This document shows, one piece after another, positions 1-64,000 of a stretch of 64,000 nucleotides of DNA. The DNA is from Streptomyces sp. JH14 (GTDB lineage Bacteria; Actinomycetota; Actinomycetes; Streptomycetales; Streptomycetaceae), in contig NZ_JAJNEL010000001.1 of NCBI RefSeq assembly GCF_029428675.1, forward strand, positions 4,340,001-4,404,000, read 5' to 3'. Numbering within the stretch: the stretch's first letter is position 1; each line of letters starts with the position of its first letter. The notes beneath the pieces were generated by a model. The model saw nothing but the letters and a program-made list of their open reading frames with translations. It ran no database searches and was not told the origin of the DNA. A program made the position numbers and the translations under genes.

Positions 1-1762
1 CGACTCCGCGGGCGTCGCCGTCCTCGCGGACGGCGGGCTCGCCTCCGTGAAGAAGGCCGGGAAGCTCGTCAATCTGGAGAAGGCGCTGGGCGAGCAGCCG
101 CTCCCGGCCGGTACCACCGCCATCGGGCACACCCGCTGGGCCACCCACGGCGGTCCCACCGATGCCAATGCCCACCCCCATCTCGACAACGCGGGGCGCG
201 TCGCCGTCGTGCACAACGGGATCATCGAGAATTTCGCCGCGCTGCGTGCCGAACTCGCCGAGCGCGGGCACGATCTGGCGTCCGAGACCGACACCGAGGT
301 CGTCGCCCATCTGCTTGCCGAGGCGTACTCGTCGAGCGGTGATCCGGCGGAGGCGATGCGGCAGGTGTGCCGGCAGCTCGAGGGGGCGTTCACTCTCGTC
401 GCCGTGCACGCCGATGAGCCGGACGTGGTGGTGGGGGCCCGGCGGAACTCGCCGCTGGTGGTCGGGGTCGGGGACGGTGAGGCGTTTCTGGCCTCCGATG
501 TGGCCGCGTTCATCGCGCACACCCGGTCCGCGATCGAGCTGGGGCAGGATCAGGTCGTCGAGCTGCGCCGGGAGTCCGTCACGGTCACGGACTTCGACGG
601 GCAGCCCGCCGACGTCCGTGAGTACCACGTGGACTGGGACGCGTCCGCCGCCGAGAAGGGCGGCTACGACTACTTCATGCTCAAGGAGATCGCCGAGCAG
701 CCGAAGGCCGTGGCCGACACCCTCCTCGGGCGGATCGACGGCGCCGGCACGCTCCACCTCGACGAGGTGCGCATCCCGCCGCATGTGCTCCGGGAGGTCG
801 ACAAGGTCGTCATCGTCGCCTGCGGGACCGCGTTCCACGCCGGGATGATCGCCAAGTACGCCATCGAGCACTGGACCCGGCTGCCCTGCGAGACGGAGCT
901 CGCCAGCGAGTTCCGCTACCGCGACCCGATCCTCGACCAGCGCACCCTGGTCATCGCGATCTCCCAGTCCGGGGAGACGATGGACACGCTGATGGCGCTG
1001 CGGCACGCCCGCGAGCAGGGCGCGAAGGTCCTCGCCATCTGCAACACCAACGGGTCGACTATTCCGCGCGAGTCCGACGCCGTGCTGTACACGCACGCCG
1101 GGCCGGAGGTCGCCGTCGCCTCGACCAAGGCGTTCCTGACGCAGCTCGTCGCCTGCTATCTCGTCGCCCTGTATCTCGGCCAGACCCGCGGGACGAAGTG
1201 GGGCGACGAGATCCGGACCGTCGTGAGGCAGCTCTCCGACGTCCCCGGGCAGGTCGAACGGGTCCTGGGGACCATGGAGCCGGTGCGCGCGCTGGCCCGT
1301 TCGCTGGCGCACCACGACACGGTCCTCTTCCTGGGGCGCCATGTGGGCTATCCGGTGGCCCTCGAAGGCGCGTTGAAGCTCAAGGAGCTCGCGTACATGC
1401 ACGCCGAGGGCTTCGCGGCCGGTGAGCTCAAGCACGGGCCGATCGCGCTCATCGAGGACGATCTGCCGGTCGTCGTGGTCGTGCCGTCGCCGCGTGGCCG
1501 GTCGGTGCTCCACGAGAAGATCGTGTCGAACATCCAGGAGATCCGGGCCCGCGGCGCCCGCACCGTCGTCATCGCGGAGGAGGGCGACGAGGCGGTCGTT
1601 CCGTATGCCGATCATCTGATCTGGATTCCCGTGACGCCTACGCTTCTCCAGCCGCTGGTGGCGACCGTGCCGCTGCAGGTCTTCGCCTGCGAACTGGCCA
1701 CCGCCCGCGGCAACGAGGTGGACCAGCCGCGCAATCTGGCGAAGTCCGTCACCGTCGAGTGA
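1..1762 (+). CDS. glmS: glutamine--fructose-6-phosphate aminotransferase (isomerizing), 5' end cut by window
   Basis: Makes glucosamine-6-phosphate from fructose-6-phosphate and glutamine, the first step of UDP-GlcNAc and peptidoglycan synthesis. About 586 residues are visible, read from base 2; the N-terminal nucleophile Cys and roughly the first 28 residues lie outside the window, so a GTG at 47 is not the real start. The class II glutaminase part (HTRWATHG, HNGIIEN, SETDTEV) is followed by two SIS sugar-isomerase domains (CGTAFHAG, SQSGET, ASTKAF, ELKHGP). The C-terminus NLAKSVTVE is the usual family ending with the catalytic Lys. It is followed closely by acpS and nnr in the same direction. 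Identification is firm; nothing odd is seen in the visible part. Confidence 0.97.
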   Translation, partial: DSAGVAVLADGGLASVKKAGKLVNLEKALGEQPLPAGTTAIGHTRWATHGGPTDANAHPHLDNAGRVAVVHNGIIENFAALRAELAERGHDLASETDTEVVAHLLAEAYSSSGDPAEAMRQVCRQLEGAFTLVAVHADEPDVVVGARRNSPLVVGVGDGEAFLASDVAAFIAHTRSAIELGQDQVVELRRESVTVTDFDGQPADVREYHVDWDASAAEKGGYDYFMLKEIAEQPKAVADTLLGRIDGAGTLHLDEVRIPPHVLREVDKVVIVACGTAFHAGMIAKYAIEHWTRLPCETELASEFRYRDPILDQRTLVIAISQSGETMDTLMALRHAREQGAKVLAICNTNGSTIPRESDAVLYTHAGPEVAVASTKAFLTQLVACYLVALYLGQTRGTKWGDEIRTVVRQLSDVPGQVERVLGTMEPVRALARSLAHHDTVLFLGRHVGYPVALEGALKLKELAYMHAEGFAAGELKHGPIALIEDDLPVVVVVPSPRGRSVLHEKIVSNIQEIRARGARTVVIAEEGDEAVVPYADHLIWIPVTPTLLQPLVATVPLQVFACELATARGNEVDQPRNLAKSVTVE

Positions 1763-1782
1763 ATCAATGAACCAGTGAATGA

Positions 1783-2163
1783 GTGAGTGAGCGCGTGATC
1801 ATCGGGGTCGGGATCGATGTGGCGGAGATCGAACGGTTCGAAGCCGCGCTGGAGCGTACGCCGCATCTGGCTCAGCGGCTCTTCCTGGACAGCGAACTGC
1901 TGCTGCCCAGCGGCGAGCGGCGCGGAGTCGCCTCGCTGGCCGCCAGGTTCGCCGCCAAGGAGGCCGTCGCGAAGGCGCTCGGCGCGCCCGCCGGGCTGCT
2001 CTGGACGGATGCAGAGGTGTTCGTCGAGGACAGTGGGCAGCCCCGGCTGCGGGTCGTCGGCACGGTCGCCGCGCGCGCGGCCCAGCTGGGCGTGCGGCAC
2101 TGGCACGTCTCGCTGAGCCACGACGCGGGGGTGGCGTCGGCCGTGGTGATCGCGGAGGGTTGA
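1783..2163 (+). CDS. acpS: holo-[acyl-carrier-protein] synthase
   Basis: Transfers 4'-phosphopantetheine from CoA to the serine of acyl carrier proteins, activating fatty acid and some polyketide ACPs. The protein is 126 aa, the normal size for AcpS-type transferases. The Mg-binding [12 protein letters not shown] motif is at the N-terminus, [12 protein letters not shown] is central, and HVSLSHDAG is near the end. The start is uncertain: GTG at 1783 gives [10 protein letters not shown], but GTG at 1795 would start directly at MIIGVG; neither has a clear Shine-Dalgarno. It sits 20 bp after glmS and 4 bp before nnr, so the three are probably cotranscribed. Confidence 0.93.
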
Positions 2164-2167
2164 CCGT

Positions 2168-3628
2168 ATGCGAACTGCGTACAGCGTGGAGACCGTGCGG
2201 GCCGCCGAGCGCGCCCTGATGGCACGGCTGCCCGAGGGCGCCCTCATGCAGCGGGCCGCCGCCGGCCTCGCCGCGGCCTGCGCCGATCTGCTGCGGCGGA
2301 GCGGCCGGGTGTACGGGTCCCGGGTCGTCCTGCTCGTCGGCAGCGGTGACAACGGCGGCGACGCGCTGTACGCGGGGGCCCGGCTGGCCCGGCGCGGCGC
2401 GGGCGTCCGCGCGCTGCTGACCGCGCCGGACCGTGCCCACGAGGGCGGAGTCGCGGCGCTCCGCGCGGCCGGCGGACGGGTGGCGGACGCCGGGGACGCC
2501 GACGCGTTCCCGGCCGGCCGCGTCGATCTCGTCGTCGACGGCATCACCGGCATCGGCGGCCGCGGCGGGCTGCGCGAGGGCGCGGCCGCGCTGGTGCGGG
2601 CCGTCGAGGCGACCGGGGCGCCGGTCGTCGCCGTCGATCTGCCCAGCGGCGTCGAGGCGGACACCGGGGAGGTGCTCGGCGACTGCGTGCGGGCCGATGC
2701 GACGGTCACCTTCGGCACGTACAAACCAGGGCTGCTCGTCGACCCGGCCGCCGACCGGGCGGGCGCGCTGCACCTCGTCGACATCGGGCTCGGTGAGGAG
2801 CTGCCCGACGTTCCCGATCTGGAGGCGCTGCAGTATGCGGACGTCGCCGCGCTCCTGCCGCTTCCCGCCAGTGAGAGCGACAAGTACCGGCGCGGGGTCG
2901 TCGGCATCGTCGCCGGGTCCGCCCGGTATCCGGGGGCGGCGGTGCTCGCCGTCGGCGGGGCGCTGCGCGGCGGTGCGGGGGCGGTGCGGTACGTCGGTCC
3001 CGGCGCGGACGCCGTGATCGCCCGGCACCCCGAGACCCTGGTCCACGCGGGGCCGCCGTCGAAGGCGGGACGGGTGCAGGCGTGGGTCGTCGGCCCCGGG
3101 CTCGGTGACGGCACGGCGGCCGTCTCGGCGGTCGCCGATGTGCTGGCCGCCGAGGTCCCGGTGCTGGTGGACGCGGACGGGCTGCGGCTGCTCGACGCCT
3201 CCGTCGTACGGTCGCGCACCGCGCCGACGCTGCTGACCCCGCACGCCGGGGAGGCCGCCGCGCTGCTCGGCGTCCCGCGCGAGGCGGTCGAAGCGGGGCG
3301 GCTCGCCGCCGTACGGGAGCTCGCCGCCCGCTTCCGCGCCACCGTGCTGCTCAAGGGCTCGACGACCCTCGTCGCCACCGACGCCGAGCACACTCCCGTC
3401 CGGGTTAACCCGACCGGCACCTCCTGGCTGGCCACGGCGGGCAGCGGCGACGTCCTCTCCGGGCTGACCGGCTCCCTGCTGGCCGCGGGCCTCGCCCCGC
3501 GCGACGCCGCCTCCGTGGGCGCGTATGTGCACGGTCTGGCGGCCCGGCTCGCCTCGGACGGCGGTCCGGTCGCCGCACAGGATGTCGCGGACGCGGTCCC
3601 CGCGGCGTGGCGGGACGTACGCGCCTGA
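2168..3628 (+). CDS. nnr: bifunctional NAD(P)H-hydrate epimerase / ADP-dependent NAD(P)H-hydrate dehydratase
   Basis: Repairs damaged (hydrated) NADH and NADPH. The 486-aa protein fuses an N-terminal YjeF epimerase domain (about residues 1-210; VGSGDNGGDALYAGARL is the dinucleotide-like loop, and DLPSGVEADTG is conserved) to a C-terminal ribokinase-fold dehydratase domain (about 230-486; KYRRGVVGIVAGS, LTPHAGE, and the ATP/ADP motif ATAGSGDVLSGLTG). The length is standard for the fused bacterial form. ATG start at 2168, 4 bp after acpS, with no intergenic promoter room, so it is probably the third gene of the glmS-acpS-nnr run. Confidence 0.95.
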   Translation: MRTAYSVETVRAAERALMARLPEGALMQRAAAGLAAACADLLRRSGRVYGSRVVLLVGSGDNGGDALYAGARLARRGAGVRALLTAPDRAHEGGVAALRAAGGRVADAGDADAFPAGRVDLVVDGITGIGGRGGLREGAAALVRAVEATGAPVVAVDLPSGVEADTGEVLGDCVRADATVTFGTYKPGLLVDPAADRAGALHLVDIGLGEELPDVPDLEALQYADVAALLPLPASESDKYRRGVVGIVAGSARYPGAAVLAVGGALRGGAGAVRYVGPGADAVIARHPETLVHAGPPSKAGRVQAWVVGPGLGDGTAAVSAVADVLAAEVPVLVDADGLRLLDASVVRSRTAPTLLTPHAGEAAALLGVPREAVEAGRLAAVRELAARFRATVLLKGSTTLVATDAEHTPVRVNPTGTSWLATAGSGDVLSGLTGSLLAAGLAPRDAASVGAYVHGLAARLASDGGPVAAQDVADAVPAAWRDVRA

Positions 3629-3699
3629 GCCATTCTGGGCAGCAACGGACGAGGAACGGCAAGGAACCGCAGACAAGAGCCGGTGAGGAGTGGTCGGCG

Positions 3700-4080
3700 G
3701 TGGGCAACAGCTCCCTACGCGTACGCCGGGTGTACGACCCGCAGGAGGACGGTGACGGGACCCGTGTCCTCGTCGACCGGCTCTGGCCCCGTGGCGTCGC
3801 CAAGGACCGGGCCGCGATCGACCGGTGGCTCAAGGACCTCACCCCGACGAACGAACTGCGCTCCTGGTACCACGAGGACCGCACCGGCACCCGCTACGAC
3901 GAGTTCGTCGACCGCTACCGTGCCGAGCTCGCCGGGCCCGCCTGCGCGGCGGCGGTCGACGAGCTGGTGGAGCTGGTCCGCGGTGGACCGGTCACCCTGG
4001 TCACGGCGGTGAAGGACGTCCCGAAGAGCCATGTCCCGGTCCTCGTCGAGCACGTGGAACATGAGCTGCGCCGTCGATGA
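3700..4080 (+). CDS. DUF488 family protein
   Basis: A 126-aa protein of the DUF488 family: VRRVYDPQ, VLVDRLWPRG and DLTPTNELRSWYHED are typical family blocks. No biochemical function is established that I can name. The GTG start at 3700 is chosen because a strong GGTGAGGAG Shine-Dalgarno lies 9 bases upstream (3682-3690); the same frame is open back to 3607, but that extension reads like non-coding sequence. It lies between nnr and alr on the same strand. The family assignment is secure and the role unknown. Confidence 0.85.
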   Translation: MGNSSLRVRRVYDPQEDGDGTRVLVDRLWPRGVAKDRAAIDRWLKDLTPTNELRSWYHEDRTGTRYDEFVDRYRAELAGPACAAAVDELVELVRGGPVTLVTAVKDVPKSHVPVLVEHVEHELRRR

Positions 4081-4171
4081 CGCCTGTGGTGCCGCGCCGG
4101 GTACCGCTGACGCGCCTCGCCGGACCTGCCGGCTGAAGGCCCTGTCGGGTGCCTCTGAGAGACTGGGCGCG

Positions 4172-5329
4172 ATGAACGAGACAGCGTCCTTGAGAGCCCG
4201 AGCCGAGATCGACCTCGCCGCACTGCGCGCCAACGTGCGTGTGCTGCGCGCCAAGGCGGCCGGCGCGCACCTCATGGCCGTCGTCAAGTCCGACGCCTAC
4301 GGGCACGGGGCGGTGCCCTGCGCCAGGGCCGCGCTCGAGGCCGGGGCGACCTGGCTCGGCACCGCGACGCCGCACGAGGCGCTGGCCCTGCGCGCCGCCG
4401 GGCTCGGCGGCCGGATGATGTGCTGGCTGTGGACGCCGGGCGGCCCCTGGCGCGAGGCGATCGAGGCCGACATCGACGTGTCGGTGAGCGGCATGTGGGC
4501 GCTGCGCGAGGTCGTCGCCGCGGCCGGTGAGGCGGGGCGGCCGGCCAGGATCCAGCTCAAGGCCGACACGGGCCTCGGCCGCAGCGGCTGCCAGCCCGCC
4601 GACTGGCCCGAGCTGGTCGCCGCCGCCCGCACCGCCGAGGAGGCGGGCACCGTCCGGATCACCGGCCTCTGGTCCCACTTCGCCTGCGCGGACGAGCCGG
4701 GCCATCCGTCGATCGCCGCCCAGCTGGCCGTGTACCGGGACATGGTGGCGTACGCGGAGAAGGCAGGGGCCGAACCCGAGGTGCGGCACATCGCCAACTC
4801 CCCGGCGACGCTGACGATCCCCGAGTCGCACTTCGATCTCGTACGGACCGGAATCGCCATGTACGGCATCTCGCCCAGCCCCGAGCTCGGCACCCCGGCC
4901 GACTTCGGGCTGCGCCCGGTGATGACGCTCGCGGCGTCGCTCGCCCTGGTCAAGCAGGTACCGGCCGGTCACGGCGTCAGTTACGGGCACCACTACACGA
5001 CATCGGCCGAGACGACACTCGGCCTGGTACCGCTCGGCTATGCGGACGGCATCCCGCGCCACGCCTCCGGGCGCGGCCCGGTCCTGGTCGGCGGTGCGCG
5101 GCGGCGGATCGCGGGCCGGGTGGCGATGGACCAGTTCGTCGTCGACCTCGACGGGGACGTCGTCGAGGCGGGCAGCGAAGCGGTGCTGTTCGGCCCGGGG
5201 GACCGGGGTGAGCCGAGCGCCGAGGACTGGGCGGAGGCCGCCGGCACGATCGCGTACGAGATCGTCACGCGCATCGGCGGACGCGTACCGCGCGTCTATC
5301 TCCACGAGACACCGGCCGATCCGGTCTGA
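4172..5329 (+). CDS. alr: alanine racemase
   Basis: PLP-dependent interconversion of L- and D-alanine, supplying D-Ala for peptidoglycan. The protein is 385 aa from ATG 4172, which fits the family. The PLP lysine lies in AVVKSDAYGHGA near residue 35, the second catalytic Tyr region is near HGVSYGHHYTT, and PLGYADGIPRHASG and GRVAMDQ are conserved substrate/PLP-phosphate segments. The frame is open upstream to 4031 inside the DUF488 gene, but that stretch has no family similarity. Together with glmS it places cell-wall precursor supply in this neighbourhood. Confidence 0.96.
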   Translation: MNETASLRARAEIDLAALRANVRVLRAKAAGAHLMAVVKSDAYGHGAVPCARAALEAGATWLGTATPHEALALRAAGLGGRMMCWLWTPGGPWREAIEADIDVSVSGMWALREVVAAAGEAGRPARIQLKADTGLGRSGCQPADWPELVAAARTAEEAGTVRITGLWSHFACADEPGHPSIAAQLAVYRDMVAYAEKAGAEPEVRHIANSPATLTIPESHFDLVRTGIAMYGISPSPELGTPADFGLRPVMTLAASLALVKQVPAGHGVSYGHHYTTSAETTLGLVPLGYADGIPRHASGRGPVLVGGARRRIAGRVAMDQFVVDLDGDVVEAGSEAVLFGPGDRGEPSAEDWAEAAGTIAYEIVTRIGGRVPRVYLHETPADPV

Positions 5330-5407
5330 TCAGGCATGTTCTGTATGTCCTGCACGTCCTGTCCTGACCCGATCTGACGGACAACGACCGACGAGGAGCG
5401 CGCACCG

Positions 5408-6673
5408 GTGAGCGAGAGCAGCGCGGGGGATGCGATGGCGACAGTGACCGCTGTGGCGGTCGGCTGGCGCCGGGCAGGCATCGCCGGAGCCGCCATAGGC
5501 GTGATCGCGGCCGGTGCGGCGGCCGGTGTGGCGGTCGAGCGGATGACCGTCGGCCGGGGCATGCGCAGGAGGGCCAGGCTGGCGCTGGACGCCTCAGGAC
5601 CGTACGGCTCGCTGCGCGGTATGCCCGGCCGGGCCACCGCCGACGACGGCACCGAGCTGTACTACGAGGTCGACCAGGTCGAGCCGGACGGCGGTACGGG
5701 CGCGGGCAACGGACCGGGCGCGAGCGCCGGGGCCACCGGCACCGGATCGCGCCGGCGGCGGCTCTTCGGCCGCAAGGCCCCCGGGCCCGTCACCGTCGTC
5801 TTCAGCCATGGTTACTGCCTCAGTCAGGATTCCTGGCACTTCCAGCGGGCGGCGCTGCGCGGGCTGGTGCGTACGGTGCACTGGGACCAGCGCAGCCACG
5901 GCCGCTCCGAGCGCGGCCGGGCGCAGGCCGACGGCGTGACGGTCGGCATCGACCAGCTCGGCCGGGATCTGAAGGCGGTCATCGACGCAGCCGCCCCCGA
6001 GGGCCGGCTGGTGCTGGTCGGGCACTCGATGGGCGGCATGACGATCATGGCGCTGGCCGATCAGCACCCCGAGCTGGTGCGGGACCGGGTCGCCGCGGTC
6101 GCGTTCGTCGGAACGTCGAGCGGGAAGCTCGGCGAGGTCAGCTTCGGGTTGCCGGTCGCGGGCGTGAACGCCGTGCGCCGGGTGCTGCCCGGGGTGCTGA
6201 AGGCGCTCGGCTCGCAGGCGGAGCTGGTGGAGCGGGGGCGGCGGGCGACCGCCGATCTCTTCGCCGGGCTGATCAAGCGGTACTCGTTCGGTTCGCGGGA
6301 CGTGGACCCGGCGGTCGAGCGGTTCGCCGAGCGGCTGATCGAGTCCACCCCGATCGACGTGGTCGCGGAGTTCTACCCGGCCTTCACCGAGCACGACAAG
6401 AGCGCGGCGCTGCCCGCGTTCTTCGACGTTCCGGTGCTGATCCTGGCGGGCGACAAGGACCTGGTGACGCCCAGCTCGCACAGTGAGACCATCGCCGACC
6501 TCCTGCCGGAGGCGGAGCTGGTCATCGTTCCGGACGCCGGGCATCTGGTGATGCTGGAGCACCCGGAGACGGTGACCGACCGGCTGGCGGACCTGTTGGT
6601 GCGGATCGGAGCCGTGCCGTCAGCGACTAACGTTGGCGGGCATGGAAGCAGCGCACAACAGCCTGGCGGCTGA
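5408..6673 (+). CDS. alpha/beta hydrolase, N-terminally membrane anchored
   Basis: A 421-aa hydrolase of unknown substrate. GTG start at 5408 is preceded by GAGGAG. An N-terminal hydrophobic segment (about residues 18-42, rich in A/G/I) is followed by an Arg-rich stretch, then a Gly-rich linker (about 95-120) and the hydrolase fold: HGYCLSQDSWHF near the oxyanion region, nucleophile elbow GHSMGG, acid GDKDLVTP and catalytic His in DAGHLVMLEHP. The domain is complete. The end overlaps the start of tsaE by about 30 bp, so the two are probably cotranslated; this arrangement alr-hydrolase-tsaE is typical of Streptomyces. Confidence 0.9.
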   Translation: MSESSAGDAMATVTAVAVGWRRAGIAGAAIGVIAAGAAAGVAVERMTVGRGMRRRARLALDASGPYGSLRGMPGRATADDGTELYYEVDQVEPDGGTGAGNGPGASAGATGTGSRRRRLFGRKAPGPVTVVFSHGYCLSQDSWHFQRAALRGLVRTVHWDQRSHGRSERGRAQADGVTVGIDQLGRDLKAVIDAAAPEGRLVLVGHSMGGMTIMALADQHPELVRDRVAAVAFVGTSSGKLGEVSFGLPVAGVNAVRRVLPGVLKALGSQAELVERGRRATADLFAGLIKRYSFGSRDVDPAVERFAERLIESTPIDVVAEFYPAFTEHDKSAALPAFFDVPVLILAGDKDLVTPSSHSETIADLLPEAELVIVPDAGHLVMLEHPETVTDRLADLLVRIGAVPSATNVGGHGSSAQQPGG

Positions 6674-7214
6674 GCCCGGACGGGCCCCGGTCGCGCACAC
6701 CGCGCCCGGGGACGCCCCGGTCACCGCCCGTCTCGACGTCACCTCCCCCGAACAGATGCAGGACCTGGGCCGCCGGATCGCCGGTCTGCTGCGCCCCGGC
6801 GACCTCGTGATGCTCAGCGGGGAGCTCGGCGCGGGCAAGACGACGCTGACCCGGGGGCTCGGCGAGGGCCTCGGGGTGCGCGGCGCCGTCACCTCCCCCA
6901 CCTTCGTGATCGCCCGCGTCCACCCGTCGCTGGGCACCGGACCGGCGCTCGTCCACGTCGATGCGTACCGGCTGGGCGGCGGGCTCGACGAGATGGAGGA
7001 CCTGGACCTCGACGTCTCGCTGCCGGAGTCCGTGGTGGTCGTGGAATGGGGTGACGGCAAGGTCGAGGACCTGTCGGACGACCGGCTGCAGGTGGTGATC
7101 CACCGCGCGGTCGGAGACACGGACGACGAACGGCGCTCGGTGACGCTGGTCGGGATCGGCGCGCGCTGGTCCGGGCTGCGGACGGAGCTGGAAGCGGGGC
7201 GCCGGGACCGCTGA
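6642..7214 (+). CDS. tsaE: tRNA threonylcarbamoyladenosine biosynthesis ATPase TsaE
   Basis: ATPase of the t6A complex that modifies A37 of ANN-decoding tRNAs, together with TsaB and TsaD encoded about 1-3 kb downstream. The Walker A loop GELGAGKTTLTRGL is at about residue 65; TSPTFVIA and HVDAYRL are family signatures, and VVVVEWGD is the Walker B-like end. ATG 6642 gives 190 aa; a TTG 9 bases upstream (6633) is the alternative. The first 35 residues before the domain are low complexity. The gene overlaps the hydrolase end at 6673. Confidence 0.95.
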   Translation: MEAAHNSLAAEPGRAPVAHTAPGDAPVTARLDVTSPEQMQDLGRRIAGLLRPGDLVMLSGELGAGKTTLTRGLGEGLGVRGAVTSPTFVIARVHPSLGTGPALVHVDAYRLGGGLDEMEDLDLDVSLPESVVVVEWGDGKVEDLSDDRLQVVIHRAVGDTDDERRSVTLVGIGARWSGLRTELEAGRRDR

Positions 7215-7290
7215 GCGGAGTTTTCCGACAGGGTGTCGGCATGGTGTTGCGCGGGGTGGGCCGGGCGTGGTCACATGGATGTCGAGAGCC

Positions 7291-7308
7291 GGTTAGGTGT
7301 ACCTAACC
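7291..7308. promoter_or_regulatory. perfect palindrome upstream of a small ORF
   Basis: GGTTAGGTGTACCTAACC: two 8-bp arms that are exact reverse complements separated by GT. It ends 31 bp before the ATG at 7340 in an otherwise GC-rich region, so it is a likely operator. The half sites TTAGGT/ACCTAA recall DtxR/IdeR iron boxes, but the spacing is not that of the 19-bp consensus, so the regulator is unassigned. Confidence 0.55.
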
Positions 7309-7339
7309 ACGCCTTCCACCGGAGCACCAGGAGGCATCC

Positions 7340-7528
7340 ATGCCGACGCCCGAGCGTGAAGCGCAGCCGCAGCCGCCAGTGACGTCCGCGGTGTCGATGA
7401 AGGATCTGCTGGCGGCCTGCGCCGCAGCCACCGCGGTCTCCACGCCACCGTCCGGGGAACGCCAGGAGACCGGGAAGCACCAGGCGTCCGGGGAGCGGCC
7501 GGAGGCCGGGCAGCGCGAGGCCGCGTAG
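7340..7528 (+). CDS. small protein of unknown function (62 aa)
   Basis: A 62-aa ORF with a near-ideal AGGAGG Shine-Dalgarno (7329-7334) five bases before ATG 7340, which supports real translation. The middle, SMKDLLAACAAATAVSTPP, is hydrophobic and ordered-looking; both ends are hydrophilic and rich in P, Q, E and G. I do not recognise a characterised family. It is convergent with the membrane protein gene that ends at 7547 and sits just behind the palindrome at 7291-7308, which suggests its expression is controlled on its own. It could be a regulatory or precursor peptide; that is inference. Confidence 0.6.
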   Translation: MPTPEREAQPQPPVTSAVSMKDLLAACAAATAVSTPPSGERQETGKHQASGERPEAGQREAA

Positions 7529-7546
7529 CGGGCTTCCGCCCGGGCG

Positions 7547-8200
7547 TTACGGGACGACGACCACCTTGACGTCGACGGTCGCGAAGGTCCACATCGCGTT
7601 GCCGTCCGCCCGCTTCATCCGTACCCCGCCGGTCCTGCGCGACGGGTCGGGGCTCTCCATCGAGTCGTCCTTCGCCGCGCTGAACCCGACGGGCACGTTC
7701 CCGTCGGCCACGGCGAACCGCACCACGTGCTCGATCGGTACACCGTCCGAGCCCTTGATGGCGCCCGAGCGTGAACTCACCTTGTAGACCCCGGGCTTCG
7801 GGCTCACGGAGCTCGGCATGACGGCGAAGGTCCGGACCGTCTTGCCGCCCGGGCCGACCAGCCACACCCGGCGGTCGCCCAGTGCGTACACGACCCGTGT
7901 CCCGCTGCCGGAGCCGGCGGGGACCGCGAGCGGATGGTCCTTGTCCTTCGGCCTGGCGGCGTGGCCGGTGGCGGGGGCGCTGCTGGACGCCTTCGGCTTG
8001 GGGGCGGCAAGCGAGGCGGGAACGTTCGCCGACGCCTGGTAGGCCAGGAAACCGACCGCGGCGAGTGCTGCCGCGGTGAGCCCGGACACGATTCCCGCGC
8101 TGCCCCTTGCCACCGTGCGCGCCCCTTTCGCCGTCGTGTGCCGCGTCGCCGCCGTGTGTCGCGCGAGCGCTTCGCGTGCCGTGTGCGGTACGTCGTACAC
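7547..8200 (-). CDS. membrane-anchored L,D-transpeptidase-like protein lacking the catalytic Cys
   Basis: A 217-aa protein with a short basic N-terminus, one membrane segment (about residues 35-60, IVSGLTAAALAAVGFLAYQ), an Ala/Pro/Lys linker, and a C-terminal domain whose layout resembles a YkuD L,D-transpeptidase: VVYALGDRRVWLVGPGGK as the opening strands and GGVRMKRADGNAMWTFA where active enzymes have the SHGC(V/I)RM motif. Here the Ser-His-Gly-Cys positions read RTGG, so the nucleophile Cys and its His partner are absent. It is probably not a functional transpeptidase. GTG 8200 is used as start; ATG 8202 is in another frame, and an inner GTG near VARGSAG is possible. Confidence 0.65.
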   Translation of the reverse strand: MYDVPHTAREALARHTAATRHTTAKGARTVARGSAGIVSGLTAAALAAVGFLAYQASANVPASLAAPKPKASSSAPATGHAARPKDKDHPLAVPAGSGSGTRVVYALGDRRVWLVGPGGKTVRTFAVMPSSVSPKPGVYKVSSRSGAIKGSDGVPIEHVVRFAVADGNVPVGFSAAKDDSMESPDPSRRTGGVRMKRADGNAMWTFATVDVKVVVVP

Positions 8201-8313
8201 ATGTTTTACGCCGCACCTGCGTATACCCGGTGACGGTAGCAGCAGGGCCCGGGGGGAACGGGACGCCGTACGGGGGCGCCACGGTGCCGCCGACGGAGCC
8301 GTAGGCTGTTTGC

Positions 8314-8976
8314 GTGCTCTTGCTCGCCATGGATACCGCCACCCCCGCCGTCACCGTCGCCCTGCACGACGGGACCTCCGTCGTCGCCGAGTCGAGTCAG
8401 GTCGACGCCCGAAGGCACGGGGAACTGCTGCTGCCCGCTGTCGACCGGGTCCTCGCCGAAGCCGGGGTGGGACTCGACGCGGTGACCGCCGTGGTCGTCG
8501 GCGCCGGCCCGGGACCGTACACGGGACTGCGCGTCGGTCTGGTGACCGCCGCGACGTTCGGCTCGGCGCTCTCCGTGCCGGTGCACGGGGTGTGCACGCT
8601 GGACGGCCTCGCGTACGCCGCCGGGCAGGCCGGCCTGGAGGGGCCGTTCGCCGTCGCGACGGACGCCCGCCGCAAGGAGGTCTACTGGGCGCGGTACGAG
8701 GACGCCCGTACCCGTGTCGGTGACCCCGCCGTCGACCGTCCCGCCGACATCGCCGAGCGGCTCGCCGGTCTTCCGGTGGCCGGGGCGGGCGCGGCGCTCT
8801 ACCCCGAGGCGTTCCCGGACGCCCGTACCCCCGAGCACGTGTCCGCCGGCGCGCTCGCCGCCCTGGCAGCCGAGCGTCTCGCCGCGGGTGCGGAGCTGCT
8901 GCCGCCGCAGCCGCTGTATCTGCGCCGGCCCGATGCCCAGGTCCCGAAGAACTACAAGGTGGTCACCCCGAAGTGA
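8314..8976 (+). CDS. tsaB: tRNA threonylcarbamoyladenosine biosynthesis protein TsaB
   Basis: ASKHA-fold partner of TsaD in t6A synthesis. The 220-aa protein begins LLLAMDTATPAVTVAL and carries GAGPGPYTGLRVG, the family signature, and TDARRKEVYWARY. GTG start at 8314. Its last 4 bases overlap the GTG start of rimI (8973), and rimI overlaps tsaD, so tsaB-rimI-tsaD-10636 form one translationally coupled operon. Confidence 0.95.
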   Translation: MLLLAMDTATPAVTVALHDGTSVVAESSQVDARRHGELLLPAVDRVLAEAGVGLDAVTAVVVGAGPGPYTGLRVGLVTAATFGSALSVPVHGVCTLDGLAYAAGQAGLEGPFAVATDARRKEVYWARYEDARTRVGDPAVDRPADIAERLAGLPVAGAGAALYPEAFPDARTPEHVSAGALAALAAERLAAGAELLPPQPLYLRRPDAQVPKNYKVVTPK

Positions 8977-9536
8977 CGACCGCGACCGCCGTACTGCGTG
9001 AAATGCGCTGGTGGGACATCGAACCGGTGCTGGAGCTCGAACACGAGCTGTTCCCCGAGGACGCCTGGTCGGCCGGCATGTTCTGGTCCGAGCTGGCGCA
9101 CGCCCGCGGCCCGCAGGCCACCCACCGCTACGTCGTCGCCGAGTCCCCGGCCACCGGACGGATCGTCGGATACGCGGGACTCGCCGCGGCCGGCGACCTG
9201 GCCGACGTCCAGACGATCGGCGTCAGCCGCGACCACTGGGGCGGTGGCCTCGGCTCCGAACTCCTCACCGATCTGCTGAAGCACGCCACGGCCTTCGAAT
9301 GCGCCGAGGTGCTGCTCGAGGTGCGGGTCGACAACACCCGCGCGCAGAAGCTGTACGAACGCTTCGGCTTCGAACCGATCGGCTTCCGCCGCGGCTACTA
9401 CCAGCCGGGCAACATCGATGCGCTCGTCATGCGCCTGACCGTGCAGGACCATGCGCACGAGCCCGCACAGGACCATGGACCGGACCACGTACAAGAGCCC
9501 GCACACGAGCTCGTACGAGAGACAGAGACTGACTGA
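8973..9536 (+). CDS. rimI: ribosomal-protein-alanine N-acetyltransferase (GNAT)
   Basis: GNAT-fold acetyltransferase expected to acetylate the N-terminal Ala of ribosomal protein S18 (bS18). The acetyl-CoA loop is in [15 protein letters not shown], the catalytic segment [19 protein letters not shown] is conserved, and [12 protein letters not shown] ends the domain at about residue 155. The last 30 residues are an unusual His/Glu/Asp/Pro tail ([20 protein letters not shown]), built from short near-repeats and not part of the fold. GTG 8973 overlaps tsaB by 4 bp; the TGA overlaps the ATG of tsaD by one base. Confidence 0.93.
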
Positions 9537-10639
9537 TGGCTGACGAACCGCTCGTACTGGGCATCGAGACCTCCTGCGACGAGACCGGCGTCGGCATCGT
9601 CCGCGGTACGACGCTGCTCGCGGACGCCGTCGCCTCCAGCGTCGACACCCATGCCCGCTTCGGCGGCGTCGTACCGGAGATCGCCTCCCGCGCCCACCTG
9701 GAATCGATGGTCCCCACCATCGAACGCGCCCTGAAGGAAGCCGGCATCAGCGCCCGTGACCTCGACGGCATCGCGGTCACGGCCGGTCCCGGGCTCGCGG
9801 GCGCGCTGCTCGTCGGCGTCTCGGCGGCGAAGGCGTACGCGTACGCGCTGAACAAGCCGCTGTACGGGGTGAACCACCTCGCCTCGCACATCTGCGTCGA
9901 CCAGCTGGAGCACGGCCCGCTGCCCGAGCCGACGATGGCGCTGCTGGTCAGCGGCGGCCACTCGTCGTTGCTGCTCGCACCGGACATCACCCATGACGTA
10001 CGGCCGTTGGGCGCGACCATCGACGACGCGGCGGGCGAGGCCTTCGACAAGATCGCCCGGGTGCTGGACCTCGGCTTCCCCGGCGGCCCGGTCATCGACC
10101 GGCTGGCGAAGGAGGGCGACCCGAAGGCCATCGCGTTCCCGCGCGGACTGAGCGGCTCCCGCGACGCCGCGTACGACTTCTCCTTCTCCGGCCTGAAGAC
10201 GTCCGTCGCCCGCTGGATCGAGGCGAAGCGGGCCGCGGGCGAGGAGGTGCCGGTGCGGGACGTGGCGGCGTCCTTCCAGGAGGCCGTGGTGGATGTGCTC
10301 ACCCGCAAGGCCGTCCGGGCCTGCAAGGACGAGGGTGTCGACCACCTGATGATCGGCGGTGGCGTCGCGGCCAACTCGCGGCTGCGGGCGCTGGCCCAGG
10401 AGCGGTGCGAGCGGGCCGGGATCCGGCTGCGGGTGCCGCGGCCGGGGCTGTGCACGGACAACGGCGCGATGGTCGCGGCGCTGGGTGCCGAGATGGTGGC
10501 GCGCAATCGGCCGGCCTCGGACCTGGAGCTGTCGGCGGACTCGTCGCTGCCGGTGACGGACACACATGTGCCGGGCAGCGCGCACCACCACGACCACGAC
10601 CATGTGCACGAGATCAGCAAGGACAACCTCTACTCATGA
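9536..10639 (+). CDS. tsaD: tRNA N6-adenosine threonylcarbamoyltransferase
   Basis: Catalytic subunit that transfers the threonylcarbamoyl group to A37 of tRNA. The protein is 367 aa. [13 protein letters not shown] opens the ASKHA fold, the metal-binding His pair is in [11 protein letters not shown], and [23 protein letters not shown] and [13 protein letters not shown] follow. The tail after VTDTHVPGS is His/Asp rich ([10 protein letters not shown]), as in its neighbour RimI, and lies outside the fold. ATG 9536 overlaps the rimI stop, and its own stop overlaps the ATG of the next gene. Confidence 0.97.
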
Positions 10640-10911
10640 CCGTCGCCCTCATGTGGGAGGCCCGGGCCGTGGACGGCCGGGGCGCCGAGCTGCTGGAGTG
10701 GGCTCGGGCACGGGCGGGCGAGCTGGTGTACGAGCCGCTGCGGTACGAGCTGCTGCGGGCGCCGCAGGACCGGGTGCTGGTCATCACGTGGTGGGAGGCG
10801 GCGTACGGCGACGAGCTGCCCGAGCTGCCCGAGCCTGAGCCGGGGCTGATCACCCGGGCGGTGCACCGCTGGCGGTTCGAGGTCGCGGACCGGGACACCG
10901 GCCGGGTCTGA
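10636..10911 (+). CDS. conserved hypothetical protein (91 aa), last gene of the tsaD operon
   Basis: A 91-aa protein starting at ATG 10636, which overlaps the tsaD stop in an ATGA arrangement, so it is probably translated by coupling. The sequence alternates aromatic and charged residues ([40 protein letters not shown]) like a small alpha/beta ferredoxin-like (ABM or dimeric barrel) protein. No catalytic motif is recognised. The frame is open further upstream inside tsaD but those residues are not credible. The function is unknown. Confidence 0.75.
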
Positions 10912-10995
10912 GAAGACTCGAGGGATCCTGAGATTTTCCGAAGGAAAAACGAACAGGGGTTCCGGGCCCGATAATTCGGACTTACGTTCGTCCAT

Positions 10996-12045
10996 GTGAC
11001 CGGAGACAAGAGACGCCGTCCCCGCCTGCTCAAGGTGGCCGCGACGGTGATGGGCTGCGCGCTGGTGCTCGCCGCGGCCGGGGCGGGCTGGGCGTACTGG
11101 CATCTGAACCAGAACATCCGCAGCGTGGACATCGACGCCGCGCTGGGCGACGACCGGCCGGCCAGGGCGCCCGCCGGCGTCCCGGCCGTCTCCCCGGCCC
11201 CGGCCCCGTCGGTGTCCGCGACGCCCTCCGTACCCCCGACCGGGGTGCTGAACATCCTGGTCCTCGGGTCGGACTCGCGCAGCGGCAGCCGGAACGCCGC
11301 GCTCGGCGGCGGTGACAGCACCGGCGCCCGCTCCGACACGGCGATGGTCGTCCACCTGAACGCCGACCGCACGCAGGCGACCGTCGTCAGCATCCCGCGC
11401 GACACCCTGGTGACCCGCCCCGCGTGCCCGACGTCCTCGGGCGGCACCACGTCGACGGCGTACTCCGCGATGTTCAACAGCGCGTACGCGGTGGGCGGCC
11501 CCGTCTGCGCGGTCAAGACGGTCGAGCAGCTCACCGGCGTCCGGATGGATCACTACATCGAGATCGACTTCGCCGGTTTCGCCGCCCTCGTCGACGCGCT
11601 GGGCGGGGTGAGCGTCACCACGACCGTGGACATCGACGACGACCTGAGCCACCTGCATCTCGAGGCGGGCACCCACCGGCTCGACGGCACCGAGGCCCTG
11701 GCCTTCGCCCGTACCCGCCACGGCGTGGGCGACGGCAGCGACCTGGGCCGGATCGGGCTCCAGCAGCAGTTGATCGGGGCGCTGCTGAAGGAGGCCGGGG
11801 AGACCGGTCTGCTGACCGACCCGGCAGGCCTCTACCGGATGGCGGACGCGATCACCGACAGCCTGACCACGGACACCGGCCTCGACTCGCTCGGCGAGCT
11901 GAAGGGTCTGGCGCAGAGCCTGGGGGCCATCTCCCCGACCGGGCTGACCACGGTCACCATGCCCGTCGTCACGGCCCCGTCCGACCCCAACCGGGTGGTG
12001 GCCCGGGAGCCTGCCGCGAGCGAGCTCTGGGCATCCCTGCGATAG
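10996..12045 (+). CDS. LCP (LytR-CpsA-Psr) family cell-wall glycopolymer ligase
   Basis: A membrane-anchored phosphotransferase family that attaches teichoic acid-like or other glycopolymers to peptidoglycan. The 349-aa protein has one N-terminal membrane segment (about residues 14-35), a Pro/Ala linker and an LCP domain: NILVLGSDSRSG, ARSDTAMVVHLN, VSIPRDTLV, HYIEIDFAGFAALVDALGGV and LDGTEALAFARTRHG, with the Arg/Asp residues that bind the polyprenyl pyrophosphate all present. GTG start at 10996. It stands alone between the tsaD operon and the YCII gene. Confidence 0.93.
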   Translation: MTGDKRRRPRLLKVAATVMGCALVLAAAGAGWAYWHLNQNIRSVDIDAALGDDRPARAPAGVPAVSPAPAPSVSATPSVPPTGVLNILVLGSDSRSGSRNAALGGGDSTGARSDTAMVVHLNADRTQATVVSIPRDTLVTRPACPTSSGGTTSTAYSAMFNSAYAVGGPVCAVKTVEQLTGVRMDHYIEIDFAGFAALVDALGGVSVTTTVDIDDDLSHLHLEAGTHRLDGTEALAFARTRHGVGDGSDLGRIGLQQQLIGALLKEAGETGLLTDPAGLYRMADAITDSLTTDTGLDSLGELKGLAQSLGAISPTGLTTVTMPVVTAPSDPNRVVAREPAASELWASLR

Positions 12046-12070
12046 AAGCCGAAAAGTTCTTCCGGTGGTG

Positions 12071-12097
12071 TGTCGATTGCGGCCTCTCCCGTTCGAC
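12071..12097 (+). promoter_or_regulatory. probable ECF42 sigma-factor promoter
   Basis: TGTCGA at 12071-12076 and CGAC at 12094-12097, separated by 17 bases, 53 bp before the YCII gene. ECF42 sigma factors are reported to use TGTCGA at -35 and a CGA/TC core at -10, and an ECF42-type sigma gene lies directly downstream. The match suggests the sigma factor drives its own small regulon here. Confidence 0.7.
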
Positions 12098-12149
12098 GCA
12101 AGGGTGAGAGGCAGGGAAAGCCCCCGCCCTCCCGTACCGAGGAGTCGCA

Positions 12150-12506
12150 ATGCCGCGCTTTCTGTCGATGATCCGCATCGATGAGCAGAACCTGCCCCCG
12201 CAGACCCCCGACCCCGGGTTCGAGGCGCGCATGGGGGCGCTGTTCGAGGAGATCACCAAGGCGGGCGTCATGCTGGACACCGCCGGGCTCGCCCCCACCT
12301 CGCAGGGCACCAGGGTCAGCTGGGAGGACGGCAAACTGAGCTACACCGACGGTCCCTTCACCGAGACGAAGGAAGTCGTCGGCGGTTACGCGCTCATGCA
12401 GTGCAAGGACAAGGCCGAGGCCCTGGAGTGGACCAAGCGGTTCCTGGAGATCCACCCGCAGCACTGGACCGTCACCGCCGAGGTCCGCGAGATCGCCGAG
12501 GCCTGA
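12150..12506 (+). CDS. YCII/DGPF domain protein, partner of the ECF42 sigma factor
   Basis: A 118-aa YCII-related protein (MPRFLSMIRIDEQN, then DGPFTETKEVVGGYALMQ, which gives the DGPF name, and the AL-EW and EIHP region near the end). Such proteins sit next to ECF42 sigma genes across Streptomyces and are the sigma factor's known targets; their own function is not settled. ATG 12150 is preceded by GAGGAG. The gene lies behind the ECF42-type promoter at 12071-12097 and 73 bp before the sigma gene. Confidence 0.9.
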   Translation: MPRFLSMIRIDEQNLPPQTPDPGFEARMGALFEEITKAGVMLDTAGLAPTSQGTRVSWEDGKLSYTDGPFTETKEVVGGYALMQCKDKAEALEWTKRFLEIHPQHWTVTAEVREIAEA

Positions 12507-12579
12507 CGCGGGCACCCGCCCTCGAACCCGGCCCGGCCGCGCTTGCTCCGCCTCCGGTCGGCTGCTCTGATGGGTGGCC

Positions 12580-13869
12580 GTGACGGAAGCAAGCGCGACC
12601 GCGGCGGTCGAGGCCGTGTTCAGGATCGAGTCCGCGCGGATCATCGCCGGGGCCGCCCGCATCGTGCGGGACGTGGGCATCGCCGAGGAGCTCGCGCAGG
12701 ACGCTCTGGTCGCCGCGTTGGAACAGTGGCCGGAGTCGGGCGTCCCGGAGCGGCCGGGCGCCTGGCTCATGGCCACCGCCAAGCACCGTGCGATCGACCT
12801 GGTCCGCCGCAAGGAGACGTACGCCCGCAAGCTGGCCGAGGTCGGACGGACCCTGGAGGACGTCCGGCCGCCCGGGCCGGAGGACATCGCCGGCGCCGAC
12901 GACATCGACGACGACCTGCTGCGGCTGATCTTCACGGCCTGCCACCCCGTGCTGTCGACCGAGGCCCGGATCGCGCTCACCCTGCGGCTGCTCGGCGGCC
13001 TCACCACCGACGAGATCGCCCGGGCGTTCCTGGCATCCGAGTCCACCGTCGCCCAGCGCATCGTCCGTGCGAAACGGACCCTGGGCCGGGCCGGCGTCCC
13101 CTTCGAAGTGCCGTACGGGGCCGAGCGTGCGGCCCGGCTCGGCTCCGTGCTCGACGTCATCTACCTGATCTTCAACGAGGGTTACGCGGCCACGGCGGGC
13201 GACGACTGGCTGCGCCCCGGACTCTGCGAGGACGCGCTGCGGCTGGCCCGCGTGCTGGCCGGACTGATGCCGCAGGAACCCGAAGTGCACGGCCTGGCCG
13301 CCCTGCTGGAGCTCCAGGCCTCCCGCACCGCGGCCAGGACGGGCCCGGGCGGCGAGCCCGTGCTGCTGGCCGACCAGAACCGGTCCCGCTGGGACCGGCT
13401 GCTGATCCGGCGCGGGTACGCGGCCCTGGAGCGGGCGAACGCGGTGGGCGACGCCCCCGGCCCGTACGCCCTGCAGGCGGCCATCGCCGCGTGCCACGCG
13501 CACGCGGTGACGTACGAGGAGACGGACTGGAAGGTCATCGCCACGCTCTACGGCCTGCTGGCCAGGGCGGCCCCGTCGCCGGTGGTGGAGCTGAACCGTG
13601 CGGTCGCGGTCTCGATGGCCGAGGGGCCGGAGGCGGGGCTCGCGCTGGTCGATGCCCTGGCCGGGGACCCGGCGCTGGCGGCGTACCACCTGCTGCCGAG
13701 TGTGCGCGGCGATCTGCTGGCGCGGCTGGGGCGTGCGGACGAGGCGCGGGCGGAGTTCGTCCGGGCGGCGGGACTGACCCGTAACGCACGCGAACGGGCG
13801 CTGCTGATGGCACGGGCGGGGGAGGGCGGCGAGGGCGGCCCGCCGGAGAAGAGCGGCGCGCCGCGATGA
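12580..13869 (+). CDS. RNA polymerase sigma factor, ECF42 group
   Basis: An extracytoplasmic-function sigma factor of about 429 aa. Region 2 (residues about 10-75, ESARIIAGAARIVRD, LAQDALVAALEQWP, HRAIDLVRRKE) and region 4 (about 105-165, ARIALTLRLLGGLTTDEIA, ESTVAQRIVRAKRTL) are followed by a long C-terminal extension with helical repeats (AAIAACHA, ELNRAVAVSMAEGPEAGLALVDAL) that defines ECF42 and is needed for activity in the characterised homologue. There is no anti-sigma gene nearby; the partner is the YCII gene upstream. Start GTG 12580, with GTG 12574 as the alternative; no convincing Shine-Dalgarno decides between them. Confidence 0.92.
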   Translation: MTEASATAAVEAVFRIESARIIAGAARIVRDVGIAEELAQDALVAALEQWPESGVPERPGAWLMATAKHRAIDLVRRKETYARKLAEVGRTLEDVRPPGPEDIAGADDIDDDLLRLIFTACHPVLSTEARIALTLRLLGGLTTDEIARAFLASESTVAQRIVRAKRTLGRAGVPFEVPYGAERAARLGSVLDVIYLIFNEGYAATAGDDWLRPGLCEDALRLARVLAGLMPQEPEVHGLAALLELQASRTAARTGPGGEPVLLADQNRSRWDRLLIRRGYAALERANAVGDAPGPYALQAAIAACHAHAVTYEETDWKVIATLYGLLARAAPSPVVELNRAVAVSMAEGPEAGLALVDALAGDPALAAYHLLPSVRGDLLARLGRADEARAEFVRAAGLTRNARERALLMARAGEGGEGGPPEKSGAPR

Positions 13870-13939
13870 GTTCCGGGCGGCGGTCCGGTCTACCTTGCAC
13901 AGCCGGTCCCTACCCGCACGCGTCGCCGAGGAGCAGACC

Positions 13940-14404
13940 ATGCAGAAGATCAAGACCTTCCTGTGGTTCGACAACCAGGCCGAGGAGGCCGCGAACCACT
14001 ACGTATCCGTCTTCGGAGGGGACTCGAAGGTGCTGGGCGTCTCGCACTACACCGAGGCGTCACCGGGCGAGCCGGGCACGGTCATGACCGTCGAATTCCG
14101 GCTGGCAGGCCAGGAGTACGTCGCACTCAACGGCGGCCCGCAGTTCCCCTTCACCGAGGCGATCTCGCTCTCCGTCGACTGCGAGTCGCAGGCGGAGGTC
14201 GACGAGCTGTGGGCCAAGCTCACCGACGGCGGCGAGGAGGGCCAGTGCGGCTGGCTCAAGGACCGGTACGGGCTGTCCTGGCAGATCGTCCCGCGCGGGC
14301 TGTCCGAGGCGCTCTCCGACCCGGACCCGGCCAAGGCGGACCGGGCCATGAAGGCCATGCTCGGCATGAAGAAGCTGGACATCGAGGCGCTGCGGAGCGC
14401 CTGA
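13940..14404 (+). CDS. VOC/PhnB-like protein (3-demethylubiquinone methyltransferase-like fold)
   Basis: A 154-aa protein of the glyoxalase/VOC superfamily, PhnB-like branch: KIKTFLWFDNQAEEAANHYV, YVALNGGPQFPFTEAISL, EVDELWAKLTDGG and GWLKDRYGLSWQIVP are standard blocks. Despite the common database name it is not an ubiquinone methyltransferase; the substrate is unknown. ATG 13940 follows GAGGAG. It lies 70 bp behind the ECF42 sigma gene; members of this family are often linked to ECF-DGPF modules, so it may belong to the same regulon, although I see no second TGTCGA promoter. Confidence 0.88.
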   Translation: MQKIKTFLWFDNQAEEAANHYVSVFGGDSKVLGVSHYTEASPGEPGTVMTVEFRLAGQEYVALNGGPQFPFTEAISLSVDCESQAEVDELWAKLTDGGEEGQCGWLKDRYGLSWQIVPRGLSEALSDPDPAKADRAMKAMLGMKKLDIEALRSA

Positions 14405-14564
14405 CGGCAGGTCCGTCCCGCCCGGCCGGTCGCCCTTACGCCACTGGGGTGGCCCCGGTCATCCGCATGGAGGCGGTCCGGCCGCGCGGGCGCATCGGCC
14501 GGTCCGGGCGGTTCGTTGACCGGGTGAGCGGGCGTACCCGGCGCCCGCCACGAGAGGAGCCACG

Positions 14565-14696
14565 ATGTCCGAACCGTACGACTACAGCATCGAGGCGGAG
14601 GAGATGGCCGAGGGGACCGAGAGCCCCTATGCCGACGACGACGCGGGATCCGAGTCCGACGGGTACGACGAGTACCTGCACAGCCCGGACCACTGA
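14565..14696 (+). CDS. small acidic protein (43 aa)
   Basis: A 43-aa ORF starting MSEPYDYSIEAEEMAEG, strongly acidic (about one third D/E) and Tyr-containing, ending YLHSPDH. The GAGAGGAG Shine-Dalgarno (14551-14559, five bases before ATG 14565) is excellent, and codon use is normal for the genome. There is no transmembrane segment or known motif. It stands alone between the VOC gene and a small membrane protein gene. It could be a genuine small protein of unknown role; the call rests on the ribosome binding site and composition only. Confidence 0.5.
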   Translation: MSEPYDYSIEAEEMAEGTESPYADDDAGSESDGYDEYLHSPDH

Positions 14697-14864
14697 ACCG
14701 GACCGGGACGGGCGGGGCTCCCCGTCGGCGACGGCCCCCCGTCCGTTCCGCGGCCGGCAGGGCGGGGTCCACGTCCCGCGCAGTTCTCCGCCGGAGGCGG
14801 CGCGCGCCGCTGGACCCGCCCCTATCCTGGCCGCGTAGCAGGAACCGCACAGGGGGAGGGTCCG

Positions 14865-15230
14865 ATGGAGTGGTACTGGTGGTTGCTCATCATCTTCTGG
14901 ACGGGCGGCTTCGGTTGGGCGGTCGACAACGTCCGTACGGCGCTGCGCAACCGCCATACACGCAAGCTGGAGCTGCTGGAGGCGAGCAAGCAGGAGCGGC
15001 TGGCCGTCGAGGCGGCGCACCGGCCGCCGGAGCCGGTCTGCGGCTGCACGCACCACCTCGCCAAACATGACAAGCAGGGCAAGTGCCATGAGCGGGTCGA
15101 GGTGCCGACGGCCTGGGACGAGAGCAAGAAGCCGGTCCGCTTCGAAGCCGGGCAGTGCAACTGCCAGCAGTACGTGGGTCCGCAGCCGCTCTCGCAGGTG
15201 TACGCCGAGGACCTGACCGACCTGGCGTAG
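14865..15230 (+). CDS. small membrane protein with Cys/His cluster
   Basis: A 121-aa protein: a Trp-rich membrane anchor (residues 1-20, MEWYWWLLIIFWTGGFGWAV), a basic/helical segment (about 24-50), then a Cys/His cluster, CGCTHHLAKH and KCHERV followed by GQCNCQQYVGP. Five Cys and several His suggest a metal-binding (zinc-like) cytoplasmic tail; that is inference. GGGGGAGGG lies upstream of ATG 14865. It is convergent with the methyltransferase gene ending at 15243. I know no assigned function. Confidence 0.75.
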   Translation: MEWYWWLLIIFWTGGFGWAVDNVRTALRNRHTRKLELLEASKQERLAVEAAHRPPEPVCGCTHHLAKHDKQGKCHERVEVPTAWDESKKPVRFEAGQCNCQQYVGPQPLSQVYAEDLTDLA

Positions 15231-15242
15231 GAACCCCGGGCC

Positions 15243-16460
15243 TCAGGGCTTTCGGGTGTCCGGCCGTACGGGGTGGCCGATCAGCATGGTCGGCGCCCCT
15301 GCGACCCGGGTCAGGAACACGGTGGCCGCGTTCGGGCCCTGCAGCTTCATCTTGCGGCGCACCTCCTCCGGTTCGACGGCCGAGCCCCGCTTCTTGACGG
15401 TCAGCACACCGACTTCCCGCTCCCGCAGCAGTGCCTTCAGCCTCTTCATGTGGAACGGCAGCTGGTCGGTGATCTCGTACGCCGAGGTGTACGGGGAGTC
15501 GTACGGCTCGTCGCTCGTGACGTACGCGATCGTCTCGTCGATCAGCCGGCCGCCCGACCGCGCCACGATGTCCGCGACCAGATGCGCACGGATGACGGCG
15601 CCGTCCGGCTCGTGGAGATAGCGGCCGACCGGGCCGACGGGCGGGGCGGGCAGAGGGTCCGGGGCCGACAGCGTCGCGCCGGCCGGGAGCAGCGTGGCGC
15701 GGTACGAGCCCCCGGTGAACCCCTCGCCGAACCAGAGCACCGCCTCCTTCACGTCGCCGCCGTCCGAGATCCACTCCGCCTCCGCCTGCGCCGGGATCGC
15801 CTCGTGCGGGATGCCGGGGGCGATCTTCAGCGCGGCGCGGGGGGCCTGCAGTGCGGCGCCGGTCGCCCAGGAGAGCGGCGGGGAGTACGCCTCCGGATCG
15901 AAGATCCTGCCGCGTCCGCCGCGCCGGGCCGGGTCGACGAACACGGCGTCGTACGGCGACGTGTCGATCTCGGTGACATCGGCGCACCGCACCTCGATCA
16001 GGGCGTCGAGTCCGAGCGCGGCGGCGTTGGCGCGGGCCACCTCGGCGGTCAGCGGGTCGCGGTCCACGGCGAGGACGGAGATGCCCGCACGGGCGAGCGC
16101 GAGGGCGTCACCGCCGATCCCGCAGCAGAGATCGGCGACGCTGCGGACACCGTTCGCGGCGAACCTGCCGGCGCGGTACGCGGCGACCGTGGTGCGGGTC
16201 GCCTGCTCGACACCGTTCGGCGTGAAGAACATCCGGTACGCGTCGTCGGCACCGAACTTCGCCACCGCCCGCTGCCGCAGCCGTGCCTGTCCCAGCGCCG
16301 CCGACACCAGTGCGGCCGGGTGGCTGCGGCGCAGCCGGGTTGCGGTGGCGAGCTCCTGGGCGGGGTCGTACGTCCGCAGGTCGGCCAGGAGCGCCGCACC
16401 TTCGGGGGTGCGCAGGGCCATGAAGGAGGCGAGCGGGTCTGTGGGGGTGGAGGCGTTCAC
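15243..16460 (-). CDS. class I SAM-dependent methyltransferase with THUMP-like C-terminal domain
   Basis: A 405-aa protein: an N-terminal helical region (about 1-100), a Rossmann methyltransferase domain (VADLCCGIGGDALALARAG as motif I, VLAVDRDPLTAEVA, AVFVDPARRGG) and a C-terminal THUMP-like portion ending at KKRGSAVEPEEVRRK and ATVFLTRVAG. The motif I with CCGIGGD and the DPAR motif are typical of this actinobacterial RNA methyltransferase-like family; the RNA target is unknown. GTG start at 16460. Confidence 0.88.
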   Translation of the reverse strand: MNASTPTDPLASFMALRTPEGAALLADLRTYDPAQELATATRLRRSHPAALVSAALGQARLRQRAVAKFGADDAYRMFFTPNGVEQATRTTVAAYRAGRFAANGVRSVADLCCGIGGDALALARAGISVLAVDRDPLTAEVARANAAALGLDALIEVRCADVTEIDTSPYDAVFVDPARRGGRGRIFDPEAYSPPLSWATGAALQAPRAALKIAPGIPHEAIPAQAEAEWISDGGDVKEAVLWFGEGFTGGSYRATLLPAGATLSAPDPLPAPPVGPVGRYLHEPDGAVIRAHLVADIVARSGGRLIDETIAYVTSDEPYDSPYTSAYEITDQLPFHMKRLKALLREREVGVLTVKKRGSAVEPEEVRRKMKLQGPNAATVFLTRVAGAPTMLIGHPVRPDTRKP

Positions 16461-16582
16461 CGGCCCATTGTCGGCCAGCCGGGGGACCGCGCGGGTCCGT
16501 CGGCGCTGTCGGGCCGAGCGAGCGGTCGGCTACTGGCAATATGCGACGCCAGACATCTTGTACGACAAAAGGGGGAATTCTC

Positions 16583-17542
16583 ATGAAAAGGGGCGGGCCG
16601 GTCCCGGTGCGGCGCCGTATGGGCGGTGCGCGCCGGGGCGCGGTCCGCGCGGCCATGGCCGCGCTCCTCGTCACCGCCGTCGCCTCCGGCTGTTCCCCGG
16701 GATCCGGCGGCCGCGCCGAGCACCGGGCCGCCGGCGCCGCGGCCGGCCTTCCCGGCGCCCCCGGCCGGGCCGCCGGCCCAGCCCGCGATCCGTCCGGGTA
16801 CGCCGAGAAGCTGCAGCGGACGCAGGCCGCCCGCGCCGCGGCCGCCAGGAGGTGGGGGCTGGAGCAGACCCCGCTGGTCCCTCCCGACCCGCCCGCCGTG
16901 AAACCACACCTCACCACCCGCAAGGGGTTCGAGGTCAAGGGCGGCGACGACTCGCTGCCTCCTGTCTTCACCACCGTCCCGACCGAGGAGCGGATCGTCT
17001 TCCTGACGATCGACGACGGCGACTACAAGGACCCCGAGCTGCTGCGGATGATGTCGGAGCTGCAGATCCCGTACAGCGCCTTCCTCAGCGACTACCTGGT
17101 GCGCAACGACTACGGGTACTTCAAGGAGGCGCGGGACCGGGGTGTCACCCTCAACAACCATACGGTCGACCACTCCTATCTGCCCGGCCTCTCGTACAGC
17201 GACCAGAAGCGCCAGATCTGCGGCCAGCAGGACATCCTCGAGAAGGAGTACGGCCAGCGGCCCACCCTCTTCCGGCCGCCGTACGGCAACTACAACGGGG
17301 ACACGCTGCGCATCGCGCGGTCCTGCGGCATCAAGGCCGTGCCGCTGTGGGCCGAGGAGGCGTTTCCCGACCGCATGGAGTGGCGGGAGCCGGACCGCGA
17401 TCTGCATCCCGGCGACATCATCCTCACGCATTTCCATGGCGCCAAGGACTGGGGCGGCACCATGGCCGACCTGATCCGCGCGGTCATGAAGACCATCACG
17501 GACAAGGGGTACGCGGTGGCCCGGCTGGAGGACTACGTATGA
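16583..17542 (+). CDS. polysaccharide deacetylase family lipoprotein
   Basis: A 319-aa extracytoplasmic enzyme that probably removes acetyl groups from a cell-wall glycan. The N-terminus is a lipoprotein signal (twin-Arg-like basic start, hydrophobic AAMAALLVTAV, lipobox VASGC with Cys about residue 37). The NodB/CDA1 domain begins about residue 145: catalytic TIDDGDY, the metal motif HTVDHSY, RPPYGNYNG, and LTHFHG near the end. The motif-1 second Asp is kept. ATG 16583 follows GGGGG and is preferred to an upstream in-frame start at 16541. Its stop overlaps the next lipoprotein gene (ATGA). Confidence 0.92.
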   Translation: MKRGGPVPVRRRMGGARRGAVRAAMAALLVTAVASGCSPGSGGRAEHRAAGAAAGLPGAPGRAAGPARDPSGYAEKLQRTQAARAAAARRWGLEQTPLVPPDPPAVKPHLTTRKGFEVKGGDDSLPPVFTTVPTEERIVFLTIDDGDYKDPELLRMMSELQIPYSAFLSDYLVRNDYGYFKEARDRGVTLNNHTVDHSYLPGLSYSDQKRQICGQQDILEKEYGQRPTLFRPPYGNYNGDTLRIARSCGIKAVPLWAEEAFPDRMEWREPDRDLHPGDIILTHFHGAKDWGGTMADLIRAVMKTITDKGYAVARLEDYV

Positions 17543-17880
17543 GCAGGGCCCGCCGGCCGCTGGCCGGAGTGCTGGCGGCCGTTGCGCTCCTGACCGCCGC
17601 CACGGGGTGCGCGCAGTCGGTCGACCCGATCGAACGGCTGGGCCGGAAGGCCGCGCAGAAGGTGCACCACCCGCACCCGGCCCCGGCGCCCACGGCGGGT
17701 GTGCAAGGGGATCACGGGGAGCTGGGGCCGATGGCCGTCGTCGCCTGCGACCGGTGGGGCGGACCGCAGGATCCGGGGCACGTGCGGCCGTCGCCGCCGC
17801 TGGGGAAGCGGCACTGGTGGCGGGCCCGGCCGGACTCGCACGACGCGGTGGACGCGGCGGCCGCGTGCGACCGGCGTTAG
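17539..17880 (+). CDS. small putative lipoprotein
   Basis: A 113-aa protein coupled to the deacetylase by an ATGA overlap. Signal peptide with basic start and hydrophobic AGVLAAVALLTAA, then ATGC as a weak lipobox (Cys about residue 25). The mature part is short, Pro/His rich and has two further Cys. No domain is recognised. Coupling to the deacetylase suggests a shared place at the cell envelope; the function is unknown. Confidence 0.7.
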   Translation: MSRARRPLAGVLAAVALLTAATGCAQSVDPIERLGRKAAQKVHHPHPAPAPTAGVQGDHGELGPMAVVACDRWGGPQDPGHVRPSPPLGKRHWWRARPDSHDAVDAAAACDRR

Positions 17881-17954
17881 GGCCTGTCCGGCGGATCATG
17901 CCGGGCTCGCGCCCATGGCCCCGTCCGTGGCCGTTGCGCCACGCGCGGGGTCAA

Positions 17955-17981
17955 TTGGCACTCCGCTTGACCGAGTGCTAA
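17955..17981 (+). promoter_or_regulatory. CIRCE operator 1 (HrcA site) of groES-groEL1
   Basis: TTGGCACTC-N9-GAGTGCTAA at 17955-17963 and 17973-17981, an almost exact match to the CIRCE consensus TTAGCACTC-N9-GAGTGCTAA bound by HrcA. It overlaps the -35 element at 17967-17972. Confidence 0.93.
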
Positions 17982-17996
17982 TCGCGGTCATAGTCT
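17967..17996 (+). promoter_or_regulatory. groES promoter
   Basis: TTGACC (17967-17972) and TAGTCT (17991-17996) separated by 18 bases form a vegetative-type promoter lying inside and just after CIRCE 1, so HrcA binding would block polymerase. Confidence 0.7.
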
Positions 17997-18001
17997 CAGG
18001 T

Positions 18002-18028
18002 CTGGCACTCCCCACTGGAGAGTGCCAG
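18002..18028 (+). promoter_or_regulatory. CIRCE operator 2 (HrcA site)
   Basis: CTGGCACTC-N9-GAGTGCCAG at 18002-18010 and 18020-18028; the arms are a perfect palindrome. It lies just downstream of the -10, about where transcription starts, and adds a second HrcA block. Confidence 0.93.
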
Positions 18029-18143
18029 CAGTACTGCGCGACTGGCAGGTCCGGCACCCGCGACGACGGATCCACCTGGTCGCCACCCCAAGACAGTTAA
18101 CCCCGCAGTTAACCCCGAGATCTCCGAAGGGGGAGGCCGGATC

Positions 18144-18452
18144 GTGACGACCACCAGCTCCAAGGTTGCCATCAAGCCGCTTGAGGACCGCATTGTGGTC
18201 CAGCCGCTCGACGCCGAGCAGACCACGGCCTCTGGCCTGGTCATCCCGGACACCGCCAAGGAGAAGCCCCAGGAGGGCGTCGTCCTGGCCGTGGGCCCGG
18301 GTCGCTTCGAGAACGGCGAGCGTCTGCCGCTCGACGTCAACACCGGTGACATCGTGCTCTACAGCAAGTACGGCGGCACCGAGGTGAAGTACAACGGCGA
18401 GGAGTACCTCGTCCTCTCGGCTCGCGACGTGCTCGCGATCATCGAGAAGTAA
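18144..18452 (+). CDS. groES: co-chaperonin GroES
   Basis: The 102-aa lid of the GroEL chaperonin. [18 protein letters not shown], the mobile loop [35 protein letters not shown] and the C-terminus DVLAIIEK are all typical. GTG start at 18144 follows GGGGGAGG. Two CIRCE operators upstream show HrcA heat-shock control. It is 100 bp before groEL1 and surely cotranscribed with it. Confidence 0.98.
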
Positions 18453-18501
18453 TTCACCCACGTTTGCTTCTGATCTGCGCCCCTGGCCCCCTGCGAAATA
18501 A

Positions 18502-20178
<1,677 letters not shown>

Positions 20179-20210
20179 CGCGTAGCCGTACCGGCTCACA
20201 GCCGGCCCTG

Positions 20211-20257
20211 GAAGGCCTCCTGTTCCCGCTGCTCAGCGGCGGGCGCGGGGGGCCTTC
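20211..20257 (+). terminator. possible groESL terminator
   Basis: GAAGGCC (20211-20217) pairs with GGCCTTC (20251-20257), and within it CCGCTG pairs with CAGCGG (20226-20231 / 20234-20239). It lies 33 bp behind groEL1. There is no U-tract, as is common in Streptomyces. Confidence 0.45.
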
Positions 20258-20298
20258 GGCGTTCCCGGCCGCGCGCGGTGCCCGCCGGTGCTCTGCGG

Positions 20299-20994
20299 TC
20301 AGTCGAGCGCGTCGAGCCGGCGCATGAGGCCCATGAGGTCCTCGTGCCACCAGCCCTCCTGGATCCTGCCGTCCTTGAACCGGAAGATCGTGGTGCCGGT
20401 CATCGTGCACTGTCTGCCCGTCGGCGCGATGCCCATGAAGTCGCCCTTGTGGGTGCCGGTCCAGGTCCACAGCGTCACGACGTCGTCGCCCTGGCAGATC
20501 TGCCGGTCCAGGGCGAAGGTGAAGTCGAAGGCAGCCCGCCAGCCGGCGATGTCGTCCCGGAGGCGGTCGGACCCGATCACGGTGTCCTCCTCCTTGGCGA
20601 CGTCGTGGTCGATGTAGTCGGCGGCGAACACCTCGTCGATGGCGTCCAGGTTGCCTCCGACGGCGATCTCGTGGAAGAACCGACGGGACAGTGTCTGGTT
20701 CAACTGTTCCTCGCGGACCACGTCGAGCCCGGTGAAGGTGGGCATCCCGTCGCAGAGCGCCACCATTTCGTGGAAGATCCGGTCGGTCTCCGGCAGCGTG
20801 GAGTTCGTCATCGCGTCCTCGTACGACGGGAATTCGACGATCTCCACGTAGTGGGACCCGTCGGAGCGGTCCTTGCCGGTCAGGCTGTGCGTGGCGGTCC
20901 GGGCACCCTTGGTCTGTTCGACCCACTCGTCCATGAGGCGGTCCATGTCATCGAACCGCTCCGTCTTGCAGTCGATCACCTGTACATATCTCAT
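20299..20994 (-). CDS. SnoaL-like ester cyclase / nuclear-transport-factor-2 fold protein
   Basis: A 231-aa protein. The first about 100 residues (MRYVQVIDCKTERFDDMDRL, ATHSLTGKDRSDGSHYVEIV) look like a dimeric alpha/beta barrel; the C-terminal half (SRRFFHEIAVGGNLDAIDEV, DYIDHDVAKEED, GWRAAFDFTFALD, DDVVTLWTWTGTHKGDFMGI, GTTIFRFKDGRIQEGWWHED) is a SnoaL-type polyketide/ester cyclase-like NTF2 fold. ATG 20994 is preceded by GGGAG and replaces an upstream in-frame start at 21033. Substrate unknown. It faces groEL1 tail to tail. Confidence 0.82.
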   Translation of the reverse strand: MRYVQVIDCKTERFDDMDRLMDEWVEQTKGARTATHSLTGKDRSDGSHYVEIVEFPSYEDAMTNSTLPETDRIFHEMVALCDGMPTFTGLDVVREEQLNQTLSRRFFHEIAVGGNLDAIDEVFAADYIDHDVAKEEDTVIGSDRLRDDIAGWRAAFDFTFALDRQICQGDDVVTLWTWTGTHKGDFMGIAPTGRQCTMTGTTIFRFKDGRIQEGWWHEDLMGLMRRLDALD

Positions 20995-21339
20995 GGTGTC
21001 TCCCGGTGCCGCGAGCCGATGGGATGGTTCCATTTTAGTGAGATGCGGGGTTTGCGACGGTTCGGGCGGGCGGTCGGGCCGCGCGATCCAGGCTCCGGCG
21101 CGTACCGGCTCCGCGGGGCGGGCCGGCCGCGAACCGCCCCTCCCGTCCGTCGTCCGGTGCGGCTCGTCATCCGGCGACCCCGCGACATGCGGAGCCGGCG
21201 GGCCGTGCGACGGTGGGAGTCCGGACGGACATGAGGATCCGTCACATCCGGTGCGGCACTGCGCGCCCCGGCCCCGGCAGGCATCGCCGAGGGCCCGGAG
21301 CTGCGCGGCGGCATCCGGCCCGGTGCGGGCTCGCCCGCC
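20995..21339. other. 345-bp gene-free stretch
   Basis: Upstream of the ester cyclase gene and downstream of the SDR gene on the same (minus) strand. The first 60 bases near 21040 (CCATTTTAGTGAG) are less GC-rich and may hold the ester cyclase promoter. I see no coding frame with protein-like composition and no clear hairpin. Confidence 0.5.
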
Positions 21340-22113
21340 CTACTGCGGCCCGTACTTGCGGCCCGTCTTGGAGGTGACCCCGCCGAGCAGTCCGCGCGGC
21401 GCCACCTTCACCAGGCCCATCAGCGTCTTGTACCGCGCGTCCGGGATCGAGACCGACTTGCCGCGTGCCAGATCCGCCAGCGCCGCCGCCACCAGCTTGT
21501 CCGCGTCGAGCCACATCCAGCCGGGGATGTTGCCGGTCCCCATGCCGGCCCGCTCATGGAACTCGGTCCGTACGAAACCGGGGCAGAGCGCCATCAGCCG
21601 AACCCCCGACCCGGCCAGGTCCTTCGCCGCGCCCTGGGTGAACTGCACGACCCATGCCTTGGACGCGCCGTACGTCCCGCGCGGCACGAACGCCGCCACC
21701 GAGGCCACATTGACGACCCCGCCCCGCCCGCGCTCCTTCATCCCGGCCGCGGCCGCCGAGGTCAGCCGCAGGACCGCCTCGCAGTGCACCTTCAGCATCT
21801 TCAGCTCATCGGCCGTCGACACCTCCAGATAGCGGCCCTTGTTGCCGAACCCGGCATTGTTGATCAGCAGGTCGACGGACTGCCGGCGGTCCGTCAGGCG
21901 GTCCTCGACCGAGGCGATCCCGTCGTCCTCGGACAGATCGGCGGTCAGCACCTCGGCCTCGATGCCGTGCCGGTCGTGCAGTTCGGTGGCTTGCTCCCGG
22001 AGTCGCTCGGTGTTGCGCGCCACCAGCACCAGGTTGTGCCCGTCGGCCGCGAGCCGCCGCGCGAAGGCGGCCCCGATTCCCGCGGTGGCGCCCGTAATCA
22101 GTGCAGTCGTCAT
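21340..22113 (-). CDS. short-chain dehydrogenase/reductase (SDR) family oxidoreductase
   Basis: A 257-aa classical SDR. The cofactor loop is TGATAGIGAAFARRLAADG, DLSEDDG and NNAGFGNKG follow, and the catalytic set is Ser in NVASVAAFVPRG and Tyr-x3-Lys in YGASKAW. The substrate is unknown. ATG 22113 starts MTTALITGAT; the frame is open upstream to 22155, but those residues are not family-like. It lies 34 bp behind the MOSC gene on the same strand. Confidence 0.92.
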   Translation of the reverse strand: MTTALITGATAGIGAAFARRLAADGHNLVLVARNTERLREQATELHDRHGIEAEVLTADLSEDDGIASVEDRLTDRRQSVDLLINNAGFGNKGRYLEVSTADELKMLKVHCEAVLRLTSAAAAGMKERGRGGVVNVASVAAFVPRGTYGASKAWVVQFTQGAAKDLAGSGVRLMALCPGFVRTEFHERAGMGTGNIPGWMWLDADKLVAAALADLARGKSVSIPDARYKTLMGLVKVAPRGLLGGVTSKTGRKYGPQ

Positions 22114-22147
22114 ACGCGGCACGTTAATGCCACACCCACCGCGCCGA

Positions 22148-22822
22148 TCACTCACCCGCAGCTTCGGACTTCACGTACTTCAGGGCCGAACGCAGTACCC
22201 CGGGATGGAGCGTGTCCCGGGCCGGGAGCAGCCGCGGCAGCAGCTCCCGGCGGGTCGTCGAGGCCAGGAACTCCAACTGCACGGTGACGTCGTGGTCCGG
22301 CCGGTGCGCGATCTCGACCGGGTCCCCGGCGCGTATCCCGCCCGGCTCGATCACCCGCAGGTAGGCACCAGGGGCGGCCGCCGCCGTGAACCGCCTGACC
22401 CAGCGGCTCTCGCCGAGGTGACCGGCGAACGTACGGCACGGAATGCGGCTCGACGTGACCTCCAGCACCAGATCGGGGCCCACCCGCCAGCGCTCGCCGA
22501 TCCTCGCGCCGCTCACGTCCAGCCCGGCGGTCGTCAGGTTCTCGCCGAACGCGCCATTGGCCAGCGGGCGGCCGAGCGCGTCCTCCCAGGCGTCGAGGTC
22601 CTCGCGGGCGAATGCGTACACGGCCTGGTCGCTGCCGCCGTGATGGCGCAGGTCGCAGACCGCGTCCCCGGCCAGTCCGCTGCCGCCGGTGCCCTTGGGG
22701 CCGGGGTCGGTGACGCGCACCAGGCCGTCGGCCGGATGCTTGTCGATCCCCGTGACACCGCCGGCGGCGTCGGTGTGGTCGACCGCCACGGGCCGTCCCG
22801 TGTTCACCGTCAGCAACTTCAT
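22148..22822 (-). CDS. MOSC domain-containing protein (YiiM-like)
   Basis: A 224-aa protein of the MOSC family (molybdenum-cofactor sulfurase C-terminal-like). MKLLTVNTGRPV, DLRHHGGSDQAVYAFAREDL, FGENLTTAGLDV, IGERWRVGPDLVLEVTSSR and PCRTFAGHL, with the conserved Cys that may carry sulfur or bind a metal. YiiM-type members are linked to molybdoenzyme-dependent detoxification. ATG 22822 is preferred, with ATG 22840 as alternative. It is divergent from the LysR gene at 22921 and may be its target. Confidence 0.9.
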   Translation of the reverse strand: MKLLTVNTGRPVAVDHTDAAGGVTGIDKHPADGLVRVTDPGPKGTGGSGLAGDAVCDLRHHGGSDQAVYAFAREDLDAWEDALGRPLANGAFGENLTTAGLDVSGARIGERWRVGPDLVLEVTSSRIPCRTFAGHLGESRWVRRFTAAAAPGAYLRVIEPGGIRAGDPVEIAHRPDHDVTVQLEFLASTTRRELLPRLLPARDTLHPGVLRSALKYVKSEAAGE

Positions 22823-22920
22823 CGACTTCGTCGGCTCCATGGGAGCAACGCTAACGACTTCGCCTCAAAGTCACACTCGGGTATCTCGCATCAGCCCCAA
22901 GAGCGCCTTATGGTTGAAGC

Positions 22921-23811
22921 GTGATCGAAGCCCGTCATCTCCGTGTCCTGCGCGCCGTGGCCGCCACCGGTTCGTTCTCCGCCGCCGCGCGCGAGCTGGG
23001 CTGCACGCAGCCGGCGGTCAGCCAGCAGATGAAGGCCCTGGAGTCCTCGGCGGGCACTCCACTGCTGATCCGGACGGGTCGAGAGATGCGGCTCACCCAG
23101 GCGGGTGAGGCTCTCGTGCGTCACGCCTCCGGCATCCTCGCCGGGCTGACCGCAGCCGAGGAGGAGGTCGCCGCGATCGCCGGACTTCGGGCCGGACGGG
23201 TCCGGCTCGTCTCGTTCCCCAGCGGCAGCTCCACGCTGGTCCCCGGCGCTCTGGCCGCCCTTCGCGCGGCCCACCCCGGGACCCGGGTCTCCCTGGTCGA
23301 GGCCGAGCCGCCGCGCTCGGTCGAAATGCTCCGCGAGGGTGACTGCGACATCGCGCTGGCGTTCCGTTACGGCACGTCGGGCGCCGAATGGGACGACCTG
23401 GTCGTCCGCCCGCTGCTCACCGACCGGCTGATCGGGCTGGTCCCCGACGGGCACCGGCTGTCCGGTGCGGAGGCGGTGGGGGTCGGCGAACTGGCCGAGG
23501 AGTCCTGGATCGCGGGATGCCCGCGCTGCCGACGTCAGCTGGTGGAGGTCTGCGAAGAGTCCGGCTTCACGCCCCGGATCGACTTCGCCACCGACGACTA
23601 TCCGGCGGTGATCGGCCTGGTCGGCGCCGGTCTGGGAGTGGCCGTGCTGCCGGAACTGGCGATCCGGTCGGTACGTCCCAAAGGGGCCCGCACCGTGACG
23701 GTGGAGCCTGCGATCGAGCGGGAGATCGTCGCGCTGACACTGCCCGATCTGGCCCAGGTCCCCGCCGTGGCGGCCACGTTGGACCAGCTCTCCCTTGCAG
23801 CCGCCCGTTAG
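22921..23811 (+). CDS. LysR family transcriptional regulator
   Basis: A 296-aa LTTR. The N-terminal winged helix (residues 1-62) reads LRVLRAVAATGSFSAAAREL and TQPAVSQQMKALE; the effector domain follows, with RVRLVSFPSGSSTLVPGAL and ESWIAGCPRCRRQLVEVC, and AVIGLVGAGLGVAVLPELA near the end. GTG start at 22921. The 98-bp gap to the MOSC gene is the likely shared operator region. The ligand is unknown. Confidence 0.93.
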   Translation: MIEARHLRVLRAVAATGSFSAAARELGCTQPAVSQQMKALESSAGTPLLIRTGREMRLTQAGEALVRHASGILAGLTAAEEEVAAIAGLRAGRVRLVSFPSGSSTLVPGALAALRAAHPGTRVSLVEAEPPRSVEMLREGDCDIALAFRYGTSGAEWDDLVVRPLLTDRLIGLVPDGHRLSGAEAVGVGELAEESWIAGCPRCRRQLVEVCEESGFTPRIDFATDDYPAVIGLVGAGLGVAVLPELAIRSVRPKGARTVTVEPAIEREIVALTLPDLAQVPAVAATLDQLSLAAAR

Positions 23812-23881
23812 GGCCTCTCGTCCGGCTCGGGCCCGGGGAAGCTGCTGAAACGTTTCTTCGGTTGGTGTGCGGCGCGGAGCG

Positions 23882-24220
23882 TCAGCCGTGGCCTGTCTGG
23901 GCGGCCAGCCCCGTAGACGCCCCTGCTGTGGCGATGAACCGGTTGCGGGCTCGCCCCATGAGCTCCTCGCGTTCGTCCTCGGTCAGTCCGCCCCACACGC
24001 CGTAGGGCTCGCGTACCGCCAGTGCGTGAGCCGCGCACTCGGCGCGTACCGGGCATCGCATGCAGACCTCTTTCGCCGAGTTCTCACGGGCGCTCCGGGC
24101 CGCCCCGCGCTCACCCTCCGGGTGGAAGAACAGTGAGCTGTCGACTCCACGGCAGGCCGCCAGCAGCTGCCAGTCCCACAGATCGGCGTTGGGTCCGGGA
24201 AGGCGGGAGAAATCTGCCAT
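23882..24220 (-). CDS. whiD: WhiB-like [4Fe-4S] transcription factor WhiD
   Basis: A 112-aa Wbl protein needed for late sporulation in Streptomyces; it carries a [4Fe-4S] cluster and acts with the principal sigma factor. The four cluster Cys are in LLAACRGV and EVCMRCPVRAEC, followed by the Wbl turn YGVWGGLTEDER and a basic tail. The start MADFSRLPGPNADLWDWQ at 24220 and the length equal those of S. coelicolor WhiD; the upstream in-frame extension to 24298 is not used. It is divergent from bldM. Confidence 0.96.
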   Translation of the reverse strand: MADFSRLPGPNADLWDWQLLAACRGVDSSLFFHPEGERGAARSARENSAKEVCMRCPVRAECAAHALAVREPYGVWGGLTEDEREELMGRARNRFIATAGASTGLAAQTGHG

Positions 24221-24634
24221 TGCTTGTCCCCTCAGAACCATGCTGGGTCGGAAACGTCGTTGTCGTGCGTCGTTGACCGTGCCCTTGCGACCGTACATCT
24301 ACGGTGTAAGTAGATGTAAATATGACTGATTGCGAATCTAGCCACAGACACCAGCAAAAGGGAAGAAAACCCGCTAAATGGGGCATACCTTCAGGTGAAG
24401 TGTCGATTGATGGGTCAACGACACGCGCCGCTCTCCTCCGTGTGCGGTCCCTCACGTAGAGTGCCGAACCTGGTCTTCGGACCCGTAACTCTTTCGAGTG
24501 ACCATCGTTGAGAGGGCGGAAGCGGTTGACGGAAAAAGCGATCGGGCAGATGTCCGAGAGTGTCAACCGCACAGGTGACGACTTGTATCAGCCTGGAGGT
24601 TCAAGGTGACGCGCATCAGCTGCGGAGGGCGGTC
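24221..24634. promoter_or_regulatory. whiD-bldM divergent regulatory region
   Basis: A 414-bp intergenic stretch, noticeably more AT-rich than its surroundings at 24290-24380. It holds a perfect 9-bp inverted repeat TACATCTAC-N7-GTAGATGTA (24294-24302 / 24310-24318), about 75 bp before whiD, and the BldN-type promoter at 24484-24511 for bldM. The repeat is placed for a regulator of whiD or both genes; I cannot name the factor. Confidence 0.6.
24484..24511 (+). promoter_or_regulatory. BldN-dependent promoter of bldM
   Basis: CGTAAC (24484-24489), 16-base spacer, CGTTGA (24506-24511). This is the sequence I know for the sigma-BldN promoter of bldM, placing bldM expression in the aerial-hyphae cascade. 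It lies 123 bp before the bldM start. Confidence 0.85.
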
Positions 24635-25246
24635 ATGACATCCGTCCTCGTCTGCGACGACTCCCCGCTTGCCCGAGAGGCGCTCCGTCGCGCGGTTGCG
24701 ACCGTGCCCGGCGTCGAGCGTGTGACGACGGCGGCCAACGGCGAGGAAGTTCTCCGCCGCTGGGGTGCCGACCGTTCGGATCTGATTCTGATGGACGTAC
24801 GCATGCCCGGTCTGGGGGGTGTGGAGACGGTCCGTCGGCTGCTCTCCGCGGACCCCGGGGCCCGGATCATCATGCTGACCGTCGCCGAGGACCTGGACGG
24901 TGTCGCGCTCGCGGTCGCCGCCGGTGCCCGCGGCTATCTGCACAAGGACGCCTCCCGCGCGGAGCTGCGGGCGACCGTCACCCAGGCACTGGCCGACCCG
25001 ACGTGGCGGCTCGCCCCGCGCCGGCTGCGGTCGGCCGAGATGGGTGCGGCGCCGACGCTCACGGCGCGTGAGATCCAGGTGCTCGAAGGGATGAGCCATG
25101 GCCGTTCCAACGCGGAGATCGGGCGCGAGCTCTTCCTCTCCGAGGACACGGTGAAGACGCACGCCCGGCGCCTGTTCAAGAAGCTCGGCGCCTCGGACCG
25201 GGCGCACGCCGTGGCGCTCGGCTTCCGCTGGGGCCTGGTGCGCTGA
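24635..25246 (+). CDS. bldM: response regulator BldM
   Basis: A 203-aa orphan NarL/FixJ response regulator required for aerial hyphae and sporulation, acting as a homodimer and as a heterodimer with WhiI. Receiver: CDDSPLAREAL, LILMDVRMPG with Asp at residue 54, HKDAS. LuxR-type HTH: LTAREIQVLEGMSHGRSNAEI and SEDTVKTHARRLFKKL. In S. coelicolor the Asp is reported to be dispensable, so activity is not thought to depend on phosphorylation. ATG 24635 follows GGAGGG; size equals the known protein. The extension to 24560 lies in its leader. Confidence 0.96.
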   Translation: MTSVLVCDDSPLAREALRRAVATVPGVERVTTAANGEEVLRRWGADRSDLILMDVRMPGLGGVETVRRLLSADPGARIIMLTVAEDLDGVALAVAAGARGYLHKDASRAELRATVTQALADPTWRLAPRRLRSAEMGAAPTLTAREIQVLEGMSHGRSNAEIGRELFLSEDTVKTHARRLFKKLGASDRAHAVALGFRWGLVR

Positions 25247-25450
25247 TGGCCGGCCCGCTGATGACCGGCCATGGCCGGTAGTCGGCCGCATCCCCGTCCG
25301 CACTCCGGCGGGCGGGGCGGCCGGGGTGCCGGACCGCCGATCGGGCGCTCGGCCCCCGCGCCATGTGACGCTTCCCGGCCGATGCCGCATCCTTGAGATG
25401 TGGAGTTCCTCGGGAACGATTCGGTCGAGCGGAAGGGGAGGGCGCAGGAC

Positions 25451-26116
25451 ATGACTTCCGGCGCACCCGCTCATAACGCTTCGGTGCACAACTACGGACG
25501 CGGTGCCACGGATGAAGCGGCGCCGAGGCACCATGGTCCGATGCGCGACGACGAGACAACGGTGATCGGTGCTCTGGTGCATCGCGCCGTCGACGGCGAC
25601 GCGCAGGCCACCCATGATCTGCTGGCCCATGTCCACCCCCTCGCACTGCGCTACTGCAGGTCCCGGCTGAACCGGCTGCCCGGTGATGCTCGCCACTTCG
25701 TGGAGGACCTGGCGCAGGAGGTCTGTGTCGCGGTGCTGATGGCGTTGCCGCGCTACAAGGACACCGGCAGACCCTTCGAAGCCTTTGTCTTCGCCATCGC
25801 CGGCCACAAGGTCGCCGATCTCCAGCGTGCCGCCATGCGGCACCCGGGATCGACGGCCGTGCCCTCCGACGAGATGCCGGAGCGGCCGGACGATTCGCTC
25901 GGCCCCGAGGAGCGCGCGCTGCTCAGCAGCGATGCGGCCTGGGCCAAGCAACTGCTCGCCAACCTTCCGGAGAACCAGCGCGAACTGCTGGTTCTGCGGG
26001 TCGCCGTCGGTCTGACCGCGGAGGAGACCGGGCAGATGCTCGGCATGTCGCCGGGCGCCGTCCGGGTCGCCCAGCACCGCGCGCTGAGCAGACTGCGGGC
26101 CCTCGCCGAGCAGTAG
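25451..26116 (+). CDS. shbA: ECF-type sigma factor ShbA (SigD-like)
   Basis: Sigma-70 family factor; in S. griseus the homologue transcribes hrdB, the gene for the principal sigma factor. Region 2: [54 protein letters not shown]. Region 4: [43 protein letters not shown] 25451 is preceded by a GGAGGG-like site and gives 221 aa; ATG 25541 ([10 protein letters not shown]) would give 191 aa and is the start I recall in other annotations. Lying between bldM and guaB fits the conserved order. Confidence 0.9.
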
Positions 26117-26214
26117 TGCGGCACCGGCTTCACCCCCTGACGGAGTCCCGTACGAAGCTACAGAACCTCTGGGTGATCTTGCTCGTGGAATGAGACACCC
26201 CCGGAGGCCGTTAG

Positions 26215-27762
<1,548 letters not shown>

Positions 27763-27775
27763 CGCATCAGTACAG

Positions 27776-27813
27776 GTGAGGGGCGGTCCGGGCACACCGG
27801 GACCGCCCCTCAC
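27776..27813 (+). terminator. guaB terminator
   Basis: GTGAGGGGCGGTCC (27776-27789) and GGACCGCCCCTCAC (27800-27813) form a perfect 14-bp stem with a 10-base loop, 14 bp behind guaB. Confidence 0.85.
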
Positions 27814-27866
27814 CCGTGTGTCGGGGATACTGGGAAACGCAGACGTAGAGGGAAAGGCCACACATC

Positions 27867-28991
27867 GTGACTGAGATCGAGATCGGGCGCGGCAAGCGCG
27901 GCCGCCGGGCGTACGCATTCGACGACATCGCCGTCGTTCCGAGCCGTCGCACCCGCGACCCGAAGGAGGTCTCGATCGCCTGGCAGATCGACGCCTACCG
28001 GTTCGAGCTGCCGTTCCTGGCCGCTCCCATGGACTCCGTGGTCTCCCCGCAGACCGCGATCCGGATCGGCGAGCTGGGCGGCCTCGGGGTCCTGAACCTC
28101 GAGGGCCTGTGGACCCGGCACGCCGACCCGCAGCCGCTCCTCGACGAGATCGCCGAGATGCCGGTGGAATCGGCGACCCGCCGCCTGCAGGAGATCTACT
28201 CCGCGCCGATCCAGGAGGAGCTGATCGGGCAGCGCATCAAGGAGGTGCGCGACTCCGGTGTCGTCACCGCCGCCGCGCTCTCGCCGCAGCGCACCGCCCA
28301 GTTCTCCAAGGCCGTCGTCGACGCGGGGGTGGACATCTTCGTCATCCGCGGTACGACGGTCTCCGCCGAGCACGTCTCCGGCGCGGCCGAGCCGCTCAAC
28401 CTCAAGCAGTTCATCTACGAGCTGGACGTCCCGGTGATCGTCGGCGGCTGCGCGACGTACACCGCGGCCCTGCACCTGATGCGGACCGGCGCTGCCGGTG
28501 TCCTCGTCGGCTTCGGCGGCGGCGCCGCGCACACCACGCGCAACGTCTTCGGCATCCAGGTCCCGATGGCGACCGCGGTCGCCGATGTGGCCGGGGCCCG
28601 CCGCGACTACATGGACGAGTCCGGCGGCCGGTACGTGCACGTGATCGCGGACGGTGGCGTCGGCTGGTCCGGCGACCTGCCGAAGGCCATCGCCTGCGGC
28701 GCCGACGCCGTGATGATGGGCTCCCCGCTGGCCCGCGCGACGGACGCGCCCGGCCGCGGCCGGCACTGGGGCATGGAGGCCGTCCACGAGGACGTGCCGC
28801 GCGGCAAGCTGGTCGACCTGGGCTCCGTCGGGACGACGGAGGAGGTCCTGACCGGGCCCTCGCACACCCCCGACGGCTCGATGAACATCTTCGGCGCGCT
28901 GCGCCGGGCGATGGCGACGACGGGGTACAGCGACCTCAAGGAGTTCCAGCGCGTCGAGGTGACGGTGGCGGACTCGCAGCACCGCCGCTGA
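27867..28991 (+). CDS. guaB3: GuaB3 family IMP dehydrogenase-related protein
   Basis: A 374-aa barrel protein paralogous to GuaB but without CBS domains: RRAYAFDDIAVVPSRRTRDP, LPFLAAPMDSVVSP, GGLGVLNLEGLWTR. Where IMP dehydrogenase has the catalytic loop GSICTTR, this protein reads GGAAHTTRNVFG, with His222 at the Cys position, so it cannot form the usual thioimidate. The phosphate-binding end ADGGVGWSGDLPKAIACGAD is kept. GuaB3 proteins are conserved beside guaB in actinobacteria and cyanobacteria. GTG start at 27867. Its exact reaction in Streptomyces is unsettled. Confidence 0.9.
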   Translation: MTEIEIGRGKRGRRAYAFDDIAVVPSRRTRDPKEVSIAWQIDAYRFELPFLAAPMDSVVSPQTAIRIGELGGLGVLNLEGLWTRHADPQPLLDEIAEMPVESATRRLQEIYSAPIQEELIGQRIKEVRDSGVVTAAALSPQRTAQFSKAVVDAGVDIFVIRGTTVSAEHVSGAAEPLNLKQFIYELDVPVIVGGCATYTAALHLMRTGAAGVLVGFGGGAAHTTRNVFGIQVPMATAVADVAGARRDYMDESGGRYVHVIADGGVGWSGDLPKAIACGADAVMMGSPLARATDAPGRGRHWGMEAVHEDVPRGKLVDLGSVGTTEEVLTGPSHTPDGSMNIFGALRRAMATTGYSDLKEFQRVEVTVADSQHRR

Positions 28992-29006
28992 TCGTTCCCG
29001 GACGTA

Positions 29007-29046
29007 CGGAAGGGCCCGGACCGCCGCTGCGGTCCGGGCCCTTCCG
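29007..29046. terminator. bidirectional terminator between guaB3 and the convergent membrane protein gene
   Basis: CGGAAGGGCCCGGACC (29007-29022) and GGTCCGGGCCCTTCCG (29031-29046): 16-bp perfect stem, 8-base loop. Confidence 0.85.
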
Positions 29047-29057
29047 CATGGGTCCGG

Positions 29058-29657
29058 TCAGCCGGCGGCCTTCTTGGCACCGGAGAACGCGGCGAACGCG
29101 GCGATCGCGATGAAGACGAAGGAGAGCGGGCCGGCGTCGGCCTTCCACGCCTCGTTCAGGAGGCCGAAGTGGTCGAAGAACAGCTCGGAGACGGTGACCG
29201 GGAGCTCCTTCGCGGCGATCATCGCCTCGCCGAGCAGCTGGCCGAAGTAGACGGAGACCAGGGCGAGCACGGCGCTGAGGACCGGCAGTACGGGGTTGCG
29301 GCCACCGACCTTGCCCGCCGCGAGGCCGACGACGAAGCCGACGCCCACGGCCGCGTAACCGATCTCGTGCTTGGTGGCGCCGATGATCGCGCCGTAGATG
29401 CCCGCGGCGACGACGGCCGCGACGACGGCGGCGAGCAGGCCGAGTCCGACGTTGTTGCGCGCGGGCGCCGGGGCCGGTGCGAACGGCACGCCGCCGAACT
29501 GGCCGGGCTCGCCCGGCTGCTGACCGGCGAACGGATTGCCGGTCGCGACGCCGGACTGACCGGGCTGCCCCGGCTGCTGGTCCGCGAACGGGTTGCCGCC
29601 GGGCTGGGCGTCGTACGGCTGCTGCGGCTGGTTCGACGGCGGCACGGACTGGCTCAT
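29058..29657 (-). CDS. membrane protein with Pro/Gln/Gly-rich N-terminus
   Basis: A 199-aa protein. Residues 1-70 are low complexity with repeats around GGNPFADQQPGQPGQ and GNPFAGQQPGEPGQ (NPF(A)xQQPG units). Four hydrophobic segments follow (GLGLLAAVVAAVVAAGIYGA; YAAVGVGFVVGLAAG; VLPVLSAVLALVSVYFG; LSFVFIAIAAFAAFS). No enzyme motif. ATG 29657 follows GGGGGA and is preferred to the in-frame start at 29687. Function unknown. Confidence 0.75.
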   Translation of the reverse strand: MSQSVPPSNQPQQPYDAQPGGNPFADQQPGQPGQSGVATGNPFAGQQPGEPGQFGGVPFAPAPAPARNNVGLGLLAAVVAAVVAAGIYGAIIGATKHEIGYAAVGVGFVVGLAAGKVGGRNPVLPVLSAVLALVSVYFGQLLGEAMIAAKELPVTVSELFFDHFGLLNEAWKADAGPLSFVFIAIAAFAAFSGAKKAAG

Positions 29658-29762
29658 GATGGGATCCCCCCTGGGACGGATGCGCACGACTGTGCGAGAA
29701 GTGACGCCGCAGGCTAACAGCCGCCTCCGACATCTCCCACCGAAATCCTTGGGGGACCGCCC

Positions 29763-31025
29763 TCACAGCCGATGCGCGGCTCCTGCCGGGGTGGCGCCCC
29801 GGGTGTCCAGGAGGAGCTGGGCCTTCACCGCGAGACCCTGGAGGTCGTACGTGCGGTGGTGCTGGAGCAGGACCGTCAGGTCCGCGCTCGCCGCCGCCTC
29901 GTACAGCGAGTCCGCGCGCGGTACGGGAAGTTCGCGCACGCGCCAGTCCAGGACGTGAGGGTCGTGGTAACCGATCTGTGCGCCCATGTCCAGCAGCCGG
30001 GTGGCGACCTCCCGTGCGGGGGAGGCCTCCTGGTCGGCGAGGTCCGGCTTGTAGGTGACGCCGAGGAGGAGGACCCGGGCACCGCGGAGGGACTTGCCGT
30101 GTTCGTTCAGCAGGGTGGCGCAGCGCTGGATCACGTAACTCGGCATCCGGTCGTTGATCTCCTGCGCGAGCGAGACCATGCGCAGGGGGTGGCCGGGGGT
30201 GCGGCTGCTGTACGGGAGGAAGCCCGGGTCGACCGGGGCGCCGTGCCCGCCGACGCCGGGACCCGGGCGGAACGGCTGGAAGCCGAACGGCTTGGTCTCG
30301 GCACACCGGATGACGTCCCAGAGGTCGACGCCGAGGTCGTGGCAGAGCACCGCCATCTCGTTGACCAGGGCGATGTTGACGTGCCGGAAGTTGGTCTCCA
30401 GGACCTTGGTCATCTCGGCCTCGCGCGGCCCGCGGGCCCGTACGACCTTGTCCGTGAGCCGCCCGTAGAAGGCGGCGGCCGATTCGGTGCACGCCGGGGT
30501 GAGGCCGCCGATGACCTTGGGGGTGTTGGTGTACACGTGGGTGCGGTTGCCGGGGTCGAGGCGACTGGGGGAGCAGGCGAGATGAAAGTCGCGCCCGGCG
30601 ACCAGCCCCGACCCCTCTTCGAGGAGGGGGCGTACGAAGTTCTCGGTGGTGCCGGGCGGCACGGCCGATTCCAGCAGGACGGTGGTGTGCGGGCGCAGCC
30701 GGGCGGCGAGGGCGCGGGTGGCGTCGCCGACGGCGGTGAGGTCGAGGTTGCGGTCGGCGCCGAGGGGGGTGGGCGCGCAGATGACGGCGGTACGGACCCG
30801 GCCCAGCTCGGCCGGGTTGGTGGTGGGCCGGAAGCCCCCTGCGAGCATCCGGCGGATCTCCGATGCGGCGAGGGAGCCTTCGACGGGGGTGCGGCCGGCG
30901 GAGAGTTCGGCGTACGGGCGGGGATCGGTGTCGTAGCCGACGGTCTGGACACCGGCGGCGACGGCGGCTTGGACGAGGGGCAGGCCGAGGTGACCGAGTC
31001 CGATGACGGCGAGGTCTGCGGGCAT
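29763..31025 (-). CDS. UDP-glucose/GDP-mannose dehydrogenase family protein, catalytic Cys replaced by Gly
   Basis: A 420-aa nucleotide-sugar dehydrogenase homologue of the WecC/UDP-GlcDH type. The NAD-binding fold is intact (LAVIGLGHLGLPLVQAA, VICAPTPLG, ESAVPPGTTE), the central helical domain includes EMTKVLETNFRHVNIALVNE, and the C-terminal domain LLLGVTYKPDLADQEASPA is complete. In the active-site loop PGPGVGGHGAPVDPGF, Gly262 (codon at 30240-30242, GGC) stands where active enzymes have the thioester-forming Cys (GGHC). The Lys-x3-Asn pair also reads K207...T211 N212. It probably binds a nucleotide sugar but cannot complete the two-step oxidation. ATG 31025; divergent from glpD. Confidence 0.85.
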   Translation of the reverse strand: MPADLAVIGLGHLGLPLVQAAVAAGVQTVGYDTDPRPYAELSAGRTPVEGSLAASEIRRMLAGGFRPTTNPAELGRVRTAVICAPTPLGADRNLDLTAVGDATRALAARLRPHTTVLLESAVPPGTTENFVRPLLEEGSGLVAGRDFHLACSPSRLDPGNRTHVYTNTPKVIGGLTPACTESAAAFYGRLTDKVVRARGPREAEMTKVLETNFRHVNIALVNEMAVLCHDLGVDLWDVIRCAETKPFGFQPFRPGPGVGGHGAPVDPGFLPYSSRTPGHPLRMVSLAQEINDRMPSYVIQRCATLLNEHGKSLRGARVLLLGVTYKPDLADQEASPAREVATRLLDMGAQIGYHDPHVLDWRVRELPVPRADSLYEAAASADLTVLLQHHRTYDLQGLAVKAQLLLDTRGATPAGAAHRL

Positions 31026-31273
31026 GTGGGTGGCCGTCCTTCCCTAAGACCATGAGAGCAGAAAGCGCAACCGCTGAGGACAGCGCAATGTCACACTAGG
31101 CGTAAATATGACCTATATGCCGCATTGTGCGGCTCCGGTCGCCCGGGTGTTGTCCACAGGCGGTGGCTGAAGTCACGGACCACAGACAGAATCGAGTGGT
31201 GGGCATGGGCGCCCGGCCGCTCGGCCGGACCGCAGCCCCGTGCCCGACCACCCCGATCCACCGGGAGGCAGCA

Positions 31274-32980
31274 GTGAGGACAGCGACACTGGGACCCGCG
31301 GAGCGCGCCGAGGCGCTCGCCGCGCTGGCCGAGCGCGAACTGGACGTGCTGGTCGTGGGAGCGGGCGTGGTGGGCGCCGGGACGGCACTGGACGCGGTCA
31401 CGCGAGGGCTGTCGACCGGACTGGTCGAGGCGCGTGACTGGGCGTCCGGCACGTCGAGCAGATCGAGCAAGCTGATACATGGTGGTCTGCGCTATCTGGA
31501 GATGCTCGATTTCGCGCTCGTGCGGGAGGCGCTGAAGGAGCGTGGACTGCTCCTGGGGCGGCTGGCCCCGCATCTGGTGAAGCCCGTGCCGTTCCTCTAT
31601 CCGCTGCAGCACAAGGGCTGGGAGCGGCTCTACGCGGGTTCGGGCGTCGCCCTGTACGACGCGATGTCGGTGTCGTCCGGGCACGGCCGCGGGCTGCCCG
31701 TGCACCGGCATCTCTCCCGCCGCCGCGCCCTGCAGGTCGCGCCCGCGCTGAAGAAGGACGCCCTGGTCGGGGCGTTGCAGTACTACGACGCCCAGATGGA
31801 CGACGCCCGCTATGTGGCGACGCTGGTGCGCACGGCCGCCGGATACGGCGCGCACGTGGCGAACCGGGCGCGGGTGATCGGCTTCCTGCGGGAGGGCGAG
31901 CGGGTTGTCGGCGCACGCGTGCGGGACGTCGAGGCGGGTGAGGAGTACGAGGTCAGGGCCGAACAGGTGGTCAACGCCACCGGAGTGTGGACGGACGACA
32001 CCCAGGCGCTGATCGGAGAGCGCGGACAGTTCCACGTCCGGGCCTCGAAGGGCATCCATCTGGTCGTCCCCAAGGACCGCATCCACTCCTCGACCGGTCT
32101 GATCCTGCGGACCGAGAAGTCGGTGCTGTTCGTGATCCCGTGGGGCCGCCACTGGATCGTCGGTACGACGGACACCGACTGGGACCTGGACAAGGCGCAT
32201 CCGGCGGCGTCCAGCGCCGATATCGACTATCTGCTCGAACACGTCAACTCGGTCCTGGCCACACCGCTCACCAGGGACGACGTCGAGGGCGTCTATGCCG
32301 GGCTGAGACCCCTGCTGGCCGGCGAGTCGGACGCGACCAGCAAGCTCTCGCGCGAGCACACGGTGGCGCACCCGCTGCCGGGGCTCGTGGTCGTCGCGGG
32401 CGGCAAGTACACGACGTACCGGGTGATGGCGAAGGACGCCGTCGACGAGGCGGTGCACGGCCTCGACCAGCGGGTTGCGGACTGTGTCACGGAGGACGTC
32501 CCGCTGCTGGGCGCGGAGGGCTACCGGGCCCTGTGGAACGCGCGGGCGAGGATCGCGGCCCGCACCGGGCTCCATGTCGCCCGAGTGGAGCATCTGCTGA
32601 ACCGGTTCGGATCCATGACCGAGGAGATCCTCGAACTGATCGCCGCCGATCCCTCACTGGGCGAGCCGCTGCCGTCGGCGGACGACTATCTGAAGGCCGA
32701 GATCGTCTATGCCGCCTCGCACGAGGGGGCGCGCCATCTCGACGACGTACTGACACGGCGGACCCGGATCTCCATCGAGACCTTCGACCGGGGCACGCGC
32801 AGTGCTCGGATCTGTGCGGAGCTGATGGCACCGGTCCTGGGGTGGGACAAGGGGCAGATCGAGCGGGAGGTGGAGCACTACGAGAAGCGGGTGCAGGCGG
32901 AGCGGGAGTCGCAGCGCCAGCCGGACGACCAGGCGGCGGACGCGGCGCGGCTCGGGGCGCCGGACATCGTGCCGATCTGA
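31274..32980 (+). CDS. glpD: aerobic glycerol-3-phosphate dehydrogenase
   Basis: Membrane-associated FAD enzyme oxidising glycerol-3-phosphate to dihydroxyacetone phosphate and passing electrons to quinone. The protein is 568 aa. The FAD motif is LDVLVVGAGVVGAGTALDAV, then SRSSKLIHGGLRYLE, VVNATGVWTDD, HWIVGTTDTDWD and GGKYTTYRVMAKDAVDEAV; the C-terminal helical domain is complete. GTG 31274 is chosen for the GGGAGG site seven bases upstream; the frame is open to 31127 without similarity. No glpF/glpK is next to it in the window. Confidence 0.95.
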   Translation: MRTATLGPAERAEALAALAERELDVLVVGAGVVGAGTALDAVTRGLSTGLVEARDWASGTSSRSSKLIHGGLRYLEMLDFALVREALKERGLLLGRLAPHLVKPVPFLYPLQHKGWERLYAGSGVALYDAMSVSSGHGRGLPVHRHLSRRRALQVAPALKKDALVGALQYYDAQMDDARYVATLVRTAAGYGAHVANRARVIGFLREGERVVGARVRDVEAGEEYEVRAEQVVNATGVWTDDTQALIGERGQFHVRASKGIHLVVPKDRIHSSTGLILRTEKSVLFVIPWGRHWIVGTTDTDWDLDKAHPAASSADIDYLLEHVNSVLATPLTRDDVEGVYAGLRPLLAGESDATSKLSREHTVAHPLPGLVVVAGGKYTTYRVMAKDAVDEAVHGLDQRVADCVTEDVPLLGAEGYRALWNARARIAARTGLHVARVEHLLNRFGSMTEEILELIAADPSLGEPLPSADDYLKAEIVYAASHEGARHLDDVLTRRTRISIETFDRGTRSARICAELMAPVLGWDKGQIEREVEHYEKRVQAERESQRQPDDQAADAARLGAPDIVPI

Positions 32981-32996
32981 GCAGGTCCGCGCGCGT

Positions 32997-34067
32997 CTAT
33001 GGACGTCGGCAGAACTCGGCGTCGAGGAGGGCCGGTTCGAGGGACGGATCGGACAGGCCGTCCGTGTTGATGCGGAACGTCAGGATGTGCCGGCCGTCGC
33101 GTGTGGCGGCGGTACGGACATAACTGCCCGTTATACGGCCGTTGTGACCCCAGACGGTGATACCGCAGGAGAGTTTCTGCGGATAGATGCCCATGCCATA
33201 GGTCCCGTCGGCCGCACCGGTGTTCAGCAGCAGGGAGTTCACCTGGGCGGGCGGGAGCAGCCGCCCGCCGAGCAGGGCCGTGTAGAAGCGGTTCAGATCG
33301 GCGAGCGTGGAGATGAGCTCGCCCGCGGCGCCCGCGGTGCGCGGGTCGAGAGCGGTCACGTCGCGGAGGCTGCCGTCGGACGGGTTGTGGGAGTAGCCGC
33401 GGCCGTGCGGCGCGGGCAGCGCGGTGCGGGCACCGGGGAGCGAGGTGCCGGTGAGACGGAGCGGGTTGATGATGCGGCGGCGGATCTCGGTGGCGTAACT
33501 GTGCCCGGTGACGCGTTGGACGACGAGGCCCAGCAGGACGTAATCGGTGTTGGAGTAGGCGTAGACGCCGGGAGCGTTCGTGGGGCGGTGGGCGACGGCC
33601 GTACGGACGGCGGCGGTGGCGGAGACGGGGCGGGCGTCCGGGTCGTCGGTGTAGTCGTAGAGACCGCTGGTGTGGGTGAGCAGGGCGCTCAGGGTGATGC
33701 GGGAGCCGTCATTGCCGTGCCCCCGCACCAGCCCGGGGAGATGGCGGTCCACGGTGTCCGACAGTTGCAGCCTGTGCTCCCCGGCCAGTTGGAGGACGAC
33801 CGTCGCGACGAACGTCTTGGTGATGCTCCCGGCCCGGAACCGGTCCGGGCGCCGGATGCCGGGACCGGTCGAACGGTAGATGTCGTACGGAGCGGCGGAC
33901 GTGCTCCGGGCGAGGAGTGCCGCGGCCGGAGCGCCGCCTTCCGCGACAAGCCGGGGAAGGTAGGAGGCTGCGGGCGTGAGGTGTGGTTCGCTGGGAAGGC
34001 TCGCTGATCCGAGGCCGAGCAGCGCAATCACCAATGGGGTGACGAGCAGCGCCCTGAGTATCGGCAT
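32997..34067 (-). CDS. secreted serine hydrolase (beta-lactamase class C / D-Ala-D-Ala carboxypeptidase family)
   Basis: A 356-aa exported penicillin-binding-like hydrolase. Signal peptide about residues 1-25 (ALLVTPLVIALLGLGSAS). Catalytic Ser and Lys in AGSITKTF (SxxK), YSN in YAYSNTDY, and HNGRITGSYV as the third element (HxG). DRHLPGLV, LLTHTSGLYDYTDD and DLNRFYTALLGG are typical of family S12. Substrate not predictable: a cell-wall peptide or an esterase substrate. ATG 34067; it faces away from the kinase gene at 34187. Confidence 0.9.
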   Translation of the reverse strand: MPILRALLVTPLVIALLGLGSASLPSEPHLTPAASYLPRLVAEGGAPAAALLARSTSAAPYDIYRSTGPGIRRPDRFRAGSITKTFVATVVLQLAGEHRLQLSDTVDRHLPGLVRGHGNDGSRITLSALLTHTSGLYDYTDDPDARPVSATAAVRTAVAHRPTNAPGVYAYSNTDYVLLGLVVQRVTGHSYATEIRRRIINPLRLTGTSLPGARTALPAPHGRGYSHNPSDGSLRDVTALDPRTAGAAGELISTLADLNRFYTALLGGRLLPPAQVNSLLLNTGAADGTYGMGIYPQKLSCGITVWGHNGRITGSYVRTAATRDGRHILTFRINTDGLSDPSLEPALLDAEFCRRP

Positions 34068-34186
34068 GGCACGGAGTCCCTTCCTCCGGCCCCATCATGA
34101 CGGACCACGGACCCGGCACCATGACCGGTCCCGGGGTGAGGGACAATGAACGCTCTGCCAGGGCGGGTTGATCGCAGAGGGGACGC

Positions 34187-36151
34187 ATGTCGGAGGCGGA
34201 GCAGGCACGGGAGCCCCAACGGGACACGGATGGACGTCTCCTTGCGGGTAGGTACCGGCTCGGGAAGGTGCTCGGCCGGGGCGGTATGGGCACGGTCTGG
34301 CGCGCCGTCGACGAGACGCTGGGCCGCACGGTCGCGGTCAAGGAACTGCGGTTCCCGTCGGCCATCGACGACGACGAGAAGCGCCGGCTGATCACGCGCA
34401 CGCTGCGCGAGGCGAAGGCCATTGCCCGGATCCGCAACAACGGCGCGGTGACGGTCTATGACGTGGTCGACGAGGACGACCGGCCGTGGATCGTCATGGA
34501 GCTCATCGAGGGCAAATCCCTTGCCGAGGTGGTGCGCGAGGACGGCGTGCTGACGCCCAGACGCGCGGCCGAGGTCGGTCTCGCGATCCTCGACGTGCTG
34601 CGCCTGGCGCACCGCGAGGGCATTCTGCACCGCGATGTGAAGCCGTCCAACGTACTGATCTCCGAGGACGGCCGGGTCGTCCTGACCGACTTCGGTATCG
34701 CGCAGGTCGAGGGTGACCCGTCCGTCACTTCGACGGGGATGCTCGTCGGCGCCCCCTCGTACATCTCGCCGGAGCGCGCCCGCGGCCACAAGCCGGGACC
34801 GCCCGCCGACCTGTGGTCGCTCGGCGGACTGCTGTACGCGAGCGTCGAGGGCTCTCCGCCGTACGACAAGGGGTCGGCCATCGCCACCCTGACCGCCGTC
34901 ATGACCGAGCCGCTCGACCCGCCGAAGAACGCGGGCCCGCTGGAGGAGGTCATCTACGGCCTCCTCGCGAGGGACCCCGAGCAGCGACTCGACGACGCAG
35001 GCGCCCGGGCACTGCTCAACGGGGTGATCCACGCCGCGGACAAGCCCGCCCCGGTCGTGCCCCCGCCGGCCGACTCCACCCAGGTGATGGCCCTGCCCCG
35101 TGTCATCGGTGCCCCCCGCACGAAGGGGACGTCGAAGTCCGGGGAGACGGGGGAGGGGGCGCGCGACCGCCTGCGCGGTGCGCTGCGCTCCGTCCGGAAC
35201 GCGAAGACGGCGCCCGGCGCCGGTGCGGGTGTGGCTGTCGACGCGTCCGCGCCCGCCGCTGCGCAGAGTGCTTCTTCGGCTCCGGCCCGGCCCACGGCTT
35301 CGCCGGCCTCCGCCGTCGGAGGCGTACCGCCACAGCGTCCGGGCGGCTCGTCGAGCGCACCGGCCCGCGCCTCCCTCACGGACGTGGTCCCGCGCCGCAC
35401 GCTCGCGATCATCGCGGCCGCCGTCGTCCTCGCCCTTCTCGGCACGGTCCTTGCGCTCACCATGAGCGGGGGCGACAAGGACGACGAAGGCGGCGGCAAG
35501 GGCGACACCTCCGCCTCGGCCGGGGCCTCCGCAGGCGGCGGCTCCGGTGACACCGGCACGGGCGACGCCAGCGGCAAGGACCAGGCCCAGGGAGAGAACA
35601 AGAGCGGCGGCCAGGGGCAGGACGAGGGCAAGGGCGACGACTCGGGCAAGGGGTCGGACGGCTCCGGTTCCGGTGGTTCGGACGCCGGCGCACTGCCCGA
35701 CGGGTACAAGACGGTCACCAACAAGCGGTTCCACTTCACGATGGCCATGCCCGCGGACTTCACGCCCTACAAGATCGCCGGCAGCAACTCGGGCCAGATC
35801 TACAACGTCGCCGGTGGCTTCCCGCGCGTCCAGATCGACTACAACAGCTCTCCCGGCAGCGACGCGGCCGCCGCGTGGAACGCGTTGAAGGGCGCGGTCG
35901 CGGCCAGCAGCAACGGCTACCGGCACCTCGGCATAAAGAAGATCGACTTCAACGGCTACCCGACCGTCGCCGACTGGCAGTTCGAGCGCGACGAGCACGG
36001 CCAGCGGAGCCGGATCCTGAACCGCGGTTTCAAGGTCGATGCCACGCACGGCTACTCGATCATGATCAGCTGCAAGGCGAGCGAGTGGAACAGCAAGGAG
36101 TGCCGGACCCTGCGTGCGACGGCCTTCGCGACGTTCGAGCCCAAGGACTGA
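34187..36151 (+). CDS. membrane serine/threonine protein kinase
   Basis: A 654-aa PknB-type receptor kinase. The kinase domain (about residues 20-285) is complete: LGRGGMGTVWRA, Lys52 in VAVKEL, HRDVKPSN with Asp150, DFG Asp168, GAPSYISPE and DLWSLGGLLY. A juxtamembrane Ala/Pro region leads to one membrane segment (about 406-427, IIAAAVVLALLGTVLALTM). The outside part is a Gly/Ser/Asp/Lys-rich linker (about 428-505) and a folded domain of about 145 residues (KRFHFTMAMPADF ... CKASEWNSKECRTLR) shared in style with the two following genes. No PASTA repeats. ATG 34187 follows GAGGGG. Confidence 0.93.
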   Translation: MSEAEQAREPQRDTDGRLLAGRYRLGKVLGRGGMGTVWRAVDETLGRTVAVKELRFPSAIDDDEKRRLITRTLREAKAIARIRNNGAVTVYDVVDEDDRPWIVMELIEGKSLAEVVREDGVLTPRRAAEVGLAILDVLRLAHREGILHRDVKPSNVLISEDGRVVLTDFGIAQVEGDPSVTSTGMLVGAPSYISPERARGHKPGPPADLWSLGGLLYASVEGSPPYDKGSAIATLTAVMTEPLDPPKNAGPLEEVIYGLLARDPEQRLDDAGARALLNGVIHAADKPAPVVPPPADSTQVMALPRVIGAPRTKGTSKSGETGEGARDRLRGALRSVRNAKTAPGAGAGVAVDASAPAAAQSASSAPARPTASPASAVGGVPPQRPGGSSSAPARASLTDVVPRRTLAIIAAAVVLALLGTVLALTMSGGDKDDEGGGKGDTSASAGASAGGGSGDTGTGDASGKDQAQGENKSGGQGQDEGKGDDSGKGSDGSGSGGSDAGALPDGYKTVTNKRFHFTMAMPADFTPYKIAGSNSGQIYNVAGGFPRVQIDYNSSPGSDAAAAWNALKGAVAASSNGYRHLGIKKIDFNGYPTVADWQFERDEHGQRSRILNRGFKVDATHGYSIMISCKASEWNSKECRTLRATAFATFEPKD

Positions 36152-36240
36152 GCGGCACCTGCTTGCGTCGACCCTGCCGCACGCCCGGCACATGCCACGT
36201 ATGGTGAGAGCTTGAGAACCGTACGCAGCCAAAACCATAG

Positions 36241-36271
36241 GTCAATTGCACGGTAAGTGACCATAATTGAC
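36241..36271. promoter_or_regulatory. inverted repeat upstream of the pseudokinase gene
   Basis: GTCAATT (36241-36247) and AATTGAC (36265-36271) are perfect 7-bp arms 17 bases apart in an unusually AT-rich patch about 55 bp before the pseudokinase start. They could be an operator or flank a promoter (CATAAT at 36262-36267). Confidence 0.4.
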
Positions 36272-36323
36272 GGGTTGGTACGGGGCTCATGGCCGGGGGG
36301 ACAGCGCGCTCTGGGGAGGCGTC

Positions 36324-39122
36324 GTGGACGACTACGCGGGTCGGGTGCTCGCCGACCGATACCGCCTGCCGCTGCCGCCGTCCGACGAGTACGAACTGGT
36401 CGAGACCCGGGCGTTCGACACGTACAGCGGCCAGGAAGTCCTGGTGCGCCAAGTGCCGTTGCCCGAGGTCGTCGACGCCGAGATGCTGGACGGCGACGGA
36501 CCGCCGTCGGCCGCCCGCCGCACCACCGGGCGAACGGTGCGACGGTCCACGGACCCCGCCGTCCGGCGGGCGATCGAGGCCGCGCAGGCTGCCGCCCAGG
36601 TGCCCGATCATCCGAGGCTCGACCAGGTCTTCGACGTGTTCGCCGAGGCCGGATCGCTCTGGATCGTGAGTGAGCTCGTCGCGGCGCGCCCGCTGGCCGC
36701 ACTGCTCGCCGAACGGCCGCTGAACCCCTACCGGGCCGCCGAGATCGGCTCCGATGTGCTGACGGCCCTTCGGGTGCTGCACGCGCACGGCTGGACCCAC
36801 CGGAACATCACCGTCCGCACGGTGCTGATCTGCGACGACGGGCGCGTCGTACTGACCGGCCTGGCGTCCGGGGCGGCGGAGGAGGCACTGTGCGGGTACG
36901 TACCGGTGCCGCAGCCCGACGACGAGGACCCGTACGGACCGCCCGCGGTCGGGGCGGGGCCGGCGGCCGGTCCTCACGTGCCGCCCGCGGCGTCGCTGCC
37001 GCCCGCCGGGCCGCACGGGTCCGCGGGGCCGTACGAGTCCGGCGGGCCGCACGGGCCCGTGGCCCCGGACGGGCCGGCGGGTCCGTCCGGGTCCGCTGAT
37101 CCCGGCATGTCCGCCGGTCCGGTCGCACCGGTCGGGCTGCCGGCCGCGCGCGGCCACGCCGGTGAACTGGAAGCCGTGCGGCCGCATCTGAACCCCGACC
37201 CTCCCCGCGCGGGCAGTGCGGCGCAGTTGCGGGCCGCGCGCGCCGGAGCCATCGCCGCCTACCGGGCGGGAACGCGTGCCGCCGCGCGCGTCAACGAGGA
37301 GCAGCGACAGGCCGGGACAGGCGAGACGGCGGGAGCGGAGGAGCCCCGAATCCTTCCCGCCCAGCGTCCCGGACCGCCCGGGTCCGGCAGGCCGCAGCCG
37401 ACGGGCGGGTGGGGCCCCACCGCCGACGATCCGTACGACGACGAGGGCGACGACGAGGACGGCAGCCGGGGCGATGCTCCGTACGGTGGCGAGTACGGCG
37501 GCCGGTACGGCGGCGAAAGCGACGACAGCGACGACGAAGGAACCGGCGGCCGCCGTGGACAGGGGGCGCCCGGCCGGCGGATGCATCTGACCGGTACGTG
37601 GGGCGACGGCGCCGGCTTCGGCCGCCCCGTGCCCGCCGGAGGCTCCAACGAGGACGCCCTGCGCGCCGACGCCCGACGCCACGGCGCCGCAGTGTCGCAG
37701 CAGCTGCCGCAGCAGGCGGTCTCCGGCCGCTGGGACGACATCGTCGCCGGGGGCCGGGCCGTCCCCGCCTACCGCGGCCCCGCCACCCCCCTCGCCGCCG
37801 AACGCGCCCGGCAGACACGGATCGCGGTCGTCGGTGCCGTCACCGAGCGCTGGGCGCCCGAGCAGGCCGGGCCGGTCCACGAGAACTGGCAGCTGGCGCC
37901 GCCCATCGGGCCGGCCACCGACCTCTGGGCGCTGGGCGCCCTGCTCTACCGCGCCGTCCAGGGCCACGCCCCGTACCCCGAGGAGCATGCGGCCGAGCTC
38001 GTCCAGATGGTCTGCGGCGAACCGCCCGCCTTCGCCGAGGAGTGCGGCCCGCTGCGCCCGGTCGTCGAGTCGCTGCTGCGCCAGGACCCCACCGAGCGGC
38101 CGGACTTCGAGGAGCTGCGCGGCTGGCTGCGCTCCCTCGTGCGGTCGGCCCCCGAACCCGAGGCCGGTTTCGACGTCGTACCGCTGCCGTCCGTCGACGA
38201 CACCCGGCTGCCCGTCGTGCGCCGCCGCGGCGAGCTGGTCCGCAGGCGTCGCAGCCGCCTGGGAAGCGCATCGGCGCACGGCCGTCACCGCCAGACGAGG
38301 GAGCGACCCGACCGGTTCGAGAGCGCACGGGCCGAAAAGGCGCCCCGGCTTCCGCGGGAGCCCAAGGGACCCAAGGCGCTGCGCACCCCTCCCCGTCCGC
38401 GGCCGGGCAGCGAGGGACGTGCACCGAGGCGGCTCGGTCGGCTGCTGCTCGCGCTGATCCTGCTGGGGATGATCGCGGCGATCGCGTACGCCGTGCTGTT
38501 CTTGCCCAAGGCGGGCGCCGGATCCGACGCGAAGGGCAAGGCCCCGGCCGCCACGGGGAGCCGCACGCCCGGTGCGACCGATCCGGACGCACCCACGGGC
38601 GCGACGTCGAAGCCCTCGCGGTCGCCCGGGGCACAGAAGCCGCAGACCAGCCGCTCCGCCGTGGCCCTCGCCCCGGGGTACACCCTGCGCAAGGACGACG
38701 AGGGCTTCGAGGTCGGCGTGCTCAAGGGCTGGCAGCGCAGCCCGGCCGGCGCCGACCGGCAGATCCGGTACGGCAGTGACGGCTTCAGCCTGCTGATCGT
38801 GCCGGGGCGCGACACGGTGAAGGCCAACGGCGGCGATCCGCTGGCCTATCAGCGCGACAAGGAACGGGAGTTGCAGCCCTTCCGCGACTCCAGCTGGTCC
38901 TCGGCGACGGGGCTGCGCCGTATCGACGTCGGCCGACAGGCCATGGCGGAGGGCCAGTTCACCTGGCAGGACGACACCGGGCGCGAAGTGTACGTCCGCA
39001 ACCTCGCGATGATCGTCGACGGGCGGTACCACGTGCTCCAGGTACTCGGCCCGGACAGCGAGCGCGACAAGGTGACGGCCATCTACGAACAGGCCATCGC
39101 CTCGTACCGGGTGACGTCCTGA
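36324..39122 (+). CDS. membrane pseudokinase with long Gly/Pro-rich insert
   Basis: A protein of about 932 aa built like its kinase neighbours but lacking catalytic residues. The glycine loop is absent, the VAIK lysine position reads VLVRQVPL, the HRD-x-K-x2-N loop reads HRNITVRT (His159-Arg-Asn161), and DFG is GLA (about 179-181). An insert of roughly 300 residues (about 195-500), rich in Gly, Pro, Asp and Tyr, splits the domain before C-lobe motifs resume (PATDLWALGALLYRAVQG, Asp533). One membrane segment (about 704-730) and an outer domain (LRKDDEGFEVGVLKGWQ) follow. GTG 36324 is the likely start, with a TTG at 36267 upstream in frame. Likely a signalling scaffold or regulator of the flanking active kinases. 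Confidence 0.85.
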   Translation: MDDYAGRVLADRYRLPLPPSDEYELVETRAFDTYSGQEVLVRQVPLPEVVDAEMLDGDGPPSAARRTTGRTVRRSTDPAVRRAIEAAQAAAQVPDHPRLDQVFDVFAEAGSLWIVSELVAARPLAALLAERPLNPYRAAEIGSDVLTALRVLHAHGWTHRNITVRTVLICDDGRVVLTGLASGAAEEALCGYVPVPQPDDEDPYGPPAVGAGPAAGPHVPPAASLPPAGPHGSAGPYESGGPHGPVAPDGPAGPSGSADPGMSAGPVAPVGLPAARGHAGELEAVRPHLNPDPPRAGSAAQLRAARAGAIAAYRAGTRAAARVNEEQRQAGTGETAGAEEPRILPAQRPGPPGSGRPQPTGGWGPTADDPYDDEGDDEDGSRGDAPYGGEYGGRYGGESDDSDDEGTGGRRGQGAPGRRMHLTGTWGDGAGFGRPVPAGGSNEDALRADARRHGAAVSQQLPQQAVSGRWDDIVAGGRAVPAYRGPATPLAAERARQTRIAVVGAVTERWAPEQAGPVHENWQLAPPIGPATDLWALGALLYRAVQGHAPYPEEHAAELVQMVCGEPPAFAEECGPLRPVVESLLRQDPTERPDFEELRGWLRSLVRSAPEPEAGFDVVPLPSVDDTRLPVVRRRGELVRRRRSRLGSASAHGRHRQTRERPDRFESARAEKAPRLPREPKGPKALRTPPRPRPGSEGRAPRRLGRLLLALILLGMIAAIAYAVLFLPKAGAGSDAKGKAPAATGSRTPGATDPDAPTGATSKPSRSPGAQKPQTSRSAVALAPGYTLRKDDEGFEVGVLKGWQRSPAGADRQIRYGSDGFSLLIVPGRDTVKANGGDPLAYQRDKERELQPFRDSSWSSATGLRRIDVGRQAMAEGQFTWQDDTGREVYVRNLAMIVDGRYHVLQVLGPDSERDKVTAIYEQAIASYRVTS

Positions 39123-39272
39123 GCCACCGGCAGAAAGCGCGGTCGGCGTCCTGCCGGCGAGCAGGGCGGCGGAGCGACAAGCATCACAGTGAGGTCTCGT
39201 GAGCGATGCGAGGTTCCGTGGCCGTACATCCCCTCCGTAACCTGGCAGCCGAAGGAAACGGGGCGGGGACAC

Positions 39273-40931
39273 GTGGATCGATCGCAGGGAACGGACGCGG
39301 GGCTGGTACTGGCCGGAAGATACCGGCTCGGTGAAGTCCTCGGGCGCGGTGGCATGGGCAAGGTCTGGCGGGCTCATGACGAAGTGCTGCACCGCACGGT
39401 CGCCGTCAAGGAGTTGACCGCCGGGCTGTACGTCGCGGAGGCCGACCGGGTCGTGCTGCATGCCCGGACCCAGAAGGAGGCCCGAGCGGCGGCGCGGATC
39501 ACCCACCCGGGCGTGGTCACCGTCCATGACGTGGTGGAGTACGACAACCGCCCCTGGATCGTCATGCAGTACGTCGACGGGCCGTCACTCGCCGACGCCG
39601 CCAAGGAGAGCGGCGAGATCGCGCCGCGCGAGGCGGCCAGGATCGGCCTCCATGTCCTCGGCGCGCTGCGCGCCGCGCACAGCGCCGGTGTGCTGCACCG
39701 GGACGTCAAGCCCGGCAACGTGCTCCTTGCCCGCGACGGCCGGGTGCTGCTCACCGACTTCGGTATCGCAGCGATAGAGGGTGACTCGACCATCACCAGG
39801 ACCGGTGAACTGGTCGGCTCCATCGACTATCTGGCGCCCGAACGGGTACGCGGCGGGGACCCGGGGCCCGCGTCCGACCTCTGGTCCCTCGGAGCCACGC
39901 TCTATGCGGCGGTCGAGGGGTGCTCGCCGTTCCGCCGTTCGTCCCCGATCTCCACCATGCAGGCCGTCGTCACCGAGGAACCACCGCCGCCCGCCCGGGC
40001 CGGGGCGCTCGCGCCGGTGATCACCGCACTGCTCCGCAAGGACCCGGCGGACCGGCCGTCGGCGGCCGAGACGGAGCGGATGCTGCTGGAGGCGATGGAG
40101 GGGCGCGAGCCCCGGGCCGCGCAGGCGTACGTCCCGACCCAGCGCGTCCCCGAGGAGGTCCTGCGCTCGATGGGCCCGGCCGGTACGGGCGCGGGCACCG
40201 GCACGGAACCGTTCGTCCCCGACCAGCAGTTCACCATGGCCCCGCAGTACAGCGCCGCCGCCGTGACCCGCCGCAGCAGCGGCCGCTGGCGCACCACGAT
40301 CCTGGTCGTCGCCCTCGCCGCGCTGATCGGCGGCGGCGCCGGCCTGGCCGCGATGAAGTACGGCGAGAACTCCGGGACGGAGACCACCGGGCGTGGCCCC
40401 GCCCACGGCACCGCGCGTTCGCCGCGCCCTTCGCCCGAGGCGTCGAAGCCCACCCCGTCCACGAAGGCCGTACCCGACGGCTGGCACCGGGTAAACGACC
40501 CCGAGGGCTTCAGCCTGGTCGTACCCAACGGCTGGAAGCGCCGGGCGGACGGTCAGAACGTCGACTACACCCCGGACGACGGCGACCACTACATCCGCAT
40601 CAGCGTCGACCCGGAGCCCGACTTCGAGAACTCGTACATGCACATGCTGAACCTGGAGAAGAGCCTCGAGGGGCGGCTGCCCGGGTACGCGCGCAAGACC
40701 CTCCACTCCAACAACTACCGCGACCGGCCCGGCTCCCAATGGGAGTTCACCTGGACCGAGTCCAAGGACCACCCGGGTCCCCGCCACGCGATCGACCAGA
40801 TGTATTACGAGGAGGAGGGCGGCCCGGAATACGCGCTGTACATGACGGGTCCGGCCGCCGACTGGGACACCACCCGGGACCGCTTCGACACGATGCTGCG
40901 CGGCTGGCACGCACCCGGCGGCGCGGGCTGA
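39273..40931 (+). CDS. membrane serine/threonine protein kinase
   Basis: A 552-aa receptor kinase. Complete kinase domain: LGRGGMGKVWRA, Lys46 in VAVKEL, HRDVKPGN with Asp144, DFG Asp162, GSIDYLAPE and DLWSLGATLY. Membrane segment about residues 338-362 (TILVVALAALIGGGAGLAA), then a Pro/Ser linker and an outer domain (WHRVNDPEGFSLVVPNGWKR ... GPAADWDTTRDRFDTML), again of the same type as in the two upstream genes. GTG 39273 with GGGGAC upstream is preferred to the in-frame 39189. The three genes follow each other with short gaps and may act together. Confidence 0.92.
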   Translation: MDRSQGTDAGLVLAGRYRLGEVLGRGGMGKVWRAHDEVLHRTVAVKELTAGLYVAEADRVVLHARTQKEARAAARITHPGVVTVHDVVEYDNRPWIVMQYVDGPSLADAAKESGEIAPREAARIGLHVLGALRAAHSAGVLHRDVKPGNVLLARDGRVLLTDFGIAAIEGDSTITRTGELVGSIDYLAPERVRGGDPGPASDLWSLGATLYAAVEGCSPFRRSSPISTMQAVVTEEPPPPARAGALAPVITALLRKDPADRPSAAETERMLLEAMEGREPRAAQAYVPTQRVPEEVLRSMGPAGTGAGTGTEPFVPDQQFTMAPQYSAAAVTRRSSGRWRTTILVVALAALIGGGAGLAAMKYGENSGTETTGRGPAHGTARSPRPSPEASKPTPSTKAVPDGWHRVNDPEGFSLVVPNGWKRRADGQNVDYTPDDGDHYIRISVDPEPDFENSYMHMLNLEKSLEGRLPGYARKTLHSNNYRDRPGSQWEFTWTESKDHPGPRHAIDQMYYEEEGGPEYALYMTGPAADWDTTRDRFDTMLRGWHAPGGAG

Positions 40932-40988
40932 ATCATCCGGATTCCACCGGCCGCGAACCACGACAGCTCCCTGATCAGGGGCTTTGTT

Positions 40989-41044
40989 GCCAGTGATCAC
41001 TGGCTCGTTTGTGGGGAGTGTGAAAACCTATTACCGACGGGTAC
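40989..41044. promoter_or_regulatory. two palindromic elements upstream of gabD2
   Basis: GCCAGTGATCACTGGC (40989-41004) is a perfect 16-bp palindrome; TTACCGACGGGTAC (41031-41044) has TACC/GGTA arms. Both lie 35-90 bp before the dehydrogenase start in a locally AT-richer region. They look like operators, perhaps of a TetR-type regulator; the factor is unknown. Confidence 0.45.
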
Positions 41045-41077
41045 CCAAAGCGTGCGGCTGGACATACCCTCGCCCAC

Positions 41078-42685
41078 ATGACGGACTCTGCAGGTTCCCC
41101 AGGTTCGAATCCCGTGGCCGCGGCCCCGGCCGGTGCGCGCACTGCCGCCGATGTGGTGACCCCCGAGGTGATCGCGCAGCTGACGCGCGGTGTCGTCGGC
41201 TCCGGCCGTACCGCGAACCACACGCCGTTCACCGGGGAGAAGCTGGCCGACCTGCCGGAGTCCACGCCCGAGGACGTCGCCACCGCCTTCGAGCGGGCCC
41301 GGGCCGCCCAGCCCGCCTGGGCCGCCACCCCCGTCCGGACCCGGGCCGCCGTACTCCTGCGCTTCCACGACCTCGTGCTCGAGCGGCAGGCCGAGGTCCT
41401 CGACCTCATCCAGCTGGAGACCGGCAAGGCCCGGCTGCACGCTCACGAGGAGGTGCAGGCGGTCGCCGTCTCCGCCCGGCACTACGGGCGCAGGGCGTCC
41501 TCGTATCTGAAGCCGAAGCGGCACACCGGTGTCGTACCGACGCTGACCAAGGTCACCGAGCTGCGCCAGCCGCGCGGTGTCGTCGGCCAGATCGCGCCGT
41601 GGAACTACCCGTTCGAGCTCTCCGTCGGCGATGCGCTGCCTGCGTTCGTCTCCGGGAACGCCCTCGTGATGAAGCCCGACACGGAGACCGCGCTGACCGC
41701 GCTCTGGGCCCGTGACCTGCTGATCGAGGCCGGGCTGCCCGCCGAGGTGTTCCAGATCGTCCTCGGTGACGGACCGGTCGTGGGGCCCGAGGTCGTCAAG
41801 CACGCCGACTACGTCTCGTTCACCGGCTCCACCCGTACCGGCCGTGAGGTCGCCCAGGGCGCCGCCGCCCGTCTGGTCGGCGTCTCGCTGGAGCTCGGCG
41901 GCAAGAACGCCATGCTGGTCCTCGAGGACGCCGACGTGGAGAAGGCCGCCGCGGGCGCCGTCCGCGCCTGCTTCTCCTCCGCCGGACAGCTCTGCATCTC
42001 CATCGAGCGGCTGTACGTCCACGAGTCGGTCGCCGACGACTTCGTGGCGCGGTTCGCCGCCCGTACGAAGGCCATGCGGCTGGGCAACTCCCTCGCGTAC
42101 GGCGCCGACATGGGTTCGCTCGTCGGCGAGCGCCAGCTGGAGACCGTCACCCAGCACGTCGCGGAGGCCGTCGAGAAGGGGGCCACGCTCGTCGCGGGAG
42201 GTGTCGCCCGCCCCGACATCGGCCCGCTGTTCTACGAGCCGACCATCCTGGAAGGCGTCGAGGCGCCGATGGCCGTCTGTGCCCAGGAGACCTTCGGCCC
42301 GGTCGTCTCCATCTACCGCTTCTCCGACGAGGACGAGGTCGTCGACCTCGCCAACGCCACCCCGTACGGCCTGAACTCCAGTGTCTGGACCAAGGACTCC
42401 AAGCGCGGCCACCGGGTCGCCGCCCGGCTGCGCACCGGCACGGTCAACATCAACGAGGGGTACGCCCCCGCGTACGGCAGCGTGCAGTCCCCGATGGGCG
42501 GCATGAAGGACTCCGGTCTCGGCCGCAGGCACGGCTCCGAGGGCATCCTCAAGTACACCGAGGCTCAGACCGTCGCCCAGCAGAGACTGATCCCGCTCGC
42601 CCCGTCCTTCGGGATGGACGACGAGAAGTACGCGGCGTTCATGAGCCGCAGCCTGAAGGCGATGAAGGCGTTCCGCCTGCGCTGA
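41078..42685 (+). CDS. gabD2: succinate-semialdehyde dehydrogenase (NADP+), GabD2-like
   Basis: A 535-aa aldehyde dehydrogenase expected to oxidise succinic semialdehyde to succinate. PWNYPFELSVGDALPAFVSG, the cofactor loop SFTGSTRTGREVA, catalytic Glu in LELGGKNAMLV, catalytic Cys in FSSAGQLCISIERLY and AQETFGPVVSIYRF are all present. Highest resemblance in memory is to the GabD2 type. ATG 41078; 49 bp before the GMC oxidoreductase gene, likely one transcript controlled by the palindromes upstream. Confidence 0.93.
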   Translation: MTDSAGSPGSNPVAAAPAGARTAADVVTPEVIAQLTRGVVGSGRTANHTPFTGEKLADLPESTPEDVATAFERARAAQPAWAATPVRTRAAVLLRFHDLVLERQAEVLDLIQLETGKARLHAHEEVQAVAVSARHYGRRASSYLKPKRHTGVVPTLTKVTELRQPRGVVGQIAPWNYPFELSVGDALPAFVSGNALVMKPDTETALTALWARDLLIEAGLPAEVFQIVLGDGPVVGPEVVKHADYVSFTGSTRTGREVAQGAAARLVGVSLELGGKNAMLVLEDADVEKAAAGAVRACFSSAGQLCISIERLYVHESVADDFVARFAARTKAMRLGNSLAYGADMGSLVGERQLETVTQHVAEAVEKGATLVAGGVARPDIGPLFYEPTILEGVEAPMAVCAQETFGPVVSIYRFSDEDEVVDLANATPYGLNSSVWTKDSKRGHRVAARLRTGTVNINEGYAPAYGSVQSPMGGMKDSGLGRRHGSEGILKYTEAQTVAQQRLIPLAPSFGMDDEKYAAFMSRSLKAMKAFRLR

Positions 42686-42734
42686 TCCCCGTCACACCGC
42701 GGCACCTTCTGCCCTTTTCGTACCGAGGAGAGCC

Positions 42735-44561
42735 ATGTCCCAGGACAGCCCTGCCCAGAATCAGGCCGGACCGGCCGGCGAGACCGATGACGACGCGGCG
42801 TACGACTACGACGTCCTCGTCGTCGGTTCGGGCTTCGGCGGTGCGGTGTCGGCCCTGCGGCTGACCGAGAAGGGGTACCGGGTCGGGGTCCTGGAGGCGG
42901 GCCGCCGCTTCACCCCCGACACGCTCCCCAAGAACTCCTGGGACATCAAGAACTATCTGTGGGCCCCCGCACTCGGGCTCTTCGGCATCCAGCGTGTGCA
43001 TCTGCTCGGCAACGTGATGGTGCTCGCCGGGGCGGGCGTCGGTGGCGGCTCCCTCAACTACGCCAACACGCTGTACGTGCCCCCGGCGCCGTTCTTCGAG
43101 GACCGGCAGTGGGCCGCCATCACCGACTGGAAGGACGAACTGGCGCCGTACTACGACCAGGCCAAGCGGATGCTCGGGGTCCGGCTCAACCCGACGATGA
43201 CCCCGTCCGACGTCCACCTGAAGGCGACCGCGCAGGCCATGGGGGTCGGCGACTCCTTCCACCTCGCCCCGGTCGGCGTCTTCTTCGGCGACGGCAAGGA
43301 CGCCGACGGCACGGCCGCTGCGAAGCCCGGCGCCACGGTCGCCGACCCGTACTTCGGCGGCGCGGGCCCCGACCGCAAGGCCTGCACCGAGTGCGGCGAA
43401 TGCATGACGGGCTGCCGCCACGGCGCGAAGAACACCCTCAACGAGAACTACCTCCACCTCGCCGAGAAGGCCGGAGCGGTCATCCACCCGATGACCTCCG
43501 TCGTCGCGATCACGGACGACCCCGAGGGCGGGTACCACGTCTCGACCGTCCCGACGGACCGCCGCAGGAAGGGCAGGCCGACGCTGCTGCGCGCCCGCAG
43601 GGTGGTCGTCGCGGCCGGCACCTACGGCACCCAGACCCTGCTCCACACGATGAAGGACCAGGGGCTGCTGCCCCGGCTGTCGGCGCGGCTCGGCGAGCTG
43701 ACCCGTACCAACTCCGAGGCGCTCGTCGGCTCGCAGACCAGCGACCGCCGCTACCGCAAGAAGCACGGCACCCCGAAGGCCGACTTCACCCAGGGCGTCG
43801 CCATCACCTCGTCGATCCACCCCGACGAGAACACCCATATCGAGCCCGTCCGCTACGGCAAGGGCTCCAACGCCATGGGCGCGATGTCGATCCTCCAGGT
43901 GCCGTACGGCAGCCGCCGCGTGCTGGGCTGGCTCGGCAGCATGGCCCGGCACCCGGTCCTCGCCGTCCGGTCGCTCTCCAACCGCCGCTGGTCGGAGCGG
44001 ACCATCATCGGCCTCGTCATGCAGTCGCTGGACAACTCCCTGACCACGTACCGCAAGCCCGGTGGCATCGGAAAGGGCCTGCTCACCGCCCGCCAGGGGC
44101 ACGGCGCGCCCAATCCGACCCAGATCGAGGAGGCGACGCGCAGCGCTTCACTGCTCGCCGAGGAGATCAACGGCTTCCCCGGGTCGAACGTCGGCGAACT
44201 CATGGGCACCCCGCTCACCGCGCACTTCCTCGGCGGCTGCCCGATCGGTGCGAGCGCCGAGGACGGGGTCATCGACCCGTACCACCGGCTGTACGGACAC
44301 CCGGGCATCTCGGTCGTCGACGGTTCGGCGGTCTCCGCGAACCTCGGCGTCAACCCGTCGCTGACCATCACGGCGCAGGCGGAGCGGGCCATGTCGTTCT
44401 GGCCCAACAAGGGCGAGGCGGATCCGCGTCCCGCACAGGCAGAGGCATACGAGCGGCTGGCCGCGGTCGAGCCGAAGGCGCCGGCGGTGCCGAAGGAGGC
44501 CTTCGGTGCGCTGAAGCTGCCGTTCCTGGGACTGCCCGCGGTCCCGCCGAAGAAGAAGTAG
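42735..44561 (+). CDS. GMC-type FAD-dependent oxidoreductase (cholesterol oxidase-like)
   Basis: A 608-aa flavoprotein. FAD motif YDVLVVGSGFGGAVSALRL at residues about 25-45, GNVMVLAGAGVGGGSLNYAN, and the GMC C-terminal signature SVVDGSAVSANLGVNPSLTI. A Cys-rich loop CTECGECMTGCRHGAKN (about 217-233) is characteristic of this ChoD-like branch and could hold an iron-sulfur or metal site. No signal peptide, so it is cytoplasmic or membrane associated. The substrate is unknown; sterol oxidation is only suggested by homology. ATG 42735 follows GAGGAG. Confidence 0.9.
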   Translation: MSQDSPAQNQAGPAGETDDDAAYDYDVLVVGSGFGGAVSALRLTEKGYRVGVLEAGRRFTPDTLPKNSWDIKNYLWAPALGLFGIQRVHLLGNVMVLAGAGVGGGSLNYANTLYVPPAPFFEDRQWAAITDWKDELAPYYDQAKRMLGVRLNPTMTPSDVHLKATAQAMGVGDSFHLAPVGVFFGDGKDADGTAAAKPGATVADPYFGGAGPDRKACTECGECMTGCRHGAKNTLNENYLHLAEKAGAVIHPMTSVVAITDDPEGGYHVSTVPTDRRRKGRPTLLRARRVVVAAGTYGTQTLLHTMKDQGLLPRLSARLGELTRTNSEALVGSQTSDRRYRKKHGTPKADFTQGVAITSSIHPDENTHIEPVRYGKGSNAMGAMSILQVPYGSRRVLGWLGSMARHPVLAVRSLSNRRWSERTIIGLVMQSLDNSLTTYRKPGGIGKGLLTARQGHGAPNPTQIEEATRSASLLAEEINGFPGSNVGELMGTPLTAHFLGGCPIGASAEDGVIDPYHRLYGHPGISVVDGSAVSANLGVNPSLTITAQAERAMSFWPNKGEADPRPAQAEAYERLAAVEPKAPAVPKEAFGALKLPFLGLPAVPPKKK

Positions 44562-44601
44562 TCCGCGCACGAGGAGACGAGAGAGCGCTGAGGACAGCAG
44601 A

Positions 44602-44635
44602 GAGGGGCTGCACCCCCCTCCGAGTGCAGCCCCTC
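44602..44635 (+). terminator. terminator of the gabD2-GMC unit
   Basis: GAGGGGCTGCAC (44602-44613) and GTGCAGCCCCTC (44624-44635): perfect 12-bp stem, 10-base loop, 40 bp behind the GMC gene. Confidence 0.85.
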
Positions 44636-45351
44636 ACGCCTACTGGTGACGACGCGCGTAGCGCAGCGCTGTCACGGGTGGGGCTGGTTGTTCCGCATGC
44701 ATGACCTGTGGTCCCGGGCAATGGTTGCCCGGATGTTCACAGGATCCTTATGTGATGCCGATCACGCACTCCTCGCGTCGTGACATGACCAAGGGCCCCG
44801 CGGACCGTGAACCGGTCCGCGGGGCCCTTGTCGATCAGCACCGACGTCAGGGCAGCGCCGGTGCCGAGAGGCGGCGCCGGGGGGCAGCGCCGCGGGGAGT
44901 GGTGCGCCGGGTCGGTGCCCCGGCGCACAGGGGGCGCATGGGTGGTGCCGACCCAAGTCGGGAGGGTGCGTTTCGAGGGGACCCGCTCTTTGCGTCGTGC
45001 GGGACGGGCTGCGCACGGCGCAACCGTTCGACCGGATACGGCCGGCTCCGGGCGTCCCCGAAGCCGACCGCTTGGGGTGACCGGGCTGCTGTCCCCTGCC
45101 GACCGGTCACGCACGCTGGGGCGCGGTCCCACGGCGTACCTGCAGTACGCCACACGCTCCAGCGGAGCCACGCGTGGATTCTTCGAAAGCCGCCCCTGGC
45201 TGGCACGGACACCGGGACCAACGAAGTCACCGCGGGCCCGGTCACGCGCCGTACGGGTGAGAGCCGGACCGAACGCAGATACGCCTGTACAGCCCAGCGG
45301 CCCGTACGGGCCGGCGGACAGCTGAGGCCCGCACAGGCGTGAACGGCGCTC
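44636..45351. other. 716-bp gene-free region with hairpins
   Basis: No frame here has protein-like composition on either strand. Structures: a two-part hairpin with outer arms CCTGTG/CACAGG (44705-44710 / 44738-44743) around CCGGGCAA-TGG-TTGCCCGG (44714-44732); a CRP-like palindrome TGTGATGCCGATCACG (44751-44766); and the terminator at 44790-44830. Beyond 44831 I see only scattered GC-rich palindromes, such as GGCCCGTACGGGCC (45299-45312), which may end chorismate mutase transcription. The 44640-44790 part could be a small RNA locus, but nothing proves it. Confidence 0.45.
44790..44830. terminator. strong bidirectional hairpin
   Basis: A perfect 17-bp stem, CAAGGGCCCCGCGGACC (44790-44806) with its reverse complement at 44814-44830, loop GTGAACC. 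It has no gene directly in front of it; it would stop read-through from either side or end an unannotated RNA. Confidence 0.7.
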
Positions 45352-45672
45352 TCACACGCGCCCGCGGCACAGCTCCAGCAGCGTCATGGCGAGCGAGGTG
45401 CCGGGCTTGCCGAGCGCATCGCGGTACTGGCCGAGGATCTCCATCTCGCGGGAGAGGTTCACCCGGCGGCCGCCGGACGTGATCCGGGCCTCCTGGATGA
45501 CCGCCGAGACGGCCATCCGTTCCTGGACGAGCCCGATGATCCGGTCGTCCAGTGAATCGATGCGCTCGCGGGCGCCGGCGATCAGCGCTGCGGCCTCGTC
45601 GGTGCGCGCGCCGGTCTCCTCGGCGAGCGACTTCTCCGTGTTCGCGGTGACGGTGGCGGTGGTGCTGTTCAT
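45352..45672 (-). CDS. chorismate mutase (AroQ type)
   Basis: Converts chorismate to prephenate, the branch point to Phe and Tyr. A 106-aa all-helical AroQ-class mutase: [23 protein letters not shown] with the catalytic Arg/Asp pattern, then [23 protein letters not shown] and LLELCRG. The first 25 residues are Thr/Ala-rich and outside the fold. ATG 45672 follows AGGAG. The leader carries a Tyr/Phe-containing peptide and a terminator hairpin (see those entries), so expression is probably set by charged tRNA-Tyr/Phe. Divergent from guaA. Confidence 0.92.
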
Positions 45673-45738
45673 TCCGTGGCTCCTGGTGTCCTGGTGGGGT
45701 GCGGCCCCCCGGAGCGATCGGACCCGGAACGCCAGAAC

Positions 45739-45762
45739 GCCCCGGGCCTGTCGGCCCGGGGC
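45739..45762 (-). terminator. attenuator hairpin in the chorismate mutase leader
   Basis: On the minus strand GCCCCGGGCC-GACA-GGCCCGGGGC (45762-45753 / 45748-45739), a 10-bp all-GC stem. It lies 25 bases after the leader-peptide stop and 67 bases before the chorismate mutase ATG. Its 5' arm contains CGGGCCG (45758-45752), complementary to CGGCCCG in codons 14-16 of the leader peptide (45820-45814), giving a plausible antiterminator. Confidence 0.65.
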
Positions 45763-45787
45763 GCCTGGAACGTTGCTTGTCAGTGGA

Positions 45788-45859
45788 TCAAGCAGCACGA
45801 CCATGGCAGCCGGCGGGCCGGATGCCATAGGTAAAGACGTAGGTCGTGTGCTGACGCAT
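45788..45859 (-). CDS. leader peptide with Tyr-Val-Phe-Thr-Tyr run upstream of chorismate mutase
   Basis: A 23-codon ORF beginning [12 protein letters not shown] and ending at TGA 45790-45788. Codons 7-11 are TAC GTC TTT ACC TAT: two Tyr and one Phe in five codons, including TTT and TAT, which are rare in this genome. A promoter (45866-45895) would start transcription at the A of the ATG, so the mRNA would be leaderless, as is common for Streptomyces leader peptides. A terminator hairpin and a complementary segment inside the ORF follow. The arrangement is that of a classical ribosome-mediated attenuator for Tyr/Phe synthesis. Confidence 0.65.
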
Positions 45860-45865
45860 GGGGCC

Positions 45866-45895
45866 AGTATGGACCCGCTTCCGCCGGTGGGCCAA
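45866..45895 (-). promoter_or_regulatory. promoter of the chorismate mutase leader
   Basis: On the minus strand TTGGCC (45895-45890), 18-base spacer, CATACT (45871-45866), then six bases to the leader-peptide ATG at 45859. The spacing puts the transcription start at the A of that ATG. Confidence 0.6.
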
Positions 45896-46030
45896 CGCGG
45901 CGCCCGGATGGTGAGACGCCGCCAAGAGGACGGCCGAGCACCCCGGTCCCGGCGGACGCGAATGGGTCTTCCTCGCAACCCCGGTAGAATCGGCAGAACC
46001 GACCCCCTCTCACCGCCGGAAGGCCGCCCC

Positions 46031-47626
46031 GTGCCAGCAGCACCCCCCGCCGCCCCCGACACCGCAGCCGACGTGGTCCTCGTCGTCGACTTCGGCGCGC
46101 AGTACGCCCAGCTCATCGCCCGACGCGTCCGTGAGGCCCGGGTCTACAGCGAGATCGTCCCGTCCACGATGCCGGTCGACGAGATGCTGGCGAAGAACCC
46201 CCGGGCGATCATCCTGTCCGGCGGCCCCTCCTCGGTGTACGCCGAGGGCGCGCCCAGCCTCGACCGCTCGCTGTTCGAGGCCGGGGTCCCGGTCTTCGGC
46301 ATGTGCTACGGCTTCCAGCTGATGGCCACCACGCTCGGCGGCACCGTCGACGACAACGGTGCCCGCGAGTACGGCCGCACTCCGCTGACCGTCTCCAAGA
46401 GCGGCTCCACGCTCTTCGAGGGCACGCCCACCGAGCAGTCGGTGTGGATGTCGCACGGCGACGCGTGCTCCGCCGCCCCCGAGGGCTTCACCGTCACCGC
46501 GTCCACGGACGTCGTGCCGGTCGCCGCCTTCGAGAACGACGAGAAGAAGCTGTACGGCGTCCAGTACCACCCCGAGGTGCTGCACTCCACGCACGGCCAG
46601 CAGGTCCTTGAGCACTTCCTCTACCGCGGCGCCGGCATCGAGCCGACCTGGACCACGACCAATGTGGTCGAGGAGCAGATCGCGCTGATCCGCGAGCAGG
46701 TCGGCACCAAGCGCGCCATCTGCGGCCTCTCCGGCGGCGTGGACTCCGCGGTCGCCGCGGCCCTCGTGCAGAAGGCCATCGGCTCCCAGCTGACCTGCGT
46801 GTACGTGGACCACGGTCTGATGCGCAAGGGCGAGACCGAGCAGGTCGAGAAGGACTTCGTGGCCGCCACCGGCGTCCAGCTGAAGGTCGTCGACGCCGAG
46901 GAGCGGTTCCTGAACGCGCTGGCCGGGGTCTCCGACCCCGAGCAGAAGCGGAAGATCATCGGCCGCGAGTTCATCCGCGTCTTCGAGCAGGCCCAGGCCG
47001 AGCTCGTCGCCGAGGCGGGCGCGGCCGGCGAGGACGTCGCGTTCCTCGTGCAGGGCACGCTCTACCCGGACGTCGTGGAGTCCGGTGGCGGCACCGGCAC
47101 CGCCAACATCAAGTCCCACCACAACGTGGGCGGCCTCCCCGACGACATCGAGTTCCAGCTCGTCGAGCCGCTGCGCCAGCTGTTCAAGGACGAGGTCCGG
47201 ATGGTCGGCCAGGAGCTCGGCCTGCCGGAGGAGATCGTCCAGCGCCAGCCGTTCCCCGGCCCCGGTCTCGGGATCCGGATCGTCGGCGAGGTCACCAAGA
47301 ACCGGCTCGACCTGCTGCGCGAGGCCGACGCCATCGCCCGCGAGGAGCTGACCGCGGCCGGACTCGACCGCGACATCTGGCAGTGCCCGGTGGTGCTGCT
47401 CGCCGATGTCCGTTCGGTCGGCGTCCAGGGAGACGGCCGGACCTACGGCCACCCGATCGTCCTGCGCCCGGTCTCCTCCGAGGACGCCATGACGGCCGAC
47501 TGGTCGCGCCTGCCGTACGAGGTCCTGGCGAAGATCTCCACCCGTATCACCAACGAGGTCGCCGACGTCAACCGCGTCGTCCTCGACGTGACGAGCAAGC
47601 CGCCGGGCACCATCGAGTGGGAATAA
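46031..47626 (+). CDS. guaA: GMP synthase (glutamine-hydrolysing)
   Basis: Aminates XMP to GMP using glutamine and ATP. The 531-aa protein has an N-terminal class I amidotransferase (residues about 15-205; Cys in [11 protein letters not shown], His and Glu in QYHPEVLHS), the ATP-pyrophosphatase domain (P-loop [14 protein letters not shown]) and the C-terminal dimerisation domain ([19 protein letters not shown] end). GTG 46031 with GGAAGG eight bases upstream is the start; the frame is open far upstream across the chorismate mutase gene, but that is antisense shadow. Works after guaB (26257). Confidence 0.97.
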
Positions 47627-47648
47627 CCCCTGCGTGCAGGGTCCATGC

Positions 47649-47682
47649 GATGCCGTCGCTCAGTCGTCTGAGCGGCGGCATC
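47649..47682. terminator. guaA terminator
   Basis: A 15-bp stem, GATGCCGTCGCTCAG (47649-47663) with CTGAGCGGCGGCATC (47668-47682), loop TCGT, one G-T pair, 22 bp behind guaA. Confidence 0.85.
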
Positions 47683-47751
47683 GTCGTATCGCGCCGCCGC
47701 CCGTGAAAGTGGGTGGCACCGCCCTCCGCGCCTGTGCCAGGCTGCGCCCTC

Positions 47752-48507
47752 ATGTCTGCCGATGAGATCCGCGCCCTGCTGTCCGCCGCCCACAACGACC
47801 GCCTGACCTGGAACACTCCCCTCTCCGAGGAGCATGCCGCCCAGCTCGTCGCGGCCTGCGCCCCCGCACCCGGGGCGCGGATCGTGGACCTCGGCAGCGG
47901 CTGGGGCGAGCTACTGATGCGGCTGGTGGAGTCGGCGCCCGGGAGTACCGGGGACGGCGTCGAGACCGATTCCGAGGCCGTGGCACGGGGGCGGGCGCTC
48001 GCCGGGGACCGAGGGCTCGCGAAGCGCGTACGGTTCCATGAGACTCCTGCCGCCGAGTGGGCGGACGGCGGTTACGACCTGGCCGTGTCCATCGGGGCCT
48101 CGCACGCCTGGCCCGGGTCCACCTCCGAGGCCCTGAAGGCGCTGCGGGCGGCCGTGCGGCCCGGCGGGCGGGTGCTGTTCGGGGAAGGGTTCTGGGAGCG
48201 CGAGCCGTCCGAGCGGGCGCTGGCCGGGCTGGGGGCCGAACCGGGGGACTTCGGTTCGCTGCTCGAGCTGATCCGGCAGGCCGAGGCCGTCGGACTGCGG
48301 CCGCTCCAGGTCACCGTCGCCGACCAGCGTGAATGGGACCTCTTCGAGGCGAACGCCAACATCGGCCGGGGCGAGCGCTGGGCGCTGGCCAACCCGGGGC
48401 ATCCGCTGCACGACGGTGTCGTCGCCGCGGTCGACGACCGGCGCACCGGCTACTACGGGGGCTACCGGGGGACGCTCGGCCTCGCCTACCTCGTGCTCAG
48501 CGCGTGA
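47752..48507 (+). CDS. SAM-dependent methyltransferase
   Basis: A 251-aa class I methyltransferase: motif I RIVDLGSGWGELLMRLVE, acidic motif II VETDSEAV, YDLAVSIGASHAW as motif IV and VRPGGRVLFGEGFWERE as motif V/VI. The C-terminal part (QREWDLFEANANIGRGERWA, DRRTGYYGGYRGTLGLAYLVL) resembles ubiE/cyclopropane-synthase-like small-molecule methyltransferases. Substrate unknown. ATG 47752 gives MSADEIRALL; an in-frame start at 47713 exists but is less likely. Confidence 0.85.
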   Translation: MSADEIRALLSAAHNDRLTWNTPLSEEHAAQLVAACAPAPGARIVDLGSGWGELLMRLVESAPGSTGDGVETDSEAVARGRALAGDRGLAKRVRFHETPAAEWADGGYDLAVSIGASHAWPGSTSEALKALRAAVRPGGRVLFGEGFWEREPSERALAGLGAEPGDFGSLLELIRQAEAVGLRPLQVTVADQREWDLFEANANIGRGERWALANPGHPLHDGVVAAVDDRRTGYYGGYRGTLGLAYLVLSA

Positions 48508-48624
48508 ACAGGGTCCCGGCCCGTACCCGCACCGGTGCCTGAATCGGTACGTGATCGCTCTGGCCACCTGGGGTGACCGGCGGTAGCTTCCGACCGAATG
48601 TCCTGGGAGCCCCGAGGAGTCGCC

Positions 48625-49395
48625 ATGCCCGAGCCCACACCGATACCCGTCGAACAGCTGCAGTTCGCGATGCCGCCCGTCCACCAGTCGCTCGACGAGG
48701 AACGTGCCTACCGCAAGGAGCGGCTGGCCGGAGCGCTGCGGCTGTTCGGTGCGTACGGGTACGAGGACGGCGTCTCCGGTCACATCACCGTGCGGGACCC
48801 GGAGTTCACCACCTGCTTCTGGGTCAATCCGTTCGGCGTCCCCTTCGACGAGCTCCGGCCGGACGAGCTGATCCTGGTCAACGGCGAAGGACAGGTCGTC
48901 GAGGGGCGCCACCACGTCAACCAGGCGGCGTTCACCGTCCATGCCCAGGTGCACCGGGCGCGCCCGGACGTCGTCGCCGTCGCGCACACCCACTCCCTGC
49001 ACGGCCGGGCGCTGTCCACGCTCGGTGAGTTCATCGAGCCGATCACCCAGGAGTCCTGCGCGTTCTACGAGGACCATGCGGTCTACCAGGCGTACACCGG
49101 GGTCGTCGTCGACGAGGAGGAAGGGCGGCGGATCGCGGCCGCGCTCGGCGCCCACAAGGCGATCATCCTGCGCAATCACGGGCTGCTGACCGTGGGCGAC
49201 TCGGTGGACGCGGCCGCCTGGTGGTTCCTCACGATGGAGCGTTCCTGCCAGGTGCAGCTCACCGCGCGGGCGGCCGGGAAGCCGGTCCTGATCGAGCACC
49301 GGGACGCGGTGGCCACCCGCGAGCAGCTCGGCAGCGACCTGGTGGCCTGGATCAACTACCAGCCGCTGTGGAAGCGGATCGCTCGAACGTTCTGA
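48625..49395 (+). CDS. class II aldolase/adducin family protein
   Basis: A 256-aa metal-dependent aldolase-fold protein. YEDGVSGHITVRDPE, FWVNPFGVPFDEL, VNQAAFTVHAQVHRARPDVVAVAHTHS (metal His pair HTHS) and LRNHGLLTVGDSVDAAAW (third His) are the family blocks. Related to L-fuculose-phosphate aldolase and methylthioribulose dehydratase, but the substrate cannot be told. ATG 48625 follows GAGGAG; ATG 48598 is possible in frame. Confidence 0.9.
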   Translation: MPEPTPIPVEQLQFAMPPVHQSLDEERAYRKERLAGALRLFGAYGYEDGVSGHITVRDPEFTTCFWVNPFGVPFDELRPDELILVNGEGQVVEGRHHVNQAAFTVHAQVHRARPDVVAVAHTHSLHGRALSTLGEFIEPITQESCAFYEDHAVYQAYTGVVVDEEEGRRIAAALGAHKAIILRNHGLLTVGDSVDAAAWWFLTMERSCQVQLTARAAGKPVLIEHRDAVATREQLGSDLVAWINYQPLWKRIARTF

Positions 49396-49496
49396 CGATC
49401 CGCACGTTCCGGCGGGCCCGATGCGCGCCAACCCCCTCCCGTACGGCACAATTCGCAGCAATCAGTGGTCAGTTGGAACGGTCGGGGCAGGAAAGG

Positions 49497-50774
49497 GTGG
49501 CGTTCTCCGTGGCGTTGGACGAGGCACGACAAGGCGCACACGGCGGTGGCTGTACGTGCGGCGACTGCCCGCACGGAGCGCGCGAGGGGCATCGGCGCGC
49601 GGTGGCCGCCTTCCTGGCCAAGCGGGACGAACTCGCCGCAGGTCAGGGGCTGCCGACCGGTGTCGCCCAGTCCGCGTTCGCGACCCGCCAGTGGGTCTCC
49701 GACGAGCTGACCGAGTCCGCCCGCGGGGTCGCCGAACGCAGCCGGGAGGCGGGCGACGCCTGGCTCCACCTGGTCTGGGTGCGCACCCTGGTCGTCGTCT
49801 GGGGAGGCGTCGCCGTGCTCGCCCTCGCGCAGGCCGCCACCGCCATCGGTGCGGGCTGGTCGGCCGCCCGCACCGCCGGTCTGCTCGCCGCGCTCGTCAC
49901 GGCGGGACTGCTGACCGGCGCCGCCCGTGTCCACCGGGCACGCGGCGGGATCCTCGCCCCGCTGATCGGCGAGGACAACCGGCTCTCCACCTCCCGGGCG
50001 GTCGCCGTGGCCTGGGTGCTGCTCGCCGTCTTCTGCGTACTCGTCCTCGCGCTCCAGATGGCGGGCGCCTCCGGGCACGCGGAGCGCGACGCGCTCATCG
50101 ACGGGCTGGAGTTGGCGCGCGGCGCGGGGATGCTGACCGCGCTGGCGCTGGTGTGCGCCATTGCCGTGGTCGTACGCCGGGTCGTGGCCGTACGCGCCGT
50201 CGCCGGGCGGCTGCAGAAGCTGCGGGCCGACCGGCCGCGCGCCGGCGATCTGCTCACCGACGACTCCGGACGGGGCAGCTTCACCGATGTGCAGTACGTG
50301 CTGGTGAGCGCCGCCGCCGTGCTCTTCGCCGCGGTGCGGCTGGCCCGCCGTCCCGAGCAGCTGCCCGATCTGCCCTGGGGGCTGGCCCTGCTGGTGGCCG
50401 TCTCCGCGGCGACGTACTTCGCCGGCAAGTTCACGGAGGGCGGGCGTCCGGTCGTGCTGTCCGTCGTACGGGCCCGGGAGGCCGGGGACCTGGACGCGCC
50501 GATCCGTACCGGTGACGACATCGAGATCCGTGGCGCCGGTTTCGTACCGCCCGGCGCAGGAGCACCGGACCGGCTGGCCCGCATGGTCGTACGGATCGGC
50601 CGGGTCCATGTCCATGTCCCGCTGGTCCCGGTCGCCGGCGGCTTCGCCAATCCGACGGACACCGTGCTCACCGTGCCGGTGCCGGTGGAGGTCGAGCCCG
50701 GACTCGTCGACGTACAGGTCGTGACCGCCGCCGGGGTGGAGACGAACCGGGTCGAGATCGACGTCACGGACTGA
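49497..50774 (+). CDS. integral membrane protein with C-terminal extracytoplasmic-like domain
   Basis: About 425 aa. N-terminal soluble part with a small Cys motif (GGGCTCGDCPHG) and helix (HRRAVAAFLAKRDELA), then several hydrophobic segments: WVRTLVVVWGGVAVLALAQA, AGLLAALVTAGLLTGAA, AVAVAWVLLAVFCVLVLALQ, MLTALALVCAIAVVVRR, VLVSAAAVLFAAVRL and LPWGLALLVAVSAATYFAG. A beta-rich tail follows (DDIEIRGAGFVPPGAG, RIGRVHVHVPLVP, LVDVQVVTAAGVE), like an IPT/TIG or bacterial Ig-type fold. GTG 49497 or GTG 49509 starts it. Function unknown; conserved type in Streptomyces. Confidence 0.72.
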   Translation: MAFSVALDEARQGAHGGGCTCGDCPHGAREGHRRAVAAFLAKRDELAAGQGLPTGVAQSAFATRQWVSDELTESARGVAERSREAGDAWLHLVWVRTLVVVWGGVAVLALAQAATAIGAGWSAARTAGLLAALVTAGLLTGAARVHRARGGILAPLIGEDNRLSTSRAVAVAWVLLAVFCVLVLALQMAGASGHAERDALIDGLELARGAGMLTALALVCAIAVVVRRVVAVRAVAGRLQKLRADRPRAGDLLTDDSGRGSFTDVQYVLVSAAAVLFAAVRLARRPEQLPDLPWGLALLVAVSAATYFAGKFTEGGRPVVLSVVRAREAGDLDAPIRTGDDIEIRGAGFVPPGAGAPDRLARMVVRIGRVHVHVPLVPVAGGFANPTDTVLTVPVPVEVEPGLVDVQVVTAAGVETNRVEIDVTD

Positions 50775-50811
50775 GCCGTCGGGGTCGTCGTTCGTTGTGG
50801 GGTGCCGCTGT

Positions 50812-51300
50812 TCCGGGGTGGGGGGTTCCGTCCTCAATCGCCGGACGGGCTTGGGGTGTCCGTCCCGGCGCGGTTCTCCGGGGGTGCGGTCGTCTTGGTT
50901 CGGTGGGTGGTGGTCCGGGGCCCCTCCGGGGTGTCTCCTCGAACGACGAACGTTCGGGTTCGTCGTCGGGCGAGCCCGGGTATCCGTTCGTCGTCCTGCG
51001 GGGACCCCCCTGCACGGCCCCGGACCGGCCGGTGCGCGGCTGCGGCCCGGTGGGCCTTCATGTCCGACCACCGGGTCGCAGGCGCGAGTGATGCGCGGGT
51101 GGGGCCGTGCAGGGGAGTCCCCGCAGGGACTGGCGCACGTGCCGGGCTCGTCCGCGTTGCCGGTTTCCGCGCCAGTCTCGAGGAGACGCCCCGGAGGGGC
51201 ACCGCCCAACCCGCCACCGGGCAGAGGCGACGACGCCCCCACGGCCCGGGTCGGACACCCGAGCCCGTCCGGCGATTGAGGACGGAACCCTCCGCCCCGG
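50812..51300. repeat. 490-bp nested imperfect palindrome
   Basis: The two halves are reverse complements over most of their length, centred near 51061. Outer arms 50812-50862 and 51252-51300 match almost perfectly and contain the Streptomyces intergenic motif GTCCTCAATCGCCGGACGGG (and its complement at 51264-51283). Middle arms: CCCCTCCGGGGTGTCTCCTC (50921-50940) against GAGGAGACGCCCCGGAGGGG (51180-51199). Inner arms: ACCCCCCTGCACGGCCCC (51004-51021) against GGGGCCGTGCAGGGGAGT (51101-51118). Centre: TGCGGCCCGGTGG against CCACCGGGTCGCA. No ORF, no clear target-site duplication. A folded non-coding element or the remnant of a non-autonomous mobile repeat. Confidence 0.8.
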
Positions 51301-51398
51301 ACCGGGGAGACCATCCCAAGCCAACCGCAGGTCGGGTGAGCCGCGCGTTCACCGCGTACGTATGGTCTGGTGACGGGTCGACGGAGAGCGGGGCGATT

Positions 51399-51908
51399 AT
51401 GAGTGGATATGGCACGAATACGCGTGGTCTGGGTGAGCCGACAAACCTGCGGGAGCTGGCGCGCACGCATGCGCTGCTGCCGCTGCGGATCTTTCTCGGC
51501 GTCACCTTCATCTATGCCGCGCTCGACAAACTGACGGACAGTTCCTTCTTCCGCGCGAGCGGGCCCGGTTCCGTCGGCGAGATGATGCGCGCCGTACGCG
51601 ACACGTCGGCGATACCGGCACTCGTCGACCTCTCGCTGAAGAACCCCGGCGCATTCGGGTACGCCATCGCGTTCGGCGAACTCGCCGTCGGTATCGGCAC
51701 CCTGATCGGGCTGTGGGCGCGGCTCGCCGCACTCGGCGGGGCGCTGATCTCGCTCAGTCTCTGGCTGACCGTGAGCTGGCAGGCCTCTCCGTACTACCTC
51801 GGCAACGACCTGATCTACCTCATGGCCTGGCTGCCGCTGGTGCTCGGCGGAGCCGCGTCGTTCTCGCTGGACGCGCTCCTCGCGGCGCGGCGCCGGCGGA
51901 TCCGGTAG
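51399..51908 (+). CDS. DoxX family membrane protein
   Basis: A 169-aa DoxX/DoxD-like protein with four membrane segments: LPLRIFLGVTFIYAALDKL, FGYAIAFGELAVGIGTLIGLW, AALGGALISLSLWLTVSW and LIYLMAWLPLVLGGAASFSL. DoxX proteins associate with redox and detoxification systems (thiosulfate or superoxide handling), but the role here is unknown. ATG 51399 follows GGAGAG. Its frame is open back into the palindrome region, which is not coding. Its 3' end overlaps the convergent small membrane gene by 94 bp. Confidence 0.88.
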   Translation: MSGYGTNTRGLGEPTNLRELARTHALLPLRIFLGVTFIYAALDKLTDSSFFRASGPGSVGEMMRAVRDTSAIPALVDLSLKNPGAFGYAIAFGELAVGIGTLIGLWARLAALGGALISLSLWLTVSWQASPYYLGNDLIYLMAWLPLVLGGAASFSLDALLAARRRRIR

Positions 51909-52078
51909 CTCACCCACGTCGTGAGGGCGGCCATGCCCAGGCCGCCGAAGAGCACCGGGAAGAAGAACGTCCAGGGGGCGTCCCAGCTACCCGCGGCGTC
52001 GGCCGCGTAACCGGCCGCCAGGGCGAGCATCGCGATGCCCGCAACCGCGCGGCCCGGCCGGATCTCATGACGCAGCAC
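51815..52078 (-). CDS. small membrane protein behind the PspC gene
   Basis: An 87-aa protein with two membrane segments (AVAGIAMLALAAGYAADAA and WTFFFPVLFGGLGMAALTTWV), an Arg-rich loop and a Ser-rich tail. GTG 52078 overlaps the stop of the PspC gene (52065) by 14 bp, so it is probably cotranslated with it. The 3' part overlaps the DoxX gene on the other strand. Function unknown; the first 60 codons are better supported than the tail. Confidence 0.6.
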   Translation of the reverse strand: MLRHEIRPGRAVAGIAMLALAAGYAADAAGSWDAPWTFFFPVLFGGLGMAALTTWVSYRIRRRRAARSASSENDAAPPSTSGSQAMR

Positions 52079-53384
52079 GGGTGACCTCCACCTGTCCGAT
52101 GCCGACTTCCAGGTCCAGTTCGACCGTGCCGGCCGGTGTGACGCCCGCGGGCGGAGCGATCGTCCGGTGCTCGTTCTGCGCCGGAGCGATATCCACATCG
52201 CCCGGCGGCTCGGCGGGCAGCCGGATGTCCCCGAGCCCGGCCTCCGCCCGCACCCGGACCGTCACCGCCTGCGGCACGACGACGACTGCCCGGCCCGCGC
52301 CGACCCGCACCTGCGTCCGGACCGTGTCGCCCTTCGGGACCGGCACCCGGGTGAGGTCGAGCGTGCCGACCCCGAGCCCGGAGCTCAGCTCGTACCGCGG
52401 CTGGACCGCCGCGACCGAGGCGGGGCGCCAGTGCTCGCGTACCCACTGGGTGCTGATGTCCTTCGGCAGGGCGGACGCGCCGGCCAGCAGCGCCGCCGTG
52501 ATGATCGACAGCAGGACCGTGCCGAACCCGGTCCTGCCGAGGAACGTGCTGACCAGCATCCCGGTGCCGAACACGGCGAGCGCCGCGGCCAGACCGAACT
52601 GCAGGCTCGTACCGAGCGGATGGGTTTCCCAGCTCAGGCTGGTGCCCAGACCGCCCGCGACCAGCGCGAGCAGAAAGACCGGACCGCCGATCGCGCGCGG
52701 CCCCCGGTTCGCCCGCGCCCGCTCGGGCGCGCGGTACGGCGTGTCCGCCGTCGCCCTGCGGGGCCGTGCCGTCCGGTCGTCGGGCACCGCGTCCGCCGGA
52801 CCCCACAGATAGCCGGTGGCCACCGGCCCCGAGGTGCCGTCCTTGATGATCGGATCCCGCCACCAGGACGGGCCGGCCGGTGACGGCGGCGCCTTCACCT
52901 CCGGCGGCGCGTCCGCCGCCGCCTGCGCGGCCGCCGGATGCAGCGGGTCCTCGGGGGCCGCGGTCCTGCGGTGCTGCGTCCAGACGCAGAAGCCGATGAC
53001 CGCGAGTGTCAGCATCGCGGAGAACGCCAGCATGCCGCCGTTGCCCAGCATGGAGAGGAAGAGCCCGCAGCCGATCAGGGCGAGCAGCGCCGCGATCAGC
53101 GATGCCCCCTCGACCCGGCCCGACAGCAGCTTGCGCGCCTCGTTCTCCTCCTCGCCCTCCAGCGGGATCAGCAGCCATGCGAAGCCGTAGAAAATCAGGC
53201 CGAGGCCACCGGTCACCGACAGAACACCGAGCACGATCCGGAAGATCACCGGGTCCACGTCGCAGTACCGGCCGAGTCCGCCGCACACCCCGGCCACCAC
53301 TTTCTGCCGCGAGCTGCGCTGCAGCTGCGGTCCCGGCGCGGAGGGCGGCGCGGCGCCGGGCGGTGCGTCCTGGGGAACGGTCAT
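52065..53384 (-). CDS. PspC domain membrane protein with C-terminal adhesin-like (DUF) domain
   Basis: A 439-aa protein. PspC domain about residues 20-80: RSSRQKVVAGVCGGLGRYCD, IFRIVLGVLSVTGGLGLIFYGFAWLLIP. More membrane segments follow (SLIAALLALIGCGLFLSML; AFSAMLTLAVIGFCVW; PVFLLALVAGGLG; LQFGLAAALAVFGTGMLVS; TVLLSIITAALLAGAS). The C-terminal 130 residues are beta-rich ([52 protein letters not shown]), like the YvlB/LiaF-type domain linked to cell-envelope stress. ATG 53384. It is divergent from a PspC histidine kinase, suggesting it is sensed by or regulated with it. Confidence 0.88.
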   Translation of the reverse strand: MTVPQDAPPGAAPPSAPGPQLQRSSRQKVVAGVCGGLGRYCDVDPVIFRIVLGVLSVTGGLGLIFYGFAWLLIPLEGEEENEARKLLSGRVEGASLIAALLALIGCGLFLSMLGNGGMLAFSAMLTLAVIGFCVWTQHRRTAAPEDPLHPAAAQAAADAPPEVKAPPSPAGPSWWRDPIIKDGTSGPVATGYLWGPADAVPDDRTARPRRATADTPYRAPERARANRGPRAIGGPVFLLALVAGGLGTSLSWETHPLGTSLQFGLAAALAVFGTGMLVSTFLGRTGFGTVLLSIITAALLAGASALPKDISTQWVREHWRPASVAAVQPRYELSSGLGVGTLDLTRVPVPKGDTVRTQVRVGAGRAVVVVPQAVTVRVRAEAGLGDIRLPAEPPGDVDIAPAQNEHRTIAPPAGVTPAGTVELDLEVGIGQVEVTRAAS

Positions 53385-53568
53385 GGCTCCATGGTGACGG
53401 GCCGGGCCCACCCGCGGCACCGGCACGGACCCTGGCCGATCCCTGATATTGGTCGCGGCGGACCCTGAGGGGGGAGGCCGTCGAGGCCCCGTGCCACCGG
53501 TCGTCTCAGGGTCGAGTGGGGGGCCGACCCTGATGCCGCCCACCGCCCCGGCGTGTGACGATCGAAGC

Positions 53569-54867
53569 ATGTCAGCCGCCACGCCCCGAGCCGCAAGCTC
53601 TGTCAGCGCCGACCCGGAGGAGCCGCCGCTGCGCAAGCTGTACCGCAGCGCCGACGGCCGCCTGCTCGGCGGCGTCGCGCGCGGACTCGCCGGGCATCTC
53701 GGGCTGCCCGTCGCCTGGGTGCGGTTCGCCTTCCTCGGCCTGTTCTTCGCGGACGGTCTCGGCGCGCTGCTGTACGCCGTGTTCTGGATCGTCGTCCCGC
53801 TCGGCGTCGGCGGCGTCGAGGAGTCGCGCTCCGTCTTCGAGACCGATGCCGACGGCCGCCGCAGGCTCCGCAAGCCCGACAAGGGGCAGGTTTTCGCCCT
53901 GGTGGCCCTGCTGATCGGCGCCGTCGTCTTCGTCGGCAACGTCGACATGGGCAGCAAGGCCGACCGCTACATCTGGCCGACGTTGCTGATCGGCGCCGGC
54001 TCCGTCCTGGTGTGGCGGCAGGCCGACAACGCACGGCGGGCCCGCTGGATGGAGGTCGGCAGCCGCCGCCGAGTGCTGCATCTGGCCCGCGGGCTGGCCG
54101 GGGTCGCGCTGGTCGGCCTGGGCCTCGCCGGCTTCATGGTGGTACGCGGCTCCGCGGCCCAGCTCGGCAATGTCCTCACCGCGGCGATCGCGGTCCTCAC
54201 CGGCATCGCGCTGCTGGCCGGCCCCTATCTCGTACGCATGACCCAGGACCTCTCCGAGGAACGCCTGATGCGCATCAGGGCCCAGGAGCGCGCCGAGGTC
54301 GCCGCCCATGTCCATGACTCCGTGCTGCACACCCTCACTCTGATCCAGCGCAACGCCGAGGATCCGGGCGAGGTCCGCAGGCTGGCCCGCGCCCAGGAGC
54401 GCGAACTGCGCAACTGGCTGTACAACCCCGAGGGCACCGGCAAGGACGAGGGCGACGAACCGGAGACCCTCGCCGAAGCGGTCAAGCGCGCCGCCGCCGA
54501 GGTCGAGGACAAGCACGGCGTCCCGCTGGAGGTCGTCGTCGTCGGCGACTGCCCGCTCGACGAGAAGCTCGTGGCCCAGATGCAGGCCGCGCGCGAGGCG
54601 ATGGTCAACGCCGCGAAGTACGGTGGCGAGGGGGGTGCCGTGCAGGTCTACGCGGAGGTCGAGGGCCGCACGGTCTTCGTCTCGGTGCGGGACCGGGGGC
54701 CGGGGTTCGATCCGGATTCCGTACCGGCGGACAGAATGGGCGTACGAGAATCAATCATCGGCCGGATGCAGCGCAACGGCGGTACGGCGCGGCTGCGTTC
54801 GGTGCCCGGCGGGGGCACGGAAGTCGAACTGGAGATGGAGAGGGCGAACGATGACGGAGACCACTGA
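53569..54867 (+). CDS. PspC-domain sensor histidine kinase
   Basis: A 432-aa kinase. N-terminal PspC domain (RKLYRSADGRLLGGVARGLA, GLPVAWVRFAFLGLFFADGLGALLYAVFWIVVPLG), three further membrane segments, then a HisKA_3-like dimerisation region (EVAAHVHDSVLHTLTLIQRNA, His in AHVHDSVLHTL) and an ATPase domain (REAMVNAAKYGGEGGAVQVY, VRDRGPGFDPDSV, GGGTEVELEM). ATG 53569. Overlaps the response regulator gene by 17 bp; together with the divergent PspC protein it forms a probable envelope-stress module. Confidence 0.93.
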   Translation: MSAATPRAASSVSADPEEPPLRKLYRSADGRLLGGVARGLAGHLGLPVAWVRFAFLGLFFADGLGALLYAVFWIVVPLGVGGVEESRSVFETDADGRRRLRKPDKGQVFALVALLIGAVVFVGNVDMGSKADRYIWPTLLIGAGSVLVWRQADNARRARWMEVGSRRRVLHLARGLAGVALVGLGLAGFMVVRGSAAQLGNVLTAAIAVLTGIALLAGPYLVRMTQDLSEERLMRIRAQERAEVAAHVHDSVLHTLTLIQRNAEDPGEVRRLARAQERELRNWLYNPEGTGKDEGDEPETLAEAVKRAAAEVEDKHGVPLEVVVVGDCPLDEKLVAQMQAAREAMVNAAKYGGEGGAVQVYAEVEGRTVFVSVRDRGPGFDPDSVPADRMGVRESIIGRMQRNGGTARLRSVPGGGTEVELEMERANDDGDH

Positions 54868-55546
54868 GGCAGCCGGGGGCCCGGAGCGCCGGGTACGGGT
54901 CGTGCTCGTCGACGACCACCGGATGTTCCGCACCGGGGTGCAGGCCGAGATCGGGCGCACCGAGGAGACCGGCGTCGAGGTGGTCGGCGAGGCCGCCGAC
55001 GTCGACCAGGCGGTCACCGTCATCACGGCGACGCGCCCCGAGGTCGTCCTCCTCGACGTCCATCTGCCGGGCGGCGGCGGTGTCGAGGTGTTGCGCCGCT
55101 GCGCCCCGCTGATGGGCGCGGTGGAGAACCCGGTGCGGTTCCTGGCGCTGTCCGTTTCGGACGCCGCGGAAGACGTCATCGGTGTCATCCGGGGCGGCGC
55201 CCGCGGCTATGTCACCAAAACGATCACCGGCATCGACCTGGTCGACTCGGTCTTCCGGGTCCAGGACGGCGACGCGGTCTTCTCACCGCGGCTGGCCGGC
55301 TTCGTGCTCGACGCGTTCGCCTCGACGGACGCACCGCCGGTCGACGAGGACCTGGACCGGCTGACGCAGCGTGAGCGCGAGGTGCTGCGGCTGATCGCCC
55401 GCGGCTACGCGTACAAGGAGATCGCCAAGCAGCTGTTCATCTCGGTGAAGACGGTCGAATCGCATGTCTCGGCGGTGCTGCGGAAGCTCCAGCTGTCGAA
55501 CCGGCACGAGCTGACCCGGTGGGCGACGGCGCGACGGCTGGTCTGA
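54851..55546 (+). CDS. NarL-family response regulator, partner of the PspC kinase
   Basis: A 231-aa response regulator. Receiver: VVLVDDHRMFRTGVQAEI, phosphoacceptor Asp in VVLLDVHLPGG, TKTITG with the conserved Lys. LuxR HTH: LTQREREVLRLIARGYAYKEIA and SVKTVESHVSAVLRKLQLS. ATG 54851 lies inside the end of the kinase gene, so the pair is translationally coupled. The most likely targets are the divergent PspC operon and itself. Its stop is one base from the end of the GNAT gene on the other strand. Confidence 0.94.
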   Translation: MTETTEAAGGPERRVRVVLVDDHRMFRTGVQAEIGRTEETGVEVVGEAADVDQAVTVITATRPEVVLLDVHLPGGGGVEVLRRCAPLMGAVENPVRFLALSVSDAAEDVIGVIRGGARGYVTKTITGIDLVDSVFRVQDGDAVFSPRLAGFVLDAFASTDAPPVDEDLDRLTQREREVLRLIARGYAYKEIAKQLFISVKTVESHVSAVLRKLQLSNRHELTRWATARRLV

Positions 55547-55547
55547 G

Positions 55548-56321
55548 TCAGCTGCTCTCCTGTTCTGGCTCGAGCGAGATGTTCAGCTTCTCGCCGATCC
55601 GGCGGTAGCCGATGCCCGCGTAGATGCGCTCCACAGCGGCGTCGGCCGGCTCCAGCCACACCACCCGGCAGCCCCGCGCGAACGCGGTCGCGGTCAGATG
55701 GGCGGAGAGCGCGGCGCCGATGCCGCGGCGGCGGAAGGTGTCGGCGACGGCGAGACCGGCCAGTTCGGTGAGGCCGTCGACCGGGACCGAGCAGCCGCCC
55801 GCGCCGGCCGGTACGCCGTCCAGCAGGGCGAGCGCCGCCACTCCGCCGCCCGCCACCGCGTTGCGCAGCCATGCGGCTTCGCCGCCCTCGGGCTCCCCGG
55901 TCCCGCCGTAGCCGTGGTGCTGCACGCGGGCGGCGACGTCGAACTCGGTGTCGGTGGCAGGTTCGGCGATGACGAGGGCGTCCACCGGCTTCGGCTCCGC
56001 GAGGTCCCCGGCGGCGCAGGCCAGGACCGGCGCCCGGTTCTCGACGGTGAAACCTGCGGCGACCAGAGCGGGTTCGACCGCGGGTGCGCCGCCCGGCAGA
56101 TACTCGAGACGCGGCATCCGGCCCCGCTCGCGGAAGGCGGCGATGAGCTCCCGGACATCGGCCGCGGTCGGCTCGGCATCACGGTCCGGGATCGCGTAAT
56201 TCGCTTATTTCAGGGACCAGTTCGGGTTGTAGCGGAGCGTGAACGGGCCGATCCGGAGATGGTCGGGTGAGCGGAGGGCGAGCGTGCGGATGTGGCTCTG
56301 GACGTCGGCGTCCATGGACAT
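55548..56321 (-). pseudogene. GNAT-family acetyltransferase interrupted by an in-frame TAA
   Basis: Reading from ATG 56321 (GAGGAG ribosome site upstream), the frame gives MSMDADVQSHIRTLALRS ... YNPNWSLK and then stops at TAA (56207-56205, codon 39). The same frame continues without break as ANYAIPDRDAEPTAADV ... to 55548, with a complete GNAT domain (LAGLAVADTFRRRGIGAALSAH, YAGIGYRRIGEKLNI). Family members I know read WxLxYANYAxP, so a Tyr codon seems to have become TAA. Full length would be 257 residues. An internal ATG at 56117 could restart a 189-aa piece but has no Shine-Dalgarno. Sequencing error is the other explanation. Confidence 0.75.
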
Positions 56322-56380
56322 GTGCGGTTCTCCTCGATCCGGTCCGGTCCGGTGGAATTCCGGACCGCGGAGGCCGGAGC

Positions 56381-57433
56381 CTATGCCACCCGGGTCGCTC
56401 CGGCGAACGGCATTTGGTCGATCGGCGCGATACGGACCGGTGCGCCGGGGTGCGGTGCGTGGATCATCTGGCCGTTGCCGATGTACAGGCCGACATGGCT
56501 GACACCGGAGTAGAAGAACACCAGGTCGCCGGGGGCGAGTTCGGAGCGGGAGATGCGCTGCCCGGCGTTGATCTGGGTGTACGTGGTGCGGGGGAGCGAG
56601 ACGCCGGCCGAGCGCCAGGCGGCCTGGGTCAGTCCTGAGCAGTCGTACGAGGACGGGCCGGTCGCGCCCCAGACGTACGGCTTGCCCAGCGCTCCGTAGG
56701 CGAACGCGATGGCCTCCGCGGAACGGGCGTTGGGGGCGGCCTGGGCGCCGGCGCGCGGGGCGCTGCGATCGGCGTGGCCATCGGCGGAGCGTGCGGTGCC
56801 GAACTGCTCGTAGGCGGCGCGTTCCGCGGGCGACAGCGTGTCCAGGAGCTTCCGGGCGTCGGCCAGTTTGGTCCTGACCGTCGCCCGGTGCTTCTTCAGT
56901 TCGGCCCGGCGGGCGCCCAGCGCCGCCAGCTCCTCGTTCGCCTCGGCGCGCAGCTGGGTGATCTCGGTGACCTGCCGTCGGACTCTGGAGACCTCGCCGG
57001 CCTGCCGGTCGGCGACCCGGTCCGCGTACGAGGCCCGTTCCAGGTACTGGTCGGGGTCGGAGGAGAGCGCCAGCTGGACGGCGGGGTCGATGCCTCCGGT
57101 GCGGTACTGGGCGGCGGCGAGCGAACCGAGTGCGTTGCGGGAGGCGTTGAGACGTTCGGTCCTGCGGGCGGCCTCGTCGCGCAGCGCGCCCAGCGATTCG
57201 GTGACGGTGGCCGCCTTCTCCTTCGCGCCGTTGTACTGCTCGGTGGCGACCTCCGCGTCGTGGTAGAGCCGGTCCACCTTCGCTTTGATCTGGGCGGGGG
57301 TGAGCTGTGGTTCGGCATGTGCGGAGCCAGGGAGGGCGGCAGCGGTTGCAGCCCCGGCAAAGGCGAGGGTGGCTGCGGTGCGGGCAGCGGAGCCGGTGCA
57401 CGGGAGCTGCTTGGGTTTTCGATGAGCGGCCAC
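56381..57433 (-). CDS. NlpC/P60 family secreted cell-wall endopeptidase
   Basis: A 350-aa exported peptidoglycan hydrolase, RipA/SwlA-like, cutting D-Glu-mDAP stem-peptide bonds. Signal peptide about 1-42 (AATLAFAGAATAAALPGSAHA), a long coiled-coil region (about 43-215), then the NlpC/P60 domain (about 235-350): GKPYVWGATGPSSYDCSGLT with catalytic Cys, SHVGLYIG with His, and MIHAPHPG. GTG 57433 (MAAHRKPKQ) with AAGGAA upstream is preferred to the in-frame TTG at 57511. Paralogue of the gene at 58238-59383. It is preceded by a long structured leader. Confidence 0.93.
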   Translation of the reverse strand: MAAHRKPKQLPCTGSAARTAATLAFAGAATAAALPGSAHAEPQLTPAQIKAKVDRLYHDAEVATEQYNGAKEKAATVTESLGALRDEAARRTERLNASRNALGSLAAAQYRTGGIDPAVQLALSSDPDQYLERASYADRVADRQAGEVSRVRRQVTEITQLRAEANEELAALGARRAELKKHRATVRTKLADARKLLDTLSPAERAAYEQFGTARSADGHADRSAPRAGAQAAPNARSAEAIAFAYGALGKPYVWGATGPSSYDCSGLTQAAWRSAGVSLPRTTYTQINAGQRISRSELAPGDLVFFYSGVSHVGLYIGNGQMIHAPHPGAPVRIAPIDQMPFAGATRVA

Positions 57434-57794
57434 GGGGGCGGGGTTCCTTGCTCTCGACTGCCCGTCGGGGCCTACCGGCGGGCCCGCGGAGGTCCGGCGG
57501 CGGGGTGCCAACAGGGGGAGCGGCCCGCCACCGGACTCTTCGGCGGGGTGACCGGCCTCCTGCCGTCCGGGTGCGGAGCGGCGGTAAGCCGGTCACCTGG
57601 ATAGGGACGCTAAACCCGGGACAGGGAGGAGAGACGTAATGACTGCTATTGCCTGAATTTGGCGAGGCGATGTCCTCGAGTGACCGGGAAAACCGCGCCG
57701 GGTTCAGGCAGCCGATGCAGGCCCGACTGAAATGCCGAGGAGACCCCCACCTCGCCGGAGAGTGGTGATATGGCCCCGGCTAGGCTGCGGCCCC
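57434..57794. promoter_or_regulatory. 361-bp divergent region with structured leader of the NlpC/P60 gene
   Basis: On the minus strand a TAGCGT box (57611-57606) could be the -10, giving a leader of about 170 bases. The leader holds a 10-bp stem GGTGACCGGC/GCCGGTCACC (57547-57556 / 57588-57597) around a GC-rich loop, and a second hairpin CCCGCC/GGCGGG (57524-57529 / 57542-57547). The hallmark GGUGAAUC and AGCUAAC segments of the ydaO riboswitch are not seen. On the plus strand TAGGCT (57781-57786) may be the -10 of a near-leaderless transcript for the gene at 57795. Confidence 0.45.
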
Positions 57795-58148
57795 ATGGAC
57801 GTACTCATCAATGTCTTCGTCGCGTTGCACATCATCGGTATCGCCTCCCTGCTGGGCGGCTTCCTGACCCAGATGAAGGCGATGGGTGCCGGCACGGCGC
57901 GCTTCGTCCCGGCGATGCTGCACGGCGCGCTGACCATGCTGGTCACCGGTGTCGTGCTGGTCGGGCTCAACCAGGCGGACGACCACCCGGTCAACAACAT
58001 CAAGATCGGCGTGAAGCTCGCGGTCCTGGTCGTGATCCTCGCGCTGGTCTACGTCAAGCGGGACGAGGAGAAGGTCGAGAAGGGCGTCTTCGCGGCGGTC
58101 GGCGGGCTGACGGTCGCCAACATCTTCATCGCGACGCTCTGGACCTGA
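57795..58148 (+). CDS. four-helix integral membrane protein
   Basis: A 117-aa protein made almost entirely of membrane segments: LINVFVALHIIGIASLLGGFL, FVPAMLHGALTMLVTGVVLVG, IGVKLAVLVVILALVYV and VFAAVGGLTVANIFIATLW. No motif; conserved type in Streptomyces beside the NlpC genes. ATG 57795 lies 8 bases after a TAGGCT -10-like box, so the transcript may be leaderless. Function unknown. Confidence 0.82.
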   Translation: MDVLINVFVALHIIGIASLLGGFLTQMKAMGAGTARFVPAMLHGALTMLVTGVVLVGLNQADDHPVNNIKIGVKLAVLVVILALVYVKRDEEKVEKGVFAAVGGLTVANIFIATLWT

Positions 58149-58170
58149 GCCGGCCCTCCCGGCCGGTGGA

Positions 58171-58202
58171 CGAGCCCCTGCGGATCCTTCCGCAGGGGCT
58201 CG
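58171..58202. terminator. bidirectional terminator
   Basis: CGAGCCCCTGCGG (58171-58183) and CCGCAGGGGCTCG (58190-58202): 13-bp perfect stem, loop of 6, between convergent genes. Confidence 0.88.
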
Positions 58203-58237
58203 TCGCATGAGCGCATGAATCCGCGCTGCGGGGCGCG

Positions 58238-59383
58238 CTAGGCGGGCCGCACGCTGCCGTAGATCGGCATGTAGTAGATCGACTCCTCGCGGACGTTCGC
58301 CCCCGGCTTCGGGGCGTGGACCATCATGCCGTCGCCCTCGTAGATGCCGACGTGACTGATGTCGTCGTAGAAGAAGACGAGGTCGCCCGGCTGCAGATCC
58401 GCCGTCGCGATCCGGGTGCCGATCTCGACCTGGTCCCAGGTGGTGCGCGGGATGTCGACGCCCGCGGCCTTCCAGGCGGCCTGGGTCAGTCCCGAGCAGT
58501 CGTACGAGGAGGGGCCCGTCGCGCCCCAGACGTACGGCTTGCCCATCTGGGAGCGGGCGAAGGCGAGGGCCTTCTCACCCTTCGTCGTCGTGGTGGTGCT
58601 GCTGCCCGAACCGGTCCCGGTGCTCGTCCCCGTGCCGCTGCCGGATGCGGCCTGCTGCGCCGCCTCGTCCGCCTTGAGCTTCGCCTCGGCCTGCTGACGG
58701 GCGAGTTCCTCCGCCTTGCGCTTGGCCTCCGCCTCCTTCTTGCGCTCCAGCGCCGCGAGCCGCGCCTTCTCCTCGGCCGTCAGCTTCGACAGCATCGCGC
58801 GCGCCTCGCCCAGCTTCTTCTGGACGTCCTCCTTGCTGGTCCGCAGGGTGTCCTGCGACTCGGTGAGCGCCTCCAGGCTCGTCACCGCCTCCGCCCGCTT
58901 CTTCGACGCCGCGGCCTGCTGCGTACGGAAGTCCGTGACGGCCTTCTGCTGCCGGCCCGCCATCCGGTCCATCAGCTGGTTCTGGTCGAAGTACGACTGC
59001 GGGTCGTCGGCCAGGAAGAAGGTGGCGGTCGGCGCGATGGAGCCGGTGCGGTACTGCGCCGCCGCGTAGTTGCCGAGTTCCCTGCGGGCTTCGTTCAGCT
59101 TGTCGGCACGCTTGGCCACGTCGTCCAGCAGGGCGTCGACCTTGCCCCGCTGTGCGGCGGAGGCCTCCTTCGCCTGGTTGTACTTCTGGGTCGCGGTGCC
59201 CGCCTGCCGGTAGAGGTCGTCGACCTTCTTCTGCACGTCCTCGATGCTGGGCTTCGGTGAGGCCGGGGCGGCAGTGGCGCTCTGCGTGGACAGCAGGGTC
59301 ACTCCTGCCAGAGCGGCCGTCGTGAGTCCGACAGCGGGGGTGGTGCTGCGCACCCGGGTGCGCGGTTTGCGGTGCGACGCCAA
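58238..59383 (-). CDS. NlpC/P60 family secreted cell-wall endopeptidase, riboswitch controlled
   Basis: A 381-aa peptidoglycan endopeptidase, paralogue of the gene at 56381. Signal peptide about 1-38 ending SATAAPASP, long coiled coil with a Lys/Glu/Ala-rich stretch, a Gly/Thr/Ser linker, and the NlpC/P60 domain: GKPYVWGATGPSSYDCSGLT (Cys), SHVGIYEG (His) and MMVHAPKPG. The start is TTG 59383: GGAAGGAG (59400-59393) is nine bases upstream of it but touches ATG 59392 directly, and the paralogue also starts at this point (xAxHRKP). A ydaO-type riboswitch lies in the leader. Confidence 0.93.
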   Translation of the reverse strand: MASHRKPRTRVRSTTPAVGLTTAALAGVTLLSTQSATAAPASPKPSIEDVQKKVDDLYRQAGTATQKYNQAKEASAAQRGKVDALLDDVAKRADKLNEARRELGNYAAAQYRTGSIAPTATFFLADDPQSYFDQNQLMDRMAGRQQKAVTDFRTQQAAASKKRAEAVTSLEALTESQDTLRTSKEDVQKKLGEARAMLSKLTAEEKARLAALERKKEAEAKRKAEELARQQAEAKLKADEAAQQAASGSGTGTSTGTGSGSSTTTTTKGEKALAFARSQMGKPYVWGATGPSSYDCSGLTQAAWKAAGVDIPRTTWDQVEIGTRIATADLQPGDLVFFYDDISHVGIYEGDGMMVHAPKPGANVREESIYYMPIYGSVRPA

Positions 59384-59401
59384 GGCAGGCATCTCCTTCC
59401 G

Positions 59402-59530
59402 TGGACCGCCTACCGGGTTAGCTGTCGGGTTCGGGCGGAACGGAAGGCTGCCCTACGGTCCGAGTGGGGACATGGACCGATTCACCCCGGTTGTGCGTAT
59501 GGGTCCCCGGTTCCGAACTGCCGTGAAGGC
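59402..59530 (-). ncRNA. ydaO-yuaA (c-di-AMP) riboswitch in the NlpC/P60 leader
   Basis: On the minus strand the leader contains CGGAACCGGGGACCC, then CCGGGGTGAATCGGTCC, CCGTAGGGCAGCC and GAACCCGACAGCTAACCCGG followed by GGTAGGCGG. The GGGGUGAAUC, GUAGGG and CAGCUAACCCGGUAGGCGG segments in this order are what I recognise as the actinobacterial ydaO motif, which senses c-di-AMP and controls resuscitation and cell-wall hydrolase genes. Its end lies just before the GGAAGGAG ribosome site at 59400-59393. Limits are approximate. Confidence 0.82.
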
Positions 59531-59600
59531 AGCCCGGATTCGGCGCGGGCGCCCGCTCGGCGTGGATCGCCTCGAGGGAGTACGGGCCGCCCGTCGGAGC

Positions 59601-59630
59601 ACGCTAGCCAACCCATGGTGCTGCTGTGAA
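59601..59630 (-). promoter_or_regulatory. promoter of the riboswitch-controlled NlpC/P60 gene
   Basis: On the minus strand TTCACA (59630-59625), 18-base spacer, TAGCGT (59606-59601). The predicted transcript would start near 59594 and include the whole riboswitch. The same TAGCGT box is found before the paralogous NlpC/P60 gene. Confidence 0.5.
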
Positions 59631-59826
59631 GGTTGATGTTCGATATGCCCGATACATTTTCGTGACCTTGGCGACAGGGCGGCTGTGCGGGCGCGCCAGC
59701 CTGTCCTTTCGTTACGTGGCGTGTCCGGATGGTCCCCGTACGTGCGTGCGCGTCTGCCCGCGCACGCACCGTGCTTCACCATGCGGCCCGCACGGTGTCG
59801 GTGCGGCGGCCTAGACTCGTCAAGCG

Positions 59827-62266
59827 ATGAGCAGCCTCTTTGACGACAGCTTCCTGGCCGGCCTCCAGCACTCGGAGGAAGAGCCCCCGCCGCCCCCCCG
59901 AGGACTCCGCACCCGAAGCGGTGCCGGAGGACCTCTTCGCGGGCGTATTCGACGCGCCCCCGCCACCTCGGGACGCGTACTACCGGGACGGCGCCCACCG
60001 CCCCGTCATCGACGCTGCCGCTCTGCTCGACGGGCTGAACACCGAGCAGCGCGCCGCCGTCGTGCATGCGGGGTCACCGCTGCTCATCGTCGCCGGAGCC
60101 GGCTCCGGCAAGACCCGGGTGCTCACCCACCGCATCGCCCATCTGCTGGCCGAGCGCGGGGTGCACCCCGGCCAGATCCTGGCGATCACCTTCACCAACA
60201 AGGCCGCGGGCGAGATGAAGGAGCGCGTCGAGCAGCTCGTCGGACCGCGGGCCCACGCGATGTGGGTCATGACGTTCCACAGCGCGTGCGTACGGATCCT
60301 GCGCCGCGAGTCGAAGAAGCTCGGCTTCACCTCGTCCTTCTCGATCTACGACGCCGCCGACTCCAAGCGGCTGATGGCCCTGGTCTGCCGCGATCTGGAC
60401 CTCGACCCGAAGCGCTTCCCGCCGAAGGCGTTCACGGCGAAGGTCTCGAACCTCAAGAACGAGCTGATCGACGAGGAGACCTTCGCCGGCCAGGCCGCGG
60501 ACGGCTTCGAGAAGACGCTCGCCCAGGCCTACGCGATGTACCAGTCCCGGCTGCGCGAGGCCAACGCGCTGGACTTCGACGACATCATCATGACGACGGT
60601 CCACCTGCTCCAGGCGTTCCCCGATGTCGCCGAGCACTACCGCCGTCGCTTCCGGCACGTCCTCGTCGACGAGTACCAGGACACCAACCACGCGCAGTAC
60701 ACGCTCGTACGCGAACTGGTGGGTCCGGCCGGACCGGCCGACGGCCCGGCCGAGCTGTGTGTCGTGGGTGACGCGGACCAGTCGATCTACGCCTTCCGCG
60801 GTGCGACCATCCGCAACATCCTCCAGTTCGAGGAGGACTACCCGAACGCGACGACGATCCTGCTGGAGCAGAACTACCGCTCCACGCAGACGATCCTCTC
60901 CGCGGCCAACGCGGTCATCGAACGCAACGAGAGCCGCCGTCCGAAGAACCTCTGGACGAATGCGGGCGAGGGCGCCAGGATCACCGGCTACGTCGCCGAC
61001 ACCGAGCACGACGAGGCGCAGTTCGTCGCCGACGAGATCGACCGGCTGACCGACGCGGGCGACGCCAAGGCCGGAGACGTCGCCGTCTTCTACCGGACGA
61101 ACGCGCAGTCCCGCGTCTTCGAGGAGATCTTCATCCGCGTCGGCCTGCCCTACAAGGTCGTCGGCGGCGTGCGCTTCTACGAGCGCAAGGAGGTCCGGGA
61201 CGTCCTGGCCTACCTCCGGGTCCTCGCCAACCCCGAGGACACGGTCCCGCTGCGCCGCATTCTGAACGTGCCGAAGCGCGGCATCGGCGACCGCGCCGAG
61301 GCGATGATCGACGCCCTGTCGCTGCGCGAGAAGATCACGTTCCCGCAGGCGCTGCGCCGCGTCGACGAGGCGTACGGCATGGCGGCCCGGTCGGCGAACG
61401 CCGTCAAGCGGTTCAACACGCTGATGGAGGAACTCCGCACGATCGTGGAGTCCGGCGCGGGCCCCGCAGTGGTGCTGGAGGCGGTCCTGGAGCGGACCGG
61501 CTATCTCGCGGAGCTCCAGGCGTCCACCGACCCGCAGGACGAGACACGCATCGAGAACCTTCAGGAACTCGCCGCCGTCGCCCTCGAATTCGAGCAGGAG
61601 CGGGGCGAGGAGGAGGGCGCGGGCACGCTGGCCGAATTCTTGGAGAAGGTCGCGCTCGTCGCCGACTCCGACCAGATCCCCGACGAGGACACGGACGGCT
61701 CCGGCGTCATCACGCTGATGACGCTGCACACCGCGAAGGGCCTCGAATTCCCGGTGGTGTTCCTGACCGGCATGGAGGACGGCGTCTTCCCGCACATGCG
61801 TGCGCTGGGACAGGTCAAGGAGCTGGAGGAGGAGCGGCGTCTCGCGTACGTCGGAATCACCCGGGCCCGTGAGCGCCTGTACCTGACCCGGGCGGCGATG
61901 CGCAGTGCGTGGGGACAGCCCTCGTACAACCCGCCGTCGCGGTTCCTCGAGGAGATCCCGGACCGGCATCTGCAGTGGAAGCGGACCGGACCGATGGCGG
62001 CCCCGGCCGGACCGACCTCGGGGATCACGTCGTCGCTGTCCTCGTCGCGCTCGCGCTCGGGTCCCTCGGGCTTCGCGACCCGGCGCACCTCGGACAAGCC
62101 GACGATCACGCTGGCGGTCGGGGACCGGGTCACGCACGACCAGTTCGGGCTGGGCACGGTGACGGCGGTCGAGGGGGTCGGCGACCAGGCGAAGGCGACG
62201 GTCGACTTCGGGGACGAGCGACCCAAGAAGCTGCTGCTGCGGTACGCGCCGGTGGAGAAGCTCTAG
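59827..62266 (+). CDS. pcrA: ATP-dependent DNA helicase PcrA/UvrD, with apparent +1 frameshift near the N-terminus
   Basis: SF1 DNA helicase for repair and plasmid/replication maintenance. From ATG 59827 the frame gives MSSLFDDSFLAGLQHSEE, the usual Streptomyces PcrA start, but at the C7 tract 59893-59899 the family sequence continues in the next frame (EDSAPEAVPEDLFAGVFDA), which then runs unbroken to 62266. One base too many separates the two parts. All helicase motifs are in the second frame: GLNTEQRAAV, GAGSGKT, LAITFTNKAA, DEYQDTN, GDADQSIYAFRG, LMTLHTAKGLEFPVVF, AYVGITRARERL. Either a sequencing error, slippage on the C tract, or initiation downstream (GTG near 59922) explains expression. 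Confidence 0.85.
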
Positions 62267-62289
62267 GAACGGAAGCCGTCCCGGCGGGG

Positions 62290-62317
62290 GCGGGCGCGGC
62301 GGCGTCGCCGCGCCCGC
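62290..62317. terminator. bidirectional terminator between pcrA and the M23 gene
   Basis: GCGGGCGCGGCG (62290-62301) and CGCCGCGCCCGC (62306-62317), loop GCGT. Confidence 0.8.
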
Positions 62318-62331
62318 GCTGCTCAGGTCGC

Positions 62332-63837
62332 TCAGGTGGGGTCGAGGCCGTGGCTGCGGAGCCAGGGCAGCGGGTCTATGGCCGCCCCGCCGCCGGGCCG
62401 CACCTCGAAGTGCATGTGCGGGCCGGTGGAGTTGCCGGAGTTGCCGGAGTACGCGATGACGTCGCCGGCCTTGACCGGGCCCGAGCGGAGCTTGGTGCTG
62501 CTGAGGTGGCAGTACCAGGTCTCGGTGCCGTCGGCCATGGTGACGATGGCCATGTTCCCGTAGGCGTTGTTCCACTGGGTGCGGATCGTGCCGTCCGTCG
62601 CGGCCATCACCGGAGTGCCGTACGAGACGGGGAAGTCGATGCCCGTGTGCACGGACATCCAGTTGACGCCCGCCTGGCCGAAGTAGGCGCTGAGGCCGTG
62701 CTGCGTGATCGGCAGGAGGAACTTGGGGCGCAGCGCCTCCTTGCGCGCGGCCTCTTCCTCGCGCTTCTTCTTCTCGGCCGCCTGCCGCTCCTTCAGGTCG
62801 ATGCGCTCCTGGGTGCGGCTGGCGCGGTCGGCGAAGTTCTCCGCGTCGGCGCTGAGGTTGGCGAGCTGGGTGTCCAGCTTGTTGTTGGCGGCGACCGGCT
62901 TGACGGTGCCGGGGTCGGCGGCCGCCATCGACAGCGTGTCGTCCGCCTTGTCCTCCCCGCTGCCGAGCCCGCTGACGGAGGCGGCGGCGATACCGGCGAC
63001 GCTCATCACGCAGGCGGACGGGACGGCGACGGTGAGGAGCGCGGAACGCTTCGCAGGGGTGCGCCGCCGGCTGCGGCTGCCGCCACGGGTGCTGGGGCGG
63101 GTTGCGGGGCGCGGGATGTCGGCGGCGGTGCGGTCGGTCGCCTGGTCCATGTCCGGGGCGTCGTCGGCCTGGGGGTGGGCACCGTCGTCGCTGTCGGTGT
63201 CCCCGCCGGTGTCGGCGTCCCTGTCGGCGGTGTCGGGACCGGTGTCGGTGACGCTGAACTCGGCGGTGCGGTACGGATCGTAGGAACCCTGGTCCCCGTA
63301 CGACTCGTACGGCTCGTGCGCCTCGTACACCTCATGGGCGCTCTGTTCGGGTACGTACGACTCCTGCATGCCGTGCACGGTGTGTGCGGCGTGCTGTTCG
63401 TGGTCGGGCGTGGCGCCCGTGTTCCAGGCCGTGGCGTCGTACGCGCCGGTGTCGTAGGCGGCCGTCGCCCACTGGCCGTTCTGGTGCCAGTCGGCCGTAT
63501 CCCACTGGCCCGACGTGTCCGGGGCGCCGGCCTGCGCGGGGATGCCCGCGGCATCCGGCATCCAGGTCGCTGTGGTGTCGTACTGCGGCTGCTCGGTCCC
63601 GTACGCGGCATACGCGTCGTACGAGACGGTCTGCTGCACGCCCGCGTCCCACTGGGAGGAGTCGTACGGACCGTTGTATCCGGCCTGTCCGGCGTCGTAG
63701 CCGCTGTGGTACCCGGCGGTGTCGTACGTGCCGTCGTAACTGCCCGGGAGAGAGCCGAAGAGCGGGTCGTTGTCGAAGCTGCCCGTGGAGTGGCTGTCGT
63801 CACCGACATACCCGGCGTAGGGGTGCTGGTCGTTCAC
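62332..63837 (-). CDS. M23 family metallopeptidase, membrane anchored, with long Tyr/Asp/Gln-rich N-terminal region
   Basis: A 501-aa cell-wall endopeptidase (lysostaphin/LytM type). Residues 1-230 are low complexity with many short YD/YG/SY units; a basic stretch (RRRTPAKRS) and one membrane segment (LLTVAVPSACVMSVAGIAAASV) follow, then a coiled coil (LANLSADAENFADRASRTQE, ERQAAEKKKREEEAARKE) and the M23 domain (about 385-501): HTGIDFP (metal His and Asp), GPHMHFEVRPG (HxH). Both zinc motifs are intact. GTG 63837 (MNDQHPYAGYV) with GAGAGAAG upstream is preferred to an in-frame start at 63945. Confidence 0.92.
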   Translation of the reverse strand: MNDQHPYAGYVGDDSHSTGSFDNDPLFGSLPGSYDGTYDTAGYHSGYDAGQAGYNGPYDSSQWDAGVQQTVSYDAYAAYGTEQPQYDTTATWMPDAAGIPAQAGAPDTSGQWDTADWHQNGQWATAAYDTGAYDATAWNTGATPDHEQHAAHTVHGMQESYVPEQSAHEVYEAHEPYESYGDQGSYDPYRTAEFSVTDTGPDTADRDADTGGDTDSDDGAHPQADDAPDMDQATDRTAADIPRPATRPSTRGGSRSRRRTPAKRSALLTVAVPSACVMSVAGIAAASVSGLGSGEDKADDTLSMAAADPGTVKPVAANNKLDTQLANLSADAENFADRASRTQERIDLKERQAAEKKKREEEAARKEALRPKFLLPITQHGLSAYFGQAGVNWMSVHTGIDFPVSYGTPVMAATDGTIRTQWNNAYGNMAIVTMADGTETWYCHLSSTKLRSGPVKAGDVIAYSGNSGNSTGPHMHFEVRPGGGAAIDPLPWLRSHGLDPT

Positions 63838-64000
63838 CAACTTCTCTCTCGCCTCGGCAGCAGGACCTGGGGCCCGGGCGCCCGGAGGGGGTCCCAGGGG
63901 AAAGCAGTGGCCGCGACTGTACCCGCCGGTATGCGACGGCGACAATCTTCGTCAGGCTCCGACCGCTCAGGAAACGGGCAATCGGCCGCCTTTCGGCGGA
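63838..64000. other. leader region of the M23 gene
   Basis: Contains a GC-rich hairpin-forming segment (CCTGGGGCCCGGG ... GGGGTCCCAGG, about 63869-63899) on the transcribed side of the M23 gene, so its leader may be structured. The ydaO hallmarks are not present. A second hairpin TCCGCCGAAAGGCGG lies at the window edge (63986-64000 complement). Confidence 0.35.

Follow-up and report, generated by a model that had tools for sequence, protein, structure and literature searches.

A ribosome-mediated transcription attenuator, by which the supply of phenylalanine and tyrosine would control chorismate mutase (CM) through a leaderless leader peptide, is very probably present upstream of the CM gene of Streptomyces sp. 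JH14, as judged from sequence. Its reading frame, its codons, its alternative pairings and its linkage to CM were found by computation to be conserved. Ribosome-mediated transcription attenuation is a textbook mechanism, and the CM leader is a case of this known type for which no description was found. The analysed stretch of 64,000 nucleotides is called the window below, and the following parts were located in it.

45866..45895, minus strand: candidate promoter with a -35-like TTGGCC (45895-45890), an 18-nt spacer and a -10 CATACT (45871-45866); from sequence
45788..45859, minus strand: leader-peptide ORF, putatively leaderless, ATG at 45859; from the ORF list, orthologs and third-position G+C (GC3)
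45827..45841, minus strand: sensor codons 7-11, TAC GTC TTT ACC TAT; from TTT/TAT conservation
45796..45848, minus strand: leader hairpin (anti-antiterminator) in which codons 4-6 pair with 20-22, plus arms of codons 11-18; from the MFE structure of the full leader
45752..45820, minus strand: antiterminator, CGGCCCG..GGC.GCC.UGG (codons 14-20) with the terminator 5' arm; from folding
45736..45765, minus strand: terminator-like hairpin of 13 bp with a 4-nt loop and a weak U-tract; from folding
45352..45672, minus strand: monofunctional CM of 106 aa, the predicted controlled gene; from NCBIfam and Pfam

The promoter, the ORF, the five codons and the complementary CGGCCCG and CGGGCCG motifs had been named in the original prediction, and all were present on the minus strand where it had placed them, with CGGCCCG at 45820-45814 (codons 14-16), CGGGCCG within the 5' arm of the hairpin and a gap of 6 nt between the -10 CATACT and the leader ATG. 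The terminator had been described as a 10-bp GC hairpin; the hairpin with CGGGCCG in its 5' arm was confirmed, and its length was corrected to 13 continuous pairs (45765-45753 with 45748-45736, G-U allowed). The CM gene (45672-45352) scored 123.5 bits against NCBIfam NF005894 (cut-off 73) and 30.1 bits against Pfam CM_2 (cut-off 27), which makes it an AroQ-type chorismate mutase (AroQ being the label for the Pfam type II), and the four solved relatives that were found are all named chorismate mutase. On the other side of the leader lies a divergent guaA, named from its own sequence. A pattern search for a second copy of the leader in the genome of the window, with up to 3 mismatches allowed, returned 20 matches, among which only the leader itself was exact; the other 19 were all at the mismatch limit, and a reversed control gave 27. 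No match was found in a plasmid collection. Elsewhere in the window, a c-di-AMP riboswitch (RF00379) was recognised at 59391-59555 on the minus strand with 75.3 bits (gathering score 38).

Homologous leaders were collected via relatives of CM and via RNA models. The CM-relative scan gave 391 confirmed loci; the best 80 were kept, 77 of them titled Streptomyces, and the use of this name for carriers of the leader rests on these named loci. The leader was found directly upstream of CM in 79 of these best 80, the exception (L028) being a contig with no more than 92 bases ahead of the CM match, so that the leader region is cut off. The 79 named leaders and that of the window were combined into an RNA model (R1), with matches at E<=0.001 in 179 of 249 family genomes, across 17 of 17 genera; outside the genus, matches in a phylum sample were confined to 11 of 296 genomes, with at most 30.7 bits. 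The 67 lowest-scoring among 150 R1 matches listed were taken as a divergent set from this one family sample, and the leader was found in all 67 loci. An in-frame start was sought in each leader, a start with a -10-like box being preferred in the divergent set. The 79 named leaders, the window leader and 66 divergent leaders form the set of 146 used below, with L153 as the 147th. A second model (R2) was built from 80 leaders; the 97% filter had left 95, of which 15 near-identical Streptomyces leaders were omitted.

Conservation of the Tyr/Phe codons in orthologous leaders, which the original prediction had proposed to look for, was strong. Codon 9 was TTT in 145 of 146 leaders, codon 11 was TAT in 145 of 146, and the residues F-[T/S/I]-Y-G were kept in 146 of 147. 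The remaining leader, L153, has FTFG; it reads FRFWFTFG, with TTC at the place of codon 9 and TTT (Phe) replacing Tyr. The proposed sensor Tyr-Val-Phe-Thr-Tyr thus holds for Phe9 and Tyr11, and its first residue is not typical: codon 7, two before TTT, encodes Phe in 124 leaders, Tyr in 10 and another residue in 12 of 146, so that Tyr7 of the window represents a minority state. TTT and TAT had also been called rare in this genome, and TTT accounted for 3 of 322 Phe codons, TAT for 33 of 340 Tyr codons, in 33 window ORFs, which were chosen for high GC3, a choice that itself depresses T-ending codons.

The leaders start with ATG in 140 cases and with GTG in 6, and a -10-like hexamer (A at position 2, T at position 6) precedes the start codon by 6 nt in 87 leaders, by 7 nt in 58 and by 5 nt in 1. 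A strict -10 pattern was found 5-7 nt before ATG in 134 of 146 leaders, versus 1 of 1121 window ATGs on both strands. According to text passages on S. lividans, transcription starts lie on average 6.3 nt downstream of the -10 hexamer (PMC8079986); therefore, the leader mRNA is probably leaderless, and its 5' end would be the A of the ATG or an adjacent nucleotide. From the start to the sensor codons, G+C amounts to 96% at third, 48% at first and 43% at second codon positions. The residues neighbouring the aromatic codons drift while the aromatic codons are fixed, and a GC3 of 96% under such drift strongly indicates that the frame is translated. In 146/146 leaders the stop codon comes 42-57 nt after the TTT codon begins, ahead of the terminator stem. 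A +1 shift after the sensor codons was seen in 6 of 146 leaders, the downstream RNA still being retained; in L007 a second inserted T creates a new stop near the old stop position. By this comparison, the leader is conserved as RNA rather than as peptide after codon 12.

The window leader folds at -72.5 kcal/mol (z -6.2), and 0 of 200 shuffles were equally stable. In the MFE structure of the complete, unmasked leader the leader hairpin stands alongside the terminator, and its internal loop holds most of the sensor codons. The effect of a ribosome was modelled by masking: each leader was folded up to the terminator loop after removal of the RNA upstream of the assumed leading edge of the ribosome, given as an offset from the start of codon 9, and a leader was counted if the region of codons 12-24 formed 10 or more pairs with the terminator 5' arm. 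The count was 144, 146 and 146 of 146 with the edge at +7, +12 and +18, and 59, 16 and 0 at +24, +33 and +45 (the stop codon); when masked to the stop codon, not even 5 leader:arm pairs were formed in any of the 146. For a ribosome placed at codon 9 or 11, folding predicted 10 or more leader:arm pairs in 146/146 leaders. As far as folding goes, terminator and antiterminator appear mutually exclusive, the choice between them being set by the position of the ribosome.

The predicted antiterminator consists of about 16 leader:arm pairs and an apical stem beside the stop codon. In the window it is composed of CGGCCCG:CGGGCCG, GGC:GCC, GCC:GGC and UGG:CCA, followed by an apical stem, GCUUG/CAAGC, that caps it and adjoins the stop codon (-38.7 kcal/mol in total). 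The pairing of codons 14-16 with the terminator arm, as originally proposed, was borne out by the masked folding of all 146 leaders, and the 7 bp concerned are only the outer end of the structure. The complete ribosome-mediated attenuator that had been suggested is thus supported by codon conservation and by the folding switch (146/146 vs 0/146). In the unmasked truncated RNA, the antiterminator was already the MFE structure in 53 of 146 leaders, including that of the window; therefore, the off state would need the ribosome or folding kinetics. The U-tract of the terminator is weak, with a three-T run in 71 and a four-T run in 15 of 146 leaders, and in the window the terminator is a long GC stem with the tail CTGGCGTTCCGG. 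Actinobacterial terminators frequently lack a U-tract.

For the controls, 36 representatives less than 92% similar to each other were used. At least 10 pairs with the GC-rich arm were formed by 36/36 real leaders (mean 16.6), compared with 2871 of 7200 dinucleotide-shuffled ones (mean 7.3). In energy, 576 of 7200 shuffled leaders folded at least as stably as the real ones (mean z -2.4), and the window alone reached z -4.1 with 0 of 200 shuffles. The apical stem by itself gave p<=0.05 in only 7 of 36 representatives (mean z -1.0).

Covarying stem pairs, the other feature to be sought according to the original prediction, did not appear in the alignments: no pair with double compensation was present in the 66- or the 80-leader alignment, and RNAalifold recovered the long antiterminator in neither set. 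Alignment covariation is absent or uninformative because the core of the antiterminator barely varies. With a nearly invariant core and a linker of variable length, the analysis relied instead on per-sequence folding, exchanged halves and shuffles. A single compensatory case was found in L033, where CGGTCCG faces CGGACCG (CGGCCCG with CGGGCCG in most leaders). In the exchange test the halves of the antiterminator were swapped between species in 20000 permutations, the statistic still including relatedness. With 36 representatives, the true pairing was equalled or surpassed by 1 permutation for the whole structure, by 2 for the apical part and by 379 for the outer part; with 25 representatives these counts were 367, 34 and 3677, respectively. 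The test was weak with 11 more distant representatives (777 whole, 718 apical, 1271 outer) and in a first run with 6 (202, 732 and 2401). Single cases and swap tests support the predicted pairing.

The leader is closely linked to CM. All 67 divergent loci have CM downstream of the leader and on its strand, the CM match being 159-436 nt away from the leader start. In 9 of these loci guaA is not divergent and lies downstream on the same strand, and in 4 others no guaA is found within the stretch. As the orientation of guaA varies while that of CM is constant, the leader travels with CM and not with guaA. Among the 249 family genomes, R2 matched 172 (E<=1e-5) and CM 173 (E<=1e-10). The two genome lists were compared by hand, giving 169 genomes with both, 73 with neither, 3 with the leader only (G081, G102, G212) and 4 with CM only (G087, G096, G209, G220), so that leader and CM are jointly present or absent in 242 of 249. 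In G220 the contig begins inside the terminator, and in G212, which lacks CM by scores, CM adjoins the leader, which is L153. Of 14 leader-less genomes that were checked directly, 13 were without CM at E<=0.001, the other being G220. Leader and matching CM are both absent from G116, G174, G006, G059, G063, G022 and seven genomes of genus g14. A locus titled Microtetraspora glauca (L079) carries a Streptomyces-like CM with the leader, and could be a mislabelled strain.

For the CM leader, we infer from its sequence the following start site, termination and response to amino acids. Transcripts would start with the A of the leader ATG or a directly adjacent nucleotide, and ribosomes would translate this leaderless mRNA while it emerges. 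With ample Phe-tRNA and Tyr-tRNA, the ribosome would reach the stop codon and cover the inner part of the antiterminator, upon which the GC-rich terminator could form and end transcription ahead of CM. If charged Phe- or Tyr-tRNA ran short, the ribosome would wait at codons 7, 9 or 11, break the leader hairpin and free codons 14-20. These could then pair with the terminator 5' arm before the 3' arm is made, and the polymerase would read into CM.

Since the folding switch would answer any ribosome paused in codons 7-11, the same leader could also sense slowed translation in general, as under antibiotics or starvation, instead of Phe/Tyr supply; whiB7 and other actinobacterial uORFs are described as doing so in text passages of PMC13236596. 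We regard this as unlikely, however, as the aromatic codons are fixed while their neighbours drift, the controlled gene is specific to Phe/Tyr, and Phe/Tyr/Trp clusters recur in leaders of different sequence that precede CM or DAHP synthase. Even less probable is a non-coding cis-acting RNA (a riboswitch or a protein-bound leader) with an incidental ORF. Such an RNA would account for the high nucleotide conservation beyond the sensor codons, which survives frameshifts, but not for the GC3 of 96%, the fixed distance of the start codon from the -10 box or the stop codon that invariably precedes the terminator. Nor does any Rfam family reach its gathering score at the leader: in the whole window the sole match at this score is the c-di-AMP riboswitch elsewhere, and all 7 matches at E<=10 in the 371 bases around the leader are below it, the best being psaA (E 0.01, 20.2 of 50 bits).

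The leader might finally be a constitutive hairpin without regulatory role that merely sits between guaA and CM, and consensus scans for promoters (sigma-70) and terminators indeed picked up neither at the leader. This explanation deserves hardly any credence, given that the leader stays with CM in the 9 of 67 loci where guaA is downstream on the same strand, and that leader and CM co-occur across the family genomes. If the Phe/Tyr-controlled attenuator is the correct reading, Streptomyces and its relatives would own a sensor specific for Phe/Tyr where the pathway branches towards these two amino acids. Many antibiotics draw on the aromatic pathway, and the leader could therefore be a simple handle for strain engineering. 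With its near-invariant UUU/UAU codons, one could test directly if the sensitivity of an attenuator is tuned by codon choice.

An attenuator of aroR-aroF in C. glutamicum has reportedly been described by Neshat et al. in 2014. Text passages of PMC11802643 present it as a leader peptide that contains Phe-Tyr-Phe and precedes an enzyme of the aromatic pathway, with stalling raising transcription. By this description, it resembles the CM leader as an actinobacterial aromatic leader peptide; it differs in controlling DAHP synthase and in its reported response to Phe and not Tyr (PMC11802643). E. coli pheL-pheA is similar in that charged Phe-tRNA is sensed and chorismate mutase activity is controlled (same passages, PMC11802643). 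However, pheA is a bifunctional CM-prephenate dehydratase of a proteobacterium, whereas the window gene is a 106-aa monofunctional CM, and the window leader, unlike pheL, would have no room for a Shine-Dalgarno sequence if transcription starts at the ATG. Leaders of the same kind occur in Streptomyces itself, in front of trp, ilv, leu, met, thr and ala genes, and most are described as leaderless (PMC8079986, PMC1262725). They concern other amino acids and genes, and among the eight given in table 4 of the S. lividans study none is for Phe/Tyr or CM (PMC8079986). A 2005 survey, in the passages concerned, reported no conserved RNA structures upstream of the phenylalanine/tyrosine operons of Actinobacteria (PMC1262725), and the CM leader, if its proposed role is true, would be a sensor where this survey reported none. 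The literature searched (titles, abstracts and text passages, including PMC8780764 and PMC2965389) gave no description of the CM leader, which supplementary tables might list, and the word chorismate is absent from the main texts of the transcriptome papers on S. coelicolor and S. avermitilis (PMC4895711, PMC8780764).

Related leaders were also found in other actinomycete families. In a class sample, R2 matched 99 of 345 genomes at E<=0.001, 32 of them in the genus of the window, and many of the matches outside this genus cover the terminator part only. From the 67 non-family genomes with R2 matches, 20 were fetched. CM lies downstream in four of these, from three families, with the aromatic clusters SYFYYG (L217), RFFYYG (L218), AYFYGTGFFY (L224) and RFFYGY (L235). 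Twelve further aromatic leaders from two families were recognised, namely FWRFYGY in L219, L221, L222, L225, L226, L230, L231, L233 and L234, RFFSYG in L223 and L232, and FLFWYG in L236; an example of an aromatic leader peptide with its terminator hairpin is MQRNFWRFYGYRP. The next gene was alike in nine of the twelve, those that were read (L226, L231 and L233 were left out), and the next genes scored, after L219, L223 and L236, were type I DAHP synthases (3/3). In L220 the R2 match is on the wrong strand and the opposite strand carries FWRFYGY, and in L227, L228 and L229 no such aromatic leader was seen by eye.

CM and DAHP synthase are known partners in related bacteria. We tentatively suggest that an actinomycete-wide family of leaderless aromatic leaders may guard CM or DAHP synthase depending on the family, moving between both enzymes, with the wobble codons UUU/UAU purposely kept as slow sensors where genomes otherwise shun them; this broad reading is somewhat less likely than not. 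The 16 non-family leaders that were folded form 9-16 leader:arm pairs each with the ribosome on the aromatic codons, and 11 of 16 have at least 12 such pairs unmasked too. The CM leaders of the three other families show the same kind of pairing in folding with other sequences, and divergent arms still pair, as GAGCCCGG with CCGGGCUC in L224 and GGACCCG with CGGGUCC in L236.
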